Shown piece after piece: positions 1-64,000 of a DNA stretch of 64,000 bases. The notes beneath the pieces were generated by a model. That model made no database searches. It had not been told where the DNA came from and saw nothing but the letters and a program-made list of their open reading frames with translations. Position 1 is the stretch's first letter. Each line of letters opens with the position of its first letter. The stretch spans positions 992,001 to 1,056,000 of the forward strand of contig NZ_CP125854.1 of NCBI RefSeq assembly GCF_030169785.1. Reading direction: 5' to 3'. Source of the stretch: Bdellovibrio sp. 22V (lineage in GTDB: Bacteria; Bdellovibrionota; Bdellovibrionia; Bdellovibrionales; Bdellovibrionaceae). Both the position numbers and the translations under genes were made by a program.

Positions 1-687
1 AATATCCAATACGCAAGCTGTGTAAAGGAGCTTTACTCTAAGGGTGGCCAGGTTATTTCGGATAATTATTTATATACGGATGCAAACCGCCTTTGCCGAA
101 GCTCGACAAATCGTCAAATGAATGACTGTATCATCGATTTATACGATAAGGGACAGTCAGGCGAAGACGCCGCAAGAATATGTATTGAAAAACATGATCC
201 TGTCATTAAAGCTCGCAAAGAAGCCGAACGTCGCGCAGCTGAGCAACGTCGTATCGAGGCGGAGCGCCGTGCTGCTGAACAAAGAGCGGCGGAGCAGCGT
301 CGTCAGGCAGAATTGAGACGTCAAGAAGAGGCGAAGCGCATTGCGGAAGAACAGCGTCGTAAGGACGAAGCTCGCCGAGCAGAGGAACAACGCAAATTAG
401 ACGAACAACGCAGACAAAATGAGCAAGGACGTGCGCAGGAAGATCAGCGCCGTAAAGACGAAGAGCGCCGTCGCCAAGAAGAGATTCGTAGACAAGATGA
501 AGCTCGTAGACAAGACGAGATCCGCAAGCAAGATGAAGTGCGCAGACAGCAACAAGAAGAAGCGCGTAGAAAAGAAGAAGAGCGCAAGCGCCAGGAAGAG
601 CAGCAAAAACAACAGCAGCCTTCAACGCCTTCCACTCCGTCGGATTCAGAGGGCGGTGTGATCGTGGATCTTCCAAACTTCGAGTAA
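1..687 (+). CDS. Cys-repeat / charged coiled-coil protein, 5' partial
   Basis: The reading frame is open at the left edge, so the true start lies outside the window; the first internal ATG, at 118, is in the middle of the protein. The visible N-terminal part holds two related segments of the pattern C-x3-LY-x-KG ... A-x-R-x-C, at codons 7-32 and about 42-60. These look like two copies of a small Cys-paired helical repeat. They are followed by about 130 residues made almost only of R, E, Q, A and K, which should form one long charged alpha helix or coiled coil, and then a short tail ending in VDLPNFE. I do not recognise a family. An exported structural or tethering protein is possible, but no export signal is visible because the start is missing. 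A terminator follows. Confidence 0.7.
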   Translation, partial: NIQYASCVKELYSKGGQVISDNYLYTDANRLCRSSTNRQMNDCIIDLYDKGQSGEDAARICIEKHDPVIKARKEAERRAAEQRRIEAERRAAEQRAAEQRRQAELRRQEEAKRIAEEQRRKDEARRAEEQRKLDEQRRQNEQGRAQEDQRRKDEERRRQEEIRRQDEARRQDEIRKQDEVRRQQQEEARRKEEERKRQEEQQKQQQPSTPSTPSDSEGGVIVDLPNFE

Positions 688-713
688 GGAAGTCATTGAG
701 TCAAAAAAACAAA

Positions 714-747
714 ACCCACAACCGAAATTCAGTTGTGGGTTTTTTAT
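714..747 (+). terminator. Rho-independent terminator
   Basis: Perfect 9-bp stem ACCCACAAC / GTTGTGGGT with a 9-nt loop, then TTTTTATTT. It ends the Cys-repeat gene and lies between it and the convergent TetR gene. Confidence 0.85.
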
Positions 748-796
748 TTCCGGTGCCGCTGTAATTCTCAAGCGGGTTTGTTTCCAGTTGCAGAGA

Positions 797-1450
797 TTAT
801 TTTTTATCAAACAATCGCGCGTACAGACGCATAAAGCGTACGGTCTTCGCGATCATGTTATCATTCGTCTCTTCGTGCAGAATGCGATCAAAGAAAAACA
901 CACCATCCATATAGGTATCGATCTGCTGACAGATCTCCTCGATAGTTATCGTTCCAAGGTTTAATTTCCCCGCATTCGCAAGACGAGTGACTCGCTCCAC
1001 TAAGTGCGGATCGATTTGCAAAGGAATCGTTTCGCGCACGCGACGTTTAAACTTTTTATCGACAAGCGCTTGTGAAAAAACGATGCGCGCGAAATCTTCG
1101 TGCATGCAGCCCTGATTCACTCTGTTCTTTACATAGTGCTCAAGCTCATCGGCTAAAGTTTCTTGAGGCTCGTAGGGGAGGGCTTCCTGAACAACTTCCT
1201 CGATAAATCTTTCGATAATGGCGACAAGCAGGCCTTCTTTTCCGTCGAAGTAGCGGCCGATGAGGGACTCATTGACGTCAGCTTTTTTTGCGATCTCTTT
1301 TGTCGTCGCACCATTAAAGCCGTGCTTCGAGAAGACCTCAAGGCCCGCTTGAATAAGGCGCTCCTCAGACGCAGAACGATCCCTTTTTTTGCCCTTAACG
1401 TGAGCTGGACTTACGTCCTTTTGGGTTTTGCTGTGAGATGTTTCCGTCAT
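797..1450 (-). CDS. TetR/AcrR family transcriptional regulator
   Basis: A 217-aa protein with a TetR-type helix-turn-helix at residues about 28-75 (FSKHGFNGATTKEIAKKADV, then GRYFDGKEGLL) and a helical C-terminal ligand/dimer domain. The N-terminal 27 residues are a Lys/Ser-rich extension. The start is supported by AGGAGG placed 5 nt upstream. The gene is divergent from the TolC-RND operon, the usual position of a local efflux repressor, and the intergenic region carries a large inverted repeat that could be its operator. The ligand is unknown. Family assignment is firm; control of the efflux genes is inferred from position. Confidence 0.9.
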   Translation of the reverse strand: MTETSHSKTQKDVSPAHVKGKKRDRSASEERLIQAGLEVFSKHGFNGATTKEIAKKADVNESLIGRYFDGKEGLLVAIIERFIEEVVQEALPYEPQETLADELEHYVKNRVNQGCMHEDFARIVFSQALVDKKFKRRVRETIPLQIDPHLVERVTRLANAGKLNLGTITIEEICQQIDTYMDGVFFFDRILHEETNDNMIAKTVRFMRLYARLFDKK

Positions 1451-1533
1451 GAAAACCTCCTGAGAATACTATAAATACCTGAAAATGCTTATCTTTATAT
1501 AATGTATCATAAGGCCGATGGTACAGCAAGAAA

Positions 1534-1588
1534 GTAATTGATTGCATACTTAAGTGGTTTCGGTTAGGTTAAGTATGTAAGCGATTAC
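1534..1588. promoter_or_regulatory. Large imperfect inverted repeat, candidate operator
   Basis: Two 20-nt arms, 1534-1553 and 1569-1588, are reverse complements at 17 of 20 positions, with a perfect core CATACTTAA / TTAAGTATG and a 15-nt spacer. They lie between the divergent TetR gene and the TolC-like gene and end 15 nt before the chosen start of the latter. The likely role is a binding site for the TetR or the MarR protein of this locus; an RNA hairpin in the TolC leader is the alternative. Confidence 0.6.
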
Positions 1589-1603
1589 ATAATGGAGAAT
1601 CCG

Positions 1604-3049
1604 ATGAAACGAGCTGATGTCCTAAATGTGTGTAGTTTGTCGCTCATCCTCGCGGCGACCCTGATAGGGAATTCCGCCTCTGCGATAAGCCTTAATGAAT
1701 ATTTAAATCAAGTGAAGCAAGAAAGTTTGGGCTATAAAGCGAGCGCTGAGCAGTCTGAAGCGTCTCAATTAAAGTCTCGCGAAGCGGATCTTTTCTTTAC
1801 TCCGCGTCTTTTCGCTGATGCGCGAATTGGACACGACGGGAAAGAGCAATTTGCTTCTGCAATTACATACGATCGCTTGAAAACACAAAACTATTCATTA
1901 GGTGTTTCTCAAGACTTCAGCTTTGGTCTGCAGACCAAATTATCTTATGCCATGGATCGTATTGAAGTCGAAGGCGCGACTCTTCCCGCGGGAATGTCCA
2001 ATAGTTTTTGGACGGCGACTCCGACATTAGAATTGTCCATGCCTTTGTGGGCGAACGGTTTTGGCCGTTCCGCGCGTGCGAATGAAGAACTGACTCGCCA
2101 GCAAAACGTTGCTGAACAATTCGGCGCGGATGCTCAAGCGCAAGGAACATTGGTCGAGGCCGAGGCCGCTTATTGGACTCTCGCTTCGGCGCAAGAACTC
2201 GTGCAAGTGCAAAAGAGAGCTCTTACGCAAGCACAAAGCATTCTGTCTTATGTGACTCGCAAAGCGAAAATGAACTTGGGAGAAAATGCGGACGTCCTTC
2301 AAGCCAAAGCGATGGTAGAGGCCGTTACTTTTCAAGTGCAAATAGCAGAGACGCAAGAAAAAGCGGCTCGCCGTGCGTTTAATACTTTTATTAATAAAGA
2401 GGCAGAGACTCCGGTGTCTGCTCTTGAAGGTATCAACTATGGAGCTCTTGAGAAAGTTCCTGTACCGACGCAAAGACCCGGCGATCGTTACGATGTGAAA
2501 GCGGCAGGAGCCCAAGCACAGCTTGCTCAAGCTTCAGCGCAACTCACAGCTGAAAGAAACAAACCCAGTTTGGATCTTTACGGGAGTTACGCTTTGAACG
2601 GGCGTGATGAAGAGTTCAACGAAGCGATGAAGAATGCAGGTAAGACAGAGCACGACACGGCTTATGTCGGCGTGCGTTTTTCGATGCCTTTGAATCTTTC
2701 CGCAACGTCAGATGTAAAGTCTGGTGCTTTAAAAGCCAGTCGGGCCGCTGAACTCTCTTATGAAAGCAAGAAGTTCAATCAAGAGCAAGAATGGACAAAT
2801 CTTGTGCAACAAATGAGTGAAGCAAAAGAAAGTCTTCGTTTGGCGACGAACATCGTGAATGCGCAAAAAGCCAAACTTGAAAACGAAAGAGGACGTCTGC
2901 GCCAAGGAAGAACAACGACATATCAGGTTCTTCTTTTCGAACAAGACTTCTCGCAATCTGAAGTAAACCGCGTTCAAGCGGCTGCTCAGATTCTTGGATT
3001 ACAAGCAAGAGTTAAACTTTACCAAGCCTCTGTTGAAGGAGGAAACTAA
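1604..3049 (+). CDS. TolC-like outer membrane efflux protein
   Basis: A 481-aa outer membrane channel protein of the OEP/TolC family. I chose ATG 1604 over the in-frame ATG at 1592 because GGAG lies 6 nt before it and the protein then opens with a signal peptide (MKRADVLNV to SASA). The rest has the two long Ala/Gln/Glu-rich helical repeats expected of a trimeric alpha-barrel (for example LVEAEAAYWTLASAQELVQV and the matching C-terminal segment). It would carry substrates across the outer membrane for the RND pump encoded 2 nt downstream. No membrane fusion protein gene is present between or beside them. Confidence 0.9.
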   Translation: MKRADVLNVCSLSLILAATLIGNSASAISLNEYLNQVKQESLGYKASAEQSEASQLKSREADLFFTPRLFADARIGHDGKEQFASAITYDRLKTQNYSLGVSQDFSFGLQTKLSYAMDRIEVEGATLPAGMSNSFWTATPTLELSMPLWANGFGRSARANEELTRQQNVAEQFGADAQAQGTLVEAEAAYWTLASAQELVQVQKRALTQAQSILSYVTRKAKMNLGENADVLQAKAMVEAVTFQVQIAETQEKAARRAFNTFINKEAETPVSALEGINYGALEKVPVPTQRPGDRYDVKAAGAQAQLAQASAQLTAERNKPSLDLYGSYALNGRDEEFNEAMKNAGKTEHDTAYVGVRFSMPLNLSATSDVKSGALKASRAAELSYESKKFNQEQEWTNLVQQMSEAKESLRLATNIVNAQKAKLENERGRLRQGRTTTYQVLLFEQDFSQSEVNRVQAAAQILGLQARVKLYQASVEGGN

Positions 3050-3051
3050 CC

Positions 3052-6000
3052 ATGAGCTTACCTAAAATATCCATTAGCAGACCGATCTTTATTACGTGCG
3101 TGACGATCGCCCTCGTGGTGGTTGGATGGGCCTCGTTCAAATCTATGAGCGTGGACTTATTCCCTGACGTCAGTATCCCGGTTGTCACAGTGCAAACGAC
3201 TTATCAAGGTGCGGGTCCTTCTGAGATCGAAACTTTGGTGAGCCGTCCTATCGAGGAAGAAGTCAGTACCATCTCTGGTATCAAACGTTTGACTTCAAAA
3301 AGTTTGGAAGGTGTTTCGCAAGTTATCGTTGAATTTAACAGCAGCGTTGACGTGAAGTACGCCGAACAACAAGTTCGCGATAAAGTAAATATCGCAAAAC
3401 CAAAACTTCCCGATGAAGTCGACGATCCAGTGATCAAAAAGTTCGACCCCTCAGACACTCCCATCATCATGGTGTCATTGACCGCGAATGGATTGGGAGA
3501 CGCCCAACTATTCGATATCGCAGACCAGTTCATCAAGCCTCGTTTGGAACAAGTGAACAACGTCGGTGCGATCGAGATTTTCGGGGGCCGCGAAAGGGAA
3601 GTTCACGTTCTTTTGGATCGTAAAAAATTAAAAGCGCGCGAAATTTCTGTCAGCCAAGTTGCCGGTCAAGTCGGTGCTTCGGGTGAGAATATTCCGAGCG
3701 GTAAAGTGGAACAAGGCGGGAAAGAACTTGTGTTCCGTGGTTTAGGTGAATTTAAAACCGTTCCTGAGATTGCAGACACTCTCGTAAACCTCTACGGAAA
3801 CGAGGTTCCTACGCGTGTTGCAGATCTGGGAACGGTTGTAGATACATTGGAGGATGAAAAGTCCCGTGCCTTCGTGAACGGTGACAAAGCGCTTTTCTTG
3901 CAAGTCTATCGTCAATCGGGCTCTAACACTGTCAGAGTAGCGGACGACGTTATTAAACAACTCGAAAAGTTGAAGCCTGAGCTTGCAAAAATGGAGGGTG
4001 CTCCCCAAGTTCAACTTGTTACGAATGCTTCTACAAAAATTAAGAACAATATTTATGACGTGAACGAAACGATCATTATCGGTATCGTTTTGACAATCAT
4101 CACGGTGTTCTTCTTCTTGGGAAGTGCGCGATCAACATTTATTACGGCCCTTTCCTTGCCGATTTCATTGATCGGTGCCTTCATGATTATGAAGGTTGCG
4201 GGCTTCTCGATTAACATCGTATCCATGTTGGCTTTGACTTTGGCCGTGGGTCTTTTGATCGACGACGCGATCGTGGTTATCGAAAACATCTACCGTCGTA
4301 TGGAACTGGGTGAAGATTCACTCACTGCCGCGGAAAAAGGTACGACCGAGATCCAAATGGCGGTCATGGCCATCACTCTTGTGGTGATCGCGGTGTTCGT
4401 GCCGGTTGGTACGATGTCTGGCACCATCGGTCAGTTCTTGAAACAGTTCGGTATGACCGTTGTGTTCTCGATGATGATCAGCTGGTTCGTGGCGATGACG
4501 ATCATTCCAATGCTGACAGCCTACTTCGGTGGCGAAGGCCACGGAGCGCATAGCAATCATCATAAACCAGCGTCGTTGTACGATAAAACTTTGGGTCGTC
4601 TTGTAAAAGGTTTCGACCGTTTCCAAGCATGGCTTGAGAAAATCTACGAAAAGCTTCTGCGTGTGACTCTTCGTCATCCCTTGATGACGATCGGAGCGAC
4701 GTTCATGGTGTTCGTGCTAAGTATTTACACGGTGACGAAAGTTCCAGGGGCGTTTATCACGGACGACGATGCCGGTGAGTTTACTGTAACTCTTGAAATG
4801 CAACCGGGCACAAGCTTGGACGGTATGAACAAAGTCGGTGATGAGGTAGATAAAATCATCCGCGCAAACCCTGAAGTGGATTACACTGCGATGATCATCG
4901 GAAGTCTTTACGGGGAGTCGAATAAATCGAACTTCTACGTCAAGATGAAAGAAGGCAAAGCTCGTAACGGTTACACAACAGAAGCGTTCCGCGATAAGAT
5001 CCGTCAACAATTGGCAGGTTTCGCTGCAACAGCAAATCCTGTTGTGAAAGAGTACGATGCGACAGGTGGTATGGGTGGACAGCCGTTTACTTTGAATATC
5101 ATCTCTGCCGATCCTCAAGAGCTTGAAGCGGCCGCAACGAAGGTTCTTGCCAAACTCAAAGCGGATCCTCGTTTGACAGACGTGGATACGAACTTCCGTC
5201 CCGGTAAACCCGAGATGCAAGTTCACTTGAAGTCGGGCGCTGCCAAACTTTATGGTATCAACACGAAAACAATGGGTGGAGAGCTTCGTGCGCAAGTAGA
5301 AGGTCTGACTCCAGCGAAGTTCCGTGAAAAAGGTCGTGAGTATGAAGTGCGCGTGCGTTTGATGCCAGAGCAACGTGACCTTAAAGAAAGCTTCAACCAG
5401 GTTTACGTTCCGAACGTGAATGGAAAACTGGTGCGCTTGTCTGACGTCGCAACAGGGGATTTGGCTTCAGGTCCTGCATCAATTGAGCGTCAAGACCGCG
5501 GTCGTTACATTCAAATCACTGCGGGTGTTGCGCCAGGTGCGGGCTTAAGTGAAGTCGTGAATGATACGGTAAAAATGATGACGACAGGTGAAACAGCATT
5601 CCCTTCGAGCGTGCGTTTCTCTTGGGGTGGTGACGCGGAAAACATGCAAGAGTTGGCGACTTCAACGGTTCTTGCGTTGGGCTTTGCGATCATGTTCATC
5701 TACTTGATCCTTTCGAGCTTGTATGAGTCTTTCATCACGCCAATCACGATCATGGTGGCGTTGCCACTGGCTCTGTGCGGTGCTTTCCTTGGATTGTTCT
5801 TGATGAGCGAAACAATGACGATCTTTGCGATCTTCGGTTTCTTCATGTTGATCGGGGTTGCCGGTAAAAACGGTATCTTGCTTGTCGACTACACAAGACA
5901 AATGATGGCGGCAGGCAAAGAAAGAGGCGAAGCCTTGGTTGAAGCGGGTAAAACGCGTCTTCGTCCGATCTTGATGACGTCGTTCGCGTTGATCGCAGGT

Positions 6001-6279
6001 ACATTGCCTGTTGCGATCGGTTTGAACGAAGCTTCGAAATCTCGTACGGCGATGGGTGTTGCGATTATCGGCGGTATGATTTCTTCGACAATTCTGACTT
6101 TGATTGTCGTACCAGCGGTATTTACATACGTAGATCGTTTTAGAATTTGGGCAAATAACATTGGTGCGAAATTCACATCCACAAAGAAAAAAGACCAACA
6201 GGTCGTTGTAGAAGTGAGATCTCCAGCAGCTCCTGATGAAGCTACGGGTGATTACGCATTAACAACATCCGAGAGTTAA
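3052..6279 (+). CDS. RND (HAE1/AcrB-type) efflux transporter permease
   Basis: A 1075-aa inner-membrane proton-driven pump with the two-fold RND layout: a membrane segment, a large periplasmic loop, a TM block, and the same again. The proton-relay residues are present: the double Asp in TM4 (GLLIDDAIVVIENIYR) and the Lys in TM10 (GVAGKNGILLVDY). GGAGG stands just before the start. Two nt separate it from the TolC-like gene and 13 nt from the MarR gene, so the three should form one operon. Length and motifs fit drug or lipophile exporters; the substrate cannot be read from sequence. An adaptor (AcrA/HlyD type), normally essential, is not encoded here. Confidence 0.95.
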   Translation: MSLPKISISRPIFITCVTIALVVVGWASFKSMSVDLFPDVSIPVVTVQTTYQGAGPSEIETLVSRPIEEEVSTISGIKRLTSKSLEGVSQVIVEFNSSVDVKYAEQQVRDKVNIAKPKLPDEVDDPVIKKFDPSDTPIIMVSLTANGLGDAQLFDIADQFIKPRLEQVNNVGAIEIFGGREREVHVLLDRKKLKAREISVSQVAGQVGASGENIPSGKVEQGGKELVFRGLGEFKTVPEIADTLVNLYGNEVPTRVADLGTVVDTLEDEKSRAFVNGDKALFLQVYRQSGSNTVRVADDVIKQLEKLKPELAKMEGAPQVQLVTNASTKIKNNIYDVNETIIIGIVLTIITVFFFLGSARSTFITALSLPISLIGAFMIMKVAGFSINIVSMLALTLAVGLLIDDAIVVIENIYRRMELGEDSLTAAEKGTTEIQMAVMAITLVVIAVFVPVGTMSGTIGQFLKQFGMTVVFSMMISWFVAMTIIPMLTAYFGGEGHGAHSNHHKPASLYDKTLGRLVKGFDRFQAWLEKIYEKLLRVTLRHPLMTIGATFMVFVLSIYTVTKVPGAFITDDDAGEFTVTLEMQPGTSLDGMNKVGDEVDKIIRANPEVDYTAMIIGSLYGESNKSNFYVKMKEGKARNGYTTEAFRDKIRQQLAGFAATANPVVKEYDATGGMGGQPFTLNIISADPQELEAAATKVLAKLKADPRLTDVDTNFRPGKPEMQVHLKSGAAKLYGINTKTMGGELRAQVEGLTPAKFREKGREYEVRVRLMPEQRDLKESFNQVYVPNVNGKLVRLSDVATGDLASGPASIERQDRGRYIQITAGVAPGAGLSEVVNDTVKMMTTGETAFPSSVRFSWGGDAENMQELATSTVLALGFAIMFIYLILSSLYESFITPITIMVALPLALCGAFLGLFLMSETMTIFAIFGFFMLIGVAGKNGILLVDYTRQMMAAGKERGEALVEAGKTRLRPILMTSFALIAGTLPVAIGLNEASKSRTAMGVAIIGGMISSTILTLIVVPAVFTYVDRFRIWANNIGAKFTSTKKKDQQVVVEVRSPAAPDEATGDYALTTSES

Positions 6280-6292
6280 TAAGGAGGATTTT

Positions 6293-6808
6293 ATGGCAAA
6301 ACTTTTTATCCAAGAAATGCCGTCCCAAGACCAGGTAAAAACAGCTCTCTCGCGAATCCACGAAGGCGTGGATTCGTGGGCTTTGTATGCGAACTTGCTA
6401 TTCAGAAAAGTAGGCAACGATTTGGAAAACCACATCGAGAGCTTGCTGGCTCCCTACAATCTTTCAGCAGGACGCTTTACGTTGCTGTATCTTTTGAAGG
6501 ATTCCCCGGAAGGATTAATGCCTTCGGAGCTTTCGCAGAAAGTGGGAGTTACTCAGGCGACGATTTCTGGTTTAATCAATGGACTTGAGAAAGCAGAACT
6601 GGTCACGCGAGAAATTCATCAAAAAGACGGACGCTCTTTTGTCATTAAGTTGACGGACAAAGGGGATCAAACCCTGAAAGAGATCTTTCCGAAGTGGGCT
6701 CCGACAATTGCAGCGTTCTGGAATCAATTCGACGCTCAAGAAAAAGAAGTCATCGGCAAAGCACTCGAAAAGATGGTTCAAAATACAGGATTGCTTCGTA
6801 TGAATTAA
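6293..6808 (+). CDS. MarR family transcriptional regulator
   Basis: A 171-aa protein with a MarR winged helix: LSAGRFTLLYLL, then the recognition region LSQKVGVTQATISGLINGLE and the wing VTREIHQKDGRSFVIKLT. AAGGAGG precedes the start with good spacing. It is the last gene of the efflux operon and so is likely to provide feedback control or ligand sensing. With the divergent TetR gene, the locus carries two regulators of different families, which is unusual. Which of them binds the inverted repeat upstream of the TolC-like gene is not known. Confidence 0.92.
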   Translation: MAKLFIQEMPSQDQVKTALSRIHEGVDSWALYANLLFRKVGNDLENHIESLLAPYNLSAGRFTLLYLLKDSPEGLMPSELSQKVGVTQATISGLINGLEKAELVTREIHQKDGRSFVIKLTDKGDQTLKEIFPKWAPTIAAFWNQFDAQEKEVIGKALEKMVQNTGLLRMN

Positions 6809-6841
6809 CCTTTAACTGTCCAATTTACATTGGAGAGAGTT

Positions 6842-7678
6842 ATGAAACAGCTATTGATGGCATTAACCGTGGGCTTGGCCCTCGGTTGTGCGCCTCTCAA
6901 GAACTCTCCGTTTTCAGAAGAAACTCAGAGCTCAGTAACAAATCGCAATCAACATCAGTTGGTCGCACTCAATGAAAAAATCTCGCTCCAAGCGAGAGAA
7001 GATAAAATCGTTTTTGGCGCGGTCGCCGACACTCATCAGAATTATTCCGCTCTGGAAGATTGGGTGAAAGTGACTAATACCACCTCGCTGGATTTCGCCG
7101 TTCATCTTGGCGACTTTACAAATCAAGGGCTTAATTTCGAGTACGATGCTTATTTGAATTTGATCAGTCCTTTGAAGGTACCGCTCGTCACGGTGATCGG
7201 AAATCACGATACGGTTGCCAAAGGCAAACTTCTTTATCAGCGTTTGTTCGGCCCTTACAATTTTCACTTTGATCTAAAAGGCTATCGATTCATTGTTTTT
7301 AACAACAATCGTCTCGACTTTATAAATGAGGGTGTAGATTGGAATTGGCTCGCGCTGGAAGTGCGCTCAAGTTCATTGCCGATTGTTCTTTTTATGCACG
7401 TCGATCCCGACAATTTCGAATACTTTAGACCCCAGGATCGGGATCTTTTTTGGGATATCGTGCGCGATGCAAATGTTCGTTTGATTATGAATGGACATAA
7501 GCACATCTATCAAACTGAATTCAAAGAAGGAGTTCTTAGACACCAGGTAGAACGTCTACAAAACGGCGCCTGGTCCCGCATCACGCTCACGGACGACATG
7601 GTGAAGGTGGAGAAATGCCTTCAGAAAGAATGTCGTTATGAAACTCAGCAAGATTATCCTCCTGCTATTACTATGTAG
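6842..7678 (+). CDS. Lipoprotein calcineurin-like metallophosphoesterase (copy 1)
   Basis: A 278-aa lipoprotein with signal MKQLLMALTVGLALGC, the Cys being the lipidation site. The phosphoesterase metal-site motifs appear in order: DTH (ADTHQNY), GDFTN, GNHD, FMH and NGHKH. ATG 6842 is preferred over the in-frame TTG at 6830 because GGAGAG sits before it and the lipoprotein signal begins there. The target phosphoester is unknown; the protein should sit in the periplasm or at a membrane. Its 3' end overlaps the next gene by 41 nt. A paralogue with the same order of motifs lies at 58978-59790, again followed by a paralogue of the next gene. Confidence 0.88.
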   Translation: MKQLLMALTVGLALGCAPLKNSPFSEETQSSVTNRNQHQLVALNEKISLQAREDKIVFGAVADTHQNYSALEDWVKVTNTTSLDFAVHLGDFTNQGLNFEYDAYLNLISPLKVPLVTVIGNHDTVAKGKLLYQRLFGPYNFHFDLKGYRFIVFNNNRLDFINEGVDWNWLALEVRSSSLPIVLFMHVDPDNFEYFRPQDRDLFWDIVRDANVRLIMNGHKHIYQTEFKEGVLRHQVERLQNGAWSRITLTDDMVKVEKCLQKECRYETQQDYPPAITM

Positions 7679-8168
7679 TGGAATGGCTTATGCCGATTGG
7701 GGAGTGGGCGCTGGAACGGGCTCTTACATGGGAGACCGGCATTTTGGCGTGAATTATACTTCCGAATCGCAAAGACATATGACGGAGTTTTCTTATGGGG
7801 AAACTCCGGGAATTTTAGGCGGTCGCGTTCGGCAGCTCAATTTAAAATATGTCTATTCTCCGCTTCAGAGCATTTATCACGAAGTCACGACGAACTGGAT
7901 TGGCATTGGTGCCTTGTTGAGCCGCTGCCTTTGCAGTGACACCTTTGTGACAAATCCGGACGTCTACCCCGAAAGCAATTATTATGACGAAACCGCTTAT
8001 CGTGTCGGACTTGTTTTCGCGACGAAACTGAACTGGCGGAATTGGGAAGGTTATTGGGATTGGACACTTTTAGATCAAGTGGCCATAGCGATTTACAACA
8101 ACAATCGCTATGCCTCCAAACCCGAAGCCTATTGGGCGAGTGGGTTTGGAGTTCGCTATTATTTTTGA
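7638..8168 (+). CDS. Small secreted beta-barrel-like protein (module partner, copy 1)
   Basis: A 176-aa protein with signal peptide MKLSKIILLLLLCSGMAYA and alternating aromatic/hydrophobic strands ending in GVRYYF, a C-terminal aromatic as in outer membrane barrels. The start lies inside the phosphoesterase gene (41-nt overlap, different frame), so translation is probably coupled. It shares with the protein at 59772-60308 the blocks YP..YYD.TA.R.G, IAI.NN and SGF...Y.F. Function unknown; the repeated pairing suggests a barrel partner or outer-membrane anchor for the phosphoesterase. The stop is one base from the stop of the convergent gene. Confidence 0.75.
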   Translation: MKLSKIILLLLLCSGMAYADWGVGAGTGSYMGDRHFGVNYTSESQRHMTEFSYGETPGILGGRVRQLNLKYVYSPLQSIYHEVTTNWIGIGALLSRCLCSDTFVTNPDVYPESNYYDETAYRVGLVFATKLNWRNWEGYWDWTLLDQVAIAIYNNNRYASKPEAYWASGFGVRYYF

Positions 8169-8169
8169 G

Positions 8170-8511
8170 TTACTTGTTTTGGCAATGAATGTCGGTGATG
8201 CTGCCATCCATGGAAAGATAGCCACGGCCCGAACTGGGATTATAGACGAGAGCGATGCCACGGTTAGGGGCGCCGCCTTCGATATCTGTGTCGATGATCG
8301 CGACAACATTTCCCGTTTGATGATAAAGAACAAGATAGCGTTGCTCGCCGTGCGGATGAACGACAGTCACAGTTTCTTCACCGCCGTCACGGTTGAGTTC
8401 GATGGACTGAACCTGCGCGGAAGAAGACTGGCAGATCAGGCCATAAGCAAAAGCGTTCGTGGAGAAGAATAAAGACAGAATAAGAAAGAAAGCGGCTTGT
8501 TTCATGTTCAT
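8170..8511 (-). CDS. Small exported protein of unknown function
   Basis: A 113-aa protein with a clear signal peptide (MNMKQAAFFLILSLFFSTNAFA) and two Cys residues, in LICQSS near the new N terminus and DIHCQNK at the C terminus, that could form a disulphide. The body has short beta strands (SIELNRDG, ETVTVVHP, RYLVLYH). GGA lies about 9 nt before the start; a second in-frame ATG two codons later is also possible. It may be the last gene of the minus-strand run that begins at 12371. No family recognised. Confidence 0.7.
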   Translation of the reverse strand: MNMKQAAFFLILSLFFSTNAFAYGLICQSSSAQVQSIELNRDGGEETVTVVHPHGEQRYLVLYHQTGNVVAIIDTDIEGGAPNRGIALVYNPSSGRGYLSMDGSITDIHCQNK

Positions 8512-8577
8512 GGATCACGTCCTTTTCCTGGAGTGATAACATGTCTCTATGGATTCTTCCATAAGGGAACCATTTGA

Positions 8578-11142
8578 TTATTGCAATCCTTGAAGCGCCT
8601 GCAGCCAAGGCTTCGCGAGCATGTCTAATTGTGTTTGGCTTTGTTCCGGCAAGTGCGGTTTCAAAGTCATCAGCGCCAAAAGAGTATTGATTCGTTGAGG
8701 GAAATCCAGAGATGTTCCGTCGCCGTTCTTATAGAAGCCTTCTTTGCTATTAAAGAGCTGCTTGTTCATGGCAAAAAAGATTTCTTGCGCCGACCAAAGA
8801 TAGACATCGAGCTTCGAGATCTCCCAGGCTTTTAATAGCGCGCGAATAGCATAAGCCTGTTCCTCAACCTTGAACTCCGGATTGTTGGCGCGTTCTTGTT
8901 GATTCAAGTAATAGTGATCTTGCACCAATGATTTTTTAATCATGAGCTGATTCGAGATAAAGTTGCCCAAAGCGATGACCAAAAGCTTAAGATCTTTACG
9001 GCCCTCTTTGAGTTCATCAAGCGGAGCACGGCCTTTGTCGTTCTTTTCAAGCAAGATCGCTGACTTGGTGTTTTCCACGCCGTCCGTCGCCTCAAGGAAA
9101 TCACCGAGAGCCAAAAGAAATTTCGCGACGTCTTGCGCACGCACGATATTAGATTTGCGACCGTCTTTGATATCGACAATTCCCGCCATGATGGCCGTTT
9201 CTGAACTTGAAGAGTATTGATCGGCCCACAACACTTTGTTGTTCAGCGTGAGCAAAAAGACGGGTGTCGCTTTTTTTGTAATATCTTGAAGCAGAATCGC
9301 GACATTCCCCATATTCAAGGCAAAAAGCATATCTTTCGGGAATAAAGAGCGATCCAATGCCGAGGTTTGAATTTCATCAGTGAGTTCTTGTGCTTTGATA
9401 TGACCTAAGATGTGATCAAAATTAGTCTCTTTCCAGTCGGCTGTTTGGCGCAGCATGTGGCTTAGGCCCTTGATCTGCTCGGCAAAAGCAGACGCTGAAA
9501 AGTTTTTCTCATAGATCATCTTGTGATCGGCATGAAAAGCATCGCGCATGCGAATTCTGTCGGGAATACGATAAGAGATGAGGTTGTTGGCAAAGTCCAT
9601 GATGTCGAGAGGCTTTTTTTCGTACTCAACAGGAGATAGTAAGGCGGGAATCAATTTATTTTCGTAATCGCGGTAGCCCCCGATACTAATCAGCTTGTTC
9701 ACTTGAGATAAAGCAAATTGCAGGCTCGAGGCTTCTTCCGGATTGCCATGTTCCATCAATAATGTGTTCACCATCATGGACGTGCCCGCGGTGTTGGCCT
9801 TAAGGTCATTCAAAGCGCCGACGGCCTGTAAAGACAGCGCCGTTTTCATTGAAAGATCCACTTTTACATTTGAAACTTCAAAGCCCGAGATATGGCCCTG
9901 TGACTGCGGCAGAACTTTTTCGCCCCATTTGCCAAGCAAGGTTTTAATATACTCGTGATAATTCTTCTGCACCGACTCTAATTCACCATTTTTGGCGATA
10001 AGACCTTGTTCGATTTTATCGGCAAAAATGCCGGGCAAATCCGTCGCAAAACTTTGTGCGAATTTTTCGATCTCGGAAATGACGTAGCCACGCGTTTTTT
10101 GATTCATCTCAAGTTGCAGCTGTTCAAGGCCGTATTTTTTGATTTTAGGAAGAATAAAAAGTTTCTTTGCGATGCCTTTAAAAATACCGCCGGAACAACC
10201 GTCACGGCGAAGACAGTCGAGATCTTTGTCATCCTGATCTTTCAAGAAGTCATAGAGGTCTTCGTTAACGGCTTTAAAGTAAATCGCTTGTTCCGCCGGA
10301 GTGAGGATGCGCCAAATATCAATCAAAACGGTCAGACCACCCTGAGCGTCTTGGATGTGATCAAGACCCGCGCCAATAAGACGTCCTTGCTGCAAACTTT
10401 TTTGTAACTCCGGCGGCAGTGAAACTTCAAATTTTCGAATGGCTGCTTCGACAAGATTCAGTGTTTCACTGAGCGTGGCGCTGTTTTGCAGCCGCTGTAA
10501 CAACTGATGGATATCCGTGAACAAAGGTTTTGTTTGGGCCAACAATTCCTCACGAACGCCTTCTTGAATTAATGGGGAAATTTCAACGTCGACAAGTTTT
10601 TCCAATAACAAATCCGTAAAAGCTTGGGCGTGCGCCACAAATTTATCGAGGCTTTGTGCTTGAGCAGGCCACGGATATTCTTTACCTAAAGCCAGAATTT
10701 CAGCTCTTAGAATGGCGCGGGAGTTTTGAATGTCCGCTTTTACGTCATGCAAGGTTTTCTGCACTTCTTCCTGAGTCTGCGCGACGGCCAAAGCGGCAAA
10801 CGGACTTTGCGCCAAGTCGACGGACTGGGTCGCTTGAGGCTGCTGATAAAAGCTGCGAATCCACTGCAAACCCTTTTCCTTCAACGCCTCATTTCCGGTG
10901 AGTTTTCCCAGAGTCACCAGATTTTCTGCCTGCTCAAAGAAAAGAGCGGTCGGCACAGTCGCTTGCCACGTCAGGTTCGGAGAGATTTTTTCAAAAGACT
11001 TAATGTCAGAATTTAACTTGGTATCAGAAGAGCGGGGGCCAAAAGAAGTTGTCGGTGCATCAAAACGGCGATCTTCCACCTTAGGAGCACAGGCACCGAG
11101 CAGAAAACTTGTCGCAATAAAAATTCGCAGTCCGTTTTTCAT
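8578..11142 (-). CDS. Large lipoprotein of unknown function
   Basis: An 854-aa protein with lipobox LLGAC at residues 14-18, so it is lipid-anchored. The mature part is mostly amphipathic helix with no motif I recognise. Its last ~120 residues (around QAYAIRALLKAWEISKLDVY and FPQRINTLLALMTLKPH) resemble helical repeats of alpha/alpha barrels, but only loosely. It is 11 nt downstream of an outer-membrane barrel gene on the same strand, so the two are probably co-transcribed and may act together at the outer membrane. No enzymatic residues can be pointed to. Confidence 0.75.
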   Translation of the reverse strand: MKNGLRIFIATSFLLGACAPKVEDRRFDAPTTSFGPRSSDTKLNSDIKSFEKISPNLTWQATVPTALFFEQAENLVTLGKLTGNEALKEKGLQWIRSFYQQPQATQSVDLAQSPFAALAVAQTQEEVQKTLHDVKADIQNSRAILRAEILALGKEYPWPAQAQSLDKFVAHAQAFTDLLLEKLVDVEISPLIQEGVREELLAQTKPLFTDIHQLLQRLQNSATLSETLNLVEAAIRKFEVSLPPELQKSLQQGRLIGAGLDHIQDAQGGLTVLIDIWRILTPAEQAIYFKAVNEDLYDFLKDQDDKDLDCLRRDGCSGGIFKGIAKKLFILPKIKKYGLEQLQLEMNQKTRGYVISEIEKFAQSFATDLPGIFADKIEQGLIAKNGELESVQKNYHEYIKTLLGKWGEKVLPQSQGHISGFEVSNVKVDLSMKTALSLQAVGALNDLKANTAGTSMMVNTLLMEHGNPEEASSLQFALSQVNKLISIGGYRDYENKLIPALLSPVEYEKKPLDIMDFANNLISYRIPDRIRMRDAFHADHKMIYEKNFSASAFAEQIKGLSHMLRQTADWKETNFDHILGHIKAQELTDEIQTSALDRSLFPKDMLFALNMGNVAILLQDITKKATPVFLLTLNNKVLWADQYSSSSETAIMAGIVDIKDGRKSNIVRAQDVAKFLLALGDFLEATDGVENTKSAILLEKNDKGRAPLDELKEGRKDLKLLVIALGNFISNQLMIKKSLVQDHYYLNQQERANNPEFKVEEQAYAIRALLKAWEISKLDVYLWSAQEIFFAMNKQLFNSKEGFYKNGDGTSLDFPQRINTLLALMTLKPHLPEQSQTQLDMLAKPWLQALQGLQ

Positions 11143-11153
11143 TTCCCCATCCT

Positions 11154-12371
11154 TTAGAAAAACATCATTACGTTCAGTTCTTGCAGCAACTGTCTTTCGA
11201 CGTTGTGCCCGGCAATTACATCAGAAACTTCCAAAGACACGATCATAGGAATCAGCGCCCTTTTTTTGAAATAGGACTTCACGGAGCTGTAAGAGATTTC
11301 TCCCTTCACTCTTTGCGCTTTCATGTCCGTATTCAATGACAAAAGATCATACCGGGAAGGGCGGGAGCCGGCGAAGTGGTCCTCTTCCTTCACTGCATAC
11401 TCGTAGCCCGCTCCAAGAGTCCAACTGTCTGTCAGCTCATAGAACATATTGCCACCCAAGGTGGTCGTGTTTCCGATCTCTCTGGTCACGTCCTCTTTGC
11501 TGGAACTATCGGGAAGAGTGTCATCTTCATTCGTCGGTACGCGCGCTGTCACGGTGTCAGGAATATTTAAAAAGTAAGAAATGTACGGCACCAGGCTGAT
11601 TCGTGAAGAAAGGCGGTGCGAGTAAGCCACGGTATTATTGATATTCGTTCGGCCAAAAATATTCAGAGCCGCCAAATCATCAGGGTCATACCGGGGGCCC
11701 GTGGGAAGACTGATTTGCGCCTGATAGATCAAAGCGGAAGAACGGTTTTCAAAGAACTTATAGATGCTTGCGATTTGCACGTCGCCGAGGAAACTTTCGC
11801 TGCGGTTTTCTAAAGGTTTATAACCTTTTTGCTGCAATGTTTGGTGAGTCGCCGTCGCCAAATTGGTATTAAGAGCGTCATCAAGCTCGGGACTTAAACC
11901 GGAAAACTGCGCGCGATAATATTCGATATTGGAAAACTGTTGCGACACTTTGATCTGATTTTGATAGGACACGATCGGCAGGCCCACACCTAGCGTCCAA
12001 TTTTTTGTAATTCCGCGGGCGAAGACGGGGGCAAAATACTGCACTTTAGGCATCGTCTCCACACGCAAAACACCAAGATTAAAATTGTCACCCAGGTTGT
12101 GCGCGCCGAAACGGTTCAGAGCATCGATCAATCTTTTTGCATCAGAGTTAAATTTCGCCAAGGTGGGAGCATCAAAGATAACGGACTTGTAATCTCCTAA
12201 CTTCATCAGCGTTCCGTTTTCAGTATAACGCTGATCGATTCCTTCAATGTTTCCCATGCGGAAGGAGGGACTGTTGATCCCTTCGGGCAAGGTGCTCGTC
12301 GACGTTAAGGCCTGGGCGCAAAATGAGCCCAAGAAAGCCAAAATTGTTATGAGAAAAGCGGAACGCTTCAC
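11154..12371 (-). CDS. Predicted outer-membrane beta-barrel protein
   Basis: A 405-aa protein with signal peptide (MKRSAFLITILAFLGSFCAQA) and many alternating beta strands with aromatic girdles (WTLGVGLPIVSYQNQ, SALIYQAQISLPTGP, ISLVPYISYFLNIPD). It ends in VMMFF, a typical barrel C terminus. It resembles transporter- or meta-pathway-like barrels only in general form. It is the first gene of a minus-strand unit followed 11 nt later by the 854-aa lipoprotein; barrel plus lipoprotein pairs are common in outer membrane machines, but the role here is unknown. Confidence 0.75.
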   Translation of the reverse strand: MKRSAFLITILAFLGSFCAQALTSTSTLPEGINSPSFRMGNIEGIDQRYTENGTLMKLGDYKSVIFDAPTLAKFNSDAKRLIDALNRFGAHNLGDNFNLGVLRVETMPKVQYFAPVFARGITKNWTLGVGLPIVSYQNQIKVSQQFSNIEYYRAQFSGLSPELDDALNTNLATATHQTLQQKGYKPLENRSESFLGDVQIASIYKFFENRSSALIYQAQISLPTGPRYDPDDLAALNIFGRTNINNTVAYSHRLSSRISLVPYISYFLNIPDTVTARVPTNEDDTLPDSSSKEDVTREIGNTTTLGGNMFYELTDSWTLGAGYEYAVKEEDHFAGSRPSRYDLLSLNTDMKAQRVKGEISYSSVKSYFKKRALIPMIVSLEVSDVIAGHNVERQLLQELNVMMFF

Positions 12372-12453
12372 CTAAAACCTCTTCAAATCCAAATCAAACG
12401 TCACCGGAAATTCGATTGAAAGTAGCTAGGAAAGCGAAAGCTAAATACGTGCC

Positions 12454-12483
12454 AAAAAAAATGCGCCCAGGTGTCGGGCGCAT
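12454..12483 (-). terminator. Rho-independent terminator (minus strand)
   Basis: Perfect 8-bp stem ATGCGCCC / GGGCGCAT with a 7-nt loop; read on the minus strand it is followed by eight T. It lies about 40 nt after the stop of the gene at 12526-12996. Confidence 0.9.
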
Positions 12484-12525
12484 CGAATAAATACTCTAGG
12501 AAATCAGCGGCAAAACGCGGACTTA

Positions 12526-12996
12526 TTAGTACTTATCTTTGTTCAATTCGTAACAAGAAAACTCCTGGTTATTACCATAGAAAAGGGTGTAGCTGTCGTC
12601 ACCATTGGAAGCTAAAACTTCACCTGTTTTCGGATCGTGAACAAAACCTACAGGGTTGTCGCCCGGCCAAGATTTCACTTCAAGATAAACCCGGCCTGTC
12701 GTGTTTGAAGTCAATTCGTAGATAATAAGATCGTTATAACTTTCGTCACCGTGTTCGCCATAAAGAGCTTTGAATTCTGCAAAAGTCTTTGGTTCACCAC
12801 CATAGTAGTGATTCAAAAGAGACAGAAAAAACGGAGAGATGCTCTTTGCCGTTTTAATATCGAAAAGTTCTTTCGTCGTGAACTGGACTTCTTGTTCTTC
12901 GTATATTTCCAAAGCACAAAGTTCGACGTGGGCAGGTGCCTCTGCGAATGCTATCGCGGATGCAAAAAAGGCAACGGAGAATAAAATCTTTTTCAT
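12526..12996 (-). CDS. Small exported protein of unknown function
   Basis: A 156-aa protein. The start at 12996 is chosen over a longer frame because AAGGAG lies 8 nt before it and the product then begins with a signal peptide (MKKILFSVAFFASAIAFAEA). Two Cys (ELCALEIY and FSCYELNK) may pair in the periplasm. The motif GFVHDPKTGEVLASNGDD suggests a beta sandwich or small secreted domain, but I do not recognise a family. It stands alone, with its own terminator. Confidence 0.75.
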   Translation of the reverse strand: MKKILFSVAFFASAIAFAEAPAHVELCALEIYEEQEVQFTTKELFDIKTAKSISPFFLSLLNHYYGGEPKTFAEFKALYGEHGDESYNDLIIYELTSNTTGRVYLEVKSWPGDNPVGFVHDPKTGEVLASNGDDSYTLFYGNNQEFSCYELNKDKY

Positions 12997-13101
12997 GGGA
13001 AAAACTCCTTCAAATGTTTTGTTCGAAGGAGGGTTTAACAATCCCTCATCCATATATCAAATACATCAAAAATAAGTAATTATGCTTGGGGTGAATAATT
13101 C

Positions 13102-14259
13102 TTATTTGCTAGAAGCGATTATTTGTACGGCTTTAAGAATATCTTCTTCGGAATGGTAAAGACCAAAGCCAAAGCGCAGGCGATTTCCGCGCGAATCCGT
13201 CAGAAGCCCGCGCTCCTTCAGCGTTTTAACCAGTTTTTGCGTCGTTTCCGTATCGGGAAGTTCGAACGTCAGAAAGTGTCCATGGACAGAGTTCTGTTTA
13301 AGCAGGTTTTTCTGCTGCAAAAGGGGATGCCCTGTTTTTTCGAGCTCTGTGACGAACAACTGTTGGTTGCGAGTCACTATTTCATGAATTCTTTCAACCG
13401 TAAGACCCTCGCCCGTGAATGTCTCAAGCGTCGCGATCAAGCGATAAAGGCCGGAGAAATCCATGGTGCTGCCGGCATATTGAAGGGCGTCTGTGGGATA
13501 GCCGACCTGGCTCCCCACGGCGGAGAGATGCGAAAGCTCCGCAAACCATCCCGTATGCAAAGGACGGTGGCGTGTGGACGGAGGCACATAAAGAAAACAA
13601 GCCCCCTCGCCCCCTTGGGCGTATTTGTAAGAACCGGCGACGTAAAAAATACGATCTTCCAAGGACGACAAATCCGTCGGCACCGCCATAAAGCCATGGT
13701 AACCGTCAACAGCGAACAAAGTTTTTTCCGACGCGGCTTTCGCAAGTCTATGAATGTCAGCGACCAGCCCTGAATTGAAAAACACGTGGCTGATAAAAAC
13801 CATGTCCCATTCTTGGGAACGCAGCTCTTTTTCAAAGCGTTCATGAAATGTCGCGAAGGGCAGGGTGGGAACTTTTGTGATTTCAAACTGGGTGAGTTCT
13901 GAAAGACGGTTGGCTTGACGGTCAAAACTGTAAAACTCGGAATCGGTTGTCAGGATTTTTACTTTTTTGCTCCAATCCAAAGAACTAAAAAGACGAAACA
14001 CAAATTCATGCGTATTCGGAGCAAAAACGATTTGCGAAGAGTGTGAAAGTTTTAAAGCGTGTGCGATCAGTTTTTGCGCTTGCGGAACTTTTTTAGAAAA
14101 AATGTACTCCCACTTCGTATCAACATAGCGGCAGGCATCGTCCCAATATTGTAAGTGGGCTTCCCGGGTGACATCGGGCCAGTAGTGATGACTGTGACAC
14201 GCGAAATGAAGACTCTCGGCGTGGGCTTGTAAAAAACGACTGTAAAGGTGTTTGTACAT
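13102..14259 (-). CDS. PLP-dependent class V aminotransferase-like enzyme
   Basis: A 385-aa fold-type I PLP enzyme. Asp185 and His188 (FAVDGYHG) match the pyridine-N and ring contacts of class V enzymes, and Lys212 (AGSYKYAQGG) is the expected Schiff-base lysine. The N terminus (ACHSHHYWPD) and general layout recall kynureninase or cysteine desulfurase-like proteins, but the specific reaction cannot be fixed. No signal peptide, so cytoplasmic. The ribosome binding site is weak. It stands alone between two terminators, with no pathway neighbours to guide assignment. Confidence 0.8.
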   Translation of the reverse strand: MYKHLYSRFLQAHAESLHFACHSHHYWPDVTREAHLQYWDDACRYVDTKWEYIFSKKVPQAQKLIAHALKLSHSSQIVFAPNTHEFVFRLFSSLDWSKKVKILTTDSEFYSFDRQANRLSELTQFEITKVPTLPFATFHERFEKELRSQEWDMVFISHVFFNSGLVADIHRLAKAASEKTLFAVDGYHGFMAVPTDLSSLEDRIFYVAGSYKYAQGGEGACFLYVPPSTRHRPLHTGWFAELSHLSAVGSQVGYPTDALQYAGSTMDFSGLYRLIATLETFTGEGLTVERIHEIVTRNQQLFVTELEKTGHPLLQQKNLLKQNSVHGHFLTFELPDTETTQKLVKTLKERGLLTDSRGNRLRFGFGLYHSEEDILKAVQIIASSK

Positions 14260-14296
14260 AAGAGCATCATAGCTTTAACGGCAGGCTCTTCAAAAA

Positions 14297-14324
14297 GAAA
14301 AAGCGCTCCTGCGAGCGCTTTTTC
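14297..14324 (-). terminator. Rho-independent terminator (minus strand)
   Basis: Perfect 12-bp stem GAAAAAGCGCTC / GAGCGCTTTTTC around a 4-nt loop; on the minus strand T-rich sequence follows. It lies just after the stop of the histone-like gene. Confidence 0.85.
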
Positions 14325-14349
14325 TTGATAGCAATGAAGCTTTTAAAGA

Positions 14350-14916
14350 CTAGAAGTAACCTTCGTCATCACCGAAGTCGTCATCATCTTCATCGTCTTC
14401 GTCATCATCGTCGTCATCAGATTTAGAAACTTCATCTTCAGTTTCTTCTTCTTCGTCTTCACCGAAAGAGCCTTCAGACTCTTCTTCAGATTCGTCTTCA
14501 TCAGACCACTCATCAGTGTCGTCAGAAACAGACTCTTCTTCGATGTCGATCATGTTATCCATTTCGTTTTCGTCTTCAAACTCAGAAGACATGTCATCGA
14601 TAACAGGAGTTGTAGGTTTAAGAACTTCAGCAGCGCCAGCGCCGACAACAGCGGCCTTAGCTACTTTTTCTTTTTTTGGAGCTGCTTTTTTCGCAGCAGG
14701 TTTTTTAGCAGCGGCTTTTTTTGTAGCAGCTTTCTTGGGAGCTGCTTTTTTAGTCGCGGCTTTCTTTGTTGCAGCTTTTTTAGCGGGTTTCGCAGCCTTT
14801 TTAGTTGCAGCTTTCTTCGCAGGTTTTGCTGTTTTCTTAGTTGCTTTTTTTGCAGCAGCTTTTTTCGCAGGCTTTGCTGCTTTTTTAGCTACCTTTTTTG
14901 CTTTTTTCTTTGCCAT
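14350..14916 (-). CDS. Histone H1-like protein with long acidic tail
   Basis: A 188-aa protein of split charge. Residues 2 to about 90 are nearly pure Lys/Ala with Pro and Thr in AKKA/PAKK repeats, like the C-terminal tail of histone H1 and bacterial histone-like proteins. Residues about 105-185 are mostly Asp, Glu and Ser, ending in FGDDEGYF. GGGAG placed 7 nt before ATG 14916 fixes the start; the in-frame upstream codon at 14946 lacks such a site. The basic part probably binds DNA or RNA, and the acidic tail could compete with nucleic acid or contact partners. Chromosome compaction is a plausible role in small non-replicating predator cells, but it is not shown by the sequence. Confidence 0.8.
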   Translation of the reverse strand: MAKKKAKKVAKKAAKPAKKAAAKKATKKTAKPAKKAATKKAAKPAKKAATKKAATKKAAPKKAATKKAAAKKPAAKKAAPKKEKVAKAAVVGAGAAEVLKPTTPVIDDMSSEFEDENEMDNMIDIEEESVSDDTDEWSDEDESEEESEGSFGEDEEEETEDEVSKSDDDDDDEDDEDDDDFGDDEGYF

Positions 14917-14952
14917 GATTACGCTCCCTGAAAGGTCCTGGTTCAAATGATT

Positions 14953-14985
14953 TGCCCTCTTAGACTAGCGAGATCTAAGAGGGCA
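14953..14985 (-). repeat. Perfect inverted repeat, hairpin
   Basis: Arms TGCCCTCTTAGA and TCTAAGAGGGCA (12 bp, no mismatch) around a 9-nt loop. It lies between the lipoprotein gene at 15024 and the start of the histone-like gene at 14916. There is no T tract, so it may be a weak terminator, an mRNA-stabilising hairpin, or an operator for the histone-like gene. Confidence 0.6.
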
Positions 14986-15023
14986 GGCAATGCAAAACTG
15001 AATGAGTTTTTGTTCGGTCTTGT

Positions 15024-15809
15024 TTAGTTGATAATACCACTCAAGTGATCATCAATGATCTTTGCAAGATCGTTAGGAAGGATGAACGAAAGGAAAAGGC
15101 CGCCATTGTTCACGCCTGATTTGGGGACAATCGTAAAGTAGCCCAAGGTTCTTGTTCCCGCTTGGTTCTTGATCGGAACTGTAATGCCGAGGTTAATTCC
15201 ACCGGGAAGCTCTGGAAAGAAGGAGCTTTCCACGAACATTCCGACCGCATTGACGCCGAAGTACAAGTACACCTTGTTATCGGAGTTGGGATTAAGACCC
15301 AGGGCTAGGGATGGCATCTCTCCGCTCGGCATCATAGGAAGCGGGCGGCCCCCCGGAAGGGTTGAAGAGGATGGGAAAGAAAGTTTGTCCTTGGCAAGCA
15401 GGCGAAGCGGAATACTGACCGCAACGCGGGCTTTTTGTTGAGAATCCAAAACCGTCGTGACTTTCACGCCTTTTGCGTTCGGTACGTCTATATATAAATT
15501 GCTGAACGGCCCCGGAGGCAAAGGAAGATAAAGAAGAAGTGCGTTATTGGCTTTATCTAATGCGATCACTCGTTCGTTTTCGTAAGAGGTCCCACTCACC
15601 ACACCATTCATTTCGAGTTTGTCATAAGCCGTCGGAGGTTTTGGAGTCGGAGTCGAGCCGCCAGAGTTATCTCCACCTGTGGAGCCCTGTCCTGTATTGT
15701 CAGAAATAGTGGAAGGAAGAGTTTGAAACCCGCCTTGGTTACCGCAAGCTGCAAGCAATGATGTAGCAGCGAGGATCATCATCGTGTTTGTTAATTTCGA
15801 AACGAACAT
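15024..15809 (-). CDS. Predicted lipoprotein
   Basis: A 261-aa protein with lipobox LLAACG (Cys at residue 22) followed by a Gly/Ser/Thr-rich linker (about residues 24-58, ending TPTPKPPT) and a globular domain of about 200 residues with many short beta strands. GGAGG precedes the start. I do not recognise the domain; it contains repeated LPLPPGP, LPGGRPLPM and LPGGINLGI Pro/Gly turns. The linker suggests a surface or periplasmic lipoprotein whose domain is held away from the membrane. Confidence 0.75.
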   Translation of the reverse strand: MFVSKLTNTMMILAATSLLAACGNQGGFQTLPSTISDNTGQGSTGGDNSGGSTPTPKPPTAYDKLEMNGVVSGTSYENERVIALDKANNALLLYLPLPPGPFSNLYIDVPNAKGVKVTTVLDSQQKARVAVSIPLRLLAKDKLSFPSSSTLPGGRPLPMMPSGEMPSLALGLNPNSDNKVYLYFGVNAVGMFVESSFFPELPGGINLGITVPIKNQAGTRTLGYFTIVPKSGVNNGGLFLSFILPNDLAKIIDDHLSGIIN

Positions 15810-15897
15810 AATATTTCCTCCGTGACCCTAGACCTTTCGGCGGAAATTTTCGGTAACTTTAGCTAAATATTTGAAATTATTGGTAAAAAAGTTTGAC

Positions 15898-15943
15898 AGT
15901 TTTTTATGCAATGTCCACATCGAGTGCAGGGACTGAAAAAACT
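15898..15943. repeat. Nested inverted repeat in intergenic region
   Basis: Outer arms AGTTTTTT / AAAAAACT and inner arms GTCC / GGAC form a 46-nt interrupted hairpin, between the lipoprotein gene and the flagellin terminator. As the outer stem is A/T only, it could act as a terminator in either direction or be part of a small RNA. Confidence 0.4.
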
Positions 15944-15968
15944 TTGCACAAGATATTTTAAATAAAAG

Positions 15969-15998
15969 AAAGCCCGGTGAACAAATTCACCGGGCTTT
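15969..15998 (-). terminator. Rho-independent terminator of the flagellin gene
   Basis: Perfect 13-bp stem AAAGCCCGGTGAA / TTCACCGGGCTTT with a 4-nt loop; on the minus strand it continues as CTTTTATTT. About 60 nt after the flagellin stop. Confidence 0.92.
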
Positions 15999-16061
15999 AA
16001 GTTTTTAACTACTTCAGATTCGGGCGACGATGTCGCCCTTATCACTGTTCGCTGCCGCGGA

Positions 16062-16895
16062 TTAACCGATCAACTTAAGAGCCAATTGGTTAGATTGGTT
16101 CGCTTGAGCCAATGTTGAAGTACCAGCTTGCAACAAGATGTTGTTACGAGTCATCTCTGAAGATGCTTGAGCAACGTCTGTGTCACGGATACGGCTGTTA
16201 GCTGCAGACAAGTTCTCTTGTGCAACACCCAAGTTGTCTACTGTTGAAGTCAATCTGTTTTGGAGGGCACCAAGATTAGCGCGTGTTCCAGAGATTGAAG
16301 TCTGAGCAGCATCGAGCATTGAAAGAGCTTCTTGAGCGCCCTCTTTAGAAGAGAAGTCTACACCACTCAATCCAAGAGCGTCCAAAGTCGCAACGTTTTC
16401 ACCAGCGTTGAAGGAGATACGATCTTCTTCAGAGTTGTTGAACAAACCAACTTGGAAATCAAACTTCGGAGATGAACCATCAAGAAGTTTAGTAGTACCC
16501 CAAGTAGTTACAGAAGCGATACGTTGAATCTCAGATTTCAATTGCTGAACCTCTTTATTCAACATGCCACGCTCTGTTTCACCAACAGTGTCAGAAGCCG
16601 CTTGGATTCCCAACTCACGAAGACGAACCACGATGTTACCGATTTCGTTCAAGCCACCCTCAGCAGTTTGAACCATTGAGATACCATCGTTCGCATTTCT
16701 TTGAGCTTGTGCTGCAGAACGAATCTGAGCTTTCAAGCCTTCAGAGATCGCCAAACCGGCTGCGTCGTCTGCCGCTTTATTGATACGGCTACCAGAAGCA
16801 AGTTTCGCCATTGAGTCGTTGATCGCTCTTTGTGAACCAACTAGGTTACGTTGAGCATTGATCGCGCTGATGTTAGTTGTTACTCTCATTCCCAT
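16062..16895 (-). CDS. fliC: Flagellin
   Basis: A 277-aa flagellin with the conserved D0/D1 N-terminal helices (VTTNISAINAQRNL ... LASGSRINKAADDAAGLAIS, then NDGISMVQTAEGGLNEI) and C-terminal helices (SRIRDTDVAQASSEM, LLQAGTSTLAQANQ). The central D2/D3 part is very short, as in small flagellins. Flagellins have no cleaved signal and are exported through the flagellar type III apparatus to polymerise as the filament. GGAGG stands 8 nt before the start. Bdellovibrio carries several flagellin genes and sheathed flagella (known for the genus); only one is in this window. A long leader with mini-ORFs lies upstream. Confidence 0.97.
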   Translation of the reverse strand: MGMRVTTNISAINAQRNLVGSQRAINDSMAKLASGSRINKAADDAAGLAISEGLKAQIRSAAQAQRNANDGISMVQTAEGGLNEIGNIVVRLRELGIQAASDTVGETERGMLNKEVQQLKSEIQRIASVTTWGTTKLLDGSSPKFDFQVGLFNNSEEDRISFNAGENVATLDALGLSGVDFSSKEGAQEALSMLDAAQTSISGTRANLGALQNRLTSTVDNLGVAQENLSAANSRIRDTDVAQASSEMTRNNILLQAGTSTLAQANQSNQLALKLIG

Positions 16896-16909
16896 TTTAA
16901 ATTCCTCCG

Positions 16910-16927
16910 TTAATATTTATTTTTCAT
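16910..16927 (-). CDS. Five-codon leader ORF upstream of fliC
   Basis: On the minus strand ATG-AAA-AAT-AAA-TAT-TAA (MKNKY) is preceded by a full AAGGAGG at 8-nt spacing, better than many real genes have. Its stop directly abuts the ribosome site of the flagellin gene, 14 nt before the flagellin ATG. This could couple or delay flagellin translation. It is too short for coding statistics, so the call rests only on the ribosome site and position. Confidence 0.35.
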   Translation of the reverse strand: MKNKY

Positions 16928-17374
16928 TTTCAATACCCTCCTTGATTTTTGTTTTTGGCAATCGCAGAAACCTACATCTGCTTTGCCGGCACTGACATCC
17001 GAGTCTGTGCTTGAATGGCCTTTTTTATTTTTACTCTCCGAGTGAGAGTTCTCTGAACAATCTATTGTTCTGTTACGTCATCCTTGAAGGCCCTCCTTTC
17101 GGTCCTATGCAGAGAGAGCGACCTTCTCTCTCTGACTCCTTCTGAGTGAATCGTTGATGTGAGATTGATCGGGATTTGAGACGATCTCTTGACAGGACGT
17201 CGGGCGGGTTTTGTTTGTTTTCTACAATACTGGTCTAACGACAGATCGAGGGTTCAAGACCTAGGTTCGTCCTGAATCATTTGTACACAATACTTTCAGA
17301 GGGAAAAAGGCGTGGAAACAGGCCTTAAGATCGGTCAATTTTTCGGGAGCGGACGAATGTCTGAAATGAATCAA
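16928..17374 (-). other. Long flagellin 5' region with hairpins
   Basis: About 450 nt without a gene. It holds inverted repeats GAACAA-tcta-TTGTTC (17055-17070) and AGAGAGAG / CTCTCTCT (17111-17133). A second AAGGAGGG on the minus strand (about 17091-17100) is followed by a two-codon ORF, ATG-ACG-TAA (17073-17081). Most of it is likely to be flagellin leader RNA if the promoter at 17166-17192 is real. Confidence 0.5.
17166..17192 (-). promoter_or_regulatory. Candidate sigma-28 (FliA) promoter for fliC
   Basis: On the minus strand TCAA-N15-CCCGATCA matches the flagellar sigma-28 consensus TAAA-N15-GCCGATAA at 3 of 4 and 6 of 8 positions. It would give a leader of about 260 nt. Found by eye; no other better match was seen upstream of the flagellin gene. 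Confidence 0.4.
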
Positions 17375-17635
17375 TTAATCGATTTCTAAAAAGCGGCAAA
17401 AGGCCATATTGCCCGCTAACAAATACTGATGCGTTTGCTCGGCCTTGAGATGGTGGCGAGGATTGTAGCCAATCGTGCAAACCACCTTGTCTCCATCATA
17501 GTGAGAGCAATCTTCGCAGGAAAAACGCGTATCGTAAGTGAGGTAATCGTGTGGGTTTACAGCATCCTTTTTGATAGACGCATGCAAGCGCGGCTGTGAT
17601 TTGCCTTTACCTTTGGGATTTACGATTCCGGGCAT
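17375..17635 (-). CDS. Small Cys-containing protein of unknown function
   Basis: An 86-aa protein from ATG 17635, which has AAGGA about 9 nt upstream; a longer frame to 17659 lacks a site. The first half is basic (PKGKGKSQPRLHASIKK). The second half carries Cys residues in SCEDCSHY, VVCTIGY and AFCRFLEI with His residues between (NPRHHLKAEQTHQ), a pattern that could bind zinc. It is divergent from clpB with 60 nt between starts. No known domain recognised. Confidence 0.6.
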   Translation of the reverse strand: MPGIVNPKGKGKSQPRLHASIKKDAVNPHDYLTYDTRFSCEDCSHYDGDKVVCTIGYNPRHHLKAEQTHQYLLAGNMAFCRFLEID

Positions 17636-17695
17636 TTGTGAGGTTCCTTGACAATGCAAAAATAAGACTCATCCTTTATTTCAGATGGAGCGAGT

Positions 17696-20278
17696 ATGAG
17701 CAACGATATTGAAAAAATGACGCGAAAAAGCCAGGAAGCAATGCAAGCAGCGGCGCGCTTGGCGGAACGCAAGAACAGTCCTTCTGTAGAGCCAGAGCAT
17801 CTTTTGATGGAACTGGTGCAGCAGTCGGAAGGGATTGTGCCTCGTATATTAGACAAGCTCAATGTGCCTCAAGCGCAGTTCCTGACGGACCTGCGTGCTA
17901 AGATGGATCGTTTTCCGCAAGTGACCGGCGGAGGCCAAAAGCTGTTTGCCAGCCCTCGCTTGGAAAAGGTCTTTAAAGCCGCCGAAGACGAAGCCCAAGA
18001 ATGGGGTGACTCTTATATTTCAACGGAGCATTTCTTTCTTGCGATGTTCAAAGCCGGCGATAGTGATCTGTTAAATCTTTTAAAAAAATCCAAACTGTCT
18101 GTGGAAGCTGTGAAGACGGCGCTACAGGAGATGCGTGGCAATCAAAAAGTCACGGACGATGATCCTGAGAACAAGTATGAAGTTCTGCACAAATACGCCC
18201 GCGATCTGACAGCGCTGGCTGCCGAGGGCAAACTAGATCCCGTCGTCGGTCGTGATGAAGAAATTCGTCGCGTGGTGCAGGTTCTGTCCCGTCGTACAAA
18301 AAACAATCCCGTTCTTATTGGTGAACCGGGTGTGGGTAAAACGGCGATTGCTGAAGGTTTGGCTTTAAGAATTATCAAACACGACGTGCCTGACAATCTT
18401 GTCGGCAAAAAACTGATGTCCTTGGATATGGGGGCTTTGATCGCCGGCGCGAAATATCGCGGGGAGTTTGAAGACCGCCTTAAGGCCGTGATCAAGGAAG
18501 TCACCTCGAGTGATGGACAGATCATCCTTTTCATCGATGAGTTGCACACGCTTGTCGGTGCCGGAAAAACTGAAGGCGCGATGGATGCAGGTCAGTTGTT
18601 AAAACCGGCATTAGCACGCGGAGAACTTCGCTGTATCGGGGCCACAACTCTGGATGAGTATCGCAAGTATATCGAGAAAGACGCTGCCCTTGAACGCCGT
18701 TTCCAAACGGTGATGGTGGAAGAGCCGAGTGTTGACGATGCGATTACGATTCTGCGTGGTCTGAAAGAAAAATACGAAGTACATCATGGTATTCGTATTA
18801 CTGACGCTGCTTTGGTGGCGGCGGTGAAGCTTTCACACAGATATATCACAAACCGCTTTTTACCTGACAAGGCCATCGACCTTGTGGACGAAGCGGCGAG
18901 CAAGCTCGGCATTGAAACGCGTTCCGTTCCTGAAGAGGTCGATAAAATTGAGCGTGAGTTGATGCAGCTGCGTATCGAAAAAGAAGCTTTGAAAAAAGAA
19001 AAAGACGATAGCTCGAAAGAACGCCTATCCGTCATTGATAAAGAAATCAGTTCTTTGAACGCGAAAAACCAGCTTCTTCGCGAGCAATGGGAATTTGAAA
19101 AAGGCGGCATTGATCAGATTAAGAAACTCAAAGCCGATATCGAGGATTTGAAACTCGCGATTTCTCGTGCAGAACGTGAGGGGGATCTGGGCAAGGCGGC
19201 CGAACTCAAATATGGAAAGCTTCCCGAGTCCGAGAAGAAATTGAAGTCTTTGGAGGAAAGAAGCAAAGAGCAAAAGGCGACCGAAAACCGCATGCTCAAA
19301 GAAGAGGTCGGTCCCGAAGATATCGCCGAAGTCGTCGCGAAGTGGACGGGAATTCCCGTCAGCAAAATGCTTGAAAGCGAATCGCAAAAGCTTTTGCATA
19401 TGGAAGACGTTCTAAAGAAACGTGTCGTCGGCCAAGATCATGCTTTAACGGTCGTCTCCGATGCGATTCGCCGTGCGCGTGCCGAGATCTCCGATCCGAA
19501 TCGTCCGATTGGAACATTTATTTTCCTCGGGCCTACGGGCGTGGGAAAAACCGAAACCGTGAAGGCGCTCGCAGAATTTCTTTTCGACGACGAACAAGCC
19601 GTTGTGCGCATCGATATGAGCGAGTACATGGAGAAACACTCCGTATCTCGTTTGATCGGCGCGCCTCCGGGCTATGTGGGTTACGAAGAAGGCGGTCAGT
19701 TGACAGAAGCTGTTCGTCGTCGTCCCTACAGCGTGGTCTTGTTGGATGAGATCGAAAAAGCTCACAACGACGTCTTCAATATCCTGTTGCAAGTTTTGGA
19801 TGACGGGCGTTTGACAGACGGTCAAGGCAGAACCGTGGACTTCAAGAACACCGTTTTGATCATGACTTCAAACGTGGGCTCGCAGTCCATTTTGGACAGT
19901 CACATGGGCGAGGACAAGAAACGGGACGCCGTGATGGAAGCTCTTCGTGAAAGATTCCGTCCGGAGTTCTTAAACCGTATCGACGAAATCGTGATGTTCC
20001 ACTCATTAGGTGAGGCGCAGATTTCCGGTATCGTACAAGTGCAGCTGGATCTCGTCGCGCAAAGATTGCGTGCGAAGAAAATCAACATCGACTTTGATAA
20101 GTCCGCTGTCGATCTTCTCGCGAAGAAAGGTTATGACCCCATTTACGGGGCCCGTCCTTTGAAGCGTGTGATCCAAACGGAGCTTTTAAATCCGCTTTCT
20201 AAAGAGATCATCTCTGGCAAAGTCAAAGCGGGTGACACTGTGAAAGTGAAAGGCAACGAATCGCATTTGATCTTTTAA
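17696..20278 (+). CDS. clpB: ATP-dependent disaggregase ClpB
   Basis: An 860-aa AAA+ chaperone, the usual length for ClpB. Order: N-terminal Clp repeat domain (1-145), first ATPase domain with Walker A GEPGVGKT near residue 210 and [11 protein letters not shown], the coiled-coil middle domain (about 410-525) that separates ClpB from ClpA/C, and the second ATPase domain with Walker A GPTGVGKT and LLDEIEKAH. With DnaK it dissolves protein aggregates in the cytoplasm. GGAG stands before the start. CCTTGAC at 17646-17652 may be part of a promoter, but I cannot fit a convincing -10. A convergent small gene follows. Confidence 0.97.
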
Positions 20279-20287
20279 GAGTGGAAG

Positions 20288-20321
20288 AGGCGCTTCCTCT
20301 TCCAGGAAAGAGGGAGCGCCT
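20288..20321. terminator. Bidirectional terminator-like hairpin
   Basis: Arms AGGCGCTTCCTCTT / AAGAGGGAGCGCCT pair at 13 of 14 positions, the remaining one being a G-U wobble. A competing 9-bp hairpin TGGAAGAGG / CCTCTTCCA overlaps the left arm. It lies between clpB and the convergent gene and has no strong T tract. Confidence 0.6.
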
Positions 20322-20327
20322 TGTTAG

Positions 20328-20669
20328 CTAGATCGAATCGCAGAACAATCTTTGAGTTTCTAACTTTCCGTTCTTAAATAAAGACAAAGAGCCTTGACCC
20401 TCATGACTGATATTGATGCTTACCGATGAATTTCCGGTATTTGCCTTAATGAGGACTCCTTGAGAGACACCGGCGTTTCTAGTTTTCGGATGCCCGTATA
20501 CCAGGGAGTAGGAACCTGCAAAAAGTTCGTTCCCGATATTTACGAAGGCGCTATTGTCTGTGCGCAATGAAACTTGAATATATTCACTGCTTTCAGTTTG
20601 GCAGTTCCAAGTTTCAGCCTGAGCAGACAATCCCATGAGTAGAACAAGTCCTGTAATTAATGATTTCAT
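20328..20669 (-). CDS. Small exported protein of unknown function
   Basis: A 113-aa protein with signal peptide MKSLITGLVLLMGLSAQA, then a beta-rich body with two Cys (TWNCQTES and LFCDSI) that may form a disulphide joining the two ends. Size, two-Cys pattern and signal resemble the exported protein at 8170-8511, but I see no alignable core. AGGAGAAT stands before the start. Divergent from the LysR gene. Confidence 0.7.
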   Translation of the reverse strand: MKSLITGLVLLMGLSAQAETWNCQTESSEYIQVSLRTDNSAFVNIGNELFAGSYSLVYGHPKTRNAGVSQGVLIKANTGNSSVSINISHEGQGSLSLFKNGKLETQRLFCDSI

Positions 20670-20726
20670 AAATTCTCCTTTGTCGTTAGATGTTGTGATG
20701 AAGCATTTACCTCGTTTGCAGCGGCG

Positions 20727-20747
20727 ATTAAAATTATTTGTTTTAAT
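20727..20747. promoter_or_regulatory. Candidate LysR-type operator
   Basis: Perfect 7-bp inverted repeat ATTAAAA-TTATTTG-TTTTAAT, containing the T-N11-A pattern typical of LysR-family sites. It lies between the divergent LysR gene and the small exported gene at 20669. Confidence 0.45.
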
Positions 20748-20773
20748 TAAACAATCGATATATCTAATGGCTC

Positions 20774-21616
20774 ATGATGCTTACTACAACCCACCTCGAT
20801 GCATTTTTAGCTGTTTCACGAAATTTGAATTTCACCAAAGCGGCGGCGGAATTGCATGTTACGCAATCTGCATTGTCACAAAGAATTTTGAATTTAGAAA
20901 AAGAACTCGGCACAACTCTGTTTATTCGTGATCGTGGAGGAATAAAGCTGACTGAGACCGCGAACGAACTTGTTCGTTATTGCCGAATTAAAAATCAGCT
21001 TGAAGAAGAGTTTCTTAATTCATTGAAAAATAAAACGGCGGAAAAGCTTGCAGGTGTTTTGCGGATAGGCGCTTTTTCGTCTGTGATGAGTTCGTTGGTG
21101 CTTCCGGCATTTGCGCCGTTTTTTAAGGACAATTCGTCCGTTTCATTTCATGCCTTTAATCGCGAGATGAGTCACCTTCCCGATATGTTGAAGAGAGGTG
21201 AAATCGACTATATGCTCTTGGATCATAAACTCGATTGGGAAGACCTCGAACAAGTGCATCTTTTTGATGAGTCCTATGTCTTAACAGAAAAAAAGAACTA
21301 CGACGGGCCTGATATCTATCTCGATCATGATGAGCAAGACACGACGACTTTTAAATATTTGCGCTTTGCCGGAGTCAAACAGAAAAATATTAAACGCCAA
21401 TACCTTGATGAGATTCACGGTATTATTGAAGCCGTTAAGTTAGGCGTAGGGCGAGCGGTCCTGCCGCTGCATTTGGTGAAGCAGGAAAAAAATCTGCAGA
21501 TTCTTTCTCCGCAAACGGTTCTAAAGGTCCCAGTTTATCTTTCCTTTTATTCTCAGCCTTATTATTCAAAACTGCATCAGTCAGTTTTAAAATACTTTCA
21601 GTCCATTCATCCTTGA
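20774..21616 (+). CDS. LysR family transcriptional regulator
   Basis: A 280-aa LysR-type protein: winged HTH at residues about 5-62 (FLAVSRNLNFTKAAAELHVT, QSALSQRILNLEKELG) followed by a periplasmic-binding-like effector domain. Two adjacent ATG codons (20774, 20777) are possible and no strong ribosome site is seen. The DUF2127 gene follows after 10 nt, so they are probably co-transcribed. The effector domain is slightly short (LysR proteins are usually near 300 aa). The regulated gene may be the divergent exported protein or the DUF2127 gene. Confidence 0.9.
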   Translation: MMLTTTHLDAFLAVSRNLNFTKAAAELHVTQSALSQRILNLEKELGTTLFIRDRGGIKLTETANELVRYCRIKNQLEEEFLNSLKNKTAEKLAGVLRIGAFSSVMSSLVLPAFAPFFKDNSSVSFHAFNREMSHLPDMLKRGEIDYMLLDHKLDWEDLEQVHLFDESYVLTEKKNYDGPDIYLDHDEQDTTTFKYLRFAGVKQKNIKRQYLDEIHGIIEAVKLGVGRAVLPLHLVKQEKNLQILSPQTVLKVPVYLSFYSQPYYSKLHQSVLKYFQSIHP

Positions 21617-21626
21617 GGAGTCGGTC

Positions 21627-22100
21627 ATGCCTACAGGTCTACAACTCATCGCCCTCTTGGAAGCCACGAAAGGCTTCGTGGTTTTAACAGCGGGCCTGGG
21701 TGTTTTGGAATACATTCATTTGCACATGCAAACCTTCGGTGAACATGTGTTGCAGCTTTGCGGTCTGAACCCTCAGTCCGAACACGCGCAGTCTTTGGCG
21801 CATCTTCTTTCGGGGGTTACGGAACAAAAAATTCTTCTGCTCGCTAGCGGCGTCGTGCTTTACAGTGTGCTTCGTTTTATTGAAGCTTTCGGCCTGTGGA
21901 AAGAGCGGAACTGGGCACGTTGGTTTGGAATTGTCTCCGGCGGTATTTATCTTCCGTATGAGGTCTACGAACTGATCGCACGCTTTAGCTGGATGAAAGT
22001 GGCGGTCACTGTCATTAATATTCTTATTGTTCTTTATTTAATAAGATCTCGCGGGTCTAAAGCGCCGGTAACAAAAAAGAGTTTGACCGAAATCGTTTAA
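21627..22100 (+). CDS. DUF2127 family membrane protein
   Basis: A 157-aa integral membrane protein with about four hydrophobic segments (LIALLEATKGFVVLTAGLGV near the N terminus; ILLLASGVVLYSVLRFIEAF; WFGIVSGGIYLPYEVYELI; VAVTVINILIVLYLI). The signature GLWKERNWARWFGI followed by GIYLPYEVYEL is characteristic of DUF2127. GAGGAG stands before the start. The biochemical role of this family is unknown to me. Confidence 0.85.
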   Translation: MPTGLQLIALLEATKGFVVLTAGLGVLEYIHLHMQTFGEHVLQLCGLNPQSEHAQSLAHLLSGVTEQKILLLASGVVLYSVLRFIEAFGLWKERNWARWFGIVSGGIYLPYEVYELIARFSWMKVAVTVINILIVLYLIRSRGSKAPVTKKSLTEIV

Positions 22101-22118
22101 GCTTCTCACAATAAAAGC

Positions 22119-22616
22119 ATGAAAAAACTCACTCTGCTTTTCGTTGTACTTTGTGGTTTCTCCGGCAATGCATTTGCGCAGTCGCGCTTTACATACGATA
22201 TCAGCGGTTCTTCGGGAACGCGCGATGGTGAATCGTATAGCGAAGTGCACTTGGGTCTCAATTACTATGCTCAGGAGTGGTTGAACTGGCGCAACTCTCT
22301 TTTCACGCAATTTGGAAGTGAAGTAAAGACCGTGTACGGTTTGGATTCTGCGGCCCTTTTTCGTTTTGACGCTTACACCGACGACAGAGCTTTAGGCGTT
22401 GAGTTTTATGCGGGGCCCGGCGTGCGCTTGGCGACGGAAAATTCCAATGCCGCTTTTGGCAAAGCGGGACTGACCTTTGCGTTGGGAGGCTTGCGTATCG
22501 GTGGTGGCGTTCAGGCTTTTCATTACCTCGAAGACCGCACGGATAAAAATGACAACGTGCTCAACAAAGATGAAGTGCAATACTTTATTACTTTGGCTGG
22601 CGGCGGTTCGTTCTAA
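22119..22616 (+). CDS. Small outer-membrane beta-barrel-like protein
   Basis: A 165-aa protein with signal peptide MKKLTLLFVVLCGFSGNAFA, then alternating beta strands (FTYDISGSSGT, SYSEVHLGLNYYAQEWLNW, LGVEFYAGPGVRLA, GKAGLTFALGGLRIGGGVQA) ending in LAGGGSF. The layout fits a small eight-stranded barrel. It starts 18 nt after the DUF2127 gene on the same strand, so it may be the third gene of the LysR unit. Function unknown. Confidence 0.75.
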   Translation: MKKLTLLFVVLCGFSGNAFAQSRFTYDISGSSGTRDGESYSEVHLGLNYYAQEWLNWRNSLFTQFGSEVKTVYGLDSAALFRFDAYTDDRALGVEFYAGPGVRLATENSNAAFGKAGLTFALGGLRIGGGVQAFHYLEDRTDKNDNVLNKDEVQYFITLAGGGSF

Positions 22617-22691
22617 GTACTCCCAACACAAATATTTGTAGGTAGGCAAAGACTTTGGTGTCACTTTGACCGGGCATGGATCTTGGATAAG

Positions 22692-22714
22692 CTCCTTAGG
22701 CTGACTAAAAGGAG
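22692..22714 (+). promoter_or_regulatory. Hairpin that can hide a ribosome binding site
   Basis: CTCCTT (22692-22697) is the exact complement of AAGGAG (22709-22714), the Shine-Dalgarno sequence of the next gene, with an 11-nt loop. GACT / AGTC (22703-22706, 22713-22716) offers a competing small pairing. A palindrome ACAAATATTTGT lies upstream at 22628-22639. Confidence 0.4.
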
Positions 22715-22719
22715 TCTTT

Positions 22720-23391
22720 ATGAAACTACCTATTCTTTCAAGTATTCTTGTCGCTGCGACACTTTTTCAAACGCCTGTCTTCGCACAAGTGCGTCCTGAC
22801 CCTCGCCCTGGAGACAGACGTGTGAATCCTCGTGATGACCACGGTCGTGAGATTTGCAATCCTTACCGCAACGAATGCCGTGAGGGTCGTGAAGGACGCC
22901 GCGGCCGCGACGATCGTGATGGACGTCATGGCGGTTATCGCCCAAGACCCAATCCGCATTATCCTCCGTACACACCTCCGCCACGTCACAATCCAGAGCC
23001 GCGTCCTTACCCAGATTATCCGCGCCATAACTATGGTGAAGCGAGCGTGCAATTCTATGGCGTCACAAGACAATCTGGTGGTGAATGGTTGCGTGTTGGC
23101 TTTAGCTATCCCTCTTACATTGATTACGTGCGTGTGGAACTTTACCGTGCAGCTTTGCAAATTCACGAAGCTTATGCCATCACAGAGTCAGGCCGCCGCG
23201 TTTACTTGAACGGTTTGTCTTATTCAGGAACTTTCTATGCAGGTCGCTCCATAAGCTCGGAATATATTCGTGCCGGTGAGCGCATCGTTGCCGTGGATAT
23301 TCGTGCAGAGTCTATGGGCGCGAATGCGGATGTGAGCGTGACAGTGACGTCGAATGACGGAGCGCCTTCGATCTATCCAGTCCACTATTAA
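22720..23391 (+). CDS. Exported Arg/Pro-rich protein with C-terminal beta domain
   Basis: A 223-aa protein with signal peptide (MKLPILSSILVAATLFQTPVFA). Residues about 24-105 are low complexity: first charged (Arg/Asp/Gly runs such as REGREGRRGRDDRDGRHGG, with CNPYRNEC), then Pro-rich (YPPYTPPPRHNPEPRPYPDY). From about residue 110 there is a beta-rich domain (SVQFYGVTRQSGGEWLRVGF, VRVELYRAALQIHEAYA). The long disordered stretch suggests a cell-wall-crossing or matrix linker. No family recognised. A terminator follows. Confidence 0.75.
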   Translation: MKLPILSSILVAATLFQTPVFAQVRPDPRPGDRRVNPRDDHGREICNPYRNECREGREGRRGRDDRDGRHGGYRPRPNPHYPPYTPPPRHNPEPRPYPDYPRHNYGEASVQFYGVTRQSGGEWLRVGFSYPSYIDYVRVELYRAALQIHEAYAITESGRRVYLNGLSYSGTFYAGRSISSEYIRAGERIVAVDIRAESMGANADVSVTVTSNDGAPSIYPVHY

Positions 23392-23416
23392 ATCTGAACG
23401 GAAAAATGAAAATAAA

Positions 23417-23444
23417 AAAAGCTCCTTGCAACCAAGGAGCTTTT
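23417..23444. terminator. Bidirectional Rho-independent terminator
   Basis: Perfect 12-bp stem AAAAGCTCCTTG / CAAGGAGCTTTT around CAAC, with A-rich and T-rich flanks, between two convergent genes. Confidence 0.9.
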
Positions 23445-23457
23445 CTGTTTTTGGAGT

Positions 23458-23817
23458 TTAGTCTCCGATAATGGTTACGTTTGTTTCGCCCTGACAGTTC
23501 ACAGTCGCGTGGACCCAGCAATCCGCGCCAGCAGCGCAAAGCCAGTTGTAAAGAGAAGCGCTGAGGTAAACTTGCTTTGCCTCGTTCCAGTGAGCAACCA
23601 ACATAGCTCTCACAAAGTGAGTCTTTGTGATGCAGCCTTGGTGAGGCGTTTCATTCGAGCGGCAAGGACGTACGTTCGCGTGCGATCGAACTTGCTTCAT
23701 CAATGAAGATTCGTTTTGAAGTAGAATTTCGCGAGCTTGATTTTCACTGATGCAAGACTCTTGCGCCATTGCAGAAAAGGAAAAAAGGAAAGCAGCCAAT
23801 AGTGCGAACATTTTCAT
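23458..23817 (-). CDS. Small Cys-rich exported protein
   Basis: A 119-aa protein with signal peptide MKMFALLAAFLFSFSAMA and seven Cys in the mature part (ESCISE, RPCRSN, QGCITK, WLCAAGADCWV, VNCQGE), so several disulphides are likely in the periplasm. GGAGG stands before the start. It is a stand-alone gene. No known family recognised. Confidence 0.72.
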   Translation of the reverse strand: MKMFALLAAFLFSFSAMAQESCISENQAREILLQNESSLMKQVRSHANVRPCRSNETPHQGCITKTHFVRAMLVAHWNEAKQVYLSASLYNWLCAAGADCWVHATVNCQGETNVTIIGD

Positions 23818-24199
23818 AAGACCTCCAAGATTTTGCAGCTCTTAAATCACGCGCGAAGAGGAAACCGCAAGTTAAGATTGTGTTCGTACCGCGAACCGCT
23901 CTAAATCCTATTTCAACTGATTGTGGATAAAGAATTTACATACTGAGTTTGAACTCGATTTTTCTTCGGTGAAAGGTTGAACAAAACAGTCGAAACTTTC
24001 GACAAGCGAAAATTTTTTTGTAAATTCAAATTTTTTACCTTCCGAATGAAATCAAAGACTTAACCCGTCTCAGGATAAGACCGGTTTTTCTTTTGCAAGT
24101 GACGTCAATAACTTAGCGCTGGTTTAAGGTCCAGGCGTTCCTTTCCGTATACTGTGCAAGAACCGCTGCGAACAAAAACGCGTGGAAAGGGAAAGAGCC
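23818..24199. other. Gene-free interval with candidate control sites
   Basis: About 380 nt without a gene, between divergent transcripts. It contains a perfect palindrome GTCGAAA-C-TTTCGAC (23989-24003), A/T-rich runs around 24010-24040, and TATACT (24148-24153), which could be the -10 of the gene starting at 24200. I see no convincing -35 and no RNA gene. Confidence 0.35.
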
Positions 24200-25381
24200 A
24201 TGAAGCTACAAGGGACGTCTTGGTCGAAAAAACTAATGAAGGCAGGCATTATGATTGCCGGTGCTGCGATGACAATGGGTAACCAAAAATGTGAGCAGCA
24301 ACCTCAAGCCGCCCCCGCGCGCTCTCTGAAAAAACTTGTCGAACTTGGTTCTATTCGCTCCAGTTCCGTCATGTTCCCTGGCGGTACGGCGTTCGATTTT
24401 CAATTTGTCGCGAATCAACAAATTTATGGAGTGCTCATGGAGAGCAAAGAATTTGCGCTAAGATATGCGCCTCCTATCGCGATCCCTCCGCAGGAAGCTA
24501 CGACGGGGGATAACAGCTTCTTCAATCTGACCAAAGCGGACGGTCAGATGATGAAAGCTTTCGCGCAAGCCGCAGGAAAAGACAACTACAACGTGCAATA
24601 TGCAAAGACGGCTTGGTGTATGGTGAACATCCCGCAAGCGAAAATCGCGGGCTCTGTGAACTCTTTTGAATTGATCGGCGGAGGAGGGTTGACCATCGGT
24701 TTCACACCGAATGGCGCCTATCCTACCAACGGCCTTGCTTCTGCAGGTATCAACGTGGAATGGGCGCAGTTGGATCTTTCCATGATGGCTCTCCGTCCTT
24801 TGACTTCGAAAGTGATGGCGGCCGCGAACGTGAATTCAAAGCAAACAAAAACGAAGGTCAACTTCGGTTTGAATTTCGGCGCGTTCTCGATCGGGCCGAG
24901 TGCTTATTATCAAACTCCGCTAGCGCAAGTTACCAAGAATGCTTTGGTGACAGCGGTGGGAAATCTGAACACGCAGCTTAAGTCAGAAGAATGGTACACG
25001 CGCGTTCTTGCCAACCACGACACGCACTTGATTGTTGTTGGTGGCGCTGACGTGAAGTTAGAGCCCGGCGACCAGTTGCTGGTCTATAACGAAGAGTACT
25101 ATTGGGAAGGTGAGCCGTGCGATTCTCGTTACCTCGGGGGTGGCGCGCAAGCGGGTTCGGCCGTGGCGAAGATAGAAATCGACTGGGTCGGAGACGAGAT
25201 CTCTCGCGGTCGCGTGATTGAACAAAACGATGAAAACGCGGTGATCGGGGCGAAGGTGAAACTCTTTAAGTTCCATGCGCCTGATTACAAACCGCAAGAT
25301 CCTGGCGTGCAGCCTGTGAACCCGACAAATCCGGGCAGCAACCCAGACCAGCAAGCTCCTTCCAAACCGGGCCGGGGCTAA
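24200..25381 (+). CDS. Predicted exported protein of unknown function
   Basis: A 393-aa protein from ATG 24200, which has GGAAAGGG about 8 nt upstream; an earlier in-frame codon at 24182 coincides with that site. Basic residues then a hydrophobic segment (KKLMKAGIMIAGAAMTMG) suggest export; the following NQKC is not a good lipobox. A central segment (VTKNALVTAVGNLNTQL) and the later TRVLANHDTHLIVVGGAD, VKLEPGDQLLVYNEE resemble beta domains of envelope assembly proteins, but only weakly. The tail (from YKPQDPGVQP on) is Pro/Asn/Gly-rich and disordered. No firm family. Confidence 0.65.
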   Translation: MKLQGTSWSKKLMKAGIMIAGAAMTMGNQKCEQQPQAAPARSLKKLVELGSIRSSSVMFPGGTAFDFQFVANQQIYGVLMESKEFALRYAPPIAIPPQEATTGDNSFFNLTKADGQMMKAFAQAAGKDNYNVQYAKTAWCMVNIPQAKIAGSVNSFELIGGGGLTIGFTPNGAYPTNGLASAGINVEWAQLDLSMMALRPLTSKVMAAANVNSKQTKTKVNFGLNFGAFSIGPSAYYQTPLAQVTKNALVTAVGNLNTQLKSEEWYTRVLANHDTHLIVVGGADVKLEPGDQLLVYNEEYYWEGEPCDSRYLGGGAQAGSAVAKIEIDWVGDEISRGRVIEQNDENAVIGAKVKLFKFHAPDYKPQDPGVQPVNPTNPGSNPDQQAPSKPGRG

Positions 25382-25403
25382 AAGACGCTCCTAGCTAAAT
25401 CTA

Positions 25404-25428
25404 AGAACCGCGTTCCCAGCGCGGTTCT
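25404..25428 (+). terminator. Terminator-like hairpin
   Basis: Perfect 9-bp GC-rich stem AGAACCGCG / CGCGGTTCT with a 7-nt loop, 23 nt after the preceding stop. It lacks a T tract, so termination is uncertain. Confidence 0.5.
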
Positions 25429-25441
25429 GGCGCTTGGTTGT

Positions 25442-25480
25442 AAAAGTGCCACTTTTCTTGCTATTCCAAGAGCAAAAGTG
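25442..25480 (+). promoter_or_regulatory. Competing hairpins in the riboflavin operon leader
   Basis: AAAAGTG (25442-25448), CACTTTT (25450-25456) and a second AAAAGTG (25474-25480). The middle segment can pair perfectly with either copy, so the two hairpins exclude each other. They lie 30-70 nt before the ribE start. No FMN riboswitch (RFN) conserved boxes are present. Confidence 0.4.
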
Positions 25481-25511
25481 TAGGGTTCGGCCATTCAAGC
25501 TCGAGGCCCTT

Positions 25512-26111
25512 ATGTTTTCTGGAATCGTAGAATCAGTGATGCCCATTGTGAGTTCTGAGGAACTGCAAAACGCCTATCGTATTAAAATCAAAAAACCTAG
25601 TGAATTCAATGATATAAAACTTGGCGACAGCATTGCCTGTGATGGCGTTTGTTTGACGGTTGAAGCCTTCGATAACGAGCAAATGACCTTTGCTCTAGCG
25701 GCAGAGACAATCCAGGTTTTGAATTGGAATCCCCAGAGCTGGATCGGCAAACAAGTTAATCTTGAGAGATCCTTGCGTTTTGGCGACCGTATTCACGGAC
25801 ATTTGGTGACAGGTCACGTGGACAGTCTTGGGACGGTCATGCGGGCCGAGCTGGAAGGTGAGTCTTTCTTTCTCGACGTGAAAGTCAAAGACAGCATTCT
25901 TCCGTACGTGTGGAAAAAAGGCAGCATCACTTTAAACGGGGTGAGCCTTACGGTGAATGATCTTCGTGCCGATACAGTGTCGGTTTGTTTGATTCCTGAA
26001 ACTTTGAAGCGCACAAACTTGGGCGCTCTTAAAGTGGGAGCGTCGATCAATGTCGAGCCTGATTATATGGCTCGCGCTATTCAACGTTCTCTTGAAGTGA
26101 GGAAAGATTAA
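25512..26111 (+). CDS. ribE: Riboflavin synthase, alpha chain
   Basis: A 199-aa cytoplasmic enzyme that makes riboflavin from two molecules of 6,7-dimethyl-8-ribityllumazine. It has the two-fold lumazine-binding repeat: MFSGIVESV and CDGVCLTVEAF in the first half, GHLVTGHVDSLGTV and ITLNGVSLTVNDL in the second. ATG 25512 has GAGG 5 nt upstream and matches the universal MFxGIVE start; a longer frame upstream is not used. The stop overlaps the next start as TAATG, showing translational coupling. Called ribE here; some species name it ribC. Confidence 0.95.
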   Translation: MFSGIVESVMPIVSSEELQNAYRIKIKKPSEFNDIKLGDSIACDGVCLTVEAFDNEQMTFALAAETIQVLNWNPQSWIGKQVNLERSLRFGDRIHGHLVTGHVDSLGTVMRAELEGESFFLDVKVKDSILPYVWKKGSITLNGVSLTVNDLRADTVSVCLIPETLKRTNLGALKVGASINVEPDYMARAIQRSLEVRKD

Positions 26112-27241
26112 TGTCCTTCAATACAATTCCTGAAATTATTGACGATATCCGCGCAGGGAAAATGGTCATCCTCGTTGATGATGAAGATCGTGAGAACGAA
26201 GGTGATTTGATCCTCGCGACAGATCACGTAACAACTCAAGCAATTAATTTTATGATCACAGAGGCGCGCGGTTTGGTGTGCTTGACTGTGACAGCTCAGC
26301 AGATCGAACGTCTGCAATTGCCGTTGATGGTTCGTGACGAAATGAACTTCGCTCCGAACAAGACAGCGTTCACAGTGAGCATCGAAGCTGCTGAAGGAAT
26401 CTCGACAGGGATTTCCGCAGCCGATCGTGCGCACACTTTGAGAGTCGCTGCCAACCCGCATGCAAAACCTTCTGATATCCACATGCCGGGACATATTTTC
26501 CCGATTCGCGCGCAACAAGGCGGTGTTCTCAAGCGTGCGGGGCATACTGAGGCGAGCGTGGATTTAGCGCGTCTTGCCGGTTTGAATCCTGCCGCTGTTA
26601 TTTGTGAAGTGATGAATCCTGACGGCACTATGGCTCGTGTCGGCGACCTCAAAGAGTTCGCGAAGAAGCATGGCCTCAAAATTGGTACGATCGTGGATTT
26701 GATCGCCTACCGTTTGGCGAATGAAACTTTGGTGGAAGAGTTGGGTGGTTTCGATCTTCCGGCTTCTTTCGGCGAAAATATGAAAGCGCGTGTTTTCCGC
26801 AGCACTGTTGATGGCCTTGAACATTTGGTGATTCAAAAAGGCGAAGTCCATCCAGAGTCTGAAACTTTGGTGCGTGTTCACGTCGACAACTTCACTCGCG
26901 ACTTCATGGCGGTTTTGCAAAGAGGCGCCTCGACAGTTGTTGAAAGCCTGAAACTGATCAACGAAGAAAAATCCGGCGTTTTTGTTTTGCTGCGTGGGAA
27001 CAACCGCACTCAAGGTCTTGTGCAAGAACTGCAAGTTCTTGTCGGCATGGGGGATGTTCGTCCAGCTACGCCATTGATGGACGAAAGAGATTACGGTATC
27101 GGCGCGCAGATCTTGCGTGAAATCGGCGCTCATAAGATTCGTCTTCTTACAAACAAACCAGAGAAAAAAGTAGGCCTCAAAGCCTTCGGAATTGAAATCG
27201 TAGAAATCGTCGCTATCGAAAATATAAAGGGGCAGAAATAA
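26111..27241 (+). CDS. ribB: DHBP synthase fused to degenerate GTP cyclohydrolase II domain (RibBX type)
   Basis: A 376-aa fusion. Residues 1-200 are 3,4-dihydroxy-2-butanone 4-phosphate synthase, with the metal and substrate motif DDEDRENEGDL and GHTEASVDLARLAGL. Residues about 205-376 align with GTP cyclohydrolase II by GAQILREIGAHKIRLLTN, but the zinc site is gone: where active enzymes have a Cys and then CDC in the HSECLTGD...RCDCG stretch, this reads HVDNFTRD...LQRGAS. The RQEGRGIGL loop is RGNNRTQGL. The second domain should therefore not hydrolyse GTP. Such RibB fusions with a dead RibA domain are known as RibBX in Proteobacteria. The true RibA must be elsewhere. Overlaps ribH by TAATG. 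Confidence 0.93.
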   Translation: MSFNTIPEIIDDIRAGKMVILVDDEDRENEGDLILATDHVTTQAINFMITEARGLVCLTVTAQQIERLQLPLMVRDEMNFAPNKTAFTVSIEAAEGISTGISAADRAHTLRVAANPHAKPSDIHMPGHIFPIRAQQGGVLKRAGHTEASVDLARLAGLNPAAVICEVMNPDGTMARVGDLKEFAKKHGLKIGTIVDLIAYRLANETLVEELGGFDLPASFGENMKARVFRSTVDGLEHLVIQKGEVHPESETLVRVHVDNFTRDFMAVLQRGASTVVESLKLINEEKSGVFVLLRGNNRTQGLVQELQVLVGMGDVRPATPLMDERDYGIGAQILREIGAHKIRLLTNKPEKKVGLKAFGIEIVEIVAIENIKGQK

Positions 27242-27777
27242 TGAGTATCAAAGTTGGTGTTGTCACAGCTCGTTTTAACAACGAAATCACAGAAAAATTA
27301 GAAGAAGGCGCGATCAGCTATCTAGAGTCTTGCGATGGCGTAGAGATTTTCGCGGCTCTTGTTCCGGGTGCAGTCGAGCTTCCTTTGGCATGTCAGGCGT
27401 TCCTCGACGCTGGTTGTGACGGTGTGGTGGCCTTGGGTGCTGTGATCCGTGGTGAAACTTCTCACTATGACTACGTTTGCAACTCTGTGACCGACGGTAT
27501 CACTCGTTTGATGCTTGATTATAAAAAACCGGTCGGGTTTGGCGTCCTGACGACAGAAAACGAAGAGCAAGCTCTTGATAGAGCCGGTGGTAAGCACGGT
27601 AACAAGGGTGCGGAAGCGGCCCAAGTCGTGATGGAAATGATCGGTTTGACTCAAGAGATTCCTGCGGCTTTGAAAACCGCTGCGATTATGGCCAAGGGCC
27701 AGTCGACGAAGTCCGCGAAGAGCACTTCCAAAACCGCTGCTAAAGCGTCAAAAAAGAAGAAAAAAGCTAGAAAGTAG
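27241..27777 (+). CDS. ribH: 6,7-dimethyl-8-ribityllumazine synthase
   Basis: A 178-aa enzyme that joins DHBP with the pyrimidine intermediate to give lumazine; it normally assembles as a pentamer or a 60-mer shell. Family motifs are clear: VTARFNNEIT, VPGAVELPLACQ, GAVIRGETSHYDYVC, GFGVLTTENEEQAL. The last ~28 residues are a Lys/Ser/Ala tail (ending SKKKKKARK) not found in typical members of about 155 aa. It is the third gene of the rib operon; no ribD is present. Confidence 0.95.
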   Translation: MSIKVGVVTARFNNEITEKLEEGAISYLESCDGVEIFAALVPGAVELPLACQAFLDAGCDGVVALGAVIRGETSHYDYVCNSVTDGITRLMLDYKKPVGFGVLTTENEEQALDRAGGKHGNKGAEAAQVVMEMIGLTQEIPAALKTAAIMAKGQSTKSAKSTSKTAAKASKKKKKARK

Positions 27778-27805
27778 TCTCTATAGAACCTAGCATGTAG
27801 AGGTG

Positions 27806-30010
27806 ATGGAAAATACACCTGTAAATGACGAGTTCTTGCCTCCTGGTCCTCAGGAATTTAGAAAACGACGCCGCGAGATCCTCTTGGTCCTTGTGGTGTC
27901 GTTTTTGTTTGGTCTTCTAACTTGGTTTGAGATTCGTCTCTTCGCCACAAGCCAACAGCTTCCCTTTGTTCACAGTATTTTCTTCTTCGGTTTGGTGAAC
28001 TTCAACATCATCTTGTTGCTGTTGCTGCTCTTTATGATTTTCCGAAACGTCGTGAAGGTGTTCGTCGAAAGACAGGGGAAGATCTTCGGCAGCAGTCTGA
28101 AAGCAAAGTTGATTGCCGCATTCGTGGCGTTCAGTTTTGTTCCGACCGTGTTGATGTTTATCATCTCGGTCTTTTATATCAATTCGAGTTTCGATAAGTG
28201 GTTTAGTGCAAAGATGGCGGGCGTTTTAAAAAGCTCCATTGAAGTGACGAACGCTTATTATTTTAATGCGAAGAAAAAGAACTATCACTTTGCACATCAG
28301 ATCGCGGATTCCATTCGTCCTTTGCGTTCGCAAAACGATGTCAAGAATCGCATCGAAAAGCTGCGCAAAGATTTCAGCTTAGATGCCGTGGAATACTATC
28401 CTTCTCTGTTTGGAAAAAGACAGGTTGTGACGGCCGAGGACGACAATGTTCCGACAGTGCCGGCGGTTTCGCTCGAGTTCTTGCAAAAAGGTATTAAGCT
28501 GCAAGCCGAAGCCAGCATCATCCATCAATTCGGTGACGGAAACTTGGTGCGAGTGATTGTGCCTGTACAAGAAGGTGCTGAAAAAGGCGCGGTGGTGGTT
28601 TCAAGCTTCTTGCCTCTTTCATTGATTTCAAAGATGAACGACATCTCGACAGCTTACGACGAGTTCCGCGATATCAATCCGCTCGAATATCCTTTGAAGT
28701 CGATTTATCTCTACATCCTCGTTTTGATGACCTTCGTGATCCTATTGGCGGCGACATGGTTTGGCTTCTATCTGGCCAAACAGCTGTCCATCCCGTTGGT
28801 GCAATTGGGCCGGGCCACACGCCGGGTTGCGGGTGGGGATTACACGCCGTTAGAAGTGCGCTCCGGATCGGAAGAGATCAACGATCTTATTGCGAGCTTC
28901 AACTCTATGACGATCACTTTGGAGCGAACGCTTGAAGAACTCGATCAGCACGCGCGTTACACAGACACCGTGTTGAGAAACGTGAGTGCGGGCGTGATTT
29001 CGGTGGACGAACTGGGTTTCGTGACGACGATCAATCGCCATGCCGCTCAGTTGCTGAAAATCGAGCCTGAAAAATTCATTGGCAAATCCGTGCGCGATCT
29101 TCTGACGTTAGAGTACTTCCGTACTTTCGCGGAATTACAGAAAACCATGGTGGATCATAAAATCGAAAGTATCCAAAAAGAACTTCGTCTGAATGTGCAA
29201 GGGGAGGCGATTCCTCTTTTGATGACGCTTTCTATGCTGAAAGATGAGAAGGGCCAAGAGATCGGGAAGATTCTTGTGTTCGACGACATGACTCCGATTG
29301 TGAACGCGCAGAGAGCGGCCGCCTGGACGGAAGTGGCTCGTCGTATCGCGCATGAAATTAAGAACCCGTTAACTCCAATCAAACTTTCCGCAGAACGTTT
29401 GCAAAGAAAGTTCGGAACTTCCATCACGGACCCTGCGTTCAGTGAATGCACGACGATGATCGTGAAACAAGTGGACGGTTTGAAAAATCTTGTGAACGAG
29501 TTTAGTAACTTTGCGCGTTTGCCTCAGGCTCGGCCTGTGGTGGCGAACTTGAACAGCGTGGTGGAAGAATCATTGGGACTTTATCGCCAGGCTCATCCGC
29601 AGATCCGCTTTGAATTTAATAAGGATGGGGAGCTTCCCGATTTCAAATTTGACCCCGATCAGATCAAGCGGGTCCTTGTGAATTTGGTCGATAACTCTGT
29701 TTCCGCTGTTGCAAAAGAGCCACAGGCCACAGTTCAGGTTATGACTCGATACGATAAAGACATTAAAACGGTGCGTTTGACGGTGGCGGATAACGGGGAA
29801 GGTATTCCTGCGGCAGATCGAAGTCGCATTTTTGAGCCATACTACTCTACAAAAGAAGGCGGAACTGGGTTAGGTTTAGCCATTGTGAAAAGAATCATTG
29901 AAGATCACAATGGTTTTATTCGCGCGACTGCTAACGAGCCCCGCGGGGTGAAGATGGTGATCGAAATGCCTGTCAACGAAGTTGGGGCATGGAAGCCATC
30001 TGGAGAGTAA
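27806..30010 (+). CDS. NtrY-like sensor histidine kinase
   Basis: A 734-aa inner-membrane kinase. Order: three hydrophobic segments in the first ~120 residues, a periplasmic or linker domain to about 295, another TM (about 298-320), HAMP (SIPLVQLGRATRRVAGGDYT), a PAS domain (VLRNVSAGVISVDELGFV), a phospho-acceptor His in ARRIAHEIKNPLTPIKLSAE, and an ATP-binding domain (NLVDNSVSAV, DNGEGI, GGTGLGLAIVKRI). Architecture and the HEIKNPLTPIKLSAERLQRK box fit NtrY. AGAGG is very close to the start; GTG 27803 is an alternative. It is followed by its regulator, overlapping frames only if the longer regulator start is used. Confidence 0.9.
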   Translation: MENTPVNDEFLPPGPQEFRKRRREILLVLVVSFLFGLLTWFEIRLFATSQQLPFVHSIFFFGLVNFNIILLLLLLFMIFRNVVKVFVERQGKIFGSSLKAKLIAAFVAFSFVPTVLMFIISVFYINSSFDKWFSAKMAGVLKSSIEVTNAYYFNAKKKNYHFAHQIADSIRPLRSQNDVKNRIEKLRKDFSLDAVEYYPSLFGKRQVVTAEDDNVPTVPAVSLEFLQKGIKLQAEASIIHQFGDGNLVRVIVPVQEGAEKGAVVVSSFLPLSLISKMNDISTAYDEFRDINPLEYPLKSIYLYILVLMTFVILLAATWFGFYLAKQLSIPLVQLGRATRRVAGGDYTPLEVRSGSEEINDLIASFNSMTITLERTLEELDQHARYTDTVLRNVSAGVISVDELGFVTTINRHAAQLLKIEPEKFIGKSVRDLLTLEYFRTFAELQKTMVDHKIESIQKELRLNVQGEAIPLLMTLSMLKDEKGQEIGKILVFDDMTPIVNAQRAAAWTEVARRIAHEIKNPLTPIKLSAERLQRKFGTSITDPAFSECTTMIVKQVDGLKNLVNEFSNFARLPQARPVVANLNSVVEESLGLYRQAHPQIRFEFNKDGELPDFKFDPDQIKRVLVNLVDNSVSAVAKEPQATVQVMTRYDKDIKTVRLTVADNGEGIPAADRSRIFEPYYSTKEGGTGLGLAIVKRIIEDHNGFIRATANEPRGVKMVIEMPVNEVGAWKPSGE

Positions 30011-30026
30011 GAAAGAAGGTTCCGTC

Positions 30027-31403
30027 ATGACGGCACTCACAACAAAAATTTTAATTATCGACGACGAAGCTCCGATTCGGGATGTGCTTTCGGCTTCTTT
30101 GCAAGACGAAGGCTATCAGATTTCTTTGGCCCACGACGGAGAGTCGGGTTTGCAAGCGCTTCGCGATTTTCAACCTGACATTGTCTTCCTCGATATTTGG
30201 ATGCCGGGCAAATATGACGGTATCGAAGTTTTGACGATGGCTCGCAAAGAATTCCCGCACGTCGAGTTCGTGATGATCTCAGGTCACGGCACGATTGAGA
30301 CAGCGGTGAAAGCCACGAAGCTAGGCGCTTGGGACTTCATTGAAAAACCATTGTCGATGGATAAGATCCTTATCGTGATTTCAAACATCTTAAGCTACCA
30401 ACAACAAAAAGAAGAAAAAGTTCTTTTGTTGAATAAGCTTCGTAAATCAATCGCATTGATCGGTGAAGCACCATCGATTGTGACGACGAAACAAATTATC
30501 GCGCGTGTGGCGCCGACAAACTCTTGGGTTTTGATTCAAGGTGAAGCGGGCACAGGCAAAGAGCTTGTCGCACAGAACATTCACTACATGAGTGCACGTG
30601 CCAGCCGTCCGTTTGTGGAAATCAATTGCGGCGGTATTCCTGAAGATCTTCTCGAATCAGAAATTTTCGGTATCGAAAAAGGCGCGATGCCGGGTGTGGA
30701 CCGTCCTAAAAAAGGAAAGTTGGATCTGGCTCAAGGCGGAACTTTGTATATCGCCGAGATCTGTGAAATGAACATGGCGGTCCAGGCAAAACTTTTGAAT
30801 TACTTGGATGCCAAAAAATATTCGCGCGTGGGCGGCAACGAACAGATCGAAAATGACGTGCGCGTGATTGCGGCTTCTTCCCGTGAACTTGAAAAAGAAG
30901 TTAAAGAAGGCCGTTTCCGCGAAGATCTTTATTATCGCCTCAATGTGATTCCTTTCCGTGTGCCGGCGTTACGTGAACACATGGAAGACATCCCGGTGCT
31001 GGTTTCCTATTTCTCTGACAACGTCGCTCGTGAAAGCGGTTACCCTAAAAAGGTTTTCTCTGAAAAAGCGATCGAGAAAATGGTTTCTTACCTCTGGCCG
31101 GGGAACGTGAGAGAACTTAAAAACTTCATCGAGCGCGTGTATATTTTAACTCCGAGCGATTTCGTTGACGTGCATGACTTGCGCTTTGCAGGTTTGATCG
31201 ACAAAGACGACGAAAAAGCGGTCGAGATGCAAGACCTTTCGACATTCCGAGAGGCCCGCGCTCAATTTGAAAAAGAATATCTTCTGCGAAAAATTTCCGA
31301 GAACAACGGAAACATCAGCAGAACCGCCGAAGTCATTGGTTTGGAAAGAAGTTACCTTCACAGAAAAATCAAAGCCTACGGCATCGACACGAAAGACAAC
31401 TAG
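30027..31403 (+). CDS. NtrX-like response regulator with altered sigma-54 ATPase
   Basis: A 458-aa protein: receiver domain (LIIDDEAPIRD; phospho-Asp in IVFLDIWMPG; Lys in DFIEKPLS), AAA+ domain (Walker A GEAGTGKE) and a C-terminal Fis-type HTH (NISRTAEVIGLERSYLHRKI). Key positions differ from active sigma-54 activators: the GAFTGA loop reads GAMPGV, the Walker B Asp is Ala (TLYIAEICEM for TLFLDEIGEM), and the sensor I Asn is Ser (AASSREL). The GRFREDLYYRL arginine box is kept. It may therefore act as a DNA-binding regulator without remodelling sigma-54. ATG 30027 has AAGAAGG 7 nt upstream. It follows the NtrY-like kinase, its probable partner. Confidence 0.88.
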   Translation: MTALTTKILIIDDEAPIRDVLSASLQDEGYQISLAHDGESGLQALRDFQPDIVFLDIWMPGKYDGIEVLTMARKEFPHVEFVMISGHGTIETAVKATKLGAWDFIEKPLSMDKILIVISNILSYQQQKEEKVLLLNKLRKSIALIGEAPSIVTTKQIIARVAPTNSWVLIQGEAGTGKELVAQNIHYMSARASRPFVEINCGGIPEDLLESEIFGIEKGAMPGVDRPKKGKLDLAQGGTLYIAEICEMNMAVQAKLLNYLDAKKYSRVGGNEQIENDVRVIAASSRELEKEVKEGRFREDLYYRLNVIPFRVPALREHMEDIPVLVSYFSDNVARESGYPKKVFSEKAIEKMVSYLWPGNVRELKNFIERVYILTPSDFVDVHDLRFAGLIDKDDEKAVEMQDLSTFREARAQFEKEYLLRKISENNGNISRTAEVIGLERSYLHRKIKAYGIDTKDN

Positions 31404-31450
31404 GGAAAAAGGTACCAGGTTCCCTTTTCCCATGAGAAAGAGATTAGAAG

Positions 31451-32950
31451 ATGGCAGATACAGCAATTGTTCCAACACGCGCCCAGAACTACCCTGAGTG
31501 GTACCAACAAGTTATTGTCGCCGCTGACATGGCAGAGAATTCGCCTGTTCGTGGTTGTATGGTTATTAAACCCTGGGGTTACGCCGTTTGGGAAAACATG
31601 CAGGCGGTTTTAGATCGCATGTTCAAAGATACGGGCCACGTGAATGCCTACTTCCCTTTGTTGATTCCTTTAAGCTTCCTGGAAAAAGAAGCCGCTCACG
31701 TCGAAGGCTTCGCGAAGGAGTGCGCGGTTGTTACACATCACCGTCTTAAAGGCGACGGCAATGGCAAGCTAGTACCAGATGGCGAGTTGGAAGAGCCGCT
31801 CATCATTCGTCCAACGAGTGAAACAATCATCGGCCACCAGTTCGCGAAATGGGTGAAGTCTTACCGTGACCTGCCAATCTTGGTGAACCAATGGTGTAAC
31901 GTGATGAGATGGGAAATGCGTACGCGCATGTTCCTAAGAACGGCGGAATTCCTTTGGCAAGAAGGCCATACAGTGCACGCGACGGCGAAAGAAGCTGAGC
32001 AGGAAACTTTGCAGATGTTGGATGTTTACGCTGACTTTGCAGAAAAGTACATGGCGATGCCTGTAATCAAAGGGATGAAAACACCGGATGAAAGATTCCC
32101 GGGCGCGGTAGACACTTATACGATTGAAGCGTTGATGCAAGACCGTAAGGCTTTGCAGGCGGGAACGTCGCACTTTCTTGGTCAGAACTTTGCGAAAGCC
32201 TCAGAAATCAAATATCTCAGTGCGGAAGGCAAAGAAGAGTTTGCTTGGACAACATCGTGGGGTGTCTCCACACGTCTTATCGGCGGCTTGATCATGACCC
32301 ACAGTGATGACAACGGTTTTGTGGCTCCGCCAAGAATTGCTCCGTTGCACGTCGTGATTATCCCGATCTATCGCAACGACGAGGAAAAAGCGCAAGTTCT
32401 TGAGTACGTTCAAGGCTTGGCGAAAGATTTGAAACAACAAAATTACGCGGGCGGCTCTGTTCGTGTGAAAATCGACGACCGTGATATGCGTGGTGGTGAA
32501 AAAGCATGGCAGTACATCAAGCAAGGTGTGCCTGTGCGTGTGGAAGTCGGTCCTCGTGATATGGCGAAAGGTGAAGTGTTTGTCGGTCGTCGCGATCGTG
32601 GTCCCAAAGACAAGGCATCGCAAACGAAAACGGCTTTTGTTGAAGGAATCGCAAATCTTCTACAAGAAATTCAAGACGGTCTTTTCGAAAGAGCGAAAAA
32701 GTTCCGCGATGAACACATCAAACGCATCACGAACTTGCAGGACTTTGAAAAGTTCTTCGCCGGCGATGAAACGACGGCTCCTGGTTTTGCTATGGTGCCT
32801 TGGTGTGAAGAAGGTATGGGACATGAGTTGTTGGCAAAGCTGAAAGTCACTCCTCGTTGTGCGCCTCTTCAACAAGACGCGGTTCAGGGAAATTGTATTT
32901 TCTCTGGCAAACCAGCGACGAAATGGGTTTTGTTCGCTAAATCTTACTAG
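31451..32950 (+). CDS. proS: Prolyl-tRNA synthetase, archaeal/eukaryotic type
   Basis: A 499-aa class II synthetase charging tRNA-Pro. It has the archaeal-type layout: NYPEWYQQVI, SPVRGCMVIKPWGYAVWENM, IRPTSETIIGHQFAKWVKSY (motif 2 region), FLRTAEFLWQEGHT, anticodon-binding domain, and a C-terminal extension ending in the conserved Tyr (KWVLFAKSY). The inserted editing domain of standard bacterial ProRS (about 570 aa) is absent. The ribosome site is weak (AGAAG next to the start). This type occurs in scattered bacteria, thought to be by old transfer. Confidence 0.95.
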   Translation: MADTAIVPTRAQNYPEWYQQVIVAADMAENSPVRGCMVIKPWGYAVWENMQAVLDRMFKDTGHVNAYFPLLIPLSFLEKEAAHVEGFAKECAVVTHHRLKGDGNGKLVPDGELEEPLIIRPTSETIIGHQFAKWVKSYRDLPILVNQWCNVMRWEMRTRMFLRTAEFLWQEGHTVHATAKEAEQETLQMLDVYADFAEKYMAMPVIKGMKTPDERFPGAVDTYTIEALMQDRKALQAGTSHFLGQNFAKASEIKYLSAEGKEEFAWTTSWGVSTRLIGGLIMTHSDDNGFVAPPRIAPLHVVIIPIYRNDEEKAQVLEYVQGLAKDLKQQNYAGGSVRVKIDDRDMRGGEKAWQYIKQGVPVRVEVGPRDMAKGEVFVGRRDRGPKDKASQTKTAFVEGIANLLQEIQDGLFERAKKFRDEHIKRITNLQDFEKFFAGDETTAPGFAMVPWCEEGMGHELLAKLKVTPRCAPLQQDAVQGNCIFSGKPATKWVLFAKSY

Positions 32951-32960
32951 GATGTGACCG

Positions 32961-33737
32961 ATGCAACAGGAGTTTCTCTATAGCGTTCCTCTGTGGCTTA
33001 TCGCGATTGTATTGATAGGTCTTTTTGTGGGATCGGCGTGGGGTGCTCACTGGTGGGGTCGCATCTCCCGAAAAAAACCAAATGCGTCGGCAGAAGCGGT
33101 GACGGAAATTCTGCCGACAAGTATTTTAGGTCTGTTGGCTCTTCTTCTGGGTTTCACATTTTCGATGGCGATCAATCGCTACGAAGATCGCAAGTCACTC
33201 GTTATGAAAGAGGCGAATGCTCTGGGGACGACTTATTTGCGCACGCAAATGCTGGCGCCGGAACAAGGACGACCTTTGCGAGAACTTTTAAAACAGTACA
33301 CCCAGCATCGCTTGGTCTTTTTTGACGTCATGAAAGATGCTCAGAAGGTGACCACCTTTAATTCACACTCCCAGGATCTTCTGAGCCAAATGTGGCAGCT
33401 GGCCGTGACTGTCACACAAAAAGACAAGTCACCGATTGCGGGGCTGTTCGTAAGCTCATTAAATGATGTCATTGATTTGGATACAGAAAGAGTCTTCGCT
33501 TCGAAAAATCACGTTCCTGAAATCGTGTACTATATCATTATTCTGATTACTCTGTTGGGTCTCACGACGTTGAGTTTTGTCATAGGTTATAAAGGGCAAA
33601 GAAATTCGGCGTCCTTATTTCTCGCAGTACTTTTTGCCTTCGTTATTATCATGATTCAAGATTTAGATCGCCCGGGCCGAGGGCTCATTCAAGTGGGCGA
33701 ACAAAGTCTCATCGATCTGTCTAAAAGCATGAACTAA
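32961..33737 (+). CDS. DUF4239 (bestrophin-like) membrane protein
   Basis: A 258-aa membrane protein. N-terminal TM (LWLIAIVLIGLFVGSAWGAH), second TM with the family block LGLLALLLGFTFSMAINRYE, then MKEANALGTTYLRTQML, a cytoplasmic or periplasmic helical part, and two TMs near the C terminus (VYYIIILITLLGLTTLSFVI; SLFLAVLFAFVIIMIQDLD). This is the DUF4239 pattern, described as bestrophin-like. It starts 10 nt after proS, so it is likely co-transcribed though unrelated in function. Biochemical role unknown. Confidence 0.82.
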   Translation: MQQEFLYSVPLWLIAIVLIGLFVGSAWGAHWWGRISRKKPNASAEAVTEILPTSILGLLALLLGFTFSMAINRYEDRKSLVMKEANALGTTYLRTQMLAPEQGRPLRELLKQYTQHRLVFFDVMKDAQKVTTFNSHSQDLLSQMWQLAVTVTQKDKSPIAGLFVSSLNDVIDLDTERVFASKNHVPEIVYYIIILITLLGLTTLSFVIGYKGQRNSASLFLAVLFAFVIIMIQDLDRPGRGLIQVGEQSLIDLSKSMN

Positions 33738-33844
33738 GCCCCTTACATCCCTTTCGAATCTCTCTATAGTGGTTAGGATTTTTTAAGTTCATTCATCACT
33801 TGAATGCATTTTATAATTTAATCACCGATGAGAAGGGGGCTCTC

Positions 33845-34543
33845 ATGAAAAAAATAGTTCTGTCCTTTGTTCTTTTCGTATCATTTCTTTCATCCGCTTA
33901 TGCAACTGAGGGCGAATACACGCCCATGGATGATATTATGGCGCCTGATGAAATCGCCGAGGAATTGGGCTTACCAAGAACCGAGGCGGACGATATCAGC
34001 GTTCTTAACGTGGAAGACGTCGCCAATACCGAAGCGGTAGACCTTTTACGTTCTTTTCCAATTGTGATTATTATCAATAAAAAAGCCCGGGGCCCTGGAT
34101 CCCAAAGAATGCGGGTTTATCAAAATGGATATCTGACACATGAGTGGGCGGTTTCGACAGGACGTGAAAGATGGGAGCGTGCGCGCAGTGGGCGTACATA
34201 CTTTTCCGTTACCCCTGTCGGATACTTCTATCCGCGCGAGTTAGTGCGCGATCACTGGTCGCATACATGGCAAACATCAATGGAGTACAGTGTGTTTTTT
34301 AACGGCGGAATTGCTACGCATGCAACAACACCCAGCCACTATAAAGAGCTAGGTTCCCGCGCTTCGGGGGGCTGTGTTCGATTGCAAAAAGAGCACGCGC
34401 AGTATTTATACACGCGTATCAAAGAAGAGGGACGAGGCCTTGTGCCACTTGTAAAACGCAACGGAATGATTTCACGGGACCGTTACGGACGCGCGATGCG
34501 CGCTGTGAAATGGCGAACCTTGATTGTCGTAGAAGACAGATAA
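33845..34543 (+). CDS. Exported L,D-transpeptidase (YkuD domain)
   Basis: A 232-aa protein with signal peptide MKKIVLSFVLFVSFLSSAYA. ATG 33845 has AGGGGG upstream and is chosen over an earlier frame start. The catalytic domain (about 70-230) carries His159 in GGIATHA and the nucleophile motif SGGCVR (Ser174, Cys177, Arg179), the YkuD signature. These periplasmic enzymes make 3-3 peptidoglycan cross-links or attach proteins to the wall. Bdellovibrio is known to use many L,D-transpeptidases, some to strengthen the prey wall; whether this one works on self or prey wall cannot be told. Confidence 0.92.
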   Translation: MKKIVLSFVLFVSFLSSAYATEGEYTPMDDIMAPDEIAEELGLPRTEADDISVLNVEDVANTEAVDLLRSFPIVIIINKKARGPGSQRMRVYQNGYLTHEWAVSTGRERWERARSGRTYFSVTPVGYFYPRELVRDHWSHTWQTSMEYSVFFNGGIATHATTPSHYKELGSRASGGCVRLQKEHAQYLYTRIKEEGRGLVPLVKRNGMISRDRYGRAMRAVKWRTLIVVEDR

Positions 34544-34544
34544 G

Positions 34545-34573
34545 AAAAAGGGAAGGGAAACCTTCCTTTTTTT
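34545..34573. terminator. Bidirectional Rho-independent terminator
   Basis: A-rich run, stem GGAAGG-gaaa-CCTTCC, then seven T. It ends the transpeptidase gene and, read on the other strand, the convergent gene at 34575. Confidence 0.8.
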
Positions 34574-34574
34574 A

Positions 34575-35228
34575 TTAGTTGTGACTGGTTTCGATCACAA
34601 GAAAGGCTTTGAATACGCCCTCTTTGTAAAGAGGAATAAGCCAGTGAATTTGGCTGTAAATAGTAAGTCGCTCGAGAGTATCCCGCTCTTTGATTTTGTG
34701 TTCTTTCATGTGCGTTTCGAAAGCACGGAGCGGTTTTAAACTCATGAATTCGAGGGCCTTGTTTGACGCTTCCTCTTGATCCCCTTCTTCACGATCGTAC
34801 AGGTGATACCATTTGCGACAGTAAAGATCCTCTAACGTATAACTAGAAAGTTCGAAGAAGCGGAAGCTTCTAAAGATCTGCAAATGTGAAAGCGTATAAA
34901 TCTCTGTGAGGTGATGAGGCTCAATCAGTTTCAGAAACTCCGGATCTGTCGTAAGACCAAGATGTTTCAAAGCTGTCTCCGTAAGGAAACGCACGTCTTT
35001 CAGGCTGTGATTTTCTTTTTTTACTTCAGAGCAAATGGCATGAAACCGTTTAAGGTCGCGCACGACATCTTCCTGATCTTCCTTAGTCAGCAAATTAAAA
35101 TAGGGCAACAAGGTGCTGCGGTAAGGTCTGAAGACAATGCCTTCATCGCAAATAAGATCGCATATTTGTTCGCCGTGGTACCTAAAACTTTGAGAAAGAG
35201 TGGATGCTTGGACTTCGTTCACACGCAC
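34575..35228 (-). CDS. Hypothetical cytoplasmic protein
   Basis: A 217-aa protein with no signal peptide or TM. It is mostly helical and charged, with alternating His/Leu-rich stretches (HLTEIYTLSHLQIFRSFRFF, EDLYCRKWYHLYDRE). The start is a GTG without a clear ribosome site, so the N terminus is uncertain. Its C-terminal part (YSQIHWLIPLYKEGVFKAFL) could be a small sensory fold, but I recognise no family. Divergent from the gene at 35282. Confidence 0.6.
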   Translation of the reverse strand: MRVNEVQASTLSQSFRYHGEQICDLICDEGIVFRPYRSTLLPYFNLLTKEDQEDVVRDLKRFHAICSEVKKENHSLKDVRFLTETALKHLGLTTDPEFLKLIEPHHLTEIYTLSHLQIFRSFRFFELSSYTLEDLYCRKWYHLYDREEGDQEEASNKALEFMSLKPLRAFETHMKEHKIKERDTLERLTIYSQIHWLIPLYKEGVFKAFLVIETSHN

Positions 35229-35281
35229 ATATTACTGCTATTGTTCATTGAGTTGTATAACTATCTGAGATAAAAATAGAT

Positions 35282-35794
35282 ATGACTTCGTTACCCACTC
35301 TTTTTGGAGAATATGGCCCGCTGACTGCAGAAACGACTGCGTTCCTGCAGCAATTGGAAAAGTCCATAGCCCAAGATCTTTGGGGAAGTGTTGGCGGAAT
35401 ATGGAGTGAGGCTTCCATCAATGTCTTCCGTCAAACGGCAATGCAGAAACTCGCGGAGCAGCTGCAAAAAAATCCGCAGATGAAAGTTTCTGAGGCATGG
35501 ACAGAAGTCGTTCGCGATTTTCATCAACACTCCGCTTGGGGAGAAACCCGGCTTCTAAAAAAAGAGAAGAAACCGGAAACAGAAGAAGACCGTATTTTCT
35601 GGGAGTTGTTCTCTTATATTTGGATCTTGTTGCAGGCGACTTTTATCGTCAAGACTGTGATTTTCTATTTCGGAATCAAATCAGCGGCGGAGGATTCCTC
35701 TGAAGGCCGCGTGTACGTGGTTCTGGCGATGCTTTTCTCCGTCGTTTCTTTGGGCTGGTTTGCTTATCGCAAGTCACGTAGGAAGACGAAGTGA
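35282..35794 (+). CDS. Hypothetical protein with C-terminal membrane anchors
   Basis: A 170-aa protein. The first ~105 residues are a helical soluble domain (TAETTAFLQQLEKSIAQDLW; AMQKLAEQLQKNPQMKV). Two TMs follow (FSYIWILLQATFIVKTVIFY and VYVVLAMLFSVVSLGWFAY), with a basic tail (RKSRRKTK). No strong ribosome site. Its stop overlaps the start of the antiporter gene by 4 nt (GTGA), so the two products are made together and may interact. No family recognised. Confidence 0.65.
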   Translation: MTSLPTLFGEYGPLTAETTAFLQQLEKSIAQDLWGSVGGIWSEASINVFRQTAMQKLAEQLQKNPQMKVSEAWTEVVRDFHQHSAWGETRLLKKEKKPETEEDRIFWELFSYIWILLQATFIVKTVIFYFGIKSAAEDSSEGRVYVVLAMLFSVVSLGWFAYRKSRRKTK

Positions 35795-36633
35795 AGTTTG
35801 TCGCGTGGCTCGTTCTCGGCCTTCTTTTAGGTCCCACCTTCATCGATGTACCTTACCCTTCGATATTCCAATCCCTTTCGCAAATCGCGGGTGGTATTTT
35901 TCTTTTTTTCGCGGGCTGGGAACTGCGTTTTCTAAACATGCGCAAAGATCTTCGCTTTTACGGAATTCTTTTGGCGGGGAGTTTTGTAATCCCCTGGCTG
36001 GCGGGATATTTTTTGTTAGGCCGGAATTTATTCTTAGCGCTGGCAATGGCGATCTCTGCTTTGCCGGTCTCCATTCAAATCTTAAAAGAAAAGAATTTAT
36101 TCCACACGGATGTGGGTCGGCGTACGATCACGCTTGCGAGTATTTGTGATGTCATCGCCTGGTTGTTGTTTCTTTTTCTTTTGCCGAAAAACGATGTAGC
36201 CTCTTGGATTGTCAGTCACTGGATCGTCTTGGCTTTTTTCGTGGGATTGTTGGTGGGGCGGTGGAAGCCTTTGAAAGACGATTCGTTGGTTCTGAAACTT
36301 CAGCTGTGGTTGCTGGCACCGCTATTTTTCGTCGGCTTGGGATGGAAGCTCAATATTGCGCAGGATTTTTCGTTTCTTGTGTTTATCGAATTTTTTGCAG
36401 TGGCGGTTGTCGCAAAGGGGGCGGGCTCGTATCTTTTTTCTCGTTGGGCGGGAAAGTCGCATCGTGATTCCCTGAATATGGCGGCTCTTTTGAATGCCCG
36501 CGGAGCTATGGAGATATTGGCTGCTCACTATGCGTATCGTAGCGATCTTATTAGTGCTTCGCAGTTTGCAGCTTTGGTTTTAATTGGTGTGGGGACGGCG
36601 GCTTTGGCTGTGCCTCTTGTTCGCAAAGTTTAA
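35791..36633 (+). CDS. Short cation/proton antiporter-like membrane protein (CPA2/Kef type)
   Basis: A 280-aa polytopic protein with about eight to nine TMs. VAWLVLGLLLGPTFIDV matches the second TM of Na+/H+ exchangers and LLNARGAMEILAAHYA the conserved segment near the C terminus. Family members usually have about 380-400 residues before any regulatory domain, so the first TM and some others seem to be missing. The start is GTG 35791 with AGGAAG upstream and a 4-nt overlap with the previous gene. Ion specificity unknown; transport ability is uncertain given the length. Confidence 0.7.
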   Translation: MKFVAWLVLGLLLGPTFIDVPYPSIFQSLSQIAGGIFLFFAGWELRFLNMRKDLRFYGILLAGSFVIPWLAGYFLLGRNLFLALAMAISALPVSIQILKEKNLFHTDVGRRTITLASICDVIAWLLFLFLLPKNDVASWIVSHWIVLAFFVGLLVGRWKPLKDDSLVLKLQLWLLAPLFFVGLGWKLNIAQDFSFLVFIEFFAVAVVAKGAGSYLFSRWAGKSHRDSLNMAALLNARGAMEILAAHYAYRSDLISASQFAALVLIGVGTAALAVPLVRKV

Positions 36634-36710
36634 ATGCCAATCTGTGTTGAATTGTCAGGATTCTGTTAGGGCTCTTGACCAAACTCTGTCATCACCGCTA
36701 GCGTTGGGAC

Positions 36711-36915
36711 CATCTTTTCATATTTATCAAGACGAGAGAGTATGATGCAGCGACTGTTTCTCAGAGAAAATTCGCTTTATGGCCACCCACCTTCGGGGGG
36801 CAGTTCGGGCAGGAAATCCCGATTCTCTACCCTCTGTGTGTCTCGAAACTCGAAGTGTCAGCAAAATTTAAATATAGATATCAAAAACGGCGTCCCATGT
36901 GACGCCGTTTTTATT
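36711..36915 (+). ncRNA. Structured leader RNA / candidate purine attenuator or riboswitch
   Basis: The stretch before purF has no gene but can fold. Outer stem AGAGAGT (36735-36741) with ATTCTCT (36822-36828) closes a multi-branch loop holding GCGA...TCGC with TTTCT-cag-AGAAA, a hairpin capped by TTCG (about 36782-36801), and TCGGG / CCCGA (about 36805-36821). A competing pairing CGAGA (36733-36737) with TCTCG (36841-36845) would open the outer stem. A perfect terminator follows. TTGACC at 36675-36680 could be a -35. It matches none of the riboswitch consensus sequences I know (FMN, purine, ZTP, THF, PRPP). A free small RNA is the alternative. Confidence 0.5.
36883..36915 (+). terminator. 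Strong Rho-independent terminator before purF
   Basis: Perfect 12-bp stem AAAAACGGCGTC / GACGCCGTTTTT with loop CCATGT, then TATTTT. It ends only 24 nt before the purF start, inside the leader region, which fits attenuation of the purine operon. Confidence 0.92.
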
Positions 36916-36938
36916 TTCAGCGATCATGGAGTGAAACT

Positions 36939-38396
36939 ATGTGTGGCGTCGTTGGATTGATTGGCGAACCCAAGGCGGGGCAGAAACTATATCCGGCTCT
37001 TTTCGCTCTTCAACATCGCGGGCAGGATGCAGCGGGAATTTTAAGTTATGACTTTGAAAAGTCCCAATTCCATTTAGAAAAAGATCTGGGACTTGTTGAG
37101 GACGTCTTCACGGACGAAAGACAGCAACGCCTTAAAGGCTCCATGGCATTAGGGCACACACGTTATTCCACGATCGGAACCGTGGATAAAGAGGATTTGC
37201 AGCCGCTGTTTCTGAGTTATCCCTACGGAATCGGGATGATTCATAATGGAAACGTTACCAATTACGATGAAGTTGTCGATTATCTTCGTCATCGTAAACT
37301 GCGTTGGACTTTCAGTCGCAATGATCTGGAAATTCTTTTGCACATGACGGCTGTGGGCTTGGCCGCGCGCAAAGAAACGGGTTCCCTTTCCGAGAATCTG
37401 GCGGCATCTATTAAAGAACTTCTTACGCACGTTCAAGGTGCTTATAGTGCGATCGGAATGTTGGCCGATCAGGGCATGTTTGCTTTCTGTGACGCCAACG
37501 GGATTCGTCCTCTTTTAATAGGTCGTAAAAAGAACGGGGCAAATTATAGTTACTGTTTCGCCTCTGAAAAACAGGTGTTTTTCGGTCTTGGTTATGAATA
37601 CTGGCGGGACATGCGTGCGGGGGAACTCGTTCTTGTCGACAAAGATTTGCAGCTGCATTCTTTCGTTCTAAGTGAAAAAAAACCGAAGCCTTGCATGTTT
37701 GAGTGGATTTATTTTGCAGGGTCTGAAACGGAATGGCACGGCCGTCCCGTCTATGAAGTGCGTTTGAAACTGGGACAAATTTTGGCGGAGGAATGCTTAG
37801 CGCAAGGTTTGGATGTCGATGTCGTGGCTCCGGTGCCTGATACGTCCCGGGCCGCAGCTTGTCGCTTGGCGGAAGTGCTGGAAAAACCTTATCGCGAAGT
37901 TTTAATAAAAAATCGTTACGTGCAAAGAAGTTTTATCGTCAATCAACCCGAGCTGCGCAAAATGATGGTGAACTTAAAACTTTCACCTGTGGAAAGTGAA
38001 ATCCGTGGCAAAAAAATTCTGCTTGTCGACGACAGCATCGTACGAGGAACTACTTCCGCGCGTATCATCCGTCTGCTGCGCGAGGCGGGAGCTGAAAAAG
38101 TTTATTTGGCCAGTACGTGTCCTCCCATTCGTCATCCTTGTTTTTACGGCATTGATTTCCCTGACGGAGAGTCTTTAGTTGCTTTCAAAAAAAGCGAGGC
38201 CGACGTGGCGAAAGTATTGGAAGTGGACGGTCTGGTTTATTTGCCCTTGTCGCGACTGAAAGAAGGCTTGGGACTTAATGATTTTTGCAGTGCTTGTTTA
38301 GACGGTGATTATCCGGTGCCTGTTTCAAGCGAAAACTTTTTGAAGACACGGCATCAAAATATTGGCGGCGATGGAAAAAGTGAGGTGCCACTATGA
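36939..38396 (+). CDS. purF: Amidophosphoribosyltransferase
   Basis: A 485-aa enzyme for the first step of purine synthesis, PRPP plus glutamine to phosphoribosylamine. N-terminal glutaminase with nucleophile Cys2 (MCGVVGLIG; FALQHRGQDAAGI; MALGHTRYST) and a C-terminal phosphoribosyltransferase domain with the PRPP loop KKILLVDDSIVRGTT. No propeptide is needed because Cys2 follows Met. GGAG lies 7 nt before the start. First gene of the operon, directly behind the leader RNA and its terminator; overlaps purE by ATGA. Confidence 0.97.
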   Translation: MCGVVGLIGEPKAGQKLYPALFALQHRGQDAAGILSYDFEKSQFHLEKDLGLVEDVFTDERQQRLKGSMALGHTRYSTIGTVDKEDLQPLFLSYPYGIGMIHNGNVTNYDEVVDYLRHRKLRWTFSRNDLEILLHMTAVGLAARKETGSLSENLAASIKELLTHVQGAYSAIGMLADQGMFAFCDANGIRPLLIGRKKNGANYSYCFASEKQVFFGLGYEYWRDMRAGELVLVDKDLQLHSFVLSEKKPKPCMFEWIYFAGSETEWHGRPVYEVRLKLGQILAEECLAQGLDVDVVAPVPDTSRAAACRLAEVLEKPYREVLIKNRYVQRSFIVNQPELRKMMVNLKLSPVESEIRGKKILLVDDSIVRGTTSARIIRLLREAGAEKVYLASTCPPIRHPCFYGIDFPDGESLVAFKKSEADVAKVLEVDGLVYLPLSRLKEGLGLNDFCSACLDGDYPVPVSSENFLKTRHQNIGGDGKSEVPL

Positions 38397-39106
38397 AAAT
38401 TCAAGTGATGTTCGGTAGTCCAAGCGACGAAAGAGTTTACGGGCCGCTTTGCCGGTCTTTGGAAAAATGTGGCGACGTCAAAATGGAAGTGGCCTCGGCA
38501 CATCGTCATCCCGATAAAGTTCGCGAGATCGTACAAACCTGCGGAGCCGACGTTTTTGTCGCGGGAGCCGGGCTCGCGGCGCACCTTCCGGGTGTTGTGG
38601 CTTCTTTAACGACGAAGCCGGTTTTTGGCGTGGCTGTTAACGGCGCATTTGCGGGGCTGGATTCCTTTTTGTCGATCGTACAAATGCCTAAAGGGGTTCC
38701 GGTGATGGCTGTGACGGAAGAAAATGCTTCGACCATTGCAGATCTGCTTTTGCGTTGGAAGTCGCTTCCAGCCGATAAAATCTATTTGCATTGGAATAGA
38801 AATCTAGAAACGTATTCGCCGATTCAAAAAGCGATTGAAGACATTCAGAACCAAAGCGGTGTGAAGGTTATTTGGAGCGAGCCACGCGACTCTCAATGCC
38901 TGGGTGAAATCGTCAGTCCTTGGGAACTGCCGCGGATGACAGGTTTGAATTTATTCCTCTGTGAGAAAGAGCAGCTTACAAGTTCTAACCTTGCTTTGGA
39001 CTTTTTCGCAAAAGCGCGACACGGCGGAGCTTGGGTCGGTGCCAACAATATCGGAAATTTTGTCGAGCAATGGAAAAAGCTCGTTTCATTGGGAGGAAGA
39101 CCATGA
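38393..39106 (+). CDS. purE: PurE family AIR carboxylase / N5-CAIR mutase with C-terminal extension
   Basis: A 237-aa protein. Residues 1 to about 135 are PurE: GSPSDERVYGPL, VASAHRHPDKV with the active His, AGAGLAAHLPGVVASLT and FLSIVQMPKGVPV. PurE is normally 160-180 aa; here about 85-100 further residues follow (around KIYLHWNRNLETYSPIQKAI and ARHGGAWVGANNIGNFVEQW) that I do not recognise. No PurK is in the operon, so the protein may act as the direct CO2-using class II enzyme, or PurK is elsewhere. Both ends overlap neighbours by ATGA. Confidence 0.88.
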   Translation: MKIQVMFGSPSDERVYGPLCRSLEKCGDVKMEVASAHRHPDKVREIVQTCGADVFVAGAGLAAHLPGVVASLTTKPVFGVAVNGAFAGLDSFLSIVQMPKGVPVMAVTEENASTIADLLLRWKSLPADKIYLHWNRNLETYSPIQKAIEDIQNQSGVKVIWSEPRDSQCLGEIVSPWELPRMTGLNLFLCEKEQLTSSNLALDFFAKARHGGAWVGANNIGNFVEQWKKLVSLGGRP

Positions 39107-40140
39107 AGCTGATTTATTCGGGCTCTGTGAAAGATCTCTATCAAAAAGACGCTTCTTTGTTTTTTGAGTACAGCAATCGCTATTCGATTTTTGACTGGGG
39201 CGAGATGCCTGATGAAATTCCTTATAAAGGTGAAGCTCTGGCTTCCATGGCGGCTTCTTTCTTTGAGTATCTGAAAACCAAAGATATTTCTTCTCATTAT
39301 AAGGGCATAGCCTCAAAAACGTCGATTGAAGTTGCGGCGGTCAAGGTGTTGCGACCTTCCTGGCAAAATGATTCTTACAATTACGCGGAGTACGCGGCGA
39401 AGCCCTCGGGAATCTTAGTTCCTTTGGAAGTGATTTTCCGCCGTCACCTCGGCCAGGGAAACTCCTTGGAAGGACGCTTAAAAAAGAATCCTGCTTACCT
39501 TGCGGATTTAGGTCTTGAAGCTATCCCCACCGCAGCCGACAGCTTCGTTCCGCCAATCATTGAGTTTTCAACAAAGCTCGAGTCCTCAGACCGTTACCTG
39601 ACACGCGCAGAAATCGCAGCCATGGATATTTTGTCTGACGAAGAGCTGCAGAACTTGCGCTTGCAAACCCAGGCCGTAGCCTTGGAGCTTGAAAAACTTT
39701 TTGCTTCTTTTGGTGTGAAACTGTGGGACGGAAAATTGGAATTCGCTTTCGGCGCAAAAGACGCATCCTCGGGTCACAGAGCACTTTTGCTTGTAGACTC
39801 CATTGGACCTGACGAACTTCGTCTGACTTATGAAGGCTTGCCTCTTTCTAAAGAGTTTTTAAGGCAAATCTATGCACCGTCAACATGGGCGGCCTCCGTT
39901 AAAGCCGCCAAAGAATTGGCGGTAACAAGAAAAACTCAAGAGTGGAAAAAGATCTGCAGTGAAGAGCTAGGTGAGGTGCCGAAAAAACTTTCGGCAGAGC
40001 AAATTGCAGTAAGCTCTCTTTTGTATCAAGCATTGGCGAATGAGGTCGCGCACGCTGTGGGAAGAGACAAACCGTTTGCAGCGGATTTAAATTTACCATT
40101 GTGGCATCAAAAGGCGCAGGCTCTTTTGCAGAGGACACCA
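39103..40140 (+). CDS. purC: SAICAR synthetase
   Basis: A 346-aa enzyme joining aspartate to CAIR with ATP. N-terminal ATP-grasp-like part: YSGSVKDLYQ and FEYSNRYSIFDWGEMPDEIP; VPLEVIFRRHLGQGNSLEGR is the conserved core, and KLWDGKLEFAFG with LLLVDSIGPDELR follows. It is longer than the common ~240-aa form and nearer to the ~300-aa form, with an additional helical C-terminal part. ATG 39103 overlaps the purE stop (ATGA); longer upstream frames would run inside purE. Confidence 0.92.
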
Positions 40141-41381
40141 TGAAAGTCGTCGTCGTGGGCAAAGGGGGGCGCGAACACGCTTTAGCGGCAAAGTTATTAG
40201 AGTCCGACATCGTCAAAGAATTGTGGGTTTGCCCCGGAAATCCCGGCATGCAGAAAATGGGAATTCAATGCCAGACAGATGTCGAAACTCCGGAAGCGAT
40301 TGAAACTTTCTGCGTTGAAAATAAAATCTCGTTAGTCGTCGTGGGACCCGAGGCGGCGATCCTTTCAAATCTAAAAGTCAATTTAGAGCGACAGGGCATT
40401 GCTTGCTTTGCTCCCTCTAAAGAAGTGGCGCAGCTGGAATCATCAAAACTATTCTGCAAAGGCATTTTGCACGACGCCGAGGTGCCGACCGCCAAATGTG
40501 TCGTCAGCTATTCCGAAGAAGAAGCTTTAGAAACATTGAGCCAGCATGATTTTTCAGAGCCGATTGTAATTAAAGCGGACGGACTTGCGCAGGGCAAGGG
40601 CGTCAGTGTTTGTGAAAGTTTAAGCAAGGCGCAAGAAGCGGTTCGAACTCTTGGCCGTCAGTACGGTTTTCCTCTTCTTTTGGAAGAGTGTTTACTGGGG
40701 CAAGAACTTTCCGCATTTGCTTTATGTGATGGCGAGGACTTCGTTCTTTTAGGAACGGCATGTGATTACAAGCGTATTTCCTCTGAAGTTTTCAGTGCGA
40801 ACACCGGGGGCATGGGGGCCTATAGCCCTTGCGATTTCATCTCCACACAAGACGAGACGGAAATTAAAAATATTTTCGCCAAAACACTTTCTTGCCTTAA
40901 AAGAAAAAAACTTTCTTACCAGGGATTTCTTTTTGCGGGTTTGATGAAAACATCCCGCGGTCTTTTCGTTCTCGAATACAACGTGCGTATGGGCGATCCC
41001 GAAACACAAGCTTTGCTTCCACGAATTCGTAGCGACCTGGGTAAGCTGCTGGTTTCCGCGGTCACGCACGAACTCAAAGGCCAAACGTGCGAGCTTTCGT
41101 CGCAATGGTCCGTGCATGTGGTGGCAACAAGCAAAGGGTATCCACAGGCAAACATGGATTTAGGGCACTCGATTTCGCTGCCCTCATGGGACGGACTTTC
41201 AACGCGGCTCTATTTCTCTGGCATCAAGGAATTGAATCAGACACTTGTGAATTCGGGTGGGAGGGTTTTAGGTGTCACCGCCCTCGGGGAAAACAAAGAG
41301 TCTGCACGTAAAAATGCTTACACGGATATCAGAAAAATTTCTTTTAACGGCATGTATATGCGAGAGGACATCGCTGAATGA
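40140..41381 (+). CDS. purD: Phosphoribosylamine-glycine ligase
   Basis: A 413-aa ATP-grasp enzyme making GAR. Motifs: VVVVGKGGREHALAAKL at the N terminus, VVGPEAAIL, IKADGLAQGKGVSVC (ATP-binding), GGMGAYSPCDF, and FVLEYNVRMGDPETQALLPR (metal site). ATG 40140 overlaps the purC stop (ATGA), and the purD stop overlaps purN in the same way. Usual length is about 425 aa. The third nitrogen-adding partner set (purF, purD, purL) is thus complete in one operon. Confidence 0.95.
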   Translation: MKVVVVGKGGREHALAAKLLESDIVKELWVCPGNPGMQKMGIQCQTDVETPEAIETFCVENKISLVVVGPEAAILSNLKVNLERQGIACFAPSKEVAQLESSKLFCKGILHDAEVPTAKCVVSYSEEEALETLSQHDFSEPIVIKADGLAQGKGVSVCESLSKAQEAVRTLGRQYGFPLLLEECLLGQELSAFALCDGEDFVLLGTACDYKRISSEVFSANTGGMGAYSPCDFISTQDETEIKNIFAKTLSCLKRKKLSYQGFLFAGLMKTSRGLFVLEYNVRMGDPETQALLPRIRSDLGKLLVSAVTHELKGQTCELSSQWSVHVVATSKGYPQANMDLGHSISLPSWDGLSTRLYFSGIKELNQTLVNSGGRVLGVTALGENKESARKNAYTDIRKISFNGMYMREDIAE

Positions 41382-41998
41382 GACCTCTTCGTGTCGCTAT
41401 TTTTGCTTCAGGAACAGGATCCAATGCCTTAGCGCTTATTCAGAAGTGCCAAAGTTTTTCCGAGCAGAAAGTGGAAGTTACGTTTGTTCTAAGTGACAAG
41501 AAAGACGCGCCTGTTTTGAAAAAAGCGCAAGACGCAGGCGTTCAAAATTTTCTTGTAGAAAAGAACACGACCAAGAAGGAGCACGAAAACCTGAAACTAA
41601 ATCTTTTGCGGGAATTCAGGATCGACTGGATTTTTCTTGCGGGATATATGCGCCTTTTATCCTCAGATTTTTTGCACACCTTTGCCCAGTGGCATGGGGG
41701 CGCGTCGCAAGTGGTGAACATTCATCCTTCTCTTTTGCCGGCCTATCCCGGTGTTGATTCTATCCAAAGAGCTTTCAACGATCGTGTCCGTGAAAGTGGC
41801 GTGACCCTGCATCTGGTTGATGAGGGCATGGATACAGGACGGATTCTTGTTCAGAAAGTCGTCCCTCTGAATTCCGCGGCTTCTTTGCAAAGTTGGAGTC
41901 AGGAGATTCACGCGGCAGAGCACGAGCTCTATACCGGTTTTTTAGAAAAACTTTATTTAGGACATATTCCATCGGTTCATTTTGAGGAGAATAAATAA
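41378..41998 (+). CDS. purN: GAR formyltransferase
   Basis: A 206-aa enzyme using 10-formyl-tetrahydrofolate to formylate GAR. Motifs: FASGTGSNALALIQ near the N terminus, WIFLAGYMRLL, the catalytic region VNIHPSLLPAYPGVDSIQRA (Asn, His) and GVTLHLVDEGMDTGRIL (Asp). Size fits the folate-dependent PurN and not the formate-dependent PurT. Its stop overlaps the purL start as TAATG. Confidence 0.96.
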   Translation: MRPLRVAIFASGTGSNALALIQKCQSFSEQKVEVTFVLSDKKDAPVLKKAQDAGVQNFLVEKNTTKKEHENLKLNLLREFRIDWIFLAGYMRLLSSDFLHTFAQWHGGASQVVNIHPSLLPAYPGVDSIQRAFNDRVRESGVTLHLVDEGMDTGRILVQKVVPLNSAASLQSWSQEIHAAEHELYTGFLEKLYLGHIPSVHFEENK

Positions 41999-44900
41999 TG
42001 CAAAGAATATCTGTGCGCAGTCTTTATGATCACAGTGCCGAAACATCTCTCAAAAAAATCTTTGCGCAAGAGACATCGGTACAAAATCTGCAATTGCGCC
42101 GGGTGTACTGGCTTCTAGAAAAGAAAGCAGGTTATAGCAAAGAATTGAACCTTGAATCCCTTCTGGGTAAAGTTTTCTTTGATCCGATCTCGGAAGAAAT
42201 GCGTCTTGGGTTTTCGGGATTGCAAAAAGAAAAAACGTACGTTGAGGTTCGTTTCTTGGCGGGAGTGACAGACAATTTAGCGCGGTCTGCGACAGAAGCA
42301 CTGATGCTTTTTTCTCCGCAACATAAGACTTCCTGGCAGGATTTTGGTATCGAATGCCACAGCGGTTGGGAGCTTGAGCTGGAAGGGGATATTTCCCAAA
42401 AGCAGATCGAAAAAGTGCTTTTTCAATCCCTGGCAAATCCTCTTTTAAATAAAGTCGAATGTCGTCGCGGGCACGAGCTTCTTGAAAATAACTCGTGGGC
42501 TCGTTTTGCAACCTTTTGGCAGTCGCCTCAAGTGACGGACCGGCAATTAACTCTGTTTCCGTTGAACAAACTTGTTCTTGAGAAGATCAATCAAGAACGA
42601 GGATTGGCTTTAAGTGGTGAAGAGATTGAAGTGATCATCGCACATTTTTCTTCGCCCGATGTGACAGAGAAACGCCGCTCATTAGGTTGGAACGGAATGA
42701 TCACGGAAGTGGAACTGGAATGTTTGGCGCAAACATGGAGTGAGCACTGCAAGCACAAGATTTTTGCCGCCGAAGTGGAGTACTCGGAAGAGCCCGGAGC
42801 TTATCCCGCCCTTGGCTCGAAAAAAATCACAAGTCTTTACAAAAGCTATATTCAAAAGGCCACCAAAGAGCTCGAGAGCTGCGGCTATCTGGTCTCCGTT
42901 TTTAAAGACAACGGCGGCATCGTCGATTTCGATAAGAACATCAATATTTGCGTGAAGGTCGAGACGCATAATAGTCCTTCGGCGCTAGATCCGTTCGGTG
43001 GCGCACTAACAGGAATTCTTGGTGTGAACCGCGATATTCTGGGCTGCGGATTGGGCGCAAAACCTATCGCGAATACGGATGTGTTTTGTCTTTCTAAGAA
43101 AGATCTTTTTCCCTCTGCCAATTCGGGCCAGCGTCCCGAGCTTCTAAAAGATCCTGGCGTGATCTTTCGGGGAGTCCATCAAGGAGTCGAAGAGGGCGGA
43201 AATCAAAGCGGCATTCCAACGGTCAACGGCAGTTTTTACTTTGCCAGTGAGTTTGCAGCAAAACCTTTGATTTTTGTCGGCTCGCTGGGCGTTATGCCGA
43301 AAACGGTTCAGGGTCGTCCTTCCGAGAAAAAAGAAATCGCTTCCGGCGATCTGATTGTCGTCGCAGGAGGACGCTTGGGTAAGGATGGCGTGCATGGCGC
43401 GACCTTCAGTTCGCTCGCTTTGCACGATCAGGTTGCATCAAACGTGGTGCAGATTGGCGACAGCATCACACAAAAACGCCTTCTCGATTTTACTTTGCAG
43501 GCCCGGGATCGTGGTTGGATTCAAGCAATCACTGATAACGGTGCCGGAGGCGTCAGTTCCTCCATCGGAGAGATGGCGCAGATTTCCGGGGGTGCTCGCT
43601 TGGATTTAAGCAAACATCCTTTGAAGTATGAAAATCTGGAGTATTGGGAAATGCTGATCAGCGAATCGCAAGAAAGAATTTCCTATGCGGTGAAACCATC
43701 TGACATTGCTCCTTTCTTGCAACTCGCTCAGGATATGGGCGTTGAAGCCAGCGTGCTTGGCGAGTTTAATAACTCGGGAATTTTTGAAGTTGTGCACGGG
43801 GAAAAAACTCTTGCGGTTCTGGATCTTCATTTTCTTCACGAGGGCTTGAGTCGCATGCAAATTCCAGCGCATTTTGCCGGAGCGAAAGAGTACAAGGAAT
43901 GGCATCGCGAAACGCCGAAAAAGAAATCCCCACCGGCAACAGCAGCCGGTGTTCTGGAAGCCTTAAAAGAAGTGCTGGCCTCACCGAACGTCGCTTCACG
44001 TGAACCGATCATTCGGTATTACGATCACGAAGTGCAAGGGGCGACTCGCTTAAAACCTTACGGCGGGAAAACTCAACAAGGGGCCAGCGACGCCGGAGTT
44101 TTAGATTTAGCCGTGCATGGGGGTGAAACCGGAAATGCTGTGGCGGTATCCAATGGTCTTTGCCCGCAGTTTTCTTACTACGATACTTACTTAATGGCAC
44201 AAAAAGCCGTCGATGAGGCGGTTCGTAATCTGATCGCGACGGGTGTAGATCCACGCAAGATGGCGTTAGTCGATAATTTCTGCTGGCCGGATCCCATTGG
44301 CAAAGAGACTAATCCCGATGCCGCTCATAAGATGGCGCAGCTTGTGCGCGCCTGCGAAGGTCTTTATCAGGCCGCCGTGATTTTTAAAGCGCCCTTTGTC
44401 AGCGGCAAAGACAGTATGAAGAATGACTTTATCGGCAAAACGAAATTAGGTGATACCGTCAAAATCTCGGTTCCACCCACGGTGCTGGTGACAGCGATTG
44501 GTCAAATACCTGACGCCACGAAAACGACACCGGGTTTTTTCCAAAATGAAGGCGATGAAATTTATGTCGTCGGAAAAATAACCCAAAGTCTTTATGCCTC
44601 TGCATACGCCGATGTTTTTGCAACGGCGGAGGTTTTGCCACCTGAATACCCGCAGCTTCAAGACAATGTACGTCTGTACGAAAGAATTCATCAAAGCATC
44701 CAGCAGGGCCTTGTGTCTTCATGCCATGACATCTCTGAAGGCGGTCTTATGGCCGCTTTGGCCGAAAGCTGCTTTGGCAATGCATTAGGCATGAATGTCA
44801 ATTTGTCGGCATTCACATGGAATGGCCTGTGGTCGGAAACGGGTTCTTTATTCGTGGTGAGTGTACCTGCGCATAAGAAAGAGCTGTTCACAACCCACTT

Positions 44901-45042
44901 TGGCGAGGCGGCCCTTTATCTTGGCGTCGTGACGGCGAACCCGCAAGTGACTTGGCGTTTTGCAGACGGCGAAATGCAAACGCCTCTGCAAGATCTTCAA
45001 AACATCTGGGCTCAAGGAGTGCAAAATGTCTATGAAGCCTAA
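41998..45042 (+). CDS. purL: FGAM synthase, PurS-PurL fusion lacking the glutaminase domain
   Basis: A 1014-aa ATP-dependent amidotransferase synthetase subunit. The first ~190 residues correspond to the PurS-like N-terminal domain of large PurL, followed by a linker and the two AIRS-type halves: QTWSEHCKHK (catalytic His), KVETHNSPSALDPFGGALTG, DNGAGGVSSSIGEMAQ, CHDISEGGLMAALAE. Small PurL has about 740 aa with separate PurS and PurQ; large PurL has about 1300 aa with all domains. This one is intermediate: PurS is fused but the glutaminase is separate, encoded by the overlapping purQ. Confidence 0.94.
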   Translation: MQRISVRSLYDHSAETSLKKIFAQETSVQNLQLRRVYWLLEKKAGYSKELNLESLLGKVFFDPISEEMRLGFSGLQKEKTYVEVRFLAGVTDNLARSATEALMLFSPQHKTSWQDFGIECHSGWELELEGDISQKQIEKVLFQSLANPLLNKVECRRGHELLENNSWARFATFWQSPQVTDRQLTLFPLNKLVLEKINQERGLALSGEEIEVIIAHFSSPDVTEKRRSLGWNGMITEVELECLAQTWSEHCKHKIFAAEVEYSEEPGAYPALGSKKITSLYKSYIQKATKELESCGYLVSVFKDNGGIVDFDKNINICVKVETHNSPSALDPFGGALTGILGVNRDILGCGLGAKPIANTDVFCLSKKDLFPSANSGQRPELLKDPGVIFRGVHQGVEEGGNQSGIPTVNGSFYFASEFAAKPLIFVGSLGVMPKTVQGRPSEKKEIASGDLIVVAGGRLGKDGVHGATFSSLALHDQVASNVVQIGDSITQKRLLDFTLQARDRGWIQAITDNGAGGVSSSIGEMAQISGGARLDLSKHPLKYENLEYWEMLISESQERISYAVKPSDIAPFLQLAQDMGVEASVLGEFNNSGIFEVVHGEKTLAVLDLHFLHEGLSRMQIPAHFAGAKEYKEWHRETPKKKSPPATAAGVLEALKEVLASPNVASREPIIRYYDHEVQGATRLKPYGGKTQQGASDAGVLDLAVHGGETGNAVAVSNGLCPQFSYYDTYLMAQKAVDEAVRNLIATGVDPRKMALVDNFCWPDPIGKETNPDAAHKMAQLVRACEGLYQAAVIFKAPFVSGKDSMKNDFIGKTKLGDTVKISVPPTVLVTAIGQIPDATKTTPGFFQNEGDEIYVVGKITQSLYASAYADVFATAEVLPPEYPQLQDNVRLYERIHQSIQQGLVSSCHDISEGGLMAALAESCFGNALGMNVNLSAFTWNGLWSETGSLFVVSVPAHKKELFTTHFGEAALYLGVVTANPQVTWRFADGEMQTPLQDLQNIWAQGVQNVYEA

Positions 45043-45760
45043 GTTTCTGGTTTTATGGGGCGATGGAATTAATTGCGAGAACGAAACCGCTCACGCCATT
45101 CAACTTGCCGGAGGCGAAGCCGGCAAAGTGCATGTCAATGAGCTCCTCAAAAATCCGCAGAGTCTACATCACTATGATGCTCTGGTTTTTCCGGGAGGAT
45201 TTTCTTTCGGTGATCATTTGGGAAGCGGTCAGATTTTAGCGCTCAAGATTGAAAATACTCTCAAAGCAGAGCTTGCGACTTTCGTAAAAACAAAACCTGT
45301 TCTCGGAATCTGCAACGGCTTTCAAACGCTGATTCGTTTGGGCCTTCTGCCTGATGCGGATTTTGTCAGAAGCTGCGCTCTTGTAAAAAATGAACAGGGT
45401 CATTTTATTGATCGTTGGGTAGAGCTTGAAAAGGACCCGCATTCCAACTGTGTTTGGACGAATAATCTGCCGACAGATTTCGTTTTGCCGATTCGTCATG
45501 GCGAAGGCCGCTTTATTTGTCAGGATGAAAAAACACTGCTTCGTCTTAAAAACAATCATCAAGCTGTTCTAAAGTATAAAGAGAACGTCAACGGAGCTAT
45601 GGCGCAAATCGCCGGCGTGTGTGATCCGTCAGGCTTGGTGTTTGCTCTGATGCCTCATCCAGAGGCGGCAATTCATGATTGGCATCTTCCCTTTGCCGGC
45701 AAAGCTTATGGTCTTGATTTTTTTAAAAGTGCAGTGACTTATTTAAGAGGTGAAGCATGA
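45026..45760 (+). CDS. purQ: FGAM synthase glutaminase subunit
   Basis: A 244-aa class I glutamine amidotransferase that feeds ammonia to PurL. Motifs: VFPGGFSFGDHLGSGQIL, the nucleophile in GICNGFQTLIRLGLLP, and the His-Glu pair in LMPHPEAAIHDWHLP. ATG 45026 has GGAG 6 nt upstream and overlaps the end of purL by 17 nt; a second ATG two codons on is possible. An upstream frame inside purL is not needed. The stop overlaps purH (ATGA). Confidence 0.95.
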   Translation: MSMKPKFLVLWGDGINCENETAHAIQLAGGEAGKVHVNELLKNPQSLHHYDALVFPGGFSFGDHLGSGQILALKIENTLKAELATFVKTKPVLGICNGFQTLIRLGLLPDADFVRSCALVKNEQGHFIDRWVELEKDPHSNCVWTNNLPTDFVLPIRHGEGRFICQDEKTLLRLKNNHQAVLKYKENVNGAMAQIAGVCDPSGLVFALMPHPEAAIHDWHLPFAGKAYGLDFFKSAVTYLRGEA

Positions 45761-47280
45761 ACTCCATTCGCAGAGCGCTATTAAGCGTGTCCGACAAAAC
45801 CGGTCTTATTTCCCTGGCAAAAACTTTGGCGGAAAAAAACGTCGAACTGATCGCCAGTGGCGGAACAGCCAAGGCGTTGCAAGAGGCGGGGCTTCAGGTG
45901 ACTCCTGTTGAAACCCTTAGTGGCAAAGGCGAAGCATTTCAAGGTCGCATGAAAACGATAAGTTTTGAAATCGCCTCTTCCCTTTTGTTTCGGCGGGAAG
46001 ACACGCAAGACATCGAGCAGGCATCAGCTTTAGGTGTTGAACCGATCGATCTGGTGGTTGTGAATCTTTATCCCTTTCATGAGACACGCAAAAAACAAAG
46101 CGGCTTGAGCGAGTGCATTGAAAACATTGATATCGGTGGACCGACGTTGCTTCGGGCCGGTGCAAAGAACTTCCGCTCTGTCACGGTTCTGTGTGAGCCG
46201 ACTCAATACGCTGAATTTATCAGCGAATTCACAGGCGGTGACGGAGGAACAAGTTTTGAATTCCGCCAAAGATGCGCGGCTCGCGTGTACACGATGACTG
46301 CTTTTTACGATCTTGCGATCGCAGGATTCATGACGGAAAATGCGGGGCAGGCTTTGCGTTATGGCGAAAACCCGCATCAAAAAGCATTTGTCTTGAAGGA
46401 TCCTTTTCACGCAGGGCTGGCGCACGCGACAAGTCTTCAGGGCAAAGAAATGTCATATAATAATTTTCTTGATGCCGATTTTGCGTTGAAGACTCTGCAA
46501 GATATGCAGCGCTGGCAAAAGGACAAAGCACTTCCGACGGCGGTCGTTGTGAAACATAACACTCCTTGTGGGTTGGCTATTGCCGAAACACCTTTCCGAG
46601 CTCTTGAAAAAGCGTGGAAAGGAGACGAAAAAAGCTCCTTTGGTGGAATCATTGCCTTGAATTTTCCAGTGACGGAAGAAGTTGCTGCTTTTTTCTCTGA
46701 CAAATTTGTGGAAGTGATTTTAGCGCCTTCGTTTGCGAAAGAAGCCTGCGAAAAACTTAAAAAGAACTGCCGTGTGATGGAAGTGAGTCTTAAGGCGACG
46801 CCTGCTTGGCAAGCACGTTCCATTGAAGGAGGACTTCTTGTTCAAGAACCAGACAGCTTCGACCTCAGTGATTTGAAAACAGTCACTAAGAATCCCGTTG
46901 CGCCGGAAAAAGAAAAACTCGCGGCCTTCGCCATGCTTGCAGTTAAAAACCTGAAGAGCAACGCCATCGCTCTTTGTGCGCAGGAAGGACCCGAGTTCGA
47001 GTTGCTGACGATGGGATCGGGGCAGACAAATCGAATTGACTGTATCGAAAAACTGATCACCTCGCGCTTGCACGACAAAGGCATTTTCGATCTTTCCCAA
47101 GTCGTTTTGGCTTCGGATGCGTTTTTTCCTTTCCCGGATTCAGTGCAGGTCGCAGCGAAGCTGGGGGTTAAATACATTATTCAACCCGGAGGTTCGGTGA
47201 AGGACCACGATGTCATTAACGAAGCTGACAAATTAGGAATTGCCATGATGTTCACCGGTCGTCGCCACTTTTTACACTAG
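45757..47280 (+). CDS. purH: AICAR transformylase / IMP cyclohydrolase
   Basis: A 507-aa bifunctional enzyme for the last two steps to IMP. N-terminal cyclohydrolase (RRALLSVSDKTGLISLAKTL; ASGGTAKALQEAGL; GRMKTI) and C-terminal transformylase (LRYGENPHQKAFV; SYNNFLDADFAL; VKHNTPCGLAIA; QTNRIDCIEKL; IIQPGGSVKDHDVI). All known catalytic blocks are recognisable. It uses SAICAR-derived AICAR, so PurB, which is not in this window, is needed just before it. Confidence 0.96.
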   Translation: MNSIRRALLSVSDKTGLISLAKTLAEKNVELIASGGTAKALQEAGLQVTPVETLSGKGEAFQGRMKTISFEIASSLLFRREDTQDIEQASALGVEPIDLVVVNLYPFHETRKKQSGLSECIENIDIGGPTLLRAGAKNFRSVTVLCEPTQYAEFISEFTGGDGGTSFEFRQRCAARVYTMTAFYDLAIAGFMTENAGQALRYGENPHQKAFVLKDPFHAGLAHATSLQGKEMSYNNFLDADFALKTLQDMQRWQKDKALPTAVVVKHNTPCGLAIAETPFRALEKAWKGDEKSSFGGIIALNFPVTEEVAAFFSDKFVEVILAPSFAKEACEKLKKNCRVMEVSLKATPAWQARSIEGGLLVQEPDSFDLSDLKTVTKNPVAPEKEKLAAFAMLAVKNLKSNAIALCAQEGPEFELLTMGSGQTNRIDCIEKLITSRLHDKGIFDLSQVVLASDAFFPFPDSVQVAAKLGVKYIIQPGGSVKDHDVINEADKLGIAMMFTGRRHFLH

Positions 47281-47289
47281 GAGGTTACC

Positions 47290-48288
47290 ATGGAAAAAAT
47301 CGACTACAAAAACTCAGGAGTGGATGTTCATAAAGCCGATGCCTTCGTGGACAGAATCAAAACTTTGGTTCCTTCGACTTTCAATGAACAGGTTATGCAG
47401 GGGATTGGCGGATTCGCCGCTGTCTACAAATTGAATGAACAAAAGTACCTGGCGTCGTGCACGGATGGTGTAGGAACGAAACTTAAGCTGGCGCAAAAGA
47501 TGAACCGTCATCACGGCATCGGCATTGACTTAGTTGCCATGTGTGTGAATGACCTTCTTTGTGTGGGAGCGCGACCTCTATTCTTTTTAGATTACATGGC
47601 CTTTGGGAAACTCGACACGCAGATCAGCGAAGAGCTGATTGCCGGCATGGTCGATGGCTGTCGTCAGTCCGGAATGGCTTTGATTGGCGGGGAGACCGCA
47701 GAAATGCCCGGCGTTTATGCTGAGGGTGAATATGACCTTGCTGGTTTCAGTGTGGGTGACATATCTCCCGAAGAAATGTTTACGCAGGAAAAGATGCAAG
47801 AGGGAGACGTTCTCATCGGTCTTGCCTCGAGTGGATTTCACTCAAACGGATATTCGCTTCTAAGAAAGCTCGTGAAGGACGAGGAAACGGAACTTCTTCA
47901 GCAACTTCTGGAGCCTACGAAAATATACGTCGAGACGTTCAACAGTCTGCGCCGCCAATTTCCAGCCGCTTTGCTGGCGACGGCGCACATGACCGGCGGA
48001 GGTATCGACAACATCCCACGCATGAGTGAGAATTTCGATTACGAAATTTCCTATTGGCCGTCGCTGCAAGAAATCGCACCTGTTTTTAAACCGATTTTGG
48101 AAAGAGTCGATATCGCCAAAGACGAGTTGTTCCGAACTTTCAATATGGGCGTCGGCTTTACTCTCCTCGTGAAAAAAGATTTCGCCGCGAATGTTTTAAC
48201 TCACCTGCAAAGCAACGGAGTGAAAGCATGGCGTCTGGGAGAGATTCGTCAAGGAACTGGAAATATAAACATTTCCGCTGTCTGGTAA
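47290..48288 (+). CDS. purM: AIR synthetase
   Basis: A 332-aa enzyme closing the imidazole ring of FGAM to give AIR. Motifs: YKNSGVDVHKADAFVDRIK, SCTDGVGTKLKLAQ, GIDLVAMCVNDLLCVGARPL, LIGGETAEMPGVYAEGEYDL and the glycine-rich GLASSGFHSNGYSLLRK. AGGAGG stands before the start, 9 nt after purH. It is the last gene of the operon and is followed by a strong terminator. Its position at the end, after purH, departs from the common purM-purN order. Confidence 0.96.
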   Translation: MEKIDYKNSGVDVHKADAFVDRIKTLVPSTFNEQVMQGIGGFAAVYKLNEQKYLASCTDGVGTKLKLAQKMNRHHGIGIDLVAMCVNDLLCVGARPLFFLDYMAFGKLDTQISEELIAGMVDGCRQSGMALIGGETAEMPGVYAEGEYDLAGFSVGDISPEEMFTQEKMQEGDVLIGLASSGFHSNGYSLLRKLVKDEETELLQQLLEPTKIYVETFNSLRRQFPAALLATAHMTGGGIDNIPRMSENFDYEISYWPSLQEIAPVFKPILERVDIAKDELFRTFNMGVGFTLLVKKDFAANVLTHLQSNGVKAWRLGEIRQGTGNINISAVW

Positions 48289-48314
48289 TCTGGTAAAGCA
48301 AGTCGCAGACAAAT

Positions 48315-48344
48315 AAAAAGGGAGACGGCAAGGTCTCCCTTTTT
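48315..48344 (+). terminator. Terminator of the purine operon
   Basis: Perfect 12-bp stem AAAAAGGGAGAC / GTCTCCCTTTTT with a 6-nt loop. The flanks make it usable from both strands; the convergent gene ends at 48357. Confidence 0.92.
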
Positions 48345-48356
48345 CGCAAAATAATT

Positions 48357-48803
48357 TTAGTAAGGCCAAACGCCACGGCCGCGCAAATGAATGCGCACAT
48401 CTTCGGCGCCTGTAAGTTCGATCTCGATATCTCCGGTCTTAACTCCTAAAGAAGTCGGTCTGAAAAAGGCGCGCACAGAGCAGCGTTGTCCCGGCCACAA
48501 AAGACTTGGGCAGTTTTCGCTGTGCCAAAAACTGCTTCCATCGGTATCAATGTCGTTGATGTAGATAGGCAGCACGCCGGTATTGCGTAAATAAAAGCGG
48601 ACAGATTTTGTTGTGAAAAGACGGGTGCGACGAAAGTTGTAAAAGAGGTTGCGTACTTTGATCTGGGCTCCCTCATCATTCGTGAGAGATATCTCATACG
48701 CTTCTTCGTTCTGTGGTTGCACAGCCTGGGTGTCGTAGATCTCTTGAGCATGAGTAGGAATCGAAAGAGCAAGTCCGAATAATACTGCGAAAAAGAATTT
48801 CAT
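48357..48803 (-). CDS. Exported protein with ASH/Ig-like domain
   Basis: A 148-aa protein from ATG 48803 (AAGGAGG 6 nt upstream) with signal peptide MKFFFAVLFGLALSIPTHA. The mature part is one beta-sandwich: VRFYLRNTGVLPIYINDIDT, ENCPSLLWPGQRCSVRAFFR, PTSLGVKTGDIEIEL and LRGRG. The pattern of Cys in NCP...PG..C.V...F.P is that of ASH/abnormal-spindle-like or HYDIN-like immunoglobulin folds found in bacterial surface proteins. Likely an adhesion or structural module; the partner is unknown. Confidence 0.75.
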   Translation of the reverse strand: MKFFFAVLFGLALSIPTHAQEIYDTQAVQPQNEEAYEISLTNDEGAQIKVRNLFYNFRRTRLFTTKSVRFYLRNTGVLPIYINDIDTDGSSFWHSENCPSLLWPGQRCSVRAFFRPTSLGVKTGDIEIELTGAEDVRIHLRGRGVWPY

Positions 48804-48914
48804 AGGGCACCTCCTTGATGGATTCATTTTTTATGAACCTAATAGGAGGGGCAAAAAAAAATCCAAGCATGGGGATATTTTCATGCAGAGTCTGTCTAGT
48901 CGATTGTTAGAAGA

Positions 48915-49337
48915 CTATTTCGATTTTCTCTTTAGAATGACATTGATGTCTTTAACTTCCTCTTGGAAGTAGTCGTCTTGACGCAGTTTAATCTCGACGT
49001 TGTCAGCGCCGACATCACTCACTCGGCGCAGAACTCTTTTAATGTTATAGAGCGGACCCGCTATACGACTGGTTAGACGATTGAAGATGTATATTCCGAC
49101 AAGCAGACTCAAACTGACAGGAATGATTTGATAAACCAAAAAGCTCACTTTGTAGCGGGACAGAAACTCCAGAGCCGACATAGAACCGACCACTTTTTCC
49201 ACCTGTTCAATAAACAGATAGGCCGTAAAAATTTGCACGATAAAAATAGAAACCACGAAGAGGCCCACGTACATAAGAACGTCGTACTGAACCTCTTGAT
49301 TCACGATCATTTTCCGGCGCGGTTTGAATAATTTCAT
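48915..49337 (-). CDS. Small membrane protein with HAMP-like domain
   Basis: A 140-aa inner-membrane protein: basic N terminus (MKLFKPRRK), TM1 (VLMYVGLFVVSIFIVQIFTA), a short periplasmic loop (YLFIEQVEKVVGSMSALEFL), TM2 (VYQIIPVSLSLLVGIYIFN) and a HAMP-like helix (LTSRIAGPLYNIKRVLRRVS), ending in a short charged tail. There is no kinase, cyclase or methyl-accepting domain, so it is a bare TM-HAMP unit that might pair with a separate signalling protein. AAGGAG is 11 nt from the start, inside a 12-bp palindrome (49343-49354). Confidence 0.72.
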   Translation of the reverse strand: MKLFKPRRKMIVNQEVQYDVLMYVGLFVVSIFIVQIFTAYLFIEQVEKVVGSMSALEFLSRYKVSFLVYQIIPVSLSLLVGIYIFNRLTSRIAGPLYNIKRVLRRVSDVGADNVEIKLRQDDYFQEEVKDINVILKRKSK

Positions 49338-49373
49338 AGAGGAAGGAGCTCCTTAAACTATGGTAGCCGAAGT

Positions 49374-49402
49374 GGCGCGAGACTTCCCCGAAATCTCGCG
49401 CC
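49374..49402. promoter_or_regulatory. Inverted repeat between divergent genes, candidate operator
   Basis: Perfect 9-bp arms GGCGCGAGA / TCTCGCGCC with an 11-nt spacer, in the interval between the TM-HAMP gene (minus) and the lipoprotein gene (plus). A second looser repeat AATGAGAC / GTCTCAAT (7 of 8) lies just downstream. Could be an operator or a divergent-transcript hairpin. Confidence 0.45.
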
Positions 49403-49498
49403 TGCAATACAACCGTCCCCCAATGAGACAACTAGGTATTGACGTCTCAATCTGGAGTCGACAGAATCGTGTTTGGTAAAACGATGGAGAGAGTTCAA

Positions 49499-50200
49499 AT
49501 GAGAAAATGGACCGTAGTGGCAATCGTGGGCGCCAGCCTGATTTTACAACTGGGATGTAAGAGCAAGGGTTTTCACCGGCAGGAGCTCACCAACGCTCTT
49601 GGCGTCACCAAACCTGAGTTCGATGATGCCGCTATTAAAGCGGCGTTCAAAAAGAAACCCAATCTGCCAAAGCCGTTTAAGCTCGCCGTGTTTTTTAAAA
49701 CACCTAAAAACTTTCAAGGTGGTTTAGCTTCCTGGCACTGGCAAGAAAAAGACAAAGCTTTATTTACGGACATGGCGCCATCTTTCAACGGAGCTGTCTC
49801 GGAGATTTTTCCGATCGTAAATTCCGTCGTGGAATCAGAAGATCTTAAATCCCTGCGTTTGGCTGCGGCTCAACACGGAGCCGATGCTTTGCTTGTTGTC
49901 AGTGGTACAGGTGAAATTGACCGTTACATCAACAAGTGGGGCTGGAGTTACATCCTGTTATTGCCGGCATTTTTTGTGCCTGGTTCCGAATCAGACACTT
50001 TGTTTTTAGCCAACGCCGTTATCTATGATGTAAAAAATGAATTTCTATATTTTACCGTAGAGTCTGAAGCGCAAACCAACGATCGTTACATAGCGGCCTT
50101 TCATCCTTCAGATAAAGAACTTTTTAATAAAGCCAAAAGTCAGGCGCTGCAAAAACTGCAAGCGGAAATGCAGCAAATGCTTTTGCAAAAGAAGCAATGA
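49499..50200 (+). CDS. Lipoprotein of unknown function
   Basis: A 233-aa protein from ATG 49499 (GGAGAGAG just upstream) with lipobox LQLGC. The mature part starts basic and contains PKPFKLAVFFKTPKNF, LRLAAAQHGADALLVVSGTG and NAVIYDVKNEFLYFTVE. This alternating strand/helix pattern recalls CsgG-like or rhombotarget-like lipoproteins, which I cannot confirm. The C terminus is a Gln/Lys coiled helix (LQKLQAEMQQMLLQKK). The stop overlaps the next gene by 4 nt (ATGA), so it probably works with the barrel that follows. Confidence 0.72.
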   Translation: MRKWTVVAIVGASLILQLGCKSKGFHRQELTNALGVTKPEFDDAAIKAAFKKKPNLPKPFKLAVFFKTPKNFQGGLASWHWQEKDKALFTDMAPSFNGAVSEIFPIVNSVVESEDLKSLRLAAAQHGADALLVVSGTGEIDRYINKWGWSYILLLPAFFVPGSESDTLFLANAVIYDVKNEFLYFTVESEAQTNDRYIAAFHPSDKELFNKAKSQALQKLQAEMQQMLLQKKQ

Positions 50201-50787
50201 ATGTAAAACTCCTTTTTGTAATTCTCCTTGGTTTTTCGGCACCGGCATACGCTGCGGATTTTCTTCTGTCTGCCGGCTATGCGAAGGGTGGGGAGTCTCT
50301 TTCAACCGCGACCGGGGGGCAAGATTATCGGATTGATGCCGGCGACGGATTTTATCTCAGCGCCGGTTTTATTTTTCCGGTGTCGAAAACTTTCCCGCAC
50401 TATTTCGAAATTCAGTTCACTGCGGGCGTTATGTTCACGGGCACAGAAGAAACAGATGAAGTTTTGTGGCGGCGCCTGCCTTTAGAGGCGATTTATTTTT
50501 ACAAGAATACAGATCATCGTTATCGCCTGGGTTACGGCGCGATTTATCACACAGGCAACGAACTTTCTGCCAATGGTTTAAGCTCATCCGCATCGGCGAC
50601 GGTCGACGACGTCTGGGGTTGGACATTGGCGGCAGAGAAAATCTTCCCGCCTTCAAAAGAAGGTGTGGACGGTTCTCTCGGTTTGCGCCGCAACTTTATT
50701 TCCTACAGCAGTTCGCACTTTTCGAAACCTGTGCAAGCGGATTCCTGGCTTCTCACGCTGAACCTCATCGTCGACTTATCTCGTTGA
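50197..50787 (+). CDS. Small outer-membrane beta-barrel-like protein
   Basis: A 196-aa protein with signal peptide MNVKLLFVILLGFSAPAYA and alternating strands (DFLLSAGYAKGGESL, GFYLSAGFIFPVSKTFPHYF, FEIQFTAGVMF, YRLGYGAIYHTG), ending in LLTLNLIVDLSR. Translation is coupled to the upstream lipoprotein by ATGA. Lipoprotein plus barrel coupling is seen several times in this window. Function unknown. Confidence 0.74.
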   Translation: MNVKLLFVILLGFSAPAYAADFLLSAGYAKGGESLSTATGGQDYRIDAGDGFYLSAGFIFPVSKTFPHYFEIQFTAGVMFTGTEETDEVLWRRLPLEAIYFYKNTDHRYRLGYGAIYHTGNELSANGLSSSASATVDDVWGWTLAAEKIFPPSKEGVDGSLGLRRNFISYSSSHFSKPVQADSWLLTLNLIVDLSR

Positions 50788-50840
50788 GGGTTGATTCCTG
50801 GTTCCCTGAGTGCGAGACTCTTTTCATCTCAGGAGCTTTC

Positions 50841-51563
50841 ATGAAGAACAAAAACCTGCGTTCACATCCCATGAACAATCCGATTATTTTAGCTTTGGAT
50901 GTCGATACCCGTGATCAGGCCCTCCAAATCGCGGACGATGTCGCGGATATCGTGGGGGGCATTAAACTCGGCCCTCGCTTGTGCCTTCGCTACGGTACGG
51001 ATTTCGTAAAAGAGATCGCGAGCCGTGCGCCTGTTTTTCTCGACAATAAACATTTCGATATTCCTTCGACAATGGAGGCGGCCGTGCGGGCCAGCTTTGA
51101 AGCGGGAGCCTCTTTGGTGACAGTGCATGCGCTGAGCGGGCGCGAGGCTTTGCAGCGTATGGCGGAAGTTGAAAAAGAGCTCAGTCAAAAGCGGCCTTTT
51201 AAGGTTCTTGCCGTGACGATTCTGACCTCTTGGGATCAGAACTCGTTGCCGCAGAATATGAAAGAACAACCGATTGCGACGCATGTCACGGATCTGGTGG
51301 GCCTTGTGCAGAGTTCAGGGCTTTCGAGCGTGGTTTGTTCTCCGCATGAATTAGACCTTTTACAAAACCGCGATCTTTATCTTGTCACACCTGGAATTCG
51401 CTTTAGTATGCAGGATTCCGGCGATCAAAAGCGTATCATGGGTCCGAAAGAAGCTCTTCGTAAAGGAGCTTCAGCGTTAGTAGTCGGTCGACCCATCCTT
51501 GAAGCAAAGAACATCAAGGAAGCTGCAACTGATTTTGTAATGGCTGTATATGAAGAAAAATAA
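50841..51563 (+). CDS. pyrF: Orotidine 5'-phosphate decarboxylase
   Basis: A 240-aa TIM-barrel enzyme that makes UMP from OMP. Motifs: PIILALDVDTRDQAL; GGIKLGPRLCLRYG; the catalytic Asp-Lys-Asp set in VFLDNKHFDIPSTME; LVTVHALSG; and the phosphate-binding VTPGIR and GASALVVGRPIL. ATG 50841 has AGGAG 5 nt upstream; a longer open frame upstream overlaps the barrel gene and is not used. The next gene starts inside its last codons (14-nt overlap). Confidence 0.95.
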   Translation: MKNKNLRSHPMNNPIILALDVDTRDQALQIADDVADIVGGIKLGPRLCLRYGTDFVKEIASRAPVFLDNKHFDIPSTMEAAVRASFEAGASLVTVHALSGREALQRMAEVEKELSQKRPFKVLAVTILTSWDQNSLPQNMKEQPIATHVTDLVGLVQSSGLSSVVCSPHELDLLQNRDLYLVTPGIRFSMQDSGDQKRIMGPKEALRKGASALVVGRPILEAKNIKEAATDFVMAVYEEK

Positions 51564-52449
51564 TTCTCGTCCTTCTCGTGGTTCTCACTCACAACGTCCG
51601 CAACAAGGTGGGGCTCGCCCCTCTGGTGGAGGCCGTCCTCAAGGCGGTCGTCCTCAGCAAGGACGTGGTCCGCATCCTGCGGCTCGCTCTGAAAATCAAA
51701 TTCCGCGCGACTGGCGTATCGTCATCGGTACACACGCGATCAATGAAGTGTTGAACGTGCGTCCTCATCAAGTGAAAGGCATGTGGATTCGCTCAGGTTG
51801 GGAGCATTCCGGAGATCTTCGCGATATGCACGAACTCGCTCTCGAGAAAAAGGTGAAAGTAGAGATCAAAGCAGAGAATGTGATCGAAAAATTCGGTTCT
51901 TCTCAGCAGGGGGCCGCGATCTTCGTCGATGGCGTACCGACTTTGGATATGGACGGGCTGGACAGTTTTGATAAGTCTGTCGTCTTGATGTTGGACGGTA
52001 TTGAAGATCCGCACAATTTGGGTGCAATTATGAGAACTTCTTGGCTTACGGGCGCACACGGAGTTTTGATTCCGGAAGATCGCGCAGTGGGTCTAACTCC
52101 GACAGTTCATAAGGTCGCGTGCGGCGGCGTCGAGCATGTTCCGGTTGAAGAAACGACGAATTTCTCTAACTATGCAGAAGAATTAAAGAAAAAAGGCTAT
52201 TGGATTTTCGGGCTCAGTCCTCGTGGAAAACGATCTATCTTCGAATTAGATCTGCCAGACAAAGTTGTTTGGGCGATTGGTGCGGAAGATAAAGGTTTGA
52301 GAGTGACAACGGAGCGTCTTTGTGATGAATTAGTGTTCATTCCGCAGGCAAGCTCTTCGGCGAGTTACAATGCGTCCGTGGCGACAGCCATGGCACTCAC
52401 TGAGACGTTGAGGCAGCATGCACCGCGAGGAAACCGAAAAAAATCGTAA
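51550..52449 (+). CDS. rlmB: SpoU/TrmH family RNA 2'-O-methyltransferase (RlmB-like)
   Basis: A 299-aa protein. The first ~45 residues are an Arg/Gly/Gln/Ser-rich disordered tail likely to bind RNA. Then a substrate-binding domain (WRIVIGTHAINEVLNVRP) and the SPOUT knot: motif 1 VLMLDGIEDPHNLGAIMRTS, motif 2 VVWAIGAEDKGLR, motif 3 FIPQASSSASYNASVATAMA. RlmB methylates G2251 of 23S rRNA in E. coli; motif 3 here differs slightly (SSASYNAS for SLNVS), so another rRNA or tRNA target is possible. Overlaps pyrF; transcription ends before the tRNA promoter. Confidence 0.85.
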   Translation: MKKNNSRPSRGSHSQRPQQGGARPSGGGRPQGGRPQQGRGPHPAARSENQIPRDWRIVIGTHAINEVLNVRPHQVKGMWIRSGWEHSGDLRDMHELALEKKVKVEIKAENVIEKFGSSQQGAAIFVDGVPTLDMDGLDSFDKSVVLMLDGIEDPHNLGAIMRTSWLTGAHGVLIPEDRAVGLTPTVHKVACGGVEHVPVEETTNFSNYAEELKKKGYWIFGLSPRGKRSIFELDLPDKVVWAIGAEDKGLRVTTERLCDELVFIPQASSSASYNASVATAMALTETLRQHAPRGNRKKS

Positions 52450-52467
52450 TCTGTCGTATAAATATCT

Positions 52468-52496
52468 TTGACGGCGTCCGATTTTGTCCGTACAAC
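52468..52496 (+). promoter_or_regulatory. Sigma-70-like promoter of the tRNA-tuf operon
   Basis: TTGACG (52468-52473), a 17-nt spacer, and TACAAC (52491-52496), placing transcription start about 14 nt before the first tRNA. Best promoter match seen by eye in the window. Confidence 0.65.
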
Positions 52497-52516
52497 ATTT
52501 CGGTTATCTCAGTAAG

Positions 52517-52592
52517 GCTGGTTTAGCTCAATTGGTAGAGCAGCTGATTTGTAATCAGCAGGTTGCGGGTTCGAGTCCCATAACCAGCTCCA
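52517..52592 (+). tRNA. tRNA-Thr (anticodon TGT)
   Basis: Acceptor GCTGGTT / AACCAGC, TTCGAGT arm, and anticodon stem GCTGA / TCAGC with loop TTTGTAA, so anticodon TGT. Encoded CCA end. First of four tRNAs before tuf, the order known from E. coli thrU-tyrU-glyT-thrT-tufB. Confidence 0.97.
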
Positions 52593-52620
52593 TTTTTTTC
52601 TGAGTCAACATTCACGATCT

Positions 52621-52706
52621 GGGTAGGTGCCCGAGTGGCTAAAGGGGACGGACTGTAAATCCGTTGACTCGCGTCTACGAAGGTTCGAATCCTTCCCTGC
52701 CCACCA
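52621..52706 (+). tRNA. tRNA-Tyr (anticodon GTA)
   Basis: Acceptor GGGTAGG / CCTGCCC (one G-U pair), anticodon stem ACGGA / TCCGT with loop CTGTAAA, long class II variable arm, encoded CCA. 86 nt. Confidence 0.97.
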
Positions 52707-52773
52707 TTTTGAATGTTTCCCAAGAAAAAGATGGGAAGAGAGGGTTGTACTTCTCTTCCGGGCGTTCTGATGG

Positions 52774-52850
52774 GCGGGAGTAGCTCAATTGGCTAGAGTA
52801 TCTGCCTTCCAAGCAGAGGGTTGCGGGTTCGAGACCCGTCTCCCGCTCCA
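52774..52850 (+). tRNA. tRNA-Gly (anticodon TCC)
   Basis: Acceptor GCGGGAG / CTCCCGC, anticodon stem TCTGC / GCAGA with loop CTTCCAA, TTCGAGA arm, encoded CCA. Confidence 0.97.
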
Positions 52851-52870
52851 ATATATCAGAACTTAAGAGG

Positions 52871-53000
52871 GCATCGCGAGATAACTATTCTCGGTTGTGA
52901 GAAGTGCTTCGTCAGATAAGCCTTATCAAGGCGCGACGGAGGAAGGCGTACATCGTACGCCGACGACAGAGCAACGCGGAGAAGGGTTATCTGGCGATGC
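52871..53000 (+). repeat. Palindromic element in the tRNA operon spacer
   Basis: Outer arms 52871-52892 and 52979-53000 pair at 19 of 22 positions. Inside lie two more hairpins: GATAAG-c-CTTATC (52915-52927) and a perfect GGCGTAC-atc-GTACGCC (52945-52961). Together they fill nearly all of the 154-nt gap between tRNA-Gly and tRNA-Thr. No tRNA or protein is encoded. Possible identities: a REP/MITE-like element, or an RNA structure guiding processing of the tRNA-tuf transcript. Confidence 0.65.
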
Positions 53001-53004
53001 GCTT

Positions 53005-53079
53005 GCCCATGTAGCTCAGTGGTAGAGCACACCCTTGGTAAGGGTGAGGTCGTCGGTTCGGCTCCGATCATGGGCTCCA
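53005..53079 (+). tRNA. tRNA-Thr (anticodon GGT)
   Basis: Acceptor GCCCATG / CATGGGC, anticodon stem CACCC / GGGTG with loop TTGGTAA, encoded CCA. It lies 67 nt before tuf. Confidence 0.97.
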
Positions 53080-53146
53080 CTTGTTACTTTGAATAATATT
53101 TGATAATGGTTTAAGACTTTTAAAATAAATCTCTGCAGGAGGAATA

Positions 53147-54337
53147 ATGTCTAAAGAGAAATTTAACCGTTCGAAGCCGCACGTAAATATCGGCACAATC
53201 GGTCACGTTGACCATGGTAAAACAACTTTGACTGCTGCTATCACTACTACTCTTGCAGCAGCTGGTAAAGCTCAGGCGATGTCTTACGATCAAATCGATA
53301 AGTCTCCTGAAGAAAGAGAACGTGGTATCACTATCTCTACAACTCACGTTGAGTACGAAACTGACAAACGTCACTACGCTCACGTTGACTGCCCAGGCCA
53401 CGCCGACTACGTAAAAAACATGATCACTGGTGCCGCACAAATGGACGGAGCTATCCTAGTAGTTTCTTCTGCTGACGGTCCAATGCCACAAACACGTGAG
53501 CACATCCTTCTTGCACGTCAAGTAGGTGTTCCTGCTCTAGTTGTATTCATGAACAAAGTTGACATGGTTGACGATAAAGAATTGTTGGACCTTGTTGAAC
53601 TTGAAGTTCGCGAACTTCTTTCTAAGTACGAATTCCCTGGCGACGAAATCCCAGTAGTAAAAGGTTCTGCTTTGAAAGCTTTGGAAGGTGACACTTCTGA
53701 AATCGGTCGTCCAGCTATCATGAAATTGATGGACGCTTGTGATGCTTACATCCCTGAACCAGTTCGTGCTACTGACAAAACTTTCTTGATGCCAGTAGAG
53801 GACGTATTCTCTATCTCTGGTCGTGGTACAGTTGTTACTGGCCGTGTAGAGCGTGGTATCGTTAAAGTTGGTGACGAGGTTGAGATCATCGGTATCCGCC
53901 CAACTACTAAAACTACAGTAACTGGTATCGAAATGTTCCGTAAACTTCTTGATGAAGGTCAAGCAGGGGACAACTGTGGTGTTCTTCTTCGTGGTACTAA
54001 AAAAGAAGAAGTTGAACGTGGTCAAGTTTTGGCTAAACCAGGTTCAGTAAAACCTCACAAAAAATTCAAAGCTGAAGCGTACATCCTAACTAAAGAAGAA
54101 GGCGGACGTCACACTCCATTCTTCAATGGTTACCGTCCTCAGTTCTACTTCCGTACAACAGACGTAACTGGTGTTTGTACTTTGAAAGCTGGAACTGAAA
54201 TGGTTATGCCTGGTGACCGCGTTGAATTGGCAGTTGAGTTGATCGCTCCAATCGCAATGGAAAAAGAATTGCGTTTCGCGATCCGCGAAGGTGGCCGTAC
54301 AGTAGGCGCCGGCGTAGTTGTTGAAATCCTTGAGTAG
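53147..54337 (+). CDS. tuf: Translation elongation factor Tu
   Basis: A 396-aa GTPase that brings aminoacyl-tRNA to the ribosome. G motifs: GHVDHGKTT (P loop), RGITI (switch I), [20 protein letters not shown], and GSALKAL. Domains 2 and 3 are complete and end in [13 protein letters not shown] precedes the start. It keeps the classic position behind Thr-Tyr-Gly-Thr tRNAs and before secE/nusG. Codon use is strongly biased to few codons, as expected of a highly expressed gene. Confidence 0.98.
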
Positions 54338-54372
54338 GATTAACGCAGCATAATGCTAAATTAAAATCACCC

Positions 54373-54400
54373 GGGGGACTCCTTGACAAAAGGGTCCCCC
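54373..54400 (+). terminator. Hairpin after tuf, partial terminator
   Basis: GGGGGACTCC and GGGTCCCCC form a GC-rich stem followed by a weakly T-rich stretch. A TTGACA lies in its loop (54383-54388), but no -10 at a usable distance was found. Read-through into tRNA-Trp and secE is likely. Confidence 0.6.
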
Positions 54401-54445
54401 TCGGTGTTTCTTGGCACGTACATTTTTTTAATGTTTTTTGAGTGC

Positions 54446-54521
54446 AGGGGTGTAGCTCCAGTGGTAGAGCGAACGACTCCAAATCGTTAGGTCGTGGGTT
54501 CGAATCCCTCCGCCCCTGCCA
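54446..54521 (+). tRNA. tRNA-Trp (anticodon CCA)
   Basis: Acceptor AGGGGTG / CGCCCCT (one G-U pair), anticodon stem AACGA / TCGTT with loop CTCCAAA, discriminator G, encoded CCA. Located just before secE, as in many bacteria. Confidence 0.97.
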
Positions 54522-54548
54522 AATTTGTAAATCTTAAAACGAGGAACC

Positions 54549-54926
54549 ATGGAAAAAGCCAACTCTAAGATTTTGACTCTCAGCTTTGCTATCGCAGGTA
54601 TCTTGGTCGGTTTGACAGTCTCTCTTCTTATCAAAGCTTTCGCTGGAGCTTTTGGTGTAGTTGCAAGAGCTGCGGATTCTGATTTAGTAAGACACGGTTT
54701 GCCGGTTGTATTAGGTCTTGCCTTGTTTGCTGTTCTTCAATTCAACCCGCGCGTAATGGCATGGGGTGAAGAAGTTGTATCTGAAATTCGTAAGGTTGTA
54801 TGGCCTACGCGCAAAGATACAACGGCAATGACTATCGCATGTGTCGTTATGGTTCTTATTTCCAGCGTGATTATTAGCTCTTTCGATTTGATCTCCGGCT
54901 TTTTTATCAACTATCTCATGAAGTAA
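54549..54926 (+). CDS. secE: Preprotein translocase subunit SecE
   Basis: A 125-aa inner-membrane subunit of the Sec channel. Two N-terminal TMs ([37 protein letters not shown]), then the conserved amphipathic helix [17 protein letters not shown] and the essential last TM ([20 protein letters not shown]). The three-TM form is the one seen in E. coli; many bacteria have only the last TM. GAGG lies 4 nt before the start. Followed after 10 nt by nusG. Confidence 0.95.
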
Positions 54927-54936
54927 GGAACGGACC

Positions 54937-55470
54937 ATGGAAAAGAAATGGTATATTGTAAACGTTCAAACGAGCTGTGAAAACACGGCGAAAAAAGCCA
55001 TCGAAGAAAAAATCAAATCTAACAAGATGGAAGAGTTCTTCGGGGAGATCCTTATTCCTGCGGAAAGTGTTGTTGAGCTCGTAAAAGGCCAAAAACAAAC
55101 TAAATCGCGTAAATTTTTCCCGGGATACATCTTTGTTCAGATGTTTTTGAACGATGAGACTTGGCATTTAGTACGTAATTCGTCTAAAGTGACCGGCTTC
55201 GTGGGCGGTACTAAAACTCGTCCTCCGGAAGTTCCGGAAGCTGAGGTTTTGCGTGTAACACAGCAAATGGCTGGTGTTGCAGAAAAACCGAAACCAAAAG
55301 TGAAGTTCGCTGTAGGTGAAAATGTGACTGTGATCGACGGTCCATTCAGTAACTTCCAGGGTTCTGTAGAAGAAGTAAACGAGGACAAAGGGAAACTGAA
55401 AGTTCTTGTGAGCATCTTCGGTAGACCAACTCCAGTAGAGTTGGACTACATTCAAGTAGAAAAACAATAA
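54937..55470 (+). CDS. nusG: Transcription termination/antitermination factor NusG
   Basis: A 177-aa protein. NGN domain binding RNA polymerase ([50 protein letters not shown]) and KOW domain ([20 protein letters not shown]) that contacts Rho or S10. Length and arrangement are normal. It lies in the usual secE-nusG-rplK order. Confidence 0.97.
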
Positions 55471-55530
55471 TCCAAATCCGCATAGGGCGGACGAGGAATT
55501 TAATAACACAACCTCTTGCAGGAGTGGGTC

Positions 55531-55953
55531 ATGGCAAAAAAAGTTACAGGAATGATCAAGCTGCAAATACCGGCAGGGAAAGCGAATCCAGCTCCTCCCG
55601 TTGGACCGGCACTTGGACAGCACGGGGTAAACATCATGGAATTCTGTAAGCAGTTCAACGCTCGTACACAAGCGTTGGGTGATAGCATCATCCCTATCAT
55701 CATCACTGTTTACCAAGACAGATCGTTTACTTTCATCACTAAAACACCTCCGGTGTCTTCTTTGATCAAAAAGGCGTTGAAGCTTGAATCAGGCTCTAAA
55801 CAGCCTCAAAAAGACAAAGTTGGCAAAATCAATAACGATCAAATTAAGCAAATCGCTACAACGAAATTGCCTGATTTGAACTGCTTGAAAGTTGAATCCG
55901 CAATGTCACAAGTTGCTGGTACAGCTAAGAGCATGGGCATCGATATCGCATAG
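55531..55953 (+). CDS. rplK: Ribosomal protein L11
   Basis: A 140-aa protein of the large-subunit GTPase centre. Motifs [20 protein letters not shown] and [17 protein letters not shown] with [17 protein letters not shown] 55531 has GGAG upstream (ggagtgggtc); an in-frame codon 15 nt earlier is inside the leader. First of four r-protein genes. Confidence 0.97.
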
Positions 55954-55962
55954 GGGTGATGT

Positions 55963-56667
55963 ATGGCAGGTAAAAAATTCGAAGCAGCCTCTAAGAAGGT
56001 TGATTCTCAAAAAAAATACTCTGTTGAAGAAGCATTCAAACTTGTGGTAGCGGCAGCTCCAGCTAAATTTGATGAATCTATCGACGTAGCTTTGCGCTTG
56101 GGTATTGACCCTAAGCAATCTGACCAACAAGTTCGTGGTGCGATCTCTTTGCCTCACGGTCTTGGTAAAGAAGTTAAAGTTGTTGTTTTCGCAAAAGGTC
56201 CTAAAGAGGCTGAAGCGAAAGCAGCTGGCGCTGACTTCGTTGGTGCTGACGACCTTGTAGCTAAAATTCAAGGTGGTTGGTTGGATTTCGATAAATGTAT
56301 CGCGACTCCAGATATGATGGCGACTGTTTCTAAAGTTGCTAAGATCTTGGGGCCTCGTGGTTTGATGCCGAATCCAAAAATCGGTACTGTAACTATGAAC
56401 GTTGGTGAAGCAGTTGCTGCCGAGAAAAAAGGTAAGCTTGATTTCCGCGTTGATAAAGCAGGTATCGTTCACGCTGGTATCGGTAAGAAATCTATGGGCG
56501 ATGCTAAACTTCGTGACAACTTCATGACCCTTTTGGGCGCGATTGTTAAAGCGAAGCCAGCAGCTTCCAAAGGTATCTATCTTAAAACTATCTCCGTAGC
56601 TTCAACTATGGGTCCTGGTATTAAGATCGAGCCAAATGCAGCAGCAGCTGCAACAGGCGCTAACTAA
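55963..56667 (+). CDS. rplA: Ribosomal protein L1
   Basis: A 234-aa protein of the L1 stalk. Motifs: KYSVEEAFKLV, DVALRLGIDPKQSDQQVRGA, LPHGLGKEVKVVVFAKG, ILGPRGLMPNPKIGTVT. L1 is known in many bacteria to repress its own operon by binding the rplK leader; the leader here (55471-55530) is short. Its 3' side is marked by a terminator hairpin, so rplJ-rplL likely have extra control. Confidence 0.97.
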   Translation: MAGKKFEAASKKVDSQKKYSVEEAFKLVVAAAPAKFDESIDVALRLGIDPKQSDQQVRGAISLPHGLGKEVKVVVFAKGPKEAEAKAAGADFVGADDLVAKIQGGWLDFDKCIATPDMMATVSKVAKILGPRGLMPNPKIGTVTMNVGEAVAAEKKGKLDFRVDKAGIVHAGIGKKSMGDAKLRDNFMTLLGAIVKAKPAASKGIYLKTISVASTMGPGIKIEPNAAAAATGAN

Positions 56668-56676
56668 GAATAAAAT

Positions 56677-56707
56677 AGGCTCCGACGTGTTCGGGGCCTT
56701 GTTTTTT
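56677..56707 (+). terminator. Terminator/attenuator between rplA and rplJ
   Basis: 9-bp stem AGGCTCCGA / TCGGGGCCT with one G-U pair, 5-nt loop, then TGTTTTTT. Consistent with partial termination before rplJL. Confidence 0.8.
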
Positions 56708-56789
56708 GGTTGGTTCTTTTGTATTAGTTTTTAAGTTTTTAATTGCGATCAGAGACAGTAGGTTTCTTCTAGTAGATGTAATCCCGCGA

Positions 56790-56937
56790 TTGTGTGGGGC
56801 CTACCGAGATAAGGCAAAAAGGTTTTCTGAAAGTTCTGGGTTCTCTAGAGCTATAAATGACCTCCAAACCGACCTGATTCGCACAGAGGTTCTTCGGTAA
56901 CACGAAGGACTTAAATCTAACGAAAGGAGGCTCACAC
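56790..56937 (+). promoter_or_regulatory. Probable L10 leader (rplJL mRNA 5' region)
   Basis: About 150 nt of non-coding sequence before rplJ with local pairing, for example CTTCG-gtaaca-CGAAG near 56890-56906. L10(L12)4 leaders, at which the protein complex represses translation, occupy this place in many bacteria. The call rests on position plus structure only. Confidence 0.5.
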
Positions 56938-57462
56938 ATGATCACTCGCGCAGATAAAGAGCAAGAGATTAAGCTTATCACTGAAAAGTTCGGTAAAGCT
57001 AAAGGAGCCTTCATCGTCGACTTCAAAGGCATCAAGGTTGAGCAAGTTACTACTTTGCGCAAAAAATTGAATGCTGCTGAATCTGAGATGAAGGTTGTTC
57101 GTAACACTCTTGCGAAGAGAGCGTTCAAAGATCACCCAGCTATTGAAAAAGCTTTTGCTAATTCAATGAAAGGTACTAACGCCATCGTATTCTCATACGG
57201 TGAAGTGAACGCTACAGCTAAAACACTTGCTGAGTTTGCTAAGGACGTAGAAGTTCTTCAAATCAAGTCTGGTGTTATGGATGGCGAAGCTTTGGATGAC
57301 GCTAAAATTAAATTCTTGGCGACTCTTCCAGGCAAAGACCAACTTCGCGCTATGTTCCTCGGTACACTATTGGGTGCAGGTTCTGCACTTGCTAGATGCT
57401 TGAATGCTTACGCTGAGAAACTTGGTGGCGGTGCTACTACTGAAGAAGCTCCACAAGCATAA
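56938..57462 (+). CDS. rplJ: Ribosomal protein L10
   Basis: A 174-aa protein that anchors L7/L12 dimers to the ribosome. Motifs: [49 protein letters not shown], and the C-terminal L12-binding helix ([13 protein letters not shown]). AAAGGAGG lies before the start. The leader ahead is unusually long for this cluster (270 nt after rplA). Confidence 0.97.
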
Positions 57463-57520
57463 GCTTGCGGCGCTAATAAATTGAATTAATAAATAATTTT
57501 ATCCTCTGGAGGATTTAAAA

Positions 57521-57889
57521 ATGTCTCTAACAAACGATCAATTGGTTGATGCGTTGTCTCAAAAAACAGTTCTTGAGATCGCTGAACTTGTAAAAATGCT
57601 TGAAGAAAAATGGGGCGTTTCTGCTGCTGCTCCTGTAGCTGCTGCTGGCGCTGGTCCTGCTGCTGCTGTTGAAGAAAAAACTGCTTTCGACGTTATCTTG
57701 GTTGATGCAGGCGCGAACAAAATCAACGTAATCAAAGAAGTACGTGGTTTGACTGGTTTGGGTCTTGCTGAAGCTAAAGCTCTTGTTGAAGCTGGCGGCA
57801 AAGCTGTTAAAGAAGGCGCTACTAAAGAAGACGCAGAAAAAATCAAGAAAGCTCTTGAAGCTGCGGGCGCGAAAGTTACTGTTAAGTAA
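57521..57889 (+). CDS. rplL: Ribosomal protein L7/L12
   Basis: A 122-aa stalk protein: N-terminal dimer helix ([20 protein letters not shown]), Ala/Pro hinge (about residues 36-50) and the compact C-terminal domain that contacts elongation factors ([36 protein letters not shown]). GGAGG is present. Very biased codon use. A strong terminator closes the cluster. Confidence 0.97.
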
Positions 57890-57913
57890 TTTTGCACTTG
57901 AATGCGAATTCAC

Positions 57914-57945
57914 AAAAGCCTCTGGGAAACCAGGGGCTTTTTTTA
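57914..57945 (+). terminator. Rho-independent terminator after rplL
   Basis: Stem AAAAGCCTCTGG / CCAGGGGCTTTT with one G-U pair and loop GAAA, then T7ATTTT. Confidence 0.92.
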
Positions 57946-57972
57946 TTTTGGCTTCTCTCTTCGAGACCTATA

Positions 57973-58001
57973 TTGACTCCAGTTTAGTCGAAATCTAAAA
58001 C
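57973..58001 (+). promoter_or_regulatory. Candidate promoter close to a GTG start
   Basis: TTGACT, 17-nt spacer, TAAAAC (4 of 6 at the -10). The predicted transcript would begin almost at the GTG codon at 58007. Confidence 0.35.
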
Positions 58002-58006
58002 TAGGA

Positions 58007-58981
58007 GTGCTTCAAAAAATCAGTTTTATTTTTTCATTCTTAGCAAGTCTGTATCTGCCAACGGCTTTCGCGGCCCCGCTCGGAACTATTCCAACAATTC
58101 AAGAGCAGAATCTTCAGATGCTCTTTAATTTCCGTTCGGATTTGTGGGCTTCTCCATACACATACAAAGAATCTCCTTTACGAATTATTGGCGGCGATAT
58201 TCGTGTGCCACTTTTGAAGTCGGAAAGTTGGAGTGCATCGGCCAATGTTTTTCTTGAAGGTCTGAACTTGGGCCGCACGCAGTTCTCGTTGGGCGGAGAA
58301 GATGTCTTTATCGCGAACACTCTGCAAGATGAAGGTGTCGGATTCGGAGTGCGCAAAGATTTTGAATCGGGAAGTACACTGAGTGTTTTCGCTGCCTACG
58401 CCACTGCCAGCGACGATCCATGGGCTGATCTTCGAAACAATTATTTTAACGGAACTGTTTCTTATCGAACGGCTCCCGGTGGTGACTATTACTGGATCTT
58501 CGCCGTCAATCAGTCCAACAATCGCGGTATTTATAACGGAACTCCGTTTCCCTTTATCGGTGTGATTCGCGATGTAAATCCCGAGTTCAAAGCTTCTTTT
58601 GGTTTTCCTTTTGTAGTCTTGCAATGGGGAACCGGAGAGAATTGGATTAAAAGTTTCAGCATGACACCTTTTGGAACGCAAATTGGAGCAGCCAAAGATC
58701 TTGCGCATGGCTTTGCTTTTGATGCGCGCGCCGCTTTGACGGTGCGTTCGTACATGTTGGATGAACGCACAGAAGACAGCAGCCGGCTTTATTATCAGGA
58801 AATTTTTGTTGAGGGCGCTTTCAAAAAATTTGTAACGCCGGAAACAGGTGTTTCCTTCGCTTTAGGGGCGGCGGTCGACCGACGCCTTTACGAATCGGAA
58901 CGCATCTATCATCCCAACTCGAAGGTCACAACCATTGACAGTGATTTTTACGGACGCCTTGGTGTGGAGTTCAGGCTATGA
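58007..58981 (+). CDS. Predicted outer-membrane beta-barrel protein
   Basis: A 324-aa protein with signal peptide (QKISFIFSFLASLYLPTAFA) and regular aromatic beta strands (WSASANVFLEGLNLGRTQFS, TLSVFAAYATASDDPW, GDYYWIFAVNQSNNRG), ending in YGRLGVEFRL. GTG 58007 is the only normal start codon that keeps the whole signal, but AGGAG touches it directly, so either the message is leaderless or a rarer codon downstream is used. The stop overlaps the phosphoesterase lipoprotein by ATGA. It is the first gene of a three-gene unit with copy 2 of the module. Confidence 0.75.
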   Translation: MLQKISFIFSFLASLYLPTAFAAPLGTIPTIQEQNLQMLFNFRSDLWASPYTYKESPLRIIGGDIRVPLLKSESWSASANVFLEGLNLGRTQFSLGGEDVFIANTLQDEGVGFGVRKDFESGSTLSVFAAYATASDDPWADLRNNYFNGTVSYRTAPGGDYYWIFAVNQSNNRGIYNGTPFPFIGVIRDVNPEFKASFGFPFVVLQWGTGENWIKSFSMTPFGTQIGAAKDLAHGFAFDARAALTVRSYMLDERTEDSSRLYYQEIFVEGAFKKFVTPETGVSFALGAAVDRRLYESERIYHPNSKVTTIDSDFYGRLGVEFRL

Positions 58982-59790
58982 AGAGAATATGTTTTTATTT
59001 CTCATTCTTTGTCTTCTGCAGTTCCTGTGCGCCTTTTGTGGATTCGCCTTTTTCGGACAATCTTTTGCGCCCTGAAAGAAACCTCAATCAGTTGTCTTTA
59101 GGAAAAATTGGCGACATTGAAGGCGACGGAATCATTCGTATAGCTGTTTTCTCGGATCCGCATCAGAACTATAAAGCGACCGACAAAATGGTTTTTGGAA
59201 TGAACAAAGAAACGGGCGTCGACTTCGTCGCGGGGCTCGGGGATTTTACGAATTCCGCCTACAATCTTGAGTTCGACGAATTTATTGAAGCTATCAAACC
59301 TTTGCGGCAAATCACTTTGAATGCGGTGGGGAACCATGACTCTATCGGGGCCGGGCCCGAGCTCTATCGCAAAGCTTTCGGGCCTTCGAATTTTTATTTC
59401 GAATCCGCGACCTATCGCTACATTTTTTTCAACTCGAACAATCTTGAAAATCCAAAAGAATTTGACCCGCAATGGTTAAAGGATCGAGTTGATGAGACGG
59501 GCAAAGACATCATGATTTTTTCGCACGTTCAATTGCGTGATACGGACCGCTATTTCAACGCTGATGCCGCAACATTGGGTTATGTGATCGAGCACCCGCG
59601 GGTCAAGATTATCTTTAACGGCCATAACCACGTTTACGATCTTTCAAAAGATCATAATACCATCATGATGCAATGTGGGCGTGTTGATGGTGACGAAGGC
59701 TCCCATTGGTTGCTTATCACAGTTCAAGGAAATCAGTTTTGTGTCACAAGAAAAGATACGGGGGCGCAAACGTGCGAAACTATAAAATAG
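58978..59790 (+). CDS. Lipoprotein calcineurin-like metallophosphoesterase (copy 2)
   Basis: A 270-aa protein with lipobox VFCSSC (Cys at residue 17). Metal-site motifs in order: SDPHQNY (His kept in D-x-H), GDFTN, GNHD, SHV and NGHNHVYD. It aligns along its length with the phosphoesterase at 6842-7678: the shared start (CAP..NSPF/CAPFVDSPF), NLEFDEF / NFEYDAY, FGPSNFYFES / FGPYNFHFDL. The usual GDxHxx residues suggest a real phosphohydrolase; the substrate is unknown. A 19-nt overlap joins it to the small barrel gene. Confidence 0.88.
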   Translation: MKRICFYFSFFVFCSSCAPFVDSPFSDNLLRPERNLNQLSLGKIGDIEGDGIIRIAVFSDPHQNYKATDKMVFGMNKETGVDFVAGLGDFTNSAYNLEFDEFIEAIKPLRQITLNAVGNHDSIGAGPELYRKAFGPSNFYFESATYRYIFFNSNNLENPKEFDPQWLKDRVDETGKDIMIFSHVQLRDTDRYFNADAATLGYVIEHPRVKIIFNGHNHVYDLSKDHNTIMMQCGRVDGDEGSHWLLITVQGNQFCVTRKDTGAQTCETIK

Positions 59791-60308
59791 CCTTCGTATT
59801 TTTTTCTTTTTTGTGGAGCCTGAGCGCTCACGCCGGAGACTGGCGGGCCATTGTTGAACGGGCCGGATTTATGGGAACTCTCGCTGCGGGGGCCAGCTAC
59901 GAATGGCGTCCTGAGCATGCAACGGATCTTTCTATTGGCGGATACCCGATTGACGACGAAACTTTTTATCAAGCGAACTTCGTTTATCGTTATTCGCGCT
60001 GGAACAGCCCTGTGGGTCACGATATGTGGCGACCTCTGCAGTTCGGTTTTTTCATGGTATATGCGCTCAACTCTGATAAGTATTTTCTGGAATCTCCGGA
60101 TAAGTATCCTTATCCAGACTATTATGACTTTACGGCTCTTCGTTATGGCGCAGAATTCGGAACGACGTACACCTTCATGCGCAGCCGCATTGGATTAGCT
60201 TACCGAATTCGTATCTTTGATAACGGGGTGATCGCGATTTTCAACAATACCAACCGCGACCTTCAGTATTATATCTCTTCCGGATTTTCGTTGCAGTACT
60301 TGTTCTAG
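59772..60308 (+). CDS. Small secreted beta-barrel-like protein (module partner, copy 2)
   Basis: A 178-aa protein. Start GTG 59772 gives a signal peptide MRNYKIAFVFFSFLWSLSAHA; the GTG lies inside the phosphoesterase gene. The body has aromatic strands ending in GFSLQYLF. Blocks DKYPYPDYYDFTALRYG, GVIAIFNN and SSGF correspond to the partner at 7638-8168, so the pair has been kept together. Function unknown; likely to act with the phosphoesterase at the outer membrane. Confidence 0.75.
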   Translation: MRNYKIAFVFFSFLWSLSAHAGDWRAIVERAGFMGTLAAGASYEWRPEHATDLSIGGYPIDDETFYQANFVYRYSRWNSPVGHDMWRPLQFGFFMVYALNSDKYFLESPDKYPYPDYYDFTALRYGAEFGTTYTFMRSRIGLAYRIRIFDNGVIAIFNNTNRDLQYYISSGFSLQYLF

Positions 60309-60313
60309 TGTTC

Positions 60314-61051
60314 TTACCAGGCAAATCCGACCTTAAGACCCAAGGTGTTTTGTGATTTGTTATCCGAGTTGTCCCATTTGATATTGATGTAGTTATATTC
60401 CACAGCAAAACGCAGTCCTTTGCCATGAGTCGTGACGCCCAGAGAATAGTATTGATGTACGCCCTTGTCGTCATAGGGACCGAAACTTCCGTGTGAATTT
60501 GTCACCTTCGTGCTCACATCATGCGATTCATAGATGTAGCTTAGATAAGGCACAAAAAAAGCGTATTTGTAGCCCAGGCTTATGCCGGCTTGAGTGGAGC
60601 TGACGTCTGAGTCGGCGTCTGACGTCGTGCCTGACGTTTCACTCGTTGAAACATTTCTTTTGCCGATCGCGCCGTGCAAAGCCGCCACCCACGCGTTTTC
60701 TTTTACGCCGTGATTGAGGAATTGAAAGCGCAAACCCAAAAGCGAATTGTCGAGAATAATGTCGGTGCCCTTTAAGACATTCACGCTGGCATCCAAGCCG
60801 ATATTCGTGACGTAGATTAAATCTCCCGCCGTGATGTCTTCGTTAATGCGCACTTCCGAGCGCAAAGGCGGATTGGAAGTAATGTCGTTAATAACATTGA
60901 CCTTGGTTGCAGAAGCAACAACCGGAGCAACATGTCCGCTCCATTGTTCTTCGCCCGTCACCGGCACCGCAAAGTGAGAAGCACGAAAGTTGATTGTATG
61001 TCCACAACCCGACAGAACAACGACAGACAAAAGTAAAATCAGAATGTTCAT
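60314..61051 (-). CDS. Beta-rich lipoprotein
   Basis: A 245-aa protein from ATG 61051 (AAGGAG 4 nt upstream) with lipobox VLSGC. The mature protein has barrel-like strands (GLDASVNVLKGTDI, LLGLRFQFLNHGVKENAWVA, FFVPYLSYIYESHDV, LRFAVEYNYINIKW) ending in GLKVGFAW. It could be a lipid-anchored outer membrane barrel. A Ser/Thr/Asp-rich patch (about residues 145-160) is probably a surface loop. It lies 8 nt after the alpha/beta hydrolase gene, likely in one operon. Confidence 0.72.
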   Translation of the reverse strand: MNILILLLSVVVLSGCGHTINFRASHFAVPVTGEEQWSGHVAPVVASATKVNVINDITSNPPLRSEVRINEDITAGDLIYVTNIGLDASVNVLKGTDIILDNSLLGLRFQFLNHGVKENAWVAALHGAIGKRNVSTSETSGTTSDADSDVSSTQAGISLGYKYAFFVPYLSYIYESHDVSTKVTNSHGSFGPYDDKGVHQYYSLGVTTHGKGLRFAVEYNYINIKWDNSDNKSQNTLGLKVGFAW

Positions 61052-61059
61052 AAATCTCC

Positions 61060-61923
61060 TTAACGTTTCGGCTGTGGCGCACACTGCTTATTTAATTCCT
61101 GTAAAAATAGACGTTGGTATTCTTCGGCGTTGGGGCCCGTAAAGGCCTGAATGTGTTTGCCTTCCGGAACTTTCAAAAACTTTTTCGGTTCGCGAGCAGA
61201 AGCGAAAACATCTTCGCCGTTTTCGATTCCGACAATGTCGTCTTCGTCGCCATGTATGACGAGCAGGGGAGTGGGTGAAATCTCCGCGATATGATCCTGT
61301 GCAGAGACCTTATCACGAGTCACCACGTAAGGAAGCCACTGAAAAGGCCACGTCCACCAATGTCCCGCAAGCACGCGTTGGCCCACTTTACGGTAGGACT
61401 TAAACGTGCTTTCAACGGCGACTAGGCAAACGGGAATATCCTTGCTTGTGGCGGCGGTATAGAGAGCCACGTTTCCACCTAAGCTTTGACCAAAAATAAC
61501 CAGCGGCGTTTTGGGCTCAGTTTTCGCCAACCATTCCAGGCTGACGCGACCGGCTTCGGTCGTGCTCTTTTGCGTGGGTTCACCTTCGCTGCCGCCGTAA
61601 CCGGGATAGTCGAAAATAAAATAATCGTAGTCGTGCTTTAAGATCCAGTGGAGCGCAATAAAATGCGAAGAGATGTTTTCGGCATTCCCGTGAAAGAATA
61701 GAAGTCGGGCTTTTGGTTTTGTGGCTTTGCTTTTGAAATACCAACCGATGATTTTGTTGCCATCGCTGCCGGCAAGTTCGATCTGCTGCGGTTGTGGCTC
61801 TAACTTTTTCAGATCCACATACATATAAGAGGTTGGATAATAAAAAAGATGACTGCACCCGCTAAGTAAGGCGCAAAATAATATGCTCAGTGTCGATATG
61901 GCCCAGTGACAGTTGCTTCGCAT
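61060..61923 (-). CDS. Lipoprotein alpha/beta hydrolase
   Basis: A 287-aa protein with lipobox ALLSGC. Alpha/beta-hydrolase fold: oxyanion region LLFFHGNAENIS, FIFDYPGYGGSEGEPTQ, nucleophile Ser in VIFGQSLGGNVAL, Asp in LLVIHGDEDDIVG and His in VPEGKHIQAF. It resembles the BEM46/ABHD-type serine hydrolases. As a lipoprotein it should act on an ester or peptide in the periplasm or at the outer membrane. First gene of a two-gene minus-strand unit. Confidence 0.88.
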   Translation of the reverse strand: MRSNCHWAISTLSILFCALLSGCSHLFYYPTSYMYVDLKKLEPQPQQIELAGSDGNKIIGWYFKSKATKPKARLLFFHGNAENISSHFIALHWILKHDYDYFIFDYPGYGGSEGEPTQKSTTEAGRVSLEWLAKTEPKTPLVIFGQSLGGNVALYTAATSKDIPVCLVAVESTFKSYRKVGQRVLAGHWWTWPFQWLPYVVTRDKVSAQDHIAEISPTPLLVIHGDEDDIVGIENGEDVFASAREPKKFLKVPEGKHIQAFTGPNAEEYQRLFLQELNKQCAPQPKR

Positions 61924-61929
61924 GCCATT

Positions 61930-61947
61930 AACCTAACAAGGTTTGTT
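61930..61947. repeat. Shared 18-nt palindromic element, copy 1
   Basis: AACCTAACAAGGTTTGTT contains the inverted pair AACCT / AGGTT. It occurs 20 nt before the DUF4105 gene start and again, with one change, at 63880-63897 before the next gene. Likely promoter or operator element. Confidence 0.45.
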
Positions 61948-61966
61948 TTCGATGTGGAGGCTTTCT

Positions 61967-63859
61967 TTGAGATATATCATCATTGTCGCAATCCTTTTTG
62001 CTTTTCATGGAGCATACTCCCAAGAGTTGAATGACTCTGCATTGAAGGCAGTCGCGAACTCCAAAGAATGGCTGCGACTCATGCATTATCGCCAGGGAAC
62101 TTTTGGCGGGTACGTCAGCGAAATTGACGGCCAGGATTTTTTCTTTTCTCCGCAGGGCAAGTACGACCCCGAGGCAGAACTCAAGGCTTCGATCAAGGCT
62201 CTTCAGGAAAACACCCTTGAAGTCGGCAAGGTCAAACAAACTCCACGCTGCGCTTTTCCGGAGCGCTTCCGTTATCTTAATGAAACGTTTAAACTGAATT
62301 TGCAAAAAACGCCATGTGCTTTGTTCGATGCTTTCATGGAACGCTTTCATGATCCGCAAAGCCTGAGTTTGGTATTCTCGAGCGCCTATCCTAATAATCC
62401 GGCGTCCATGTTTGGACATACTTTTTTAAAAGTAAACTCTTCACGAGGTACAGACCTTCTCGATACCGGTGTTAATTTCGCCGCGGCTGTTTCCGACGAC
62501 GAAAATCCTTTTGCTTTCGTTTGGTTTGGGGTGACCGGCGGTTACATCGGCCAGTGGTCCACACAGCCCTACTACGTGAAGGTGCGTGAGTACGTGAATT
62601 TCGAAAGCCGCGATTTATGGGAGTATGAACTGAATCTTTCTCCGGAAGAAACACGTCGTCTGTTGGCGCATTTGTGGGAGATCGAAACGAACAGTTATTT
62701 CGACTATTACTTTTTCGACGAAAACTGCTCGTATCAGGTTTTGAAGGCGATAGAAGTCGTGAAACCGAATTGGAACTTGGATCATCATTTTATTTACATG
62801 ATCCCCGGGGAGAGTGTGAAGTTCGCGCTCAGTGAGCCGGATATTCTCAAAAGTGTGAAATATCGTCCTTCGCTGTACAGAAAGATGTGGCAGAAATACG
62901 AAGTGCTCGATGCGGAAGAGCGCGCAAGTTTTGCCGGAGTGATGGCGCAAAGTCGCCCATTGGATTCTGTGACTTCGCGACCTGTGATGGAAGCCGTGAT
63001 TTATCATTTGGACTATTTGAAAAGCGAAGACAAAAACTTCGATTCGAAATATCAAACGTTGCAGGCTTCTTCTCTGAAACGTCGTGCGGAATTGGGACCC
63101 ATGACGGCGCAAGAGGAAAGCCGTTACAAAGACATCGTCGGCACCACTCGTCCTGACTGGGGCCATGACTCTTACTCTTTTGAAGCCGGTGTGGGTCATC
63201 GTGGGGGAGAGGCGAACGATGAAACTTTCGGTCGTCTTAAAATTAAGTCCGCGTATCACGATCTTCTTAACCGTGATTTGGGATATACCTCTTACGCGCA
63301 CATTGATTTTCCTTCGATCGAATTTCAATACAACGACGTTCGTCGCCAATTCCGTGTCGAAGAAATTATCGGTCTTGCGACAACATCGCTCACGCCTTTG
63401 AATGAGCTGCGCACGCCGATCAGTTATCGCATGGCGGTGGGAATGAACACCTCGCGCGAGTTCGCTGATTGTTATGAATGCAATCAAGTGTACGGTGAAG
63501 TCGGTGGCGGTTTTACCTGGGCGACCTCTGGCAACGAAGTGTGGGGTTACGCTTTGCTTCTGGCGCAAGTCGATTTGGCAGAGCACCTAAAGAAAGGTTA
63601 TGACTACGGCCCCGGCGTCGAGTTGGGCTTGTTGTATCATCCGTTTGAGAATTACAAAGCGCAGTTGGAAGTTCGCGATTTCTGTTACGCAAATTATTTC
63701 GAGGACTGCCGCAATCTTCTTTCCGTGTCACTGAATCAATCGTGGAGCCTGGACCGAAATCTAGAAATCAGAAACTATAACAAGTGGGTCCAACCCGATC
63801 ATCGCTTGCGTCCTGACTATTGGGAAGTCGGGTTGAGTTTCGTTCGGTTTTTCAATTGA
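61967..63859 (+). CDS. DUF4105 (Lnb N-terminal periplasmic domain) family protein
   Basis: A 630-aa exported protein. I chose TTG 61967: GGAGG stands exactly 6 nt before it and it opens directly with a signal peptide (RYIIIVAILFAFHGAYS). ATG 61952 is in frame but has no site. The DUF4105 core is clear: FFFSPQGKYDPEAEL, CAFPERFRYL, FSSAYPNNPASMFGHTFLKV, GVTGGYIGQWSTQPYYVKV, FESRDLWEYELNLSPEE and FDENCSYQVLKAIE. The C-terminal ~200 residues are beta strands like an outer-membrane barrel, ending LSFVRFFN. Such proteins are linked to lipoprotein processing (Lnb) in Gram-positives; the role in Bdellovibrio is not known. Confidence 0.85.
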   Translation: MRYIIIVAILFAFHGAYSQELNDSALKAVANSKEWLRLMHYRQGTFGGYVSEIDGQDFFFSPQGKYDPEAELKASIKALQENTLEVGKVKQTPRCAFPERFRYLNETFKLNLQKTPCALFDAFMERFHDPQSLSLVFSSAYPNNPASMFGHTFLKVNSSRGTDLLDTGVNFAAAVSDDENPFAFVWFGVTGGYIGQWSTQPYYVKVREYVNFESRDLWEYELNLSPEETRRLLAHLWEIETNSYFDYYFFDENCSYQVLKAIEVVKPNWNLDHHFIYMIPGESVKFALSEPDILKSVKYRPSLYRKMWQKYEVLDAEERASFAGVMAQSRPLDSVTSRPVMEAVIYHLDYLKSEDKNFDSKYQTLQASSLKRRAELGPMTAQEESRYKDIVGTTRPDWGHDSYSFEAGVGHRGGEANDETFGRLKIKSAYHDLLNRDLGYTSYAHIDFPSIEFQYNDVRRQFRVEEIIGLATTSLTPLNELRTPISYRMAVGMNTSREFADCYECNQVYGEVGGGFTWATSGNEVWGYALLLAQVDLAEHLKKGYDYGPGVELGLLYHPFENYKAQLEVRDFCYANYFEDCRNLLSVSLNQSWSLDRNLEIRNYNKWVQPDHRLRPDYWEVGLSFVRFFN

Positions 63860-63879
63860 CGAATCCTTGCAGAAGAGAA

Positions 63880-63897
63880 AACCTAATAAGGTTTGTT
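63880..63897. repeat. Shared 18-nt palindromic element, copy 2
   Basis: AACCTAATAAGGTTTGTT, identical to copy 1 (61930-61947) except for one C/T change, 25 nt before the start of the last gene of the window. Confidence 0.45.
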
Positions 63898-63922
63898 ACG
63901 CTAAACAACTAAAGGAGAAACA

Positions 63923-64000
63923 ATGAAAAAAGTTTTAGTAGCGTTCATCACAGTATCAGCATTTGCATCAATCAGCTCTGCAGCAGATCGTTTGGACGGT
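63923..64000 (+). CDS. Exported protein, 3' partial
   Basis: The gene runs out of the right edge; 26 codons are visible. AAAGGAG stands before ATG 63923. The start MKKVLVAFITVSAFASISSA is a signal peptide with an Ala-x-Ala-like cleavage site. Nothing can be said about the mature protein. Confidence 0.7.
   Translation, partial: MKKVLVAFITVSAFASISSAADRLDG

Follow-up and report, generated by a model that had tools for sequence, protein, structure and literature searches.

An assembly of a lipoprotein with an outer-membrane barrel has been described in E. coli for RcsF, a sensor, with OmpA and other outer-membrane proteins (PMC4942254). The best comparisons for the enzyme treated here are Rv0805, a class III phosphodiesterase, and GpdQ, and for its barrel partner the small barrels of OmpA, OmpX, PagP, PagL and the N-terminal part of OprF. 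A literature search found no paper on the pair itself, in which a lipoprotein phosphoesterase (MPE) and a small barrel protein (OMP) are encoded side by side. We describe it from a window of 64,000 nucleotides of Bdellovibrio sp. 22V, whose genome of 3.60 Mb is a single contig. The two genes form a genuine system and are strictly linked; the system brings together an uncharacterised enzyme and a dedicated, unannotated barrel family, and the linkage holds in two classes or more of a phylum known for its predators.

Module copies in Bdellovibrio sp. 22V

The window carries two copies of the module, with the following features:

6842..7678, plus strand: MPE1, lipoprotein calcineurin-like phosphoesterase, 278 aa; Pfam PF00149, E 4e-14
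7638..7678, plus strand: overlap of the MPE1 and OMP1 frames, 41 nt
7638..8168, plus strand: OMP1, 176 aa; signal peptide and predicted 8-stranded outer-membrane barrel, C-terminal Phe
58007..58981, plus strand: UP2, 324 aa; secreted and probably a larger barrel of the outer membrane; the third gene in modules of the copy 2 type
58978..59790, plus strand: MPE2, lipoprotein calcineurin-like phosphoesterase, 270 aa; PF00149, E 1.4e-12
59772..60308, plus strand: OMP2, 178 aa; GTG start within MPE2; homologous to OMP1

The two pairs, at 6842-8168 and 58978-60308, lie where the initial annotation had placed them; it had also given the frame overlaps correctly, including that of 19 nt in copy 2, and all of the motifs it quoted are present. 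These are GDFTN, GNHD and NGHKH/NGHNH in the MPEs, and in the small proteins of the window YPESNYYDETAYRVG and YPYPDYYDFTALRYG, together with IAIYNN/IAIFNN and SGF. BLASTP relates MPE1 to MPE2 at 33% identity (E 2e-41) and OMP1 to OMP2 at 29% identity over the full length (E 4e-13), so that the kinship of the small proteins, the point on which the annotation had staked its module, is upheld. It had missed the third gene of copy 2, at 58007-58981, and a third copy of the module that lies 2.3 Mb away (G000:C1:3345692-3346997), likewise with overlapping genes. A search of the genome with the family profile, taken up to E 10, returns these three copies only.

The named homologues are all from Bdellovibrionota except for two distant generic matches. 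A defence or phage origin was considered and rejected, the MPEs giving weak generic phosphoesterase matches only and OMP2 a single weak PHROG match of unknown function. Next to copy 2, the minus strand encodes at 60314-61084, convergent with OMP2, a protein that resembles a lipoprotein and weakly matches OMP_b-brl.

Pairing across genomes and history of the copies

The initial annotation had proposed testing whether the two families always occur together, and they do: of the 144 genomes of the class, 31 are matched by the barrel profile (E<=0.001), and these are also the 31 matched by the profile of the MPEs (E<=1e-30), at 36 places each, all of them adjacent. A phylum-wide search added nine genomes outside the class with MPEs at E 1e-49 to 1e-63, and every one of these adjoins a small barrel-like gene, downstream in eight and upstream in one (G328, where the gene order is swapped and the gap is 57 nt). 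Profile comparison shows the second-class barrels to be homologues of the first-class ones (hhalign probability 97.8%, E 1.1e-12). With the MPE of G269 (L109 17-829), which is cut by a contig edge, left out of the count, all 45 of the 45 testable MPEs have a barrel partner, and the solitary phosphoesterase that would have spoken against the module is found at none of these places. The statement that the MPE commonly occurs without a partner would hold if a weaker tier of relatives were counted as members, namely lipoprotein MPEs at E 1e-25 to 1e-16, which have no barrel partner in the 11 examined. Six of these 11 unpaired sisters, from other orders, adjoin lpxC (L117, L118, L119, L121, L122 and L126; three identified by Pfam and the other three by matching N-terminal sequence). 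A secreted protein with a PPEG-like motif is also encoded near several of the lpxC-linked MPEs.

The gene neighbourhoods vary widely between lineages, and the pair alone is constant. It is absent from 6 of 24 genomes of the genus and is thus not essential to the group's way of life; for the prey-directed role that had been proposed we find nothing specific in support.

The trees of the two families agree closely, with a Mantel r of 0.93 over 45 pairs (permutation maximum 0.31) and of 0.90 within the class. The MPE tree recovers 24 of the 29 well-supported splits of the barrel tree, and the closest relative is identical in both trees for 9 of the 10 copies checked. G020 and G012 are grouped with copy 1 and G016 with copy 3; copy 2 belongs to a large clade apart from these. 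The copies are therefore old paralogous lineages, each member of which has kept its own partner. Of the initial description of the module as duplicated, the homology of the copies stands, but they belong to old, distinct lineages that other species share, and a recent segmental duplication is ruled out for such deep paralogues with different neighbours.

The phosphoesterase and its tail

Both window enzymes score well above the PF00149 gathering cut-off of 21.5 bits (53.9 for MPE1 and 48.9 for MPE2), and every NCBIfam equivalog cut-off is missed. The metal ligands D63, H65, D91, N121, H186, H219 and H221 (MPE1 numbering) are 98-100% conserved among 45 homologues, so the metal site is predicted to be competent. 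The AlphaFold model of MPE1 (pLDDT 89) is nearest to Rv0805, then to GpdQ and the purple acid phosphatases, and a sequence search of the PDB likewise has GpdQ as its best match. Bd0054, an MPE of Bdellovibrio NC01 reported to be under selection (PMC9888234), was considered as a possible member and rejected, being another protein, one that has two transmembrane helices.

The lipobox cysteine, Cys16 in MPE1, is invariant in all 45 paired MPEs, and the residue that follows it is other than Asp in most. A residue other than Asp at this position favours sorting to the outer membrane as a general rule, though perhaps not the rule of this phylum. The lipobox cysteine marks the MPE, by sequence, as a predicted lipoprotein and, with the predicted OmpA-type barrel of its partner, supports the envelope location first proposed for the module.

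Within about ten residues of this cysteine lies a short tail motif, [ST]-x-[FYW], usually SPF or SPY (SPF at residues 22-24 in MPE1). It is found in 45 of 45 paired MPEs, a count that includes three degenerate variants (SVF, TPF and TPW) added by eye, and in 0 of 11 unpaired sister lipoprotein MPEs. Conservation in and near the tail is high (S22 96%, P23 89%, N36 100%), and in the MPE1 model the tail is of low confidence (pLDDT 63-68). Short conserved motifs within flexible tethers usually mark binding sites, and the presumed ligand here would be the barrel. The motif also follows one MPE clade, and its distribution may reflect ancestry in addition to partner binding.

On balance we lean, with moderate confidence, towards an outer-membrane phosphohydrolase complex made up of the lipoprotein and its dedicated barrel, the two docking through the tail. 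An MPE with a complete dinuclear-metal site would use its lipidated cysteine as an outer-membrane anchor and would dock, via the SPF/SPY tail that follows the cysteine, on a dedicated OmpA-type 8-stranded barrel. Through the barrel the enzyme would be placed at the membrane, most likely turned towards the cell surface or extending to it; its presumed substrate there would be a small phosphoester or phosphodiester such as a lipid headgroup, a glycerophosphodiester or a nucleotide.

The barrel family

The barrel family has no match among PDB sequences or in NCBIfam, and OMP1 has none in Pfam; a Pfam barrel model is touched by only 1 of 25 members of the family. The AlphaFold model of OMP1 (pLDDT 86) shows eight strands, and the chain ends in Phe. 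VIA-align places the model at Z 13.2 to both the N-terminal barrel of OprF and a Thermus barrel and at Z of about 12 to OmpA, PagP and NspA; the Foldseek TM-scores of the model are modest, 0.4-0.5. OMP1 is accordingly predicted, from the model, to consist of eight antiparallel strands closed into an OmpA-type barrel.

When the barrel is oriented by the usual topology rule, with the N-terminus periplasmic and the periplasmic turns short, the outward loops are found to be well conserved (mean entropy 1.26 for L1, 1.63 for L3 and 1.85 for L4), and carry the motifs YP..YYDETA.R and D..IA.YNN; loop L2 is variable, and the periplasmic turns are less conserved (2.69-3.15). In ordinary outer-membrane proteins, variability is usually greatest in the outer loops. 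Their conservation here, against this general trend, makes a conserved function on the outer face of the barrel likely.

The presence of PagP and PagL among the structural matches bears on a different proposal, that the module trims the phosphates of lipid A or LPS in the cell's own outer membrane, with the barrel presenting the lipid. Bdellovibrio makes a neutral lipid A (PMC12228718), and the same paper, citing Schwudke 2003, gives mannose in place of phosphate. A phosphatase would be needed on this account because the lipid A lacks phosphate, and the lpxC neighbours of the sister MPEs in other orders point the same way. The lpxC-linked MPEs, however, have neither barrel nor tail motif, the likeness to PagP and PagL is one of common fold with no sequence match, and the genus, in which neutral lipid A should be general, lacks the module in a quarter of its genomes, 6 of 24. 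We give this proposal little credence.

Overlapping frames and the barrel start codon

In nearly all pairs the start of the barrel gene falls within the MPE gene. In some relatives the frame is open and holds no ATG, GTG or TTG, but has ATC at the equivalent position, -21 relative to the MPE stop in the first class and -19 in the second. This ATC stands behind a good Shine-Dalgarno sequence in L014, L129, L130, L110, L111, L113 and L115, four of which (L110, L111, L113 and L115) read AGGAGG-8-ATC. Orthologues hold ATG or GTG at this position, the window equivalent being the GTG at 59772. The arrangement suggests AUC initiation of the barrel gene under translational coupling, as a prediction from the nucleotide sequence, and the barrel genes of L098 and L134 may use an ATT start. 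The start codons of L001, L022, L029, L108, L114 and L133, for which the picks were missing or implausible, were left out of this comparison.

In the complex that we favour, the start of the barrel gene inside the enzyme gene would ensure by translational coupling that both proteins are made together. An interlocked variant can be imagined, in which the MPE tail passes through its own barrel or is clamped by it and the enzyme is displayed on the surface, with barrel starts lying inside the enzyme gene and apparently being AUC in some relatives; this we regard as possible but rather doubtful.

Gene context, UP2 and regulation

Copy 1 follows two genes:

3052..6279, plus strand: RND efflux permease (NCBIfam RND permease, 1.6e-235), in the probable copy 1 operon
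6293..6808, plus strand: MarR-family regulator (Pfam MarR, 1e-10), 33-nt gap to copy 1

The pump and the MarR gene probably form the host operon of copy 1, and the order efflux-RND-MarR-MPE-OMP is common to three species, including G020 and G012. Genes for MarR (L097, L102) or TetR (L101, L103) regulators also stand divergently beside other pairs. Both observations would suit a module for envelope stress or drug response, linked to efflux, in which the enzyme detoxifies or trims phosphorylated compounds, but regulators beside a gene are commonplace and most copies, including copies 2 and 3, have no such neighbour. We consider this explanation highly improbable.

Copy 2 is preceded by ribosomal genes, from which it is set apart by a hairpin:

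57914..57941, plus strand: terminator-like hairpin, 12-pair stem and T tract after rplL; a consensus match only

It stands between the ribosomal genes and the UP2-MPE2-OMP2 unit. Across 57521-58007, rplL gives way to a strong terminator-like hairpin and, after it, to UP2-MPE-OMP, not to rpoB. UP2 overlaps MPE2 by 4 nt (ATGA). A gene of this 320-aa type lies 5' of the MPE in 19 of 36 class members, with the 4-nt overlap wherever checked, and all 15 of the closest UP2 matches in the sample (E<1e-100) adjoin an MPE; remoter relatives are found away from one. A Slam-type exporter (SlipAM, PF04575) was considered as an identity for UP2 and is improbable: one of 13 members matches, below the threshold at E 0.0036, about as well as DUF6268 does, and genus-wide no member of the UP2 family matches PF04575 above the cut-off. 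In the second class a secreted family of about 300 aa, A7, is convergent with the barrel gene with a 4-nt overlap (L108, L110, L111, L113, L114, L115); homology of A7 to UP2 is ruled out (hhalign probability 0.3%).

Elsewhere in the genome a UP2-family gene (L148:4076-5023) is convergent with pstB-pstA-pstC-pstS, again with a 4-nt overlap, a layout of UP2 paralogue and pst genes common to about ten congeners. The pst neighbour is a weak hint of phosphate handling. Adjacency and co-evolution of MPE and barrel are also compatible with co-function without contact, in which a periplasm-facing MPE serves to scavenge phosphate or other products and substrate enters through the barrel, joined by UP2 in copy 2, as a channel. 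The larger, barrel-like UP2 family, its paralogue beside the pst genes in this genome and in the congeners, and the place of GpdQ, a glycerophosphodiesterase, among the nearest MPE folds all speak for it. Set against these, the pst neighbour is a single orthologous locus in one genus, and the paralogue, being convergent, is not co-transcribed with pst. Pho boxes are not enriched near the modules, the window having 5 matches against 4.3 expected and none at the modules themselves. OmpA-type 8-stranded barrels, moreover, seldom form wide pores. We take scavenging to be a serious though rather unlikely alternative to the tail-docked complex.

Comparison with known systems

The MPE has the fold and the full metal-ligand set of Rv0805 and GpdQ, but differs from both in its lipidation, its conserved tail after the cysteine, its barrel partner and a distinct DxHxNY motif. 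Its partner is predicted to have the eight strands of OmpA, OmpX, the OprF N-terminal barrel, PagP and PagL, and like them a C-terminal Phe (VIA Z 9 to 13), but is without a sequence match to any solved structure and carries conserved motifs in its outward loops. If the complex is real, it would be a simple model for the placement of a lipoprotein enzyme at the outer membrane and the catalytic counterpart of an RcsF-OmpA-type assembly. Both join a lipoprotein to a barrel, and the barrels here match the OmpA fold; RcsF, however, is a sensor (PMC4942254), whereas the lipoprotein here is an enzyme, and its barrel is a dedicated one, encoded by an adjacent and usually overlapping gene.
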